From IMG/VR virus record IMGVR_UViG_3300025112_000228, positions 1-21,404 of that record: 21,404 bases of DNA; one strand, written 5' to 3'. Origin of the DNA: a virus. Positions 1-21,404 of the stretch are shown here, in pieces. The position numbers and the translations under genes were made by a program. Numbering within the stretch: the first letter of the stretch is position 1; each line of letters opens with the position of its first letter. The notes under the pieces were generated by a model that saw only the letters and a list, made by a program, of their open reading frames with translations, was not told the DNA's origin and made no database searches.

Positions 1-335
1 GTTTTGGAACTCAAGGGCGCTCATGCGCTTTCCGCATTCTGTGGGGCGCTGAAGAGATTGGCATTCGCGATGAAGAAAGTTGGTTTGATGCAATTAAAAG
101 TTCGCACTGCCTAACAAGTGCTGGTGCCTGGTACACACTCACGATGCCCGATGGCTATACCAAAAAGTTTCAACCTTCAAAGTGGTCTGAACTAATTATG
201 TCTGATAATGAATTTAAAGAGAACGTCATCCGTCTAATGGATGATGAAATTATTCAGAAGTTTCATCGCCGCGAAGGAAATGCGCAGGCTTTTTATTCAG
301 AACCCGAAGATTTAACAGTTCCGCTTAAGGATTAA
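1..335 (+). CDS. RecA/UvsX-family recombinase, C-terminal fragment (truncated by window edge)
   Basis: The reading frame is open from base 3 to the TAA at 333-335, so only the last 110 codons are present and the true start lies left of the window. The segment SAGAWYTLTMPDG resembles the 'GAWY' region after the ATPase core of bacterial RecA and phage UvsX, where a short strand and helix lead into the C-terminal domain. Such proteins coat single-stranded DNA and carry out strand exchange in phage recombination and recombination-dependent replication. The ATPase motifs are outside the window, so the call rests on the C-terminus and on the replication genes that follow. An ATG at 144 is probably internal. 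Family call is moderately supported; the choice between RecA and UvsX is open. Confidence 0.6.
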   Translation, partial: FGTQGRSCAFRILWGAEEIGIRDEESWFDAIKSSHCLTSAGAWYTLTMPDGYTKKFQPSKWSELIMSDNEFKENVIRLMDDEIIQKFHRREGNAQAFYSEPEDLTVPLKD

Positions 336-351
336 AATAGGAGAAATTAAA

Positions 352-615
352 ATGACACATTTATTTACGCTAATGTTCTTAGCAGGGATGCAAACTGCAG
401 ATGCACGCCACAAGCACCGGAACGCGAAGCCGGCGCCACCGGCGAAGCACCACCATGTGCGCCCCAAACCGCGCCACATCAGTCATAAGACCTATCATCA
501 TGATGGTCATAAATACTATGACGATCATGATGGCATTGTGTGGGTTTGGAGAAGGGGTCACTGGACAGCTGGATTCTACATGCGTGGTCACTGGGAAGTC
601 CATGTGCCTCTCTAA
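352..615 (+). CDS. Small secreted His-rich protein with WXXGXW motif
   Basis: This 87-residue protein starts at ATG 352, preceded by AGGAGA at about 341. Residues 1-18 form a short hydrophobic leader ending in A-D-A, a plausible signal-peptidase I site. The following part is very rich in His, Arg, Lys and Pro. The C-terminus has WRRGHW and then a second RGHW, matching the WXXGXW repeat family of small exported proteins. It probably acts in the periplasm or envelope, but the family has no well-defined activity. The His-rich middle could bind metal; that is inference. It lies 17 bases after the recombinase and just before the promoter at 632. Two other frames across this stretch are also open, which is a by-product of its skewed composition. 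Confidence 0.65.
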   Translation: MTHLFTLMFLAGMQTADARHKHRNAKPAPPAKHHHVRPKPRHISHKTYHHDGHKYYDDHDGIVWVWRRGHWTAGFYMRGHWEVHVPL

Positions 616-631
616 AAAATAAACTTAACGC

Positions 632-660
632 TTGACTTAATCCTCTCACTTGGTTATAAT
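632..660 (+). promoter_or_regulatory. Sigma70-like promoter P1
   Basis: TTGACT (632-637) and TATAAT (655-660) are separated by 17 bases, giving 11 of 12 consensus matches. It fills the gap between the secreted protein and the deaminase. A start point near 667 would leave a leader of about 15 bases containing the GGGAGG ribosome site (671-676). Confidence 0.85.
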
Positions 661-681
661 ATAACTAACTGGGAGGTTTTT

Positions 682-1128
682 GTGACTGTGCCGTGCACAG
701 AATATAATACTATAGATGCTGAAGAGTATCACGCATACACCGGCAAGATAAAACGTTATATGGGGTTGGCAAAAAAGGTCGCGCTCCAATCTGAGTTTCC
801 CGATTATCGCCACGGCGCAGTGCTCGTAAAAGGAAACTCTGTGAGAAACACCACATACAATAAAGATAACTTTTGTGCCTTTGGCAAGCGCTTTCAAAAA
901 AATCACACAGGAAGAACAACGGTTCATGCAGAACTGGGTGTAATTCTGGGGCTCGACAGGTCGATTACGTCTGGCGCCACTGTATACGTGGCACGAATAG
1001 GGAAGCTGGATGAAGAATATAGATTGAGTAAGCCATGTTCCATGTGTCATGCTGCGTTAAAATATGTAGGTGTGAAACGTGTGGTATACACTATTGATGA
1101 CGATGAAGTCGGGAGCTATAGACTGTGA
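682..1128 (+). CDS. Cytidine/dCMP deaminase-like zinc enzyme
   Basis: The gene begins at GTG 682, five bases after GGGAGG (671-676), and encodes 148 residues. Zinc-deaminase signatures are clear: H82-A-E84 (zinc ligand and catalytic Glu) and P-C119-S-M-C122 (two further zinc ligands), followed by the usual 'VGVKRVVYT' strand. An RHGAVLVK segment near residue 43 matches the first strand region of the fold. Members hydrolytically deaminate cytosine nucleosides or nucleotides; in large phages the common member is dCMP deaminase, which makes dUMP for dTMP synthesis. Substrate cannot be settled from sequence, and the protein is somewhat shorter than T4 dCMP deaminase. It is first in the operon from P1 and its TGA overlaps the start of the next small ORF (GTGA). 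Confidence 0.8.
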   Translation: MTVPCTEYNTIDAEEYHAYTGKIKRYMGLAKKVALQSEFPDYRHGAVLVKGNSVRNTTYNKDNFCAFGKRFQKNHTGRTTVHAELGVILGLDRSITSGATVYVARIGKLDEEYRLSKPCSMCHAALKYVGVKRVVYTIDDDEVGSYRL

Positions 1129-1298
1129 TTGTCTTGGTAATGTGGTTGTGGGGATGCGCGCCGGGATTAGAACGAAGAAACGACAGGTGCCCAGGCGCTT
1201 TTGATTGCTGGTGTCCTGGCGATACTGCTCACGAAATTTTGCCCCCACTTGATGAGAATGGTCACATCATTTGTGGCGATACAGGAGAAGAAGAATGA
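1125..1298 (+). CDS. Short Cys-rich lipoprotein-like ORF, translationally coupled on both sides
   Basis: A 57-codon frame runs from GTG 1125, which overlaps the deaminase stop as GTGA, to TGA 1296-1298, which overlaps the exonuclease ATG as ATGA. A GGGAG sequence at 1111-1115 sits nine bases before the GTG. The product starts with a hydrophobic stretch (MIVLVMWLWGC) ending in a lipobox-like L-W-G-C with the Cys at position 11, then has four more Cys (C22, C28, C30, C50) and an acidic tail. The leader has no positive charge, unusual for a lipoprotein signal, so membrane anchoring is uncertain. The frame fills the whole interval between two confident genes with no slack, the best argument that it is real. 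No family recognised. Confidence 0.6.
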   Translation: MIVLVMWLWGCAPGLERRNDRCPGAFDCWCPGDTAHEILPPLDENGHIICGDTGEEE

Positions 1299-2278
1299 AA
1301 AGAGTGTTGATTATCGACGCGCTGAATGCGTATCTAAGAGCATACATTGTAGACCCGTCGTTGTCTTTAAATGGACAGCCGATTGGCGGCATCAAAGGCT
1401 TCATGAAGATTTTACAAAAGCTTGTGCGAGATATCAGTCCGGATGAAATAGCTGTTATTTGGGACGGACCTAATGGGTCTGCACGCCGGAAGATTATGGA
1501 CAAAAATTATAAGGACGGAAGAAAGCCCTTGCGCTTAAACCGCGCCTTCCATAACCTGTCCGAGATGGAAGTGCAAGAAAACAAAACGTGGCAGCAAGTG
1601 CGGGTGATGGAGTATCTCAATGAGATGCCCATCGTTCAAACAATTATCCCAGAGATTGAAGCAGATGATGTGATTGCTTATCTGACACAGATGGAATATT
1701 ATAAGGGGTGGCAAAAGATCATTGTCTCAAATGATAAGGATTTCATGCAGTTATGTGACGAGGAGACTGTTCTCTATCGCCCCACCAAGAAAGAGATTTT
1801 AAATAAGCAACGGATTGTTGAACAAATGGGAGTACACCCCACTAACATGGCCCTTGCGCGCGCCATCATCGGAGACCCCTCGGACAATCTACCTGGCATC
1901 CGCGGCGCCGGTTTTGCGACGGTGGCAAAAAGACTTAATTTTTTATCGGCTGAGAAAACTTATACAATTCAAGAGGTTATAGATTTCTGTGAAAAAACAA
2001 ACAGCAAACTTAAATTCTTTTCTAATATTGTAGAGGGAAAGGGCGTCGTAGAGCATAATTATATGATGATGCAGCTGTATGTTCCTCAGATGTCTTTCCA
2101 ATCAAAAATGGTTGTGAAAGAGGCGATTGAAAACTTTGAATGCACATTTGGAAAGACAGAAATTATACGTATGATGAGAGAAGATGGCTTTGGAGAGTTG
2201 AATTGGGAAGATCTGAGAGCCAGCTTAAATCGAATCAACTATAATTGCAATATGAAAAAGAAAACCAAAGACGTTTGA
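1295..2278 (+). CDS. 5'-3' exonuclease / flap endonuclease (T4 RNase H-like, PIN/FEN fold)
   Basis: The start is taken as ATG 1295, after AGGAG at 1283, because the product then begins MKRVLIIDALN, the normal first strand of this fold; an upstream ATG at 1271 adds eight unlikely Arg-rich residues. The 327-residue product shows the acidic metal-binding residues in order: D8, D57, E122 with D124/D125 (EADD), D147 and D149 (SNDKDF), D194 and D197 (GDPSDN). A helix-hairpin-helix-like LPGIRGAG follows at about 199-206. Enzymes of this type remove RNA primers and 5' flaps during lagging-strand synthesis. It is coupled to the preceding small ORF by ATGA, and the next promoter begins inside its stop codon. 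Confidence 0.88.
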   Translation: MKRVLIIDALNAYLRAYIVDPSLSLNGQPIGGIKGFMKILQKLVRDISPDEIAVIWDGPNGSARRKIMDKNYKDGRKPLRLNRAFHNLSEMEVQENKTWQQVRVMEYLNEMPIVQTIIPEIEADDVIAYLTQMEYYKGWQKIIVSNDKDFMQLCDEETVLYRPTKKEILNKQRIVEQMGVHPTNMALARAIIGDPSDNLPGIRGAGFATVAKRLNFLSAEKTYTIQEVIDFCEKTNSKLKFFSNIVEGKGVVEHNYMMMQLYVPQMSFQSKMVVKEAIENFECTFGKTEIIRMMREDGFGELNWEDLRASLNRINYNCNMKKKTKDV

Positions 2279-2303
2279 CGCTCTTTGAAAAAAGTGATAT
2301 AAT
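2275..2303 (+). promoter_or_regulatory. Sigma70-like promoter P2
   Basis: TTGACG (2275-2280) and TATAAT (2298-2303) are 17 bases apart (11 of 12 consensus matches). The exonuclease stop codon TGA (2276-2278) is part of the -35 box. The promoter would drive the helicase/nrdJ operon, starting near 2310 just before the ribosome site AAAGGG (2313-2317). Confidence 0.85.
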
Positions 2304-2323
2304 AGATTATAAAAGGGATATCA

Positions 2324-3724
2324 ATGTTGGCAACTGCTGAAAACATTAATTTTGGACGATATGGAAAAGCCTTCCAGGAAGGATTAGTACAATTAATTTT
2401 TGAGGATCGTCCGTTTGCAGATCAAATTACTGAAGTTTTAGATATTAATTTTTTAGAACTGCAGTATCTAAGGGTGTTTGCACAGAAGATTATAGCTTAT
2501 CGAGCCAAGTATAATAAACATCCTTCTGTGGAGATAGTCATGACAATGCTGCGCACAGATCTCGAGAATGAAGACAAAGTAATTCAGAAACAAGTGCGAG
2601 AATACTTCACAAGAATTCATCGGCGCGAACTTAACGACATTGAATATATCAAAGAGCAATCAATTGATTTTTGTCGCAAGCAAAACCTTAAAGAAGCGAT
2701 GCTTAAATCAGTAAACCTTTTACAAAACTGTTCGTTTGATGAAATTTCACAGACCATCAATGAAGCTTTAAAGCTGGGGTCGGAAAACAATTTTGGCTAT
2801 GATTACTTGGCCGACTTTGAACAGCGGTTTGTGCCTAAACATCGCAGCCCCGTTACGACTGGGTGGAGCGAGATGGATAACATTTTTGGGGGAGGTTTGG
2901 GCAAGAGCGAGTTGGGTGTAGTAATTGCGCCAACTGGCGCCGGCAAGTCTATGGTGCTCGTGCACCTAGGGGTTAATGCTCTTAAAGAAGGGAAAACAGT
3001 TATACATTATACTTTGGAGCTTCAAGATACTGTCATTGGAAATCGTTATGATAGTTGCTTGACAGGCTATCCTTTGTCTGATATTATTAATTTTAAAGAA
3101 GAAGTTTATGAGGAAGTTAAAAATCTAGATGGCTCGCTGATCATTAAGGAGTATCCTACTAAGTCTGCTTCGACTAATACTATTCGGGCTCACTTGTCAC
3201 AGCTTGTCAAGCGCGGGATTAAACCAGGATTGATTATTGTTGATTATGGAGACTTGCTTAGACCAGTTGTTGTCCGAAAGGAAAAGAGAACCGAGTTAGA
3301 ATCTATTTATGAGGAACTCAGATGTCTTTCTACCGAGTTTAGCTGTCCCATTTGGACAGCATCTCAAACGAATCGTTCGGGACTCAATGCTGAAGTGATC
3401 ACGATGGAACAGATCTCTGAAGCGTTCAACAAGTGTTTTGTGGCTGATTTTATCTTCTCTGTGTCTCGAACAATTGAGGACAAACAAAAGAGTTTAGGAA
3501 AAATTTTTATTGCCAAAAATCGTAATGGTCCAGATGGAATAGTTTTTCCTATATTTATGGACACAGCTAGCGTGAAAATCAAAATATTGCCTAAGAATAA
3601 TCCGCAGCTACCTGGGGGAAAGGTGCCACTTAATCCAGTCACCTTAGATGCTCCAATGCAAAAAGAATTATTGCAACAGAAATATGAAAAGCTTAGGAAG
3701 AAGAAGAGGGAGATAAACATATGA
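2324..3724 (+). CDS. DnaB-family replicative helicase (T4 gp41-like)
   Basis: This 466-residue protein has an N-terminal helical region (about 1-165) and a RecA-type ATPase core. Walker A is APTGAGKS (202-209), preceded by the typical 'TGWSEMDNIFGGGLGKSELGVV' class of segment; the Walker B strand is LIIVDYGDLL (303-312); and the ASQTNR motif (346-351) matches the DnaB H3 region. These hexameric helicases unwind the replication fork 5' to 3' and work with a primase. The length equals T4 gp41 (about 475) and E. coli DnaB (471). It starts at ATG 2324 in the leader of promoter P2 and its stop overlaps nrdJ as ATGA, so the two are probably translated together. The C-terminus is highly basic (KKKRE). 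Confidence 0.88.
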   Translation: MLATAENINFGRYGKAFQEGLVQLIFEDRPFADQITEVLDINFLELQYLRVFAQKIIAYRAKYNKHPSVEIVMTMLRTDLENEDKVIQKQVREYFTRIHRRELNDIEYIKEQSIDFCRKQNLKEAMLKSVNLLQNCSFDEISQTINEALKLGSENNFGYDYLADFEQRFVPKHRSPVTTGWSEMDNIFGGGLGKSELGVVIAPTGAGKSMVLVHLGVNALKEGKTVIHYTLELQDTVIGNRYDSCLTGYPLSDIINFKEEVYEEVKNLDGSLIIKEYPTKSASTNTIRAHLSQLVKRGIKPGLIIVDYGDLLRPVVVRKEKRTELESIYEELRCLSTEFSCPIWTASQTNRSGLNAEVITMEQISEAFNKCFVADFIFSVSRTIEDKQKSLGKIFIAKNRNGPDGIVFPIFMDTASVKIKILPKNNPQLPGGKVPLNPVTLDAPMQKELLQQKYEKLRKKKREINI

Positions 3725-5694
3725 GAACTTTAAGCACCATTCGCAGATTTAGACTATCGGACACATTTATTGAACCATATAAAATTTCGGAGGTACCGTG
3801 GGGACCTCTGGGATATGTCACTTTTAAACGTACATATGCTCGCCGCTTAAGCGAGTTTGAAGCAGGAGCGTCGGGTACAGAGGAATGGTGGCAAACCTGT
3901 CGCCGGGTAATCGAAGGCATGTTTAATATGCAGAAAGAACATGTAGTTCTACTAGGGCTTGAGTGGAATGATGCCAAGGCACAGAGCACCGCTAAGGAAG
4001 CGTATGATCGTTTGTTTAATTTAAAGTGGACGCCCCCCGGACGCGGATTGTGGATGATGGGCACCAAATTTGTGGAAGAGCGCACCGCTGCCGGCTTATT
4101 TAATTGTGCCTTCAGATCCACTAGAGATCTGCCCACCAAGGGCGGCTATTTGTTTGCATGGATGATGGATGCGTTGATGGTTGGTATCGGTGTGGGGTTT
4201 GATACTGAAGGAGCCAATTCCATTACCATTGAAGAGCCTCAATATACCAACGACGTCCATGTGATTGACGACTCCAGGGAGGGATGGGTAAATTCGGTCC
4301 ATATGTTGTTGGACGGCTTTTTTTTCGGCCAAAAAATTCCCAGATTTGATTATTCTGCTATTCGCCCATTGGGCGCCCCTATTCTTGGGTTCGGGGGCAC
4401 ATCGAGTGGTCCGGAGCCCCTGAAAGAGTTACATGCATCTTTAACAGACTTGTATACTCCTAAAATCGGAGAGCCAATTACGTCCGTTGACATTGTAGAT
4501 ACAGAGAATCTTATCGGACGCTGCGTGGTAGCTGGCAACGTTAGACGTTCAGCTGCACTAGCAATGGGGAAGCACAATGATATGTATTATCTCCAGATGA
4601 AGAACGATCAAGAGAAACTTTATCATCATCGCTGGGGTTCTAACAATTCTTTTAACGCTGTGGTGGGAATGGACTATACCTGGCACGCCAACCAAAGCCA
4701 GCAGAATGGCGAGCCAGGATATATTTGGTTAGAGAATGCGCGCAAGCGTGGACGATTTAGGGACGGCGAGCGTCTGGACGATATTAATGTGGCGGGATTT
4801 AATCCCTGCGTAGAACAACAACTTGAAGATGCAGAATTGTGTTGCCTCGTAGAGACGTTTCCTGCAAAACACGACGATTTTGAGGATTACTTGCGGACTC
4901 TTAAGATTGCATATTTATATGGAAAAACTATTACTTTATCCAACACTCATTGGCCAGAAACCAATGCTAAGATGCTTAAGAATCGCCGTATTGGACTCTC
5001 TCAATCTGGCGTAATTCAAGCTTTTAATAAGCATGGTCGTCGCGAGATATATAAATGGTGTAATGAAGCCTATGAATATATCAAAGAACTTGACGAAGAA
5101 TATTCTAATTGGTTGTGTATCCCCAAGTCAGTGCGCACCACCTCTATTAAACCTTCGGGCACTGTTTCGTTGTTAAATGGATCCACTCCAGGTATCCATT
5201 TTCCAGAGGATGAATATTATATTCGTCGCATTCGGTTTTCAAACTATTCAGAAATGCTGGAGTCGTTGCGCGAGTCGGGCTACCACATAGAAGACGACGA
5301 ATATTCTCCTAACACATCTGTAGTGGAATTTCCGGTTCATGAACCTTACTTTAAGAAAGGAAAACGCAACGTCAGCATGTGGGAACAGCTGGAGATAGCG
5401 GCTCAATATCAGTATTACTGGGCAGACAATTCAGTTTCGGTGACCGTTACTTTTAAGCCTGACGAAGCGACCCAAATTAAGGACGCTTTAGAAATGTATG
5501 AAACACGCCTTAAAGCTGTTTCGTTTTTGAAACACGAGGAGACTGGCTACAAGCAAGCTCCTTATGAATCAATTACTAAAGAAAAATATGAAAAACTAAT
5601 TAAAAACATTCGTCCGTTGCAACGGTTTGATATAGAAGAAGAGGGTACCGGAACAAAATTTTGTGACGGTGAGGCGTGCGAAGTAACATTTTAA
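3721..5694 (+). CDS. nrdJ: Adenosylcobalamin-dependent (class II) ribonucleoside-triphosphate reductase, monomeric type
   Basis: At 657 residues this is close to the monomeric Lactobacillus-type RTPR (about 739). It reduces ribonucleotides to deoxyribonucleotides using a thiyl radical generated with coenzyme B12, independent of oxygen. Visible hallmarks, by homology to RTPR: redox Cys C129 (LFNCAF) paired with C374, the active-site triplet N361, C363 and E365 (NPCVE) with the thiyl Cys C363, the SIKPSGTVS loop (475-483), and a C-terminal shuttle pair C648/C653 with the same CxxxxC spacing as RTPR. All catalytic residues are therefore present. The shuttle Cys pair is normally re-reduced by thioredoxin, and a thioredoxin-like gene lies at 14943. 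It follows the helicase with ATGA overlap. Confidence 0.92.
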   Translation: MRTLSTIRRFRLSDTFIEPYKISEVPWGPLGYVTFKRTYARRLSEFEAGASGTEEWWQTCRRVIEGMFNMQKEHVVLLGLEWNDAKAQSTAKEAYDRLFNLKWTPPGRGLWMMGTKFVEERTAAGLFNCAFRSTRDLPTKGGYLFAWMMDALMVGIGVGFDTEGANSITIEEPQYTNDVHVIDDSREGWVNSVHMLLDGFFFGQKIPRFDYSAIRPLGAPILGFGGTSSGPEPLKELHASLTDLYTPKIGEPITSVDIVDTENLIGRCVVAGNVRRSAALAMGKHNDMYYLQMKNDQEKLYHHRWGSNNSFNAVVGMDYTWHANQSQQNGEPGYIWLENARKRGRFRDGERLDDINVAGFNPCVEQQLEDAELCCLVETFPAKHDDFEDYLRTLKIAYLYGKTITLSNTHWPETNAKMLKNRRIGLSQSGVIQAFNKHGRREIYKWCNEAYEYIKELDEEYSNWLCIPKSVRTTSIKPSGTVSLLNGSTPGIHFPEDEYYIRRIRFSNYSEMLESLRESGYHIEDDEYSPNTSVVEFPVHEPYFKKGKRNVSMWEQLEIAAQYQYYWADNSVSVTVTFKPDEATQIKDALEMYETRLKAVSFLKHEETGYKQAPYESITKEKYEKLIKNIRPLQRFDIEEEGTGTKFCDGEACEVTF

Positions 5695-5708
5695 GATGAG
5701 AGGTAAAA

Positions 5709-5939
5709 GTGAATTTTAATTATTTGTTGAATGAAAAGAAAATAAAGATATTATGTAAGAGAGAAAATTTAAATGAATGTCATTGGAGTCCAAGCGGGAG
5801 AATTAGAGCTACAGCCGGCAAGAACGTTCATGTGTCTATGTATTGTAAAAGATGCGGGTGTCAAGAAGAAATCTTCTTAAGCGAAGATCAATATAACACC
5901 CACAAAAAGCTTATTACTTGCGAGTTGGGCGATGTTTAA
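5709..5939 (+). CDS. Small Cys-containing protein of unknown function
   Basis: GTG 5709 lies five bases after GAGAGG (5698-5703), which decides the start. The 76-residue product has an N-terminal charged part and Cys/His residues spaced like a small zinc site: C16 and C24-H25, then a central CKRCGC and a late Cys near the C-terminus. No catalytic motif is recognised. The last eight bases overlap the co-chaperonin start. It could be a zinc-ribbon-like accessory protein; the assignment of metal binding is inference from Cys spacing only. Confidence 0.6.
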   Translation: MNFNYLLNEKKIKILCKRENLNECHWSPSGRIRATAGKNVHVSMYCKRCGCQEEIFLSEDQYNTHKKLITCELGDV

Positions 5940-6207
5940 GCCGGTTAACCGTTATATTCATATTGAACCATCCACTCCTCAACCCGTGGAGCGCTCTTCT
6001 GGTATTGTATTGCCCGAAGACTATGCTCCCGCCAAAGAAGTGTACGCAGTCGTCAAAGTGAAGGCGTGGGCTGACGATGTAAGGTTTGGTGCGCACCTTT
6101 GCGAAGGAGGCGATATTCTCATTAATCAGAGTATGATAGAGGAAATTATCATTAACAAAGAGAAGTTTACTGTAGTCCTAGATAATTATGTTATAGGAAT
6201 CTTGTAA
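5932..6207 (+). CDS. GroES-like co-chaperonin
   Basis: The 91-residue product matches the Cpn10 fold in outline: an N-terminal 'RYIHIEP' strand, the segment SSGIVLPEDY that corresponds to GroES GGIVL and leads into the place of the mobile loop, a GDILIN strand corresponding to GroES 'GDIVIF', and a C-terminal 'NYVIGIL' corresponding to the GroES end. GroES-type proteins cap GroEL during protein folding; phage versions such as T4 gp31 substitute for host GroES to fold the capsid protein. It is slightly shorter than GroES (97). Start ATG 5932 overlaps the preceding gene. Family call is good; the role in capsid folding is inference. Confidence 0.72.
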   Translation: MFKPVNRYIHIEPSTPQPVERSSGIVLPEDYAPAKEVYAVVKVKAWADDVRFGAHLCEGGDILINQSMIEEIIINKEKFTVVLDNYVIGIL

Positions 6208-6212
6208 TACGA

Positions 6213-7118
6213 ATGGACAAAGACTTTTATAATCAGTCATCTGCGACCCAACTAGGGTGGGAACCTTCGTGGTTTGGGGAAAAATACTTTGATGAAAAAT
6301 TGGTGAGAGCCATTAAGAAGTGGCAAAGAGTTCGCCAATTGGTAGCGGATGGGCTGTGTGGACCCATGACCTTCCGCCGTATTTGGACAGAGAGACAATC
6401 CAATATTGATGAACAGGTGTCTTGCACCCCTCAGTATTCGAATCATTTGGTATATAATGGCAACTTTATTCCCATTGATTGGGAAAAGGTCGTGTTGTGG
6501 TCCGAGAAAGACGGATTGACCACCCAAGCGGGACATTATTATGATTACTCGGGGCGCCCACAAAGAAATATTCGACTTTTCGTCAACCACTGGGACGTAT
6601 GTTTGAGTTCTCAAACTTGCCAAGACGTCCTCAACAAGAGGGGGATTTCAGTTCACTTCTTAATCGACAACGATGGAACCATTTATCAGACTCTGGACAT
6701 GCAGCATGCGGCGTGGCATGCCGGAACTAGTCGAGTAAATCGGGCTTCGGTGGGAGTGGAGATTACTAATGCTTATTACCCCAAATATCAAGAGTGGTAT
6801 AAAAGGAATGGCCACGGGGAGCGACCCTTGAAGACAGATGCGTGGGTTCATGGCAACAAACTTGAGCCCTTCCTAGATTTTTACCCTATCCAGGTTGAGG
6901 CTGCCCAAGCCTTGTGGAGAGCTATTGAACCTGTGACCAAAGTAGAACTTAAAACTCCCCTTAATCAGTTTGGCAAGACAGAAACTCGCTATATCCAAGA
7001 GGTGGTATATGGAAAGTTCGCCGGCATCGTTAGCCACTATCATTGCAGCAAAAGAAAGATTGATTGCGCAGGCTTAGACATTCAAAACCTTTTAGAAGAA
7101 ATGGAGAATGATGATTAG
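6213..7118 (+). CDS. Endolysin: peptidoglycan-binding domain plus N-acetylmuramoyl-L-alanine amidase (amidase_2)
   Basis: Residues about 14-57 look like a PG_binding_1 module (repeating hydrophobics, then VADGLCGPMTFRRI). From about 115 the amidase_2 fold follows: NHWD with H126, a strand ISVHFLIDNDGTIYQ, AAWHAG with H169, and near the end H277 and C285 in a HYHCSK...C arrangement. H126, H277 and C285 are the likely zinc ligands; the eight-residue H-C spacing resembles T7 lysozyme. The enzyme would cut the bond between MurNAc and L-Ala. There is no signal peptide, so export would need a holin or similar. A ribosome site is weak (AGGA about 15 bases upstream). The length (301) is longer than minimal amidases because of a long insert around 185-225. 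Confidence 0.88.
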   Translation: MDKDFYNQSSATQLGWEPSWFGEKYFDEKLVRAIKKWQRVRQLVADGLCGPMTFRRIWTERQSNIDEQVSCTPQYSNHLVYNGNFIPIDWEKVVLWSEKDGLTTQAGHYYDYSGRPQRNIRLFVNHWDVCLSSQTCQDVLNKRGISVHFLIDNDGTIYQTLDMQHAAWHAGTSRVNRASVGVEITNAYYPKYQEWYKRNGHGERPLKTDAWVHGNKLEPFLDFYPIQVEAAQALWRAIEPVTKVELKTPLNQFGKTETRYIQEVVYGKFAGIVSHYHCSKRKIDCAGLDIQNLLEEMENDD

Positions 7119-7188
7119 CATTGTGGGAAGTATTGTGTGCATGTTATATTTTGTAGCTAGCATAAGTATGATCGATGTTGAAATATAA
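7108..7188 (+). CDS. Possible 26-codon single-span membrane peptide
   Basis: A short frame starts at ATG 7108 (or ATG 7111), overlapping the endolysin end, and stops at TAA 7186-7188, which shares its last base with the next gene start (TAATG). The GGAG at 7103-7106 is better spaced for the second ATG. Nearly the whole peptide is hydrophobic (ISIVGSIVCMLYFVASISMI), long enough for one membrane span. Its place directly after an endolysin suggests a tiny lysis-related membrane protein, but no holin family is recognised and so short a frame can arise by chance. The exact fit between two genes is the main support. Confidence 0.35.
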   Translation: MMISIVGSIVCMLYFVASISMIDVEI

Positions 7189-7406
7189 TGAAAGTTGGCG
7201 ATTTGATATATGATGAGGGCGATGGGAAGTACGCCATTGTTTTGGAGCAGTGCGAGAAATTTCCTGAGCCTCCCGGCAACTGCGAGATTTACTATTTCTA
7301 TTATTTGGATGGAGGAGTGCATCAAATATGGTGGGACTCTTATACCGATGATAGAAAAGAGAAAATTAAAGTAATAAGCTCAAGAGAGAGTAGTCATAAT
7401 ACTTAA
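7188..7406 (+). CDS. Small hypothetical protein, beta-rich
   Basis: The 72-residue product begins MKVGDLIYDEGDGKYAIVLE, a pattern common in small SH3-like beta-barrel phage proteins that start with 'vGDlv...g.giVle'. The middle is rich in Tyr and Trp (YYFYYLDGG, QIWW), and the C-terminus is charged. There are no Cys clusters, membrane segments or catalytic signatures. It starts in the TAATG overlap with the preceding micro-ORF. Function unknown. Confidence 0.65.
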   Translation: MKVGDLIYDEGDGKYAIVLEQCEKFPEPPGNCEIYYFYYLDGGVHQIWWDSYTDDRKEKIKVISSRESSHNT

Positions 7407-7419
7407 GTACGATAAGATA

Positions 7420-8292
7420 GTGATTGGTAGTTCTCTTGAGGCTTTGATGTTTGCTTTCACCAATGAACTGCCAGTCTTTTTTACGCAAGCGAGGAGACCC
7501 TTTCGGTTTGATCATCTTGCGTCCACCGTAGATGTATCATGGGCACAATTAGAAAACGTGGAGAAAACCTTAAACGGTTTCGACGGTGATATAAAAGTTG
7601 GGGGCCCCAAAGAATTACTTTGGGAACGATTAATGTTTATTTTAGCTTATGGAGGGCAAGTGCCTGCCGCCAACTTGTGTAAATCTATGCGATATGATGG
7701 ACAAAGTCTTATTTTATCTAATGATTACTCTAAGATAGCTCAAGTGGAGTTTGATCATTGTTATTATTTTGGTGACGATAATTGTCACAAACTTTTAAAA
7801 GAGAAAAGAGTTGACAACCCCCTCTACACATGCTATGATTGGGTAGCATTTAATGGGGGAGGCAAGCACCACATTGACTACATTGAAACTGACGATTTTT
7901 TCGTTAAGCAAATATGGTTTTATCCTTCCGACAGAATTGATGGCAATACTGCTGTTAAGGATGCTTGTGTGGTATCACAGCTAACGGAGCAACAATTACT
8001 ACAGTTTGATTATTCGGAAACTATGGCTCGTTTTAAGCTCATTCATGAGATGGAGAAGCGAGGAATGAAAGGGAAGTTCAATGGATATGGACCAAACGGA
8101 AAGCCAAAACATTATAAATTTAGAACAACATCTATCTGCCGCCGAAAACAAAAAACGGCAGAAACGTTTACGCAGGAGAGTACCAATGAGAACCAGAGCA
8201 AGGTTGAAATTCCAAAAGCTAAAGAAGAAGATTTACTCAGAGATTGCCAGTCGCTTTATCTGGGTAACTATAGACTTCTGAGGACTTTGTGA
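7420..8292 (+). CDS. Phage protein of unknown function with Rossmann-like N-terminus (start uncertain)
   Basis: From GTG 7420 the product has 290 residues. The N-terminus, VIGSSLEALMFAF, resembles the first strand and helix of a nucleotide-binding Rossmann fold, and the in-frame codons just upstream read L-K-Y-D-K-I, which look like the rest of that strand. This suggests the real start is earlier; no ATG, GTG or TTG is available between the in-frame TAA at 7375 and 7420, so an ATA (7396 or 7399) behind a GAGAG sequence (7386-7390) is possible. The C-terminal 70 residues are strongly basic then acidic (KGKFNGYGPNGKPKHYKFR). Cys residues are scattered. It ends with a GTGA overlap onto the next gene. 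No enzyme family can be assigned; a flavin or NAD-binding role would be a guess. Confidence 0.6.
   Translation: MIGSSLEALMFAFTNELPVFFTQARRPFRFDHLASTVDVSWAQLENVEKTLNGFDGDIKVGGPKELLWERLMFILAYGGQVPAANLCKSMRYDGQSLILSNDYSKIAQVEFDHCYYFGDDNCHKLLKEKRVDNPLYTCYDWVAFNGGGKHHIDYIETDDFFVKQIWFYPSDRIDGNTAVKDACVVSQLTEQQLLQFDYSETMARFKLIHEMEKRGMKGKFNGYGPNGKPKHYKFRTTSICRRKQKTAETFTQESTNENQSKVEIPKAKEEDLLRDCQSLYLGNYRLLRTL
7811..7839 (+). promoter_or_regulatory. Possible intragenic promoter P3 (extended -10)
   Basis: TTGACA (7811-7816) is perfect, the spacer is 17 bases and ends in TGC, and the -10 is TATGAT (7834-7839). It matches 11 of 12 consensus positions plus the TGn extension. It lies inside the gene at 7420-8292 and would transcribe its 3' part and the following gene. 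Coding sequence can mimic promoters, so this is less certain than the intergenic ones. Confidence 0.4.
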
Positions 8293-9176
8293 GTGGATCT
8301 GTACATGTCGCCGGCATCATTCCTCTCGCTAATTTGGAAACAGATTACGATATGGAGGTACCGGTGTGCATGTTACCACTCAACGCTGGCTTTACAGCAA
8401 TTCAAAAGTCTGTTTTTGAATGTGCCATGGCAGGCTGTGATACTATTTGGATCGTGGCCAATGCCGACTTGGCTCCTATCGTGCGCAAGACAGTGGGAGA
8501 ATGGGTACACGATCCTGTTTATTATAATCGCACAATGACAAAATTCTATACAGAAGTAAGGAAAGAAATACCTATTTATTATGTACCAATTGATGTGCGC
8601 GACCGGGACCGCCGCGATTCTTACGGATGGTCCGTTTTACATGGAGTGAATTCGGCATGGTGGGTTGGAAACAAGATATCTAAATGGCTCGTTCCGGAAA
8701 AATATTTTATTTCCTTCCCCCTCGCAGCTTATGATATTTACTCAATACGCGATCACCGCAAAAAAATTGCCAGTAAAAATTTCAATTTTTTCGTTACTCA
8801 CAATAATCAAACAGTAAAGGACAATTTACCTTTATCCTTTACCATGACAGGAGAAGATTTTATACAATGCAGAAGAAACGTAAACAAACTTACAACGCGG
8901 GAGTATTTACCACCTGCCGAAGGAGAAAAGTTTCCATCCCAACGTTTGCCACTCGAGCAAAGATGGTCAGCTAAACATTTTGAGTTTCAAACAGTCTTTG
9001 AAAAAGTAGACCAGACAAATCATTCACAAATGGAAGTTGAGTGGTTCTACAATCTCTCAAGTTGGGAGAATTACAGAGCTTTTTTAGGATCCGATAACAT
9101 TATCAAGAAGCCATATAAAGGCTTGACAGGTCCCCACCAGCATGCTAAAATATGTTTTACAGAGGATGAAGAATGA
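8289..9176 (+). CDS. Nucleotidyltransferase-like (GT-A fold) protein, atypical
   Basis: The gene starts at GTG 8289 in a GTGA overlap with the previous stop, behind GAGGA (8280s). The 295-residue product opens with VHVAGIIPLAN, then VPVCMLPLNAGFTAIQKSVFECAMAGCDTIWIVAN (residues about 25-58), which follows the layout of sugar-phosphate nucleotidyltransferases: a first strand, 'P.cmLPL', a helix, then 'aGc..I.IV.n'. The Gly-rich GxGTRL loop and the following Lys that define active enzymes are absent, so catalysis in the usual way is doubtful. The middle and C-terminus are unique, with many aromatic residues. It may be a phage-specific family with a repurposed fold. It is paired with the gene at 7420 and overlaps the polymerase start. 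Confidence 0.5.
   Translation: MSGSVHVAGIIPLANLETDYDMEVPVCMLPLNAGFTAIQKSVFECAMAGCDTIWIVANADLAPIVRKTVGEWVHDPVYYNRTMTKFYTEVRKEIPIYYVPIDVRDRDRRDSYGWSVLHGVNSAWWVGNKISKWLVPEKYFISFPLAAYDIYSIRDHRKKIASKNFNFFVTHNNQTVKDNLPLSFTMTGEDFIQCRRNVNKLTTREYLPPAEGEKFPSQRLPLEQRWSAKHFEFQTVFEKVDQTNHSQMEVEWFYNLSSWENYRAFLGSDNIIKKPYKGLTGPHQHAKICFTEDEE
9123..9151 (+). promoter_or_regulatory. Promoter P4 inside the preceding gene, just upstream of the polymerase
   Basis: TTGACA (9123-9128), 17-base spacer ending in TGC, and TAAAAT (9146-9151) give 11 of 12 consensus matches and an extended -10. The -10 ends 21 bases before the polymerase ATG (9173), so a transcript starting near 9158 would carry the ribosome site AGAGGA (9161-9166). 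It overlaps the last codons of the nucleotidyltransferase-like gene. Confidence 0.65.
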
Positions 9177-12100
9177 ACCACAAACAATCTACAATTAAAT
9201 TTGTTGGCTTGCACGCGCATAGTGTAGCCGGCTCTCTTTTTGATGCCATTGGGTATCCGAATGTGCATATGGACTTTGCATATGAGAATGGCAGCGATGG
9301 ATTAGCACTAACCGATCATGGCAATATGAATGGCTTGGCATACCAAGTTCTCCATGCCCGGAAGATGCAGGAAGAAGGAAAAGACTTTAAGCCTATTTTC
9401 GGCTGCGAAGCTTACTTTTTGCCTTCCTTATCAGAGTGGAGGGAAGAGTATACCAAGGCTATGGAAGACAAAAAGAAGGCTCGCTCTATTAAGAAAGACG
9501 AACAGTCAGGCGCCACAGTCGAAGATGAAGGGAACAGTAAAAAGGCTCAAGATATTTTGCGCCGTCGTAGTCATCTTATACTTTTGGCACAAAACCAAAC
9601 AGGACTTAATAACATTTTCAAGCTTATTTCAGAGTCCTACCAACCGGAGAATTATTATCGCTATCCACGTATGGATTATGAGCTTCTTAAGAAATATAAC
9701 GAAGGAATTATTGCCGCTAGCGCATGTCTTGGTGGCGTGTACGCTGGCGATTATTGGCAATGTGTTGAAAGGGATACCGAAGGTAACCGTATAGGTTTTG
9801 ATGACAAAAGATGCCTTAGCTTGATGGAGGAGACAACTCGCCGGATGCTTGATATTTTTGGAGATCGCTGGTATGCAGAACTTCAGTGGAACAACATCCC
9901 AGAACAACATGAATTAAACCAATACATTATTAAAGTGGCCAAACAGTTTGGCGTTGGACTGATTTCTACAGCCGATAGCCATTACCCCGACCCAGACGCC
10001 TGGAAGGATAGAGAGCTTTACAAGCGTCTGGGTTGGCTTGGCAAAGGAAAGCCTTCCTGGGCAGAAGATAGTGACTTGCCGGCAGGAGTCGAGGAGATTG
10101 GATACGAATTGTATCCGAAGAATGGCGATCAAATGTGGGAATCTTATAAGGAGTATACTAAAGACTATGATTACGATGATGATCTTGTGCTTAATTCTAT
10201 CGAGGAAACCTACACAATCGCCCACGAGCGAATCGATACCTTCTTCCCCGACAATACGGTCCGCCTTCCGGGGTTTGTGGTGCCCGCCGGGTTCACAGAT
10301 ACGCAAGCTTTAACTAATTTTTCATTAGAGGGTCTGAGAGAACGAAGCTTGCACACAAATCGAGCGTATATTGATCGCCTGAATCATGAGCTAAATATTA
10401 TTGATGACCGAGGCTTCTCTAAGTATTTCTTGACCATGAAGGCGATTGCTGACGTGGCCACGAGCATGATGTTGGCGGGTCCTGGTCGCGGGTCAGCCGC
10501 TGGCTCGCTGGTAGCATATGCCCTTGGAATCACCCAGGTTGATCCTATCAGACATGGACTCCTCTTTTCTCGCTTCTTGCGCTCGGACGCAACCGACTAT
10601 CCAGACATCGATTATGATGTCTCTGATAGTATGCTTTTGAAGGAGAAGCTTGTAGAGATGTGGGGAGAAGACACAGTGGCGCCGATTTCTAACTGGAACA
10701 CGCTGCAGCTTCGGTCGCTCATTAAGGACATTTCAAAACTGTATGATATTCCCTTCATCGAAGCGAACACTGTCACCGGTGTGATGATACGCGAGGCTAC
10801 TCCCATTGCTAAGAAGAAGCATGGGATCAAGGCTGGAGTCTATGCGCCTACGTGGGAAGAGGTGATGGAATTCTCACCTTCCCTCCAGACTTATTTGGCA
10901 AAGCACCCCGCTGTTAAGGCACACGTCAAGGCGCTCGTAGGACAAGTGCGCTCGTGTTCTCGCCACGCTGGTGGAGTGGTGATTGCCGAGAACTTAGATA
11001 GAAGCATGCCTTTGATTAATTCGGGTGGCGTGCGGCAAACGCCATGGTCCGAAGGGCAGAACGTTCGGCACCTTGAGCCAATGGGGTTTATTAAGTTTGA
11101 TTTGCTTGGGCTCTCGACCTTGAAGATGATGGAAGGATGCATTGAGCATATCTTGCGCCGACACTATAACGTAGAGAATCCAACGTTTGAGCAGATAAAA
11201 GATTACTATAACAAAAACCTTCATCCAGATATCTTGGACATGAACAATCAAAAGGTTTACAAAAATGTATTTCACAAAGGTCGATGGGCTGGCATCTTTC
11301 AATTTACAGAAACGGGCGCCCAAAGCTTTTGCACCAGGGGAAAGCCGGAAAACATTATTGATGTCTCGGCTGTCACGTCTATCTTTAGGCCCGGTCCTCT
11401 TTCCGCAGGGGTGGACGCAGACTACGTAGAAGCTAAGAGTCACCCTCAATATATTTCATACCTCTCTGACGAGGCTCGCGAAATTACCGAGGAGACATAC
11501 GGCTTCCTTATTTTTCAGGAACAAATTGCACTCCTGGCTCACAAGCTTGGAGGCTTAACGCTCGATGAGGGGAACATGCTGCGAAAGGTGCTCACTAAGA
11601 AGGGCACAGGGAAGGGCAGCGTCAAACAAAAGTTGCATAGAAAATTCATTAATGGCTGTCTTGACAGCGGTATAGCCAAGGACGCAGCACAAGAGTTGTG
11701 GGACAAGTTTGAATATTTCTCTGGCTATGGCTTCAACAAGTCACATGCTGTTAGCTATAGTATCATTTCGTTCCAGTGCGCGTGGCTGTGGAACTATTAC
11801 CCAGCCGAGTGGATGGCAGCGTTTCTGGATAAGGAGCCTGAGAGCCGCAAGGAAAAGGCTATCAATATCGCCAAGCAGTTTGGGTTTAAGATTGCTCCGT
11901 TGGATGTTAATAAGTCGGGTACGGTATGGGAGATTAGCGAGGATGGCAAGACCCTCATTCAGCCGCTCACTTCCATTAAAGGATTGGGGATGGCTGCCAT
12001 TGAGCAGATTCTTAACAACCGTCCGTTCACCAATGCCGAAGATCTTTTGTTTCGCGAAGAAGTTGTATACGGCAAGCTGAACAAGAAATCATTGGATGCT

Positions 12101-12622
12101 TTGTGTCGGGGTGGCGCTCTTGACCACATTGTTGATGATCGTTTTACGGGGCGCAAACATTTTTGGTCTGCATGTATTGTAGATCGGCCGAAGAGTTTGA
12201 AGAAGCTGGCTGAAAACATTGAAACGTTTAAACCTGAAGGGGATTTTTCCGAGGAAGAGATCATTCAATTTAAAACTGATTTGACTGGGGTGTTCCCCAT
12301 CAACTTGGTTATCAAGACAGAAACTATTGAACACTTGCAGTCGCGAGGAGTTCCTCCCATTTCTGAATTTGATCCTGACCTTTTGGTGTGTTGGTTTATA
12401 CCTCGAAAGATTATCGAGAGAAAGACAAAGAATGGCAAGCTGTATTGGATTGTGGAAGTGATCGACAGCAACAATCAGCAGACAAAGATTAGATGTTGGG
12501 GTGTAAAACCCGAGAAGGATCGTATTTACTTAAACAGACCTTACATGGCGCGCCTAAAGTACGATGAACAGTGGGGCTTTTCCACCTACGCCATTGGTAA
12601 GACGTTTAAAATATTAGGATAG
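9173..12622 (+). CDS. dnaE: DNA polymerase III alpha subunit-type replicative polymerase (DnaE-like) with intact PHP domain
   Basis: The 1149-residue length equals bacterial DnaE. The N-terminal PHP domain (1-280) carries the metal-ligand set: H14, H16 (HAHS), D48 and H49 (TDHG), E79 (GCEAYF), H134, C185, D268 and H270 (ADSHY). Retention of all of them suggests an active Mn/Zn-dependent 3'-5' proofreading nuclease. The palm has GPGRGSAAGS (436-445) and catalytic D478 and D480 (PDIDYD), with the third Asp D643 (KFDLLGL). The fingers/tau-like region includes YGFNKSHAVSYS and FQEQIALLA. A helix-hairpin-helix (IKGLG) and an OB-like C-terminus complete the C-family layout. A charged insert at about 88-130 is not in the core family. 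Start ATG 9173 overlaps the prior stop (ATGA). No separate clamp or epsilon is visible here. Confidence 0.93.
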   Translation: MNHKQSTIKFVGLHAHSVAGSLFDAIGYPNVHMDFAYENGSDGLALTDHGNMNGLAYQVLHARKMQEEGKDFKPIFGCEAYFLPSLSEWREEYTKAMEDKKKARSIKKDEQSGATVEDEGNSKKAQDILRRRSHLILLAQNQTGLNNIFKLISESYQPENYYRYPRMDYELLKKYNEGIIAASACLGGVYAGDYWQCVERDTEGNRIGFDDKRCLSLMEETTRRMLDIFGDRWYAELQWNNIPEQHELNQYIIKVAKQFGVGLISTADSHYPDPDAWKDRELYKRLGWLGKGKPSWAEDSDLPAGVEEIGYELYPKNGDQMWESYKEYTKDYDYDDDLVLNSIEETYTIAHERIDTFFPDNTVRLPGFVVPAGFTDTQALTNFSLEGLRERSLHTNRAYIDRLNHELNIIDDRGFSKYFLTMKAIADVATSMMLAGPGRGSAAGSLVAYALGITQVDPIRHGLLFSRFLRSDATDYPDIDYDVSDSMLLKEKLVEMWGEDTVAPISNWNTLQLRSLIKDISKLYDIPFIEANTVTGVMIREATPIAKKKHGIKAGVYAPTWEEVMEFSPSLQTYLAKHPAVKAHVKALVGQVRSCSRHAGGVVIAENLDRSMPLINSGGVRQTPWSEGQNVRHLEPMGFIKFDLLGLSTLKMMEGCIEHILRRHYNVENPTFEQIKDYYNKNLHPDILDMNNQKVYKNVFHKGRWAGIFQFTETGAQSFCTRGKPENIIDVSAVTSIFRPGPLSAGVDADYVEAKSHPQYISYLSDEAREITEETYGFLIFQEQIALLAHKLGGLTLDEGNMLRKVLTKKGTGKGSVKQKLHRKFINGCLDSGIAKDAAQELWDKFEYFSGYGFNKSHAVSYSIISFQCAWLWNYYPAEWMAAFLDKEPESRKEKAINIAKQFGFKIAPLDVNKSGTVWEISEDGKTLIQPLTSIKGLGMAAIEQILNNRPFTNAEDLLFREEVVYGKLNKKSLDALCRGGALDHIVDDRFTGRKHFWSACIVDRPKSLKKLAENIETFKPEGDFSEEEIIQFKTDLTGVFPINLVIKTETIEHLQSRGVPPISEFDPDLLVCWFIPRKIIERKTKNGKLYWIVEVIDSNNQQTKIRCWGVKPEKDRIYLNRPYMARLKYDEQWGFSTYAIGKTFKILG

Positions 12623-12625
12623 AAC

Positions 12626-13231
12626 ATGAAAGTAATGACATATTTTAGCCCACTCCTTAAAGAGAAGGAGTTGGTAGAAGGGTTGCCTGTTATTATACGG
12701 GTCCGAAAATTTGACGAAGCGGCAGCTAAAACCTTTTCAGAAGAAATGGCCAAAGCACAGAACACCGGTCAGCCAATTATTCCAGTAGTGATTGATAGTT
12801 ACGGGGGACAAGTGTATAGTCTGATGTCGATGATTTCAGATATTAAACACTCCACGCTACCCGTGGCCACGATTGTTCAAGGAAAGGCAATGTCATGTGG
12901 CGCCATTCTTTTTACGTTTGGCGCGGAAGGTCATCGATACATGGATCCCGATGCCACGTTTATGATTCACGACGTGAGCAGCTTTACAGGAGGCAAGATT
13001 GAAGAGCTTAAAGCCGACGTCGGGGAAGCTGAGAGGTTAAACCAGAAAGTTTTTAAAATGATGGCAAAGAACTGCGGACACCACGAAGATTACTTTTTAG
13101 ATATCGTACACGATAAAGGACATGCTGATTGGTACCTTGAATTAGATGAAGCTAAAAAACACAAGATAGTAAACCACGGGCACGTCCCCGAATTAAAGAT
13201 CAGAGCTAACGTTGAATTTGATTTTGGTTAA
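12626..13231 (+). CDS. ClpP-like serine protease (S14 family), canonical triad
   Basis: The 201-residue product has the ClpP hallmarks: a Gly-rich oxyanion region DSYGG (57-61), the nucleophile S90 in GKAMSCGA, H115 in MIHDVS, and D168 in HADWYL, aligned with the catalytic Asp region ERDRF of E. coli ClpP. The Ser-His-Asp triad therefore appears intact. Such proteins form barrel proteases that degrade unfolded proteins fed by a Clp ATPase; phage versions may also process capsid proteins. It begins four bases after the polymerase stop behind AGGATAG. No Clp ATPase is encoded here, so it would depend on a host ATPase or act alone. Compare the second paralogue at 19298. Confidence 0.82.
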   Translation: MKVMTYFSPLLKEKELVEGLPVIIRVRKFDEAAAKTFSEEMAKAQNTGQPIIPVVIDSYGGQVYSLMSMISDIKHSTLPVATIVQGKAMSCGAILFTFGAEGHRYMDPDATFMIHDVSSFTGGKIEELKADVGEAERLNQKVFKMMAKNCGHHEDYFLDIVHDKGHADWYLELDEAKKHKIVNHGHVPELKIRANVEFDFG

Positions 13232-13248
13232 ATAATACACAAAAGTTG

Positions 13249-13277
13249 TTGACATACTACAAAGAATTTGTTATATT
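13249..13277 (+). promoter_or_regulatory. Sigma70-like promoter P5
   Basis: TTGACA (13249-13254), a 17-base spacer and TATATT (13272-13277) match 11 of 12 consensus positions. It sits in the 66-base gap after the ClpP-like gene. The start point near 13284 gives a leader containing AAGGAGGG (13286-13293), the strongest ribosome site in the window. Confidence 0.85.
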
Positions 13278-13297
13278 AATAATGCAAGGAGGGCTTA

Positions 13298-13549
13298 ATG
13301 GCCAACACATATGAAGAGAAAAAGCGTTACGTGAAGGAATATATCCGCTCACTGGATGCGATTGAAGAATGCATGGAACCCTATAAGGAACAAAAGAGAG
13401 ATCTACGTAAGGAATTTCGTGAGAACGGCTGGTTGAATACAGATGAGATTCGCGCAGCAGTCAAGGCTTACCGCTTATACAAGGGGAAGTATAATATTGA
13501 TGAGGTGGTAGACAACTTTAAGATGTTGACAGGCGAGAACGAATCATGA
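13298..13549 (+). CDS. Small charged alpha-helical protein, possibly GapR/DUF2312-like
   Basis: The 83-residue product is almost all charged helix (KRYVKEYIRSLDAIEECMEPY then KEQKRDLRKEFRENG), followed by a short segment LNTDEIRAAVKAYRLYKGKYN. This pattern, a long helical coiled-coil N-terminus and a shorter 'NGfd...lr..irl' helix pair, recalls the GapR/DUF2312 family of AT-rich DNA-binding proteins, but identity is too weak to be sure. Strong ribosome site AAGGAGGG (13286-13293) and first position after P5 suggest high expression. Its stop overlaps the dUTPase start as ATGA. Confidence 0.55.
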   Translation: MANTYEEKKRYVKEYIRSLDAIEECMEPYKEQKRDLRKEFRENGWLNTDEIRAAVKAYRLYKGKYNIDEVVDNFKMLTGENES

Positions 13550-14004
13550 TTGTAGAATATGTTCCAGTGCGTCCGGACGCCCATCGTCCCACGCGAGGAC
13601 ACCCTTCAGATGCGGGGCTCGATGTATATTATTCCCCCACGGAGCAGGCAGAAACGATGCCGATCCAACCGGGAGAGAGCAAGGTAATCCCCACCGGGCT
13701 GCGCTTTGGTGTTCCACACGGTTACATGATAGAAGTCAAGAACCGTTCAAGTGTAGCAGCAAAGCGCAGCCTCATTGTGGGGGCATGCGTTGTGGATTCC
13801 GGCTATGATGGGGAGGTGTTTATTAATCTCCATAATATCGGAAAGCAGTTACAAGTGATTCAGCCAGGAGACAAGATTGCTCAACTGGTAATGATTCCGG
13901 TAGTGCATTTTCGCCCGGCTGAAGCAGCCAATGATCGATTATATGACGATCCAATTACAATTAGCGATAGAGGCGCAGGAGCACTAGGGAGCACCGATGG
14001 ATAA
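13546..14004 (+). CDS. dut: Deoxyuridine 5'-triphosphate nucleotidohydrolase (dUTPase, trimeric type)
   Basis: The 152-residue product shows all five dUTPase motifs: DAGLDV (22-27), NRSSVA (66-71), the catalytic-Asp motif VVDSGYDGEV (82-91, likely D88), GDKIAQL (109-115) and the C-terminal P-loop-like RGAGALGSTD (142-151). It hydrolyses dUTP to dUMP and pyrophosphate, keeping uracil out of phage DNA and supplying dUMP for thymidylate synthesis together with the deaminase. Length and motif order match homotrimeric dUTPases. It overlaps both neighbours (ATGA before, eight bases after). Confidence 0.95.
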   Translation: MIVEYVPVRPDAHRPTRGHPSDAGLDVYYSPTEQAETMPIQPGESKVIPTGLRFGVPHGYMIEVKNRSSVAAKRSLIVGACVVDSGYDGEVFINLHNIGKQLQVIQPGDKIAQLVMIPVVHFRPAEAANDRLYDDPITISDRGAGALGSTDG

Positions 14005-14479
14005 AAACACACAACAAGTAATGTTTAGCTCGAAATCAAAGGAGTGGGGAACGCCCCAACATTTTTTCGATAAGCTAAATAAACGTTTCGGGCCCTTTAC
14101 TTTAGACCCTTGCGCTAATTCCTCTAACTACAAAGTCGTGAAACATTTCACGGCGGATGAGAACGGCTTAGAACAGGATTGGGGAGGACATGTTGTTTTT
14201 ATGAATCCTCCCTATGGTCGTGGAATTAAAGAGTGGATCAAGAAAGCCTACGAAGAATCGCGCAAAGAAGACACAACTGTGGTAATGTTGATTCCTGCGC
14301 GCACTGATACCAGGTATTGGCACGATTATGTAATGAAAGCTAATGACTTATACTTTGTGAAAGGGCGTCTAAAATTTGGCAACGGAGAGAATAGCGCCCC
14401 CTTCCCATCAGCAGTGGTTGTGTTTGAAAATACACCGCGCAATGCTTACTTAGATTTTCCGCGTATTGGAGTAATGTAA
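13997..14479 (+). CDS. Phage-type DNA N6-adenine methyltransferase (Dam family)
   Basis: The 160-residue product fits the phage N-6-adenine-methyltransferase family: an N-terminal EWGTPQHFFDKL, then 'FTLDPCANSSN' (34-44) as the AdoMet-side segment, and the catalytic motif NPPYG (70-74) of the DPPY type, followed by VVMLIPARTDTRYWH. It transfers a methyl group from S-adenosylmethionine to adenine in DNA. The short length is normal for this phage family, which lacks a large target-recognition domain; the recognised sequence cannot be told from the protein. Likely role is protection from host restriction or a replication/packaging mark. Start ATG 13997 overlaps the dUTPase end by eight bases. 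Confidence 0.88.
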   Translation: MDKNTQQVMFSSKSKEWGTPQHFFDKLNKRFGPFTLDPCANSSNYKVVKHFTADENGLEQDWGGHVVFMNPPYGRGIKEWIKKAYEESRKEDTTVVMLIPARTDTRYWHDYVMKANDLYFVKGRLKFGNGENSAPFPSAVVVFENTPRNAYLDFPRIGVM

Positions 14480-14730
14480 TGAATCGCGAACAGCGGCGCG
14501 CCTTAAAGAAGAAGGGAATAGATGATGCAGAAATAGAACTCTCTGATAAGATTTTTCTCTTTAATCAGATTCCTGAAGAGTGTAGTAGCTGTGAGATACC
14601 CTTTGACAAAAAGGACAAATCTATGGCATTTTCGTGGAAAGTTGTAATAAGAGACAAAACCATTAGATTGTTTTGTCCTGCGTGTCTTAATAAAGTACAG
14701 GAGGCAATAAATGAGCACCAAAAAGATTAA
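14479..14730 (+). CDS. Small zinc-ribbon-like protein
   Basis: The 83-residue product begins MNREQRRALKKKG, a basic N-terminus typical of small phage proteins. It has two Cys pairs, CSSC (35-38) and CPAC (about 66-69), positioned as a four-Cys zinc ribbon around a strand-rich middle (FSWKVVIRDKTIRLF). A nucleic acid or RNA polymerase contact is plausible for such a fold but not shown. Start ATG 14479 shares a base with the methyltransferase stop (TAATG). Function unknown. Confidence 0.65.
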   Translation: MNREQRRALKKKGIDDAEIELSDKIFLFNQIPEECSSCEIPFDKKDKSMAFSWKVVIRDKTIRLFCPACLNKVQEAINEHQKD

Positions 14731-14953
14731 TAGAAGTCATCAGCGCCGCGAAGAGTTGCGAGAGGGAGCCGCAGAAAGGTCGGCATGTCGCGACAGTCGA
14801 ACCGATGTGCAACAGCTTCAGGTGCTCGACCAGCGCTTGGGGGTGGGAGAGGGCGCCACCAAAGAGCGCACCCGATTGGAAGCTTCAATAGAAGAAAAAG
14901 AAGCCGCCACTCGTAGGAATTCGCGAACTAAAGGACAGAAGAATGTCAGTTGA
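14711..14953 (+). CDS. Small highly charged hypothetical protein
   Basis: The start ATG 14711 is preceded by AGGAGG (14699-14704), a strong ribosome site placed inside the end of the previous gene, so the 20-base overlap appears real. The 80-residue product is dominated by Arg, Glu, Gln and Lys, with no hydrophobic core and repeats of short R-E-rich patterns, suggesting a disordered or helical chain. No motif is recognised. Its last 11 bases overlap the thioredoxin start. Confidence 0.55.
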   Translation: MSTKKINRSHQRREELREGAAERSACRDSRTDVQQLQVLDQRLGVGEGATKERTRLEASIEEKEAATRRNSRTKGQKNVS

Positions 14954-15305
14954 GCGTCTTTCGAAGCGCGCCCTTCAACAGATCTTGCAAGGCAAGATCA
15001 ACAAGGAAGCTGCAACTATTGTAGTAAAGTTTTATTCTAATACATGTCACTATTGTCACGCTTTGCACGAGACATATAAAAATATGGCAGAAGAATACAA
15101 AGATTTGCATTTTTTCGCTTTTAATGTGACCGATTACCCGGACATTGAACGAATATTAAGTTTTCACGGCATACCAACTATTTGTGTGATGAAGTTCGGC
15201 AAAAGAGTTCCCAAAATTCGAGTTATGCCAGATCCGCCACATCCTCACAAAGAAACTTGGTACCGCGCAGACGACATTAAATCATTTATTGAAAAGGAGA
15301 AATAA
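14943..15305 (+). CDS. Thioredoxin-like protein
   Basis: The 120-residue protein has the thioredoxin fold in order: VVKFYSNTC strand, the redox pair C35-H-Y-C38, a helix, the strand HFFAFNVTD, and the cis-Pro turn GIPTICV (P78). The CHYC dipeptide differs from the CGPC of E. coli Trx and looks more like oxidoreductase variants. It probably returns electrons to the NrdJ shuttle Cys pair; the pairing is inference but fits the class II reductase in the same window. The C-terminal segment after about residue 88 is longer and more polar than in standard thioredoxin. It starts inside the end of the preceding gene. Confidence 0.82.
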   Translation: MSVERLSKRALQQILQGKINKEAATIVVKFYSNTCHYCHALHETYKNMAEEYKDLHFFAFNVTDYPDIERILSFHGIPTICVMKFGKRVPKIRVMPDPPHPHKETWYRADDIKSFIEKEK

Positions 15306-15306
15306 T

Positions 15307-15681
15307 ATGTCAAAACATTTATATGAAGCTACTATCTTGCAGCTTAAAGGAAGAGCACTTGAGGCGTATGCTGCGCTAGAGTTATTATTCAGTGATCCCG
15401 CCACTATTCCTGACCACACGGATTGGGGAGAGGAAATTAAAAAGCATGCTCGGATACTAGCAGAAAACGAAAATACTATGGTAACACTCCAGCAGTACTT
15501 TGGTCCGCGTTTTGCCGCCCCACAACCAGTGGCGCCCACCCCTGTGTCTCCACCTGCTGAGGAACCTCCCGTGGCTCATGAGGATTTGATGGAAAGGTCT
15601 CCCACTTATCGGAGGAGCATGGATTCGGCAAAGCTTAAAGAATCTATTAAGAAAAAACAACAGCAACAGGAAGAAGAATAG
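15307..15681 (+). CDS. Hypothetical phage protein with Pro-rich linker
   Basis: The start is ATG 15307, after AAGGAG (15295-15300), rather than an earlier in-frame ATG at 15289 inside the preceding gene. The 124-residue product has a helical N-terminal domain (SKHLYEATILQLKG... LQQYFG), a Pro/Ala-rich linker (about 72-95) and a charged tail ending in Gln and Glu runs. The first part resembles small phage helical proteins with an 'I.DHtdw.eEi...' pattern, but no function is known. The TAG stop overlaps the next GTG start (TAGTG). Confidence 0.6.
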   Translation: MSKHLYEATILQLKGRALEAYAALELLFSDPATIPDHTDWGEEIKKHARILAENENTMVTLQQYFGPRFAAPQPVAPTPVSPPAEEPPVAHEDLMERSPTYRRSMDSAKLKESIKKKQQQQEEE

Positions 15682-16697
15682 TGGAGCGAGACTTATCGTA
15701 TGACGATGTGCTACTCGTTCCTCAATATTCAGACATAGCATCGCGCCAAGAAATTGATATTTCATCTGATTTGGGAAAGGGTACGTGGCTGGAGGTGCCT
15801 ATTATTGCTTCTCCTATGGATACGATTTCTGAATCTTCTATGGCTGCAGCCATGGCTTCTCATGGGGGAACTGCTATTATTCATCGATATCTTTCGATTG
15901 AGGATCAGTGTCACCACGTTGAATCTCTACCGCAGGAGGCTATTGTAGGAGCAGCGGTGGGGGCGATGGGAGACTTTGAAGAACGAGCATGCGCGTTATC
16001 TGATGCTGGCGTAAATATTATTTGCATTGATATTGCCCACGGGCATCATGTTTTAATGAAGACTGCGCTACACACACTTCGGAATGTTTTTGGAAACACC
16101 ATGCATATTATGGCAGGCAATGTGGCCACCATAGAAGGAATTAATGATTTAGCTGACTGGGGAGCAGACTCCGTGCGATGCAATATTGGAGGAGGATCAA
16201 TTTGTTCTACCAGAATTCAAACTGGACACGGGATCCCTGGCTTTCAAACGATTGTGAATTGTGCCACGACCGATAGAGATATTAAGATTATAGCCGATGG
16301 CGGAATTCGAAATTCAGGCGACATGGTTAAGGCACTCGCTGCTGGGGCAGACGCTGTAATGTGCGGTTCTCTCCTCTCTGGCACCGATGAGACGCCAGGA
16401 AAAATACTACAGGACATAGACGGCTACCGGTGGAAATCTTTTCGGGGGATGGCATGCAAAGAAGCACAGGTAGACTGGCATGGGCGCTATAGCTCTTTCG
16501 AAGGGGTAGCAGCCCGCGTGCCTTACCGCGGTCCCGTCGGACACATCCTGGAAGACTTAGAAAGGGGAATTCGATCTGGCTTTTCATATAGCGGAGCGCA
16601 TGATCTAACAGAGCTACACGCTCGAGCTAAGTTCACACAACAAACAGCGTCTGGGCTGTCCGAGAGTCACGCTCACATTATGAGTAGGAAGTGGTGA
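15681..16697 (+). CDS. guaB: IMP dehydrogenase without CBS domains (IMPDH/GMP reductase family)
   Basis: The 338-residue protein is a TIM barrel of the IMPDH/GMPR family. It begins with the diagnostic [13 protein letters not shown] (5-17) and has the catalytic loop [17 protein letters not shown] with C175, the nucleotide-phosphate strand IIADGGIR (203-210) and the flap segment ARVPYRG (278-284). In IMPDH this flap carries the Arg and Tyr that activate water; in GMP reductase the flap lacks that Arg, so IMPDH is favoured: oxidation of IMP to XMP with NAD+. The regulatory CBS pair (about 120 residues in cellular enzymes) is missing. The loop has GGGS instead of the usual GPGS. Expected result is unregulated guanine nucleotide supply. 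Start GTG 15681 overlaps the prior TAG. Confidence 0.8.
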
Positions 16698-17023
16698 TGG
16701 ATAACGACGTCGATTACGGAAATCTTACGAAGCGTATTGTGTTCACAGAAAATGATCACCGTCATGCGCAACTCATAGTGAAGCTTAAATATCTACGTCT
16801 CACTCAAGCTGCTTTTTTTCGGCATATTATTACGGGACTTATCGAAGACGACCAACGCATCTTAGAGTACACTAATGAAATTGCGGCTAAATCTAAAGTC
16901 AAGAGAGCAAAGTCCGAAAAGCTAGAAAAAATGGGCCGCCAAAAATTGCGAGATTTCGCCCTTTCGGAAGGGGAAGTAGAAAACATTTTTGATTTGTTGG
17001 AAGAGGAGTTCCCAGAGTTATGA
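16697..17023 (+). CDS. Small regulator-like protein, possible ribbon-helix-helix
   Basis: The start is ATG 16697, sharing its first base with the guaB stop (TGATG) and preceded by AGGAAG; an in-frame GTG six bases earlier is possible. The 108-residue product begins with an acidic stretch, then KRIVFTENDHRHAQLIVKLKYLRLTQAAFFRHIITGLIEDD, which follows the strand-helix-helix order of RHH DNA-binding proteins. The remainder is a charged helix with K/R/E repeats. It overlaps the sigma-like gene by ATGA, so two possible transcription regulators are co-translated. The RHH assignment is by pattern only. Confidence 0.5.
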   Translation: MDNDVDYGNLTKRIVFTENDHRHAQLIVKLKYLRLTQAAFFRHIITGLIEDDQRILEYTNEIAAKSKVKRAKSEKLEKMGRQKLRDFALSEGEVENIFDLLEEEFPEL

Positions 17024-17283
17024 AACGTCGAGATGGATTATTAGAGTGTTCTCGTTTGTGCATGGAACATAAGATACGGTGCCCCCAACAGGAATGCCGC
17101 TTATGGATTGATTATCCCGAAGAGCAGAATTGCTCTTTGATATCAGTATATGAAAATGGAAGGCTAACATTGAGAGAGGTTGCTGAGCGGCTCCATGTTT
17201 CCTTCGCGAGAATTAAACAGATAGAAACCGAAGCCTTGAAAAAACTAAAAAAGCATTGTATTCAGAATGGTTTAAATTTTTAA
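17020..17283 (+). CDS. Sigma factor region 4-like protein with Cys-rich N-terminus
   Basis: The 87-residue protein ends in LTLREVAERLHVSFARIKQIETEALKKLKK (residues about 49-78, split here only by function), which is a textbook sigma-70 region 4 helix-turn-helix with the 'R.kQIe..AL.KL' recognition helix. The first 40 residues have five Cys (C10, C14, C21, C26, C38) and 'CRLWIDYPEEQNCSL', possibly a zinc site. Regions 1-3 are absent, so it cannot act as a complete sigma; it may recognise a -35-like element or bridge host polymerase to phage promoters, perhaps late ones. The last 17 codons plus the stop and GG are duplicated 864 bases downstream. Confidence 0.72.
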   Translation: MKRRDGLLECSRLCMEHKIRCPQQECRLWIDYPEEQNCSLISVYENGRLTLREVAERLHVSFARIKQIETEALKKLKKHCIQNGLNF

Positions 17284-17285
17284 GG
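17230..17285 (+). repeat. 56-bp direct repeat, copy 1 (3' end of the sigma-like gene)
   Basis: The 56 bases from G17230 to G17285 are identical to 18094-18149. This copy encodes the last 17 residues (E-A-L-K-K-L... to F) and stop of the sigma-like gene, plus GG. The identity breaks sharply at both ends (C17229 versus A18093; A17286 versus T18150). Confidence 0.95.
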
Positions 17286-17293
17286 AGAGAGAA

Positions 17294-18103
17294 ATGGAAA
17301 AAGAAAGAATAGCAATATTATCTTTTATTAGAAATGGCACTAGTTCTATGTCTGCAGCCCTTCGCACACTGGGGTATCTTCCCACAAACAAGCCCTTTGT
17401 GCGTGATAATCCAGATGGCACTCCTGTGTGGTATATTTTGCCGGAGCACCATGGCCCCTCGTACTGGCTTGGCGACATGGTGGCGCAACGCTGCGGCGAG
17501 CTAATGAACCCCCAGCATGGCTGGGTCGTCGACCTCGCCGCCACAGATGTTGGCTGGAGTCCACCATATAATGGAATAGTGGAACTTCGGCCCCCAGCCG
17601 ACGCCCCCCAGGACATGGTGACGCTTATCGAACTATTAAAACATCCTTCCCGGGAATTCGTGCTAAACGTTTTTGAAAAGATTGATGCGAAGGGGTGGAA
17701 CGCAATAGATGATATTCCATTCATGTCTCCGGGGTGGTATGTGCCATTTAATGAGAGATATAAAAATGCTAAAAATATATTAACTGTTCGAGATTCCAAT
17801 GAGTGGTATGATTCTGTTCTTCGCCTTTTCGCTGGTGATGGCGCGAGGAGTGACAAAGCCGCCACCGCAGTTTTTTTTGATGTTCCTGCCTTCACCGAAG
17901 AACATCGGAAGTTATCCATTATGAGATACGAAGCACACAACCAACAAGTAATTGATTATTTTAAAGCTAAGCCTGAAAAGTTGTTGGTTTTGAAGTTGCC
18001 GTTTAACGATAATAGTTGGAAACCGCTATGTAACTTTTTAGATAAAGAGGTGCCAACAGTGTCTTTCCCTTGGCTACACGCTACCCGGCAACAGAAGCCT
18101 TGA
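17294..18103 (+). CDS. Sulfotransferase-family protein (PF17784-like), probable cargo gene
   Basis: The 269-residue product starts at ATG 17294, seven bases after AAGGAGA (17283-17289), whose AAGG comes from repeat copy 1. Near the N-terminus, IRNGTSSM (12-19) fits the 5'-phosphosulfate loop that binds PAPS. NILTVRDSNEWYDSVLRL (161-178) fits the 3'-phosphate site (R166, S174). The C-terminal pattern LLVLKLPF...WKPLCNFLDKEVPTVSFP is the family's typical ending. It would transfer sulfate from PAPS to a hydroxyl or amine acceptor; the acceptor is unknown, perhaps a host surface or virion glycan. The middle is visibly more GC-rich than neighbours. The stop TGA (18101) and the last residues (Q-K-P) lie in repeat copy 2, read in a different frame from the sigma gene. 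Confidence 0.78.
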   Translation: MEKERIAILSFIRNGTSSMSAALRTLGYLPTNKPFVRDNPDGTPVWYILPEHHGPSYWLGDMVAQRCGELMNPQHGWVVDLAATDVGWSPPYNGIVELRPPADAPQDMVTLIELLKHPSREFVLNVFEKIDAKGWNAIDDIPFMSPGWYVPFNERYKNAKNILTVRDSNEWYDSVLRLFAGDGARSDKAATAVFFDVPAFTEEHRKLSIMRYEAHNQQVIDYFKAKPEKLLVLKLPFNDNSWKPLCNFLDKEVPTVSFPWLHATRQQKP

Positions 18104-18149
18104 AAAAACTAAAAAAGCATTGTATTCAGAATGGTTTAAATTTTTAAGG
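18094..18149 (+). repeat. 56-bp direct repeat, copy 2 (downstream of the sulfotransferase)
   Basis: Identical to 17230-17285. It supplies the stop of the sulfotransferase in another frame, and its final TAAGG could act as a ribosome site for the short ORF at 18160. It no longer carries a complete gene. Confidence 0.95.
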
Positions 18150-18159
18150 TATTTATGGA

Positions 18160-18207
18160 ATGGCACTACTAATTACAGGTGAGTTTTTATCTAAAGGAGA
18201 ATTATGA
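18160..18207 (+). CDS. Possible 15-codon leader peptide before the acidic protein
   Basis: ATG 18160 opens a frame of 15 codons ending in TGA 18205-18207, which overlaps the next start codon as ATGA. The AAGG at the end of repeat copy 2 (18146-18149) lies 10 bases upstream. Its exact fit suggests translational coupling, or a remnant of the gene that followed the sigma-like gene before the insertion. Too short to confirm. Confidence 0.25.
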   Translation: MALLITGEFLSKGEL

Positions 18208-18818
18208 TGGCTCGTAAGAAACTTTTGACTGAATCTGAGATTCGTCGTTTTATGAAATTAGCCAATATGGGTGTGATTGGTGATAGCAGAATTGAGGGAA
18301 TAAGCCTCCAAGAGCAGCCCATGGATCTTGGAGACGAGGAAGTAGAGATGGACGCTGAAGTCGAAATGGAGCCTGAAGCGCCCGTCGAAGACGAGCTATC
18401 CATGGACGAGCCTGTTGAGGATGAGATGGGCATGGAAATGGGAGGCGAAGGTCTTCAAGTTTCCCTCGATGACTTTATGACCGCATTTGCCGGCGCCCTT
18501 GAAGATGCAACCGGAGAAGAGGTTAGTATTGAAATGGGCGATTTGGAAGGCGAAGAAGAGGTAGACCTCGAGGGAGGTGAGGAAACATTAGACGTATCGG
18601 CTGAAGAAGACTTAGGCGAGCCAGGCGGCATGGACGTAGGCGCCGAAGAGGAAGAACTGGAAATGCCCGGCGGCCGCGACAGTTACCAGGAAAACCAAAA
18701 CAAGGTAGTCCGTGAAGTAGCGCGTCGGGTTGCTGCGCGCCTCGTGAAAGAAAACAAAAAAGCCGATATGGTAGATGCTCTTACAGAAAGAGTTTTTAAG
18801 CGTCTTACACGCAAATAA
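18204..18818 (+). CDS. Very acidic scaffold/head-core-like protein
   Basis: The start ATG 18204 (or 18207) follows AAAGGAGA. The 204-residue product has three parts. The N-terminus (1-25), ARKKLLTESEIRRFMKLANMGVI, is a basic helix of the kind repeated in structural proteins of some large phages. The middle (about 38-158) is dominated by Glu, Asp, Met and Gly with short repeats such as VEDE and EMG. The C-terminus (160-204) is a basic amphipathic helix rich in Arg and Lys. Such a disordered acidic centre between binding ends resembles internal head or scaffolding proteins. No specific family is certain. It is the first gene after the insertion and is closed by the hairpin at 18848. Confidence 0.6.
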   Translation: MMARKKLLTESEIRRFMKLANMGVIGDSRIEGISLQEQPMDLGDEEVEMDAEVEMEPEAPVEDELSMDEPVEDEMGMEMGGEGLQVSLDDFMTAFAGALEDATGEEVSIEMGDLEGEEEVDLEGGEETLDVSAEEDLGEPGGMDVGAEEEELEMPGGRDSYQENQNKVVREVARRVAARLVKENKKADMVDALTERVFKRLTRK

Positions 18819-18821
18819 TAC

Positions 18822-18850
18822 TTGACTTTCCCCTGACGAACAGATATAAT
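18822..18850 (+). promoter_or_regulatory. Sigma70-like promoter P6
   Basis: TTGACT (18822-18827), 17-base spacer and TATAAT (18845-18850) match 11 of 12 consensus positions. It starts three bases after the acidic-protein stop. Its -10 overlaps the 5' arm of a hairpin, and its likely start point (near 18857) falls within that arm. Confidence 0.85.
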
Positions 18851-18877
18851 AACCACTGGACCTCTCCGGTGGTTATT
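18848..18877 (+). terminator. Hairpin with T-rich tail overlapping promoter P6
   Basis: A 12-bp stem, 18848-18859 with 18866-18877, contains one G-T pair and a six-base loop. Downstream comes a T-rich TTTGTTT stretch that is shorter than an ideal intrinsic terminator. It could terminate transcripts reading through from the acidic-protein operon. Transcripts started at P6 begin inside the 5' arm and could not form the full stem. It could instead be an operator or a 5' structure. Confidence 0.5.
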
Positions 18878-18891
18878 TGTTTAGAGGCTGC

Positions 18892-19305
18892 ATGGAATAC
18901 ACATACTTATTATACTTGTTGGTTTTTGCATTTGGATACCTTACATGCAGAACATTCTATTTTGTAGGAAGCGCTCGAAAAAGCATGCAATTAATGCGCA
19001 TCACTCAACTAATCGCCCTATATATTACTGTGAAGGGTCTGGAAAATTTTCAATACTCACGACAATACCGTTTAAACATCATGAACGAAAGCAAAGCCAG
19101 TGAACAAAACGTAAAAGCGTTTAAGCTGCAGTTTGAAGACGACGTATCTTTATATAAAACAAGAACGATCAAGAAGATGATCGCTGCGCATGGCGGATTT
19201 TTTAATCATTTAGTACAATTTGAGGACTGGAACGGCGCCATGAAATTTTTAGAGAAGAACAGACAAGAGGTTATAAACCTTATTATGGAGGAGTGGAATG
19301 ATTAA
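18892..19305 (+). CDS. Single-span membrane protein of unknown function
   Basis: The start is taken as ATG 18892, four bases after AGAGG (18883-18887); an in-frame TTG at 18877 lies within the hairpin and is less likely. The 137-residue product starts with a hydrophobic span (about 4-22, YTYLLYLLVFAFGYLTC), then a long charged helix including RKSMQLMRITQLIALYITVKGLE and a coiled-coil-like C-terminus. Topology is probably N-anchor with a cytoplasmic domain. No family recognised. It is first after promoter P6 and overlaps the second ClpP-like gene by eight bases, suggesting co-translation. Confidence 0.65.
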   Translation: MEYTYLLYLLVFAFGYLTCRTFYFVGSARKSMQLMRITQLIALYITVKGLENFQYSRQYRLNIMNESKASEQNVKAFKLQFEDDVSLYKTRTIKKMIAAHGGFFNHLVQFEDWNGAMKFLEKNRQEVINLIMEEWND

Positions 19306-19930
19306 GCGACTTAAAGAGAAAGTAAATAAAATGCTCGAAGGCGACGACGAAAAGAAAATTCTCCTTATTGAACACCCTTCTAATGGTGACAACGAGCCGG
19401 ACATGCGGATAATAGGACTATTTGCAGATGTAACAGAAGAGAAGGTAGCGGAAGTGATCCTTGGTCTTTTGTATATGAATGAGCAGAATAAGCTGCTTCC
19501 TGACGATGAACAAGAGAGAGAAATTCAGTTTTATATTTCTACCTACGGGGGAAACGCAGATGACATGTTTGCGCTTTATGATATGATGAAACAAATTCAG
19601 CAAACCACCGACATTAGTACCATTGGCGTGGGCAAGGTGATGTCGGCCGGCGTTCTGCTGTTGGCAGGAGGCACCCCCGGCAAAAGAAAGGTAGGAAGAA
19701 ATTGTAGAATAATGCTTCACTCTGTAGTGGCTGGCAATCATGGCTCGCTACATAATCTCATAAATGAGATGGAAGCTATTCAAGACTTACAACAAATGTA
19801 TATAAATCGTTTAGTAGAAGAAACAAAAATGACCAAATCTCAACTCAAAAAAATGTTGGAACGTAAAGTTAATATCTATTTATCACCAGAGCAAGCAGTT
19901 GAGTATGGGATTGCAGATGAAATTATATAA
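19298..19930 (+). CDS. Second ClpP-like protein with Asn in place of the catalytic Asp
   Basis: The 210-residue product carries the ClpP fold: oxyanion Gly pair STYGG (81-85), nucleophile S116 in GKVMSAGV, H141 in IMLHSVV, and the C-terminal YLSPEQAVEYGIADEI, nearly identical in pattern to ClpP 'FLSAPEAVEYGLVDSI'. By this alignment, the position of the third triad residue is N192, not Asp. ClpP with a non-Asp third residue can have reduced activity or depend on partners, as in ClpP/ClpR mixed rings. It is strongly preceded by GGAGGAG and coupled to the membrane protein. Alternative role: prohead maturation protease, because it sits beside structural-looking genes. It differs clearly from the paralogue at 12626. 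Confidence 0.8.
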   Translation: MIKRLKEKVNKMLEGDDEKKILLIEHPSNGDNEPDMRIIGLFADVTEEKVAEVILGLLYMNEQNKLLPDDEQEREIQFYISTYGGNADDMFALYDMMKQIQQTTDISTIGVGKVMSAGVLLLAGGTPGKRKVGRNCRIMLHSVVAGNHGSLHNLINEMEAIQDLQQMYINRLVEETKMTKSQLKKMLERKVNIYLSPEQAVEYGIADEII

Positions 19931-19941
19931 GGAGAATAGAG

Positions 19942-21404
19942 ATGTCTGATGGGTTAAGTGATATTTTAGAGGTAGAATATGGCAAAGCAAAAGAAAAGAA
20001 AAACACTGTTGATCTTTCTTCGCTATTAGAAATGGTGGAGAGGGTTTATGATACCATTGGATCTGAAGTGATCGGAGAAGCGAAAGAGGAACGTTCAATG
20101 GAGGAGTTATACAAATTTCTTCCTCAGTTTGAATTCAGCGAAATGATTGGGCGCCCAGATGATGCTGATATTGCGAACAAAGGAGAGGTCCGGTCTACAT
20201 TTACAACTTTGATGAGCGGAATTGCACCAGGCGAAGGGCTACAGGAAAAAATAGATAGTGTGAATGAATTTGTTAGTTCTACCGCGCCAGAGGTGGAGTC
20301 TGCGGCAGAAGTACTTCGTAATTTGACTTTTTTACGCTTGTTATCTGTGGTTGTTCAAGATTTCACCGATGCGGGTGCCGGTTTTATCTTTGAGGCATTT
20401 CTTGCAGGGTTGTTAGGGGGCGCCCAAGTATCTGGACGCGGAGGCGAAGAAACAAAAGGAAGCCTTCCTATTCACGACTACAACGACAACGAAGGAAAGC
20501 CTGTCAGCCTTAAACTTCTTAATCCTAAAACTCCAATTGGTGGAAGCCTATATAACATAACGAAATTTTTGGCAAATCACCCACTTGGGGTGCAGCATGG
20601 CATTCGATACATTGTTGCGATCAAATATGATGATGAAAAGTTAGGATTTTATGAGTTTACAATTGATCGTTTAAATTATTTTGATTGGCTTGGAGAATAT
20701 ATTGATCTTGATGAGATTAATGTCTCCGCGCCTCAGCCAGTAACCGAAGCAGAAGATCCGAGGGTAGAGAAATTGAGACAACACGCTGATAAGTTCAAGG
20801 AAACAATTATTAGTTTAATGCCCATGATGGGACACTCTGTTGAAAACGCAAGAAACAGGTTATCCCCCATAGAAGATGCTGCCGAGTTTACTGGCAATAG
20901 CGGACTAGGTTCGCTGCGGCATTCAAAGTTTGGCGGCACAAATTTGGATTTAATGGCCGACGAGGCTGGGCGCGCCGCCTTTGAAAAGTTTTTAAGCGTG
21001 GCTGGTATTTCAGCGCCAGAAAATGCACAAATATCGCCAGAATCAGATCTCGACCTCGTTCGTAAAGCGCGCTATAAACTCCTCAAAGATGCAATGATTA
21101 AGCTTAGCCCAGATAATCCGCTTTCCATAAGATCGATGCGTCAGTTGTATAATATTGAACACGCAGAAGAAGCCGGTATTGAAGTTGGTGATAAGGTAAA
21201 AGTCCTTAATCAGTTAGCCCAAACCAACCCCGAAGCGTGGGGGGAGACTATTTTAGCAAACGCTAAAAGAGGAGGAGGTGGAGTTTTTCCTAATTCGCAA
21301 TTCGAATTAAAACAAGCACAAGCTCTATCTCGACCAGAGACAATTAACTTTGGAAATCTCGTGATTGGAAAATCTCAAGTGCTCCAAGTAATGAATAGTT
21401 ATGG
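19942..21404 (+). CDS. Large phage protein with a possible PD-(D/E)XK-like core, truncated at the right edge
   Basis: The frame is open from ATG 19942, after AAGGAGAA (19929-19936), to the end of the window, giving at least 487 residues without a stop. The N-terminus (1-110) is acidic and helical. Residues 145-205 contain GFIFEAFLAGLLGG, then a loop PIHDYNDNEGKPVSLKLL: E151, D179 and S189-L-K191 are spaced somewhat like the E, D and xK of PD-(D/E)XK nucleases, but the usual E before the K is Ser. The following segment GSLYNI fits a conserved Gly-Ser turn. Homologues in large phages are usually called structural or virion proteins. Function is not settled; both a virion component and a nuclease-like protein remain possible. 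Confidence 0.55.
   Translation, partial: MSDGLSDILEVEYGKAKEKKNTVDLSSLLEMVERVYDTIGSEVIGEAKEERSMEELYKFLPQFEFSEMIGRPDDADIANKGEVRSTFTTLMSGIAPGEGLQEKIDSVNEFVSSTAPEVESAAEVLRNLTFLRLLSVVVQDFTDAGAGFIFEAFLAGLLGGAQVSGRGGEETKGSLPIHDYNDNEGKPVSLKLLNPKTPIGGSLYNITKFLANHPLGVQHGIRYIVAIKYDDEKLGFYEFTIDRLNYFDWLGEYIDLDEINVSAPQPVTEAEDPRVEKLRQHADKFKETIISLMPMMGHSVENARNRLSPIEDAAEFTGNSGLGSLRHSKFGGTNLDLMADEAGRAAFEKFLSVAGISAPENAQISPESDLDLVRKARYKLLKDAMIKLSPDNPLSIRSMRQLYNIEHAEEAGIEVGDKVKVLNQLAQTNPEAWGETILANAKRGGGGVFPNSQFELKQAQALSRPETINFGNLVIGKSQVLQVMNSY

Follow-up and report, generated by a model that had tools for sequence, protein, structure and literature searches.

Phage accessory genes, known as 'morons' or as the contents of hyperplastic regions, are typically small genes that sister phages exchange between conserved ones. 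Small lipoproteins are also encoded by phages; Llp of phage T5, an early protein that contains a disulfide between Cys11 and Cys58, blocks the receptor FhuA, and its gene adjoins that of the receptor-binding protein (PMC9586334). In bacteria, the usual lipoprotein signal averages 16-26 residues and has a positively charged start (PMC8689077). Overlapping gene pairs of the ATGA type have commonly been tied to translational coupling (PMC6728339).

The window described here is the whole analysed stretch of 21,404 nucleotides from IMG/VR virus record IMGVR_UViG_3300025112_000228, and it contains a small gene for a Cys-rich protein that can be compared with each of these systems. Like the superinfection-exclusion lipoproteins T5 Llp and Cor of T1 and related coliphages, the product is a tiny phage protein, putatively lipid-anchored, that contains one or more Cys pairs; unlike llp, which lies beside the receptor-binding-protein gene, the Cys-rich gene sits between a deaminase and an exonuclease gene. 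The signal is also shorter than in Llp and Cor, and uncharged. No sequence link to Llp or Cor has been found in database searches of cultured phages (using a relative's protein), PHROGs or PDB profiles (TRIM proteins only), a set that may or may not include Llp. As in classical bacterial lipoproteins, the substrates of signal peptidase II, a hydrophobic start and a small residue precede an invariant Cys, and the mature part is polar; unlike in these, the signal has ten residues without K or R, and a strict lipobox is found in one of seven members. As is typical of phage accessory genes, small genes are swapped between conserved genes in sister phages, but in this junction alternative genes occupy a fixed start-stop overlap, and many of them keep the 4-base overlap with the deaminase gene. 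The protein also resembles the EGF-like mini-domain PF14670 (FXa_inhibition) in being Cys-rich and of an extracellular type; homology is not claimed, and the matches in two of the seven members (best E 0.3; Pfam, E up to 10) are not significant.

A 57-codon gene in an uncultured phage lineage

The sequence-only reading of this DNA had proposed a 57-codon gene bounded by GTGA and ATGA overlaps, preceded by a GGGAG ribosome site and encoding LWGC followed by four more Cys, and had called it hidden. The gene has been confirmed by its homologues, purifying selection and invariant Cys, both overlaps are present at its ends (Table 1), and LWGC occupies residues 8-11 with four further Cys in the translation; a 60-codon cutoff does miss the gene, and it is to such a cutoff only that it is hidden. 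The frame runs from GTG to TGA, and an in-frame TAG lies upstream of the GTG at 1119-1121, therefore no earlier start is available. GGGAG is present as well, but as an element of the junction that is not specific to the Cys-rich gene, because it lies inside the last deaminase codons and also precedes the exonuclease in relatives with an empty junction, as GGGAG in L026 and GGAAG in L011 ahead of the ATGA. In the window, L076, L077 and L136, where the Cys-rich gene and the exonuclease gene are direct neighbours, the GGAG before the exonuclease start sits in the final codons of the Cys-rich gene; in L079 and L082 a different gene follows and the tail of the Cys-rich gene differs.

Table 1. Positions of the features in the window.
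Feature	Position	Strand	Evidence
Sigma-70-like promoter TTGACT-17-TATAAT ahead of deaminase	632..660	+	11/12 consensus match; conserved in place in 63/67 junctions
dCMP deaminase, upstream neighbour	682..1128	+	PF00383 E 4.4e-10, phrog_174 E 1.3e-22
GGGAG ribosome-site-like element, within final deaminase codons	1111..1115	+	same element before exonuclease ATGA in L011, L026
GTGA start-stop overlap: Cys-rich gene GTG 1125-1127 / deaminase TGA 1126-1128	1125..1128	+	read from sequence
57-codon gene, Cys-rich lipoprotein-like protein	1125..1298	+	homologues in 11 other contigs, dN/dS ~0.09 vs L076, invariant Cys 11/22/28/30/50
Putative 10-residue export signal and Cys11, MIVLVMWLWG-C	1125..1157	+	most hydrophobic start vs 26 other window frames; Cys11 7/7; strict lipobox absent
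ATGA stop-start overlap: Cys-rich gene TGA 1296-1298 / exonuclease ATG 1295-1297	1295..1298	+	read from sequence
5'-3' exonuclease, downstream neighbour	1295..2278	+	PF02739 E 5.1e-29, phrog_107 E 1.7e-25
Second sigma-70-like promoter ahead of helicase gene, would mark end of three-gene unit	2275..2303	+	11/12, consensus match only

Relatives with an open frame have been found in 11 other IMG/VR contigs by wider profile searches, the single protein and the first profile each having yielded eight. Together with the window, these contigs give seven distinct proteins, and the other six are 53-79% identical to that of the window. Compared with L076, the gene has a dN of 0.12 and a dS of 1.36, and the resulting ratio of about 0.09 shows that it is under purifying selection; the flanking genes give about 0.07 (deaminase) and about 0.03 (exonuclease) in the same comparison. 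For L079 and L082, where synonymous distances are saturated, no ratio is given. The differences from L076 fall 5/6/26 on codon positions 1/2/3, a third-position share of 26/37 (binomial p 5e-6), and the remaining two forward frames hold stops in the window, L076, L077, L079 and L082. Frameshifts or stops in relatives had been named beforehand as evidence that would speak against the gene; no broken copy is present among the relatives found, broken copies being harder to detect, and no remnant has been revealed in the 63 of 70 distinct junctions that lack the gene when these were searched with a profile, unfiltered and at E up to 0.1. The frame is a genuine phage gene.

The gene belongs to an uncultured phage lineage. 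Positions 1-4000 of the window have no near-identical match among cultured phages, the relative's protein from L079 has no match there at E up to 1, and the best cultured-phage matches of the exonuclease, helicase and reductase are all below 60% identity and come from mixed hosts. The prohead protease PF03420, present in two of four related records, hints at T4-like phages. Elsewhere in the window, a bacterial-type DNA polymerase III alpha subunit (9173-12622, PF07733 E 3.5e-50), two different genes of the Clp protease family (12626-13231 and 19298-19930, PF00574 E 1.4e-20 and 3.1e-33) and a gene of the IMP dehydrogenase / GMP reductase family (15681-16697, PF00478 E 2.4e-102) are encoded. The Cys-rich members tried have no match in Pfam, PHROGs or NCBIfam at E up to 1, and PADLOC gives no match for the protein. 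Two scans of bacterial and archaeal genomes returned 93 and 138 pattern matches with no relative among them. Two plasmid records (E 0.2) were rejected as relatives of the window protein, and TRIM proteins from the PDB sequence profile search (best E 0.25) were rejected as chance matches. The literature listings retrieved on exclusion lipoproteins, short lipoprotein signals, small proteins, overlaps, accessory genes and the six-letter core contain no description of the family.

The deaminase-exonuclease slot and its transcription

The junction has been compared across 123 loci with both flanking genes, which reduce to 70 distinct junction sequences; the loci were gathered via the exonuclease, the deaminase (best 80 of 368) and the Cys-rich gene, and the counts are not population frequencies. 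The junction is empty in 29 of the 70, with the flanking genes at most 20 bases apart and, in 20 of these 29, overlapping by 4 bases. Seven carry the Cys-rich gene, 31 are wider and hold other open frames, and in three the gap is short (57-132 bases). NTGA is the deaminase ending in 69/70, and the exonuclease starts with ATGA in 54/70 (scripted start). Close relatives thus either have or lack the Cys-rich gene while the genes on both sides are conserved, as expected of an accessory gene in a variable slot.

Other occupants include a DUF3310 protein in L082 (PF11753 E 1.6e-17) and, in L079, a short protein starting MKYKVGQLVK that has no Pfam match. UV-damage repair enzymes of two kinds are also among them, namely a pyrimidine dimer glycosylase (L036, PF03013 E 1.1e-8) and UvdE (L171, PF03851 E 6.8e-59). 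A GIY-YIG homing-endonuclease-like gene (PF01541 E 1.3e-9) lies directly after the deaminase at 3341-3838 of L083 and is absent from the near twin L082; it may help move genes into the junction.

Among the 11 contigs, eight have the Cys-rich gene between deaminase and exonuclease, four of these directly or in part alongside other small genes. Conservation of both overlaps, a check put forward with the initial proposal, holds in L076 and L077, which share the arrangement, and partly in L136, which retains the overlap with the exonuclease but has a further small gene in front; it does not hold in L079 and L082, which have other genes on both sides. In L080 the exonuclease follows the Cys-rich gene and the contig ends before the deaminase. 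The gene is kept at more than one genomic place, since the last two contigs (L175 and L176, identical over the fetched stretch) carry it beside a tRNA-Asn gene, from which its start is separated by 19 bases. Of these, the longer contig spans 254,743 bases, and the best match to the exonuclease there is much weaker (E 3.8e-67) than in the junction phages (1e-180 or less). At 3789-4177 of L176, tRNA-Lys, tRNA-Asn and the Cys-rich gene stand one after another, with a DUF7695 protein next, an order that suggests tRNA-linked insertion. Because only some relatives have it in the junction and others carry it at a second place in the genome, the Cys-rich gene is an accessory gene, one of several alternative small genes in the deaminase-exonuclease slot.

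A promoter match of at least 10/12 within 140 bases around the place ahead of the deaminase has been found in 63 of the 67 junctions with enough upstream sequence, as against 6.8% of random 140-base stretches from the same loci, although the junction sequences are related and hence not independent. The other four scored 0 (three) or 6 (one). Single matches, including that ahead of the helicase gene, weigh little, because the scan of positions 1-6000 of the window gave 22 promoter-like sites where shuffled sequence gave 13.1 +/- 4.5, and the helicase gene itself contains a match that is just as good. The conserved promoter-like sequence supports a three-gene unit that is probably read by a host-type polymerase and hence early, and it is on this one feature that the early operon of the sequence-only reading stands.

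The N-terminus and the alternative readings

In the seven proteins, 23 columns are invariant, and these include Trp29, DTAH at 33-36 (with His36), PPLD at 40-43 and IIC at 48-50. All five Cys, whose conservation had been proposed as a further check, are kept in 7/7; L076 and L077 have an extra Cys at position 9. Beyond residue 10 the protein is polar and acidic, with a net charge of -5 to -11 across members. AlphaFold gave no confident structure for five of the sequences (mean pLDDT 52.9, pTM 0.27).

Residues 1-10 are hydrophobic in all seven members (mean KD 1.66 to 2.77), though the letters differ, and those of the window protein are more hydrophobic than each start of 26 hand-picked other frames of the window. 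Position 10 holds G or A, and position 8 L or I, in 7/7, and every member thus has the invariant Cys ending a hydrophobic start, with a small residue before it, of a classical lipoprotein. The strict lipobox [LVI][ASTVI][GAS]C is found in L176 (LTGC) and not in the other six, LWGC of the window included, while a looser pattern, which we take to be PROSITE's, fits five of the six members tested and not the window protein. The signal lacks the usual length and positive start: K and R are missing from the first seven residues of the six members checked and likewise from L176 as read; if L176 started instead at the in-frame ATG that lies four codons upstream, its signal would have 14 residues and include one K.

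Other exported-looking proteins of these phages offer a comparison. In L008/L071, the protein at the same place starts MSLYLVLLGC, a short uncharged lipobox start, and has no Pfam family match. At 352-615 the window encodes a small protein that looks exported, is rich in His and carries WXXGXW-like repeats (PF12779 E 0.0046, just below the cut-off); among its relatives upstream of the deaminase, some have a plain signal and others one with a lipobox. Among the 25 matches listed for this family, 17 look non-lipid (that of the window being MTHLFTLMFLAGMQTADA) and eight have a lipobox. The first seven residues are free of K and R in 16 of the 17 listed non-lipid-looking proteins (read by eye), and the same phages thus encode neighbours that look exported although their starts lack K and R. 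In all eight listed lipobox proteins the signal is longer and K or R occurs close to the start, therefore a short lipoprotein signal free of charge is not usual in these phages. Neighbours whose WXXGXW-type protein lacks a lipobox Cys are too few to tie them to the presence of the Cys-rich gene.

On balance, it is mildly favoured that the Cys-rich protein is exported and lipid-anchored. The hydrophobic start, Cys11, G/A at 10, L/I at 8, the polar and acidic part after residue 10 and the canonical LTGC of L176 argue for it, as do the exported-looking neighbours without K or R and the MSLYLVLLGC protein, and the four invariant Cys after Cys11, the number that two disulfides would need, are counted for export as well. 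The ten-residue signal without K or R, the strict lipobox missing from six of seven members and the charged lipobox proteins of the upstream family weaken it. The label lipoprotein-like, as originally proposed, is plausible with respect to the invariant Cys11 after a hydrophobic start; with a canonical lipobox in L176 only and a short, uncharged signal, it is not assigned to the classical lipoproteins.

A small metal-binding protein of the cytoplasm is an unlikely alternative that still deserves consideration. Here Cys 22, 28, 30 and 50 with His36, and perhaps Cys11, would bind zinc, the hydrophobic N-terminus would be buried in the fold, and the target during takeover would be a host enzyme or the replication machinery. 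The invariance of these five Cys and His36 in 7/7 would suit a metal site, the gene would be co-transcribed with genes of nucleotide and DNA metabolism, and the signal breaks the usual length and charge rules. However, no frame start among the 26 compared is as hydrophobic as the first ten residues, which keep only their hydrophobic character and not their letters, Cys11 always stands directly after them with G or A before it, and no metal-binding family is matched in Pfam, PHROGs or NCBIfam. That the protein is exported or membrane-attached without lipid, for example as a very short membrane peptide in lysis or its timing, appears quite improbable: the hydrophobic start with its acidic tail and an amidase-type lysin gene at 6213-7118 would agree with this, but the gene belongs to a nucleotide-metabolism unit about 5 kb from the amidase, and the Cys pattern is better kept than the hydrophobic letters. 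A normal helix of ten residues is too short to cross a membrane. That the frame is open by chance, and no gene, is barely credible and is rejected, since its small size and the missing family, PDB and bacterial-genome matches would fit, but purifying selection against L076 contradicts it and seven distinct homologous proteins, a second genomic location and overlaps of just 4 bases with each neighbour all stand against it.

A possible envelope protein and its meaning

In the favoured reading, the gene would be transcribed from the host-type promoter before the deaminase and the GTGA and ATGA overlaps would couple its translation. Early transcription and coupling are inferred, as are export, lipidation and disulfides, from the established gene with its conservation, slot, overlaps, Cys pattern and promoter-like sequence. 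A minimal signal, consisting of the N-terminal amine, about seven hydrophobic residues and a turn ending in G/A, would take the protein to the membrane, Cys11 would then be lipidated, and the acidic remainder of 46 residues, held by disulfides via Cys 22, 28, 30 and 50, would sit in the envelope. There it might act on a host envelope protein, for example in a superinfection block like that of T5 Llp. Target and role are guesses by analogy, and superinfection exclusion, suggested at the outset, is a doubtful assignment. An accessory role does suit the gene, because it is present in some junctions and replaced by repair or other genes elsewhere.

Taken as a whole, the gene is an ordinary accessory gene of an unnamed family, and the short signal is its odd part. 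Only tentatively can it be proposed that these proteins form an undescribed family of phage envelope lipoproteins, in which an uncharged ten-residue signal would be accepted by the export and lipidation machinery of the host and the gene would be one of several interchangeable ones in a translationally coupled junction, with sister phages differing in envelope, repair or takeover factors. The gene adds a conserved small protein family that is absent from the searched family libraries and cultured-phage records, and it reveals a start-stop overlap in a nucleotide-metabolism operon that serves as an exchange site for small accessory genes. If the lipidation is true, the signal is well under the usual length and charge rules for lipoprotein prediction, and similar proteins in other phages may be missed.

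Follow-up and report, generated by a model that had tools for sequence, protein, structure and literature searches.

Mobile cassettes of T4-type phages were reportedly described by Arbiol et al. in 2010. The repeat of a T4-type cassette carries a promoter and a stem-loop. Sulfotransferase genes have been found in OM43 phage contigs (as Sulfotransfer_3) and in Synechococcus phage S-SRM01, their role in the phage being called unclear (PMC10580990), and have also been reported in glacier viruses (PMC8290583). Calling such an enzyme in a marine virus is not unusual by itself. Here we analysed a 21,404-nt stretch of viral DNA (the window) that carries a predicted sulfotransferase gene as a repeat-bounded insertion, with a hypervariable patch inside the gene. 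Phage sulfotransferases are already known; for this mobile, patch-hypervariable form we found no description, and for other phage or viral sulfotransferases no report of patch variability or of repeat-bounded insertion. We consider these two properties the real finding. The gene, its predicted active site and its immediate neighbours are as follows.

17020–17283, + strand: native gene on the upstream side, encoding an 87-aa sigma-70 region 4 protein (PF04545, 7e-10).
17294–18103, + strand: sulfotransferase ORF (Sulfotransfer_4, PF17784), 269 aa, assigned from its translation, the PF17784 profile, the fold and invariant active-site residues.
17327–17350, + strand: 5'-phosphosulfate-binding loop IRNGTSSM, residues 12–19, from the translation and a 26-sequence alignment.
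17711–17719, + strand: candidate catalytic base motif D140-I-P142, an invariant D.P in alignments that include schistosome SULT.
17789–17815, + strand: 3'-phosphate site R166-D-S-N-E-W-Y-D-S174, from the 26-sequence alignment.
18204–18818, + strand: downstream native gene, a 204-aa acidic protein, next after the sigma-like gene in relatives.

The sulfotransferase frame is open from its ATG start to a TGA stop (18101–18103) and is preceded by a good Shine–Dalgarno sequence, AAGGAGAG. An earlier note, made from the sequence, had proposed a PAPS-dependent enzyme of the Sulfotransfer_4 type and had named an HMM search against PF17784 and a structure prediction as checks. In the Pfam profile search, the protein matched PF17784 in two stretches with 86.4 bits (E = 3.2e-24) against a curated cut-off of 22.8 bits; the allele in the related contig L003 scored 85.6 bits. 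The IRNGTSSM loop that the earlier note had read is present, and both members of the R166/S174 pair that it had singled out are invariant, together with G15, T16, D140, P142, H215 and N216, in 26 of 26 aligned sequences. The [KR]TGT-type 5'-phosphosulfate loop is present as R13-N14-G15-T16, in which N14 is unusual; in the same alignment the loop departs from the family consensus at two positions, S10 for G and N14 for T. By sequence, the proteins of solved structure nearest to it are Streptomyces Cpz8 and the schistosome sulfotransferases, and D140 pairs with the Asp of the schistosome SULT DLP motif. In SmSULT, Asp91 is close enough to the accepting hydroxyl for a hydrogen bond (PMC4618941), and D140 is probably its equivalent, judging from the alignment and residue numbering.

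An AlphaFold2 model built on the 26-row alignment (mean pLDDT 71.5) returned sulfotransferases as the top structural matches both in Foldseek and in a VIA comparison, the latter with Z 14.7 to schistosome SULT 5tiz (3.6 Å over 192 residues) and Z 14.6 to Streptomyces Cpz8 9kf2; the next fold groups had Z of around 11 and below. Profile, alignment and predicted fold thus support the earlier assignment of the product as a predicted PAPS-dependent sulfotransferase of the Sulfotransfer_4 type. The note had overlooked the repeat-bounded insertion, the empty site of the relatives and the variable patch described below. The accompanying view that phages rarely carry such genes holds in part: a tblastn search of INPHARED gave no match to the full protein, and a query without the insertion described below yielded just two matches at chance level, but sulfotransferases of other phages and viruses are on record (PMC10580990).

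The gene had also been placed in an early or regulatory region, a loose description of a neighbourhood that encodes IMP dehydrogenase (PF00478, 15681–16697), the small sigma-70 region 4 protein, the acidic protein and a ClpP-like protease (PF00574, 19298–19930). Another ORF of the window, at 12626–13231, has by eye only the appearance of a second ClpP. Beside the sulfotransferase gene, nothing was recognised as a gene for sulfate activation or glycans, and PADLOC gave no match that would suggest a role in defence. Some bacterial homologs of the sulfotransferase adjoin glycosyltransferase genes.

A scan with the ClpP-like neighbour gathered 80 related viral contigs. The sulfotransferase gene is carried by the window contig and three near-identical contigs (L003, L004 and L005). 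The distance between the sigma-like and acidic genes is 32–72 nt in the 55 relatives in which both could be placed, and 924–936 nt in the window, L003 and L004 only; L005 ends within the sulfotransferase gene. The additional DNA is bounded by a direct repeat.

17226–17285, + strand: left copy of a 60-nt direct repeat, the native 3' end of the sigma-like ORF (17020–17283), matched at 55–56 of 60 bases in the empty sites of L006 and L007.
17286–18149, + strand: inserted 864-nt unit, comprising the sulfotransferase and the duplicated repeat, absent at this site in 55 relatives.
18090–18149, + strand: right copy of the repeat (59 of 60), encoding the last residues and stop of the sulfotransferase, then passing into the native leader of the acidic gene.

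The right copy starts inside the sulfotransferase ORF, provides its TGA and continues into the acidic-gene leader, and the empty-site sequence of L006 runs on as the window does past this copy. Because the two window copies differ at a single base, against 55–56 of 60 bases kept in the closest empty-site relatives, the insertion is recent. By comparison of filled and empty sites, then, the sulfotransferase gene is a recent single-gene insertion, and the same comparison shows that it left the sigma-like frame intact, as well as the predicted enzyme and the leader of the acidic gene. PF17784 was found nowhere else in 49 relative records, a set that holds no positive control, with the same search positive on the window record. 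Single-protein patterns in genome_contigs yielded distant relatives only and no close cellular donor. This uncultured marine tailed phage thus acquired the sulfotransferase as single-gene cargo directly behind the sigma-like gene, with recombination, the putative mechanism, duplicating 60 nt of the sigma-like gene end. A cassette with a promoter and stem-loop was rejected, since a search confined to the sigma-70 type gave no promoter-like or terminator-like site on the + strand, and the hairpin is no better than those of shuffled sequences (z −0.83). The empty and filled sites show a cargo gene entering a compact phage operon with its neighbours unbroken.

Other insertions and replacements were seen in these phages. 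In L040, a small native ORF homologous to window 13298–13549 occurs twice, at 1–206 and 1529–1734, on either side of an inserted 364-aa ORF, which is thus another cargo gene enclosed by native gene copies. In L021, a 142-nt direct repeat (96.5%; 3232–3372 and 3805–3946) over the start of the homolog of the same window ORF encloses an insert of about 570 nt with a 111-aa ORF to which no function was assigned. L040 also carries, between dUTPase and Dam (2214–3735), an ORF that its neighbourhood alone marks as a possible restriction enzyme, with an N6/N4 DNA methyltransferase after it, and a 120-nt piece of the Dam gene start is duplicated at 1285–1404 (77.5%). The ORF before groEL (window 19942–21402, L003 7669–9276, L004 4375–5562; no Pfam match) has its first 35–45 residues or so in common and is almost wholly different in the remainder, so that alleles are abruptly replaced at a second site, around 2 kb from the sulfotransferase.

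L004 provides evidence of movement between lineages. Over much of the flanks it differs from the window by roughly 10–25 positions per 100 bp; over approximately 17000–18600, the patch excepted, it differs by 0–3 per 100 bp, so that a backbone diverged by around 10% holds a tract about 99% identical to the window around the sulfotransferase gene. At 17046, 17061 and 17244, L004 shares its base with L005 against the window and L003, and at 17082 L003 agrees with L005, a mosaic of shared SNPs that points to recombination in this stretch. On the evidence of the near-identity tract, the cassette moves between phage lineages around 10% apart, carried together with its flanks by homologous recombination.

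Against this near-identity, one segment of the enzyme has changed. Three nested features describe it.

17396–17603, + strand: hypervariable patch, residues 35–104, holding all 46 intragenic difference columns between the window and L003.
17492–17542, + strand: patch core, residues 67–83, with no detectable similarity to the allele of L003, L004 and L005, which is 12 nt longer.
17408–17611, + strand: insertion of around 68 aa, residues ~39–106, missing from all cellular homologs examined.

Between the window and L003, 48 difference columns were found over 12286–20042, of which 46 (34 substitutions and 12 gap columns) fall within 208 bp of the sulfotransferase gene; outside the patch the two differ at 15967 and 17082 only. 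Eight isolated codons are changed outside the core (35, 51, 60, 62, 64, 67, 89 and 104), all eight non-synonymously and four with two changes, and twelve changes would fall in so few codons with P = 0.0016 under random placement. In the core, residues 67–83 could not be aligned to the 21 residues of L003 (P = 0.83 for DNA and 0.86 for protein against shuffles). A homologous but saturated core was rejected, its similarity being no higher than that of shuffled sequence, as was an invertible segment, since the core, read as its reverse complement, shows no match to the other allele (P = 0.31). Two alleles are known: allele A in one contig, the window, and allele B in three contigs, L003, L004 and L005, despite the far-diverged backbone of L004. 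Scans of viral_contigs for further alleles returned only the three carriers and a distant gene in contig L116. Comparison of these two alleles shows the patch replaced between near-identical phages. That phages identical over kilobases differ in one segment of an enzyme points to a part of the protein under selection.

The patch is held within the insertion, which is lacking in every cellular homolog collected (22 from genome_contigs, together with plasmid homologs). Its GC content is 55–68% within 17420–17640 (60-nt windows), above most of the gene, and GC3 is 0.60 for residues 35–104, 0.32 before them and 0.42 after. Pfam has no match to the insertion, and PDB sequences gave none that was significant. 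Model pLDDT is below 50 at residues 53–93, and confidence in the insertion is lower still in a model of the L003 allele. The insertion most likely contributes to the acceptor site, and it most likely changes fast in response to an acceptor that itself varies, for instance LPS, capsule or exopolysaccharide of the host. In that role it would take part in acceptor recognition, with selection for different acceptors driving its change.

How the patch came to differ was weighed against two other origins. In a diversity-generating retroelement (DGR), a reverse transcriptase would rewrite the variable region from an adenine-rich template, and the patch resembles a DGR target in that its changes are confined to a short stretch, cluster by codon and, outside the core, always alter the residue, with the rest of the gene frozen. 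A DGR origin is nevertheless very improbable. Instead of the fixed length and changes at template adenines that characterize a DGR, the alleles differ by 12 nt, have a core without similarity and conserve 31 adenines in the patch edges; moreover, the patch sits in the N-terminal half of the gene. No RVT_1 was detected in the window, the three carriers and the 49 relative records (53 records, possibly all fragments), and no template copy was found in the loci examined or, for the conserved 3' end of the patch, in viral_contigs, genomes that are incomplete. Taken together, the length difference, the conserved edge adenines and the failure to find a reverse transcriptase or template in the records searched disfavour a DGR. 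It is quite unlikely that the difference is instead an assembly artefact, the window contig joining reads of two related sulfotransferase genes from one metagenome. Such a join would suit the occurrence of allele A in one contig only and allele B in three, but both alleles are in frame despite a length difference of 12 nt (four codons), scattered codon changes reach beyond the core on both sides, for around 100 nt leftward and 60 nt rightward, and no donor gene was found in viral_contigs. Because recombination is visible in the surrounding tract, we favour exchange with unsampled alleles: the patch was probably swapped by recombination and kept diverse by selection.

The earlier note had suggested that the enzyme sulfates a host-surface glycan, LPS or a virion glycan, for example to block superinfecting phages. 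Rapid change in an insertion that follows the PAPS loop is compatible with a variable acceptor and gives mild, indirect support to the surface-glycan idea. Since phage–host conflict over surface glycans changes fast and some bacterial homologs lie beside glycosyltransferase genes, we infer that a host-surface polysaccharide is the most likely acceptor, with a role in superinfection as a conceivable consequence; sulfated LPS, capsule or exopolysaccharide would alter phage adsorption or exclude competitors. The main rival on the acceptor, which we judge somewhat unlikely, is a metabolic or detoxifying enzyme that acts on a small molecule and has no surface-glycan role. The closest solved structures are indeed small-molecule or natural-product sulfotransferases (schistosome SULT, Cpz8 and SgdX2), but a housekeeping acceptor would not explain the quick replacement of one segment, and the glycosyltransferase genes near bacterial homologs also speak against it. 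A decaying passenger, in which the insertion and the altered loop mark loss of function, is decidedly improbable: the loop is off consensus at S10 and N14 and the patch appears unconstrained, but the frames are open in three complete copies with active-site residues retained, variation between the window and L003 is confined to residues 35–104, and five extra differences in the L004 gene outside the patch leave its frame open. Also unlikely, we think, is an antibody-like hypervariable acceptor loop, in which the phage population would maintain a pool of interchangeable acceptor-recognition segments in a mobile one-gene cassette, diversified by a non-DGR route, and so sulfate whatever surface glycan its present hosts or rivals rely on. 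On balance it is probable that the gene is PAPS sulfotransferase cargo, recently inserted and moved by recombination, with a fast-diversifying insertion, and that it acts on a variable host-surface glycan.

Compared with known systems, the locus is like phage 'morons' and T4-type mobile cassettes in having one extra gene between conserved neighbours, which recombination at short repeats could remove or move. Unlike in those cassettes, the repeat here is the copied coding end of a neighbour, with no + strand sigma-70-type promoter or terminator found. The patch shares with DGR targets its local, codon-clustered, non-synonymous variation, and differs from them in its varying length, its retained adenines and the absence of a detected reverse transcriptase or template. 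The protein has the profile match of Sulfotransfer_4 and shares with Cpz8 (9kf1/9kf2), SgdX2 (8y9p) and schistosome SULT (4mub, 5tiz) the predicted fold, PAPS loop, R/S 3'-phosphate site and D.P motif. It is 23–38% identical to cellular homologs, from which it is set apart by a GC-rich insertion of around 68–72 aa that follows the PAPS loop helix, precedes the D.P motif and is hypervariable when near-identical phages are compared. Like the window, Synechococcus phages S-SRM01 and S-SCSM1, OM43 phage contigs, Hokovirus and L116 carry virus-borne sulfotransferases. Those of OM43 phages were reported as Sulfotransfer_3 (PF13469), unlike the Sulfotransfer_4 enzyme of the window. Contig L116 encodes a 502-aa ORF (3903–5408) ending in a Sulfotransfer_4 domain (1.7e-40), the same type as in the window but placed behind an N-terminal part that is glycosyltransferase-like by eye. 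For a class of enzymes whose role in phages has been stated as unclear (PMC10580990), the natural pair of alleles described here allows a direct test of the candidate acceptor segment.
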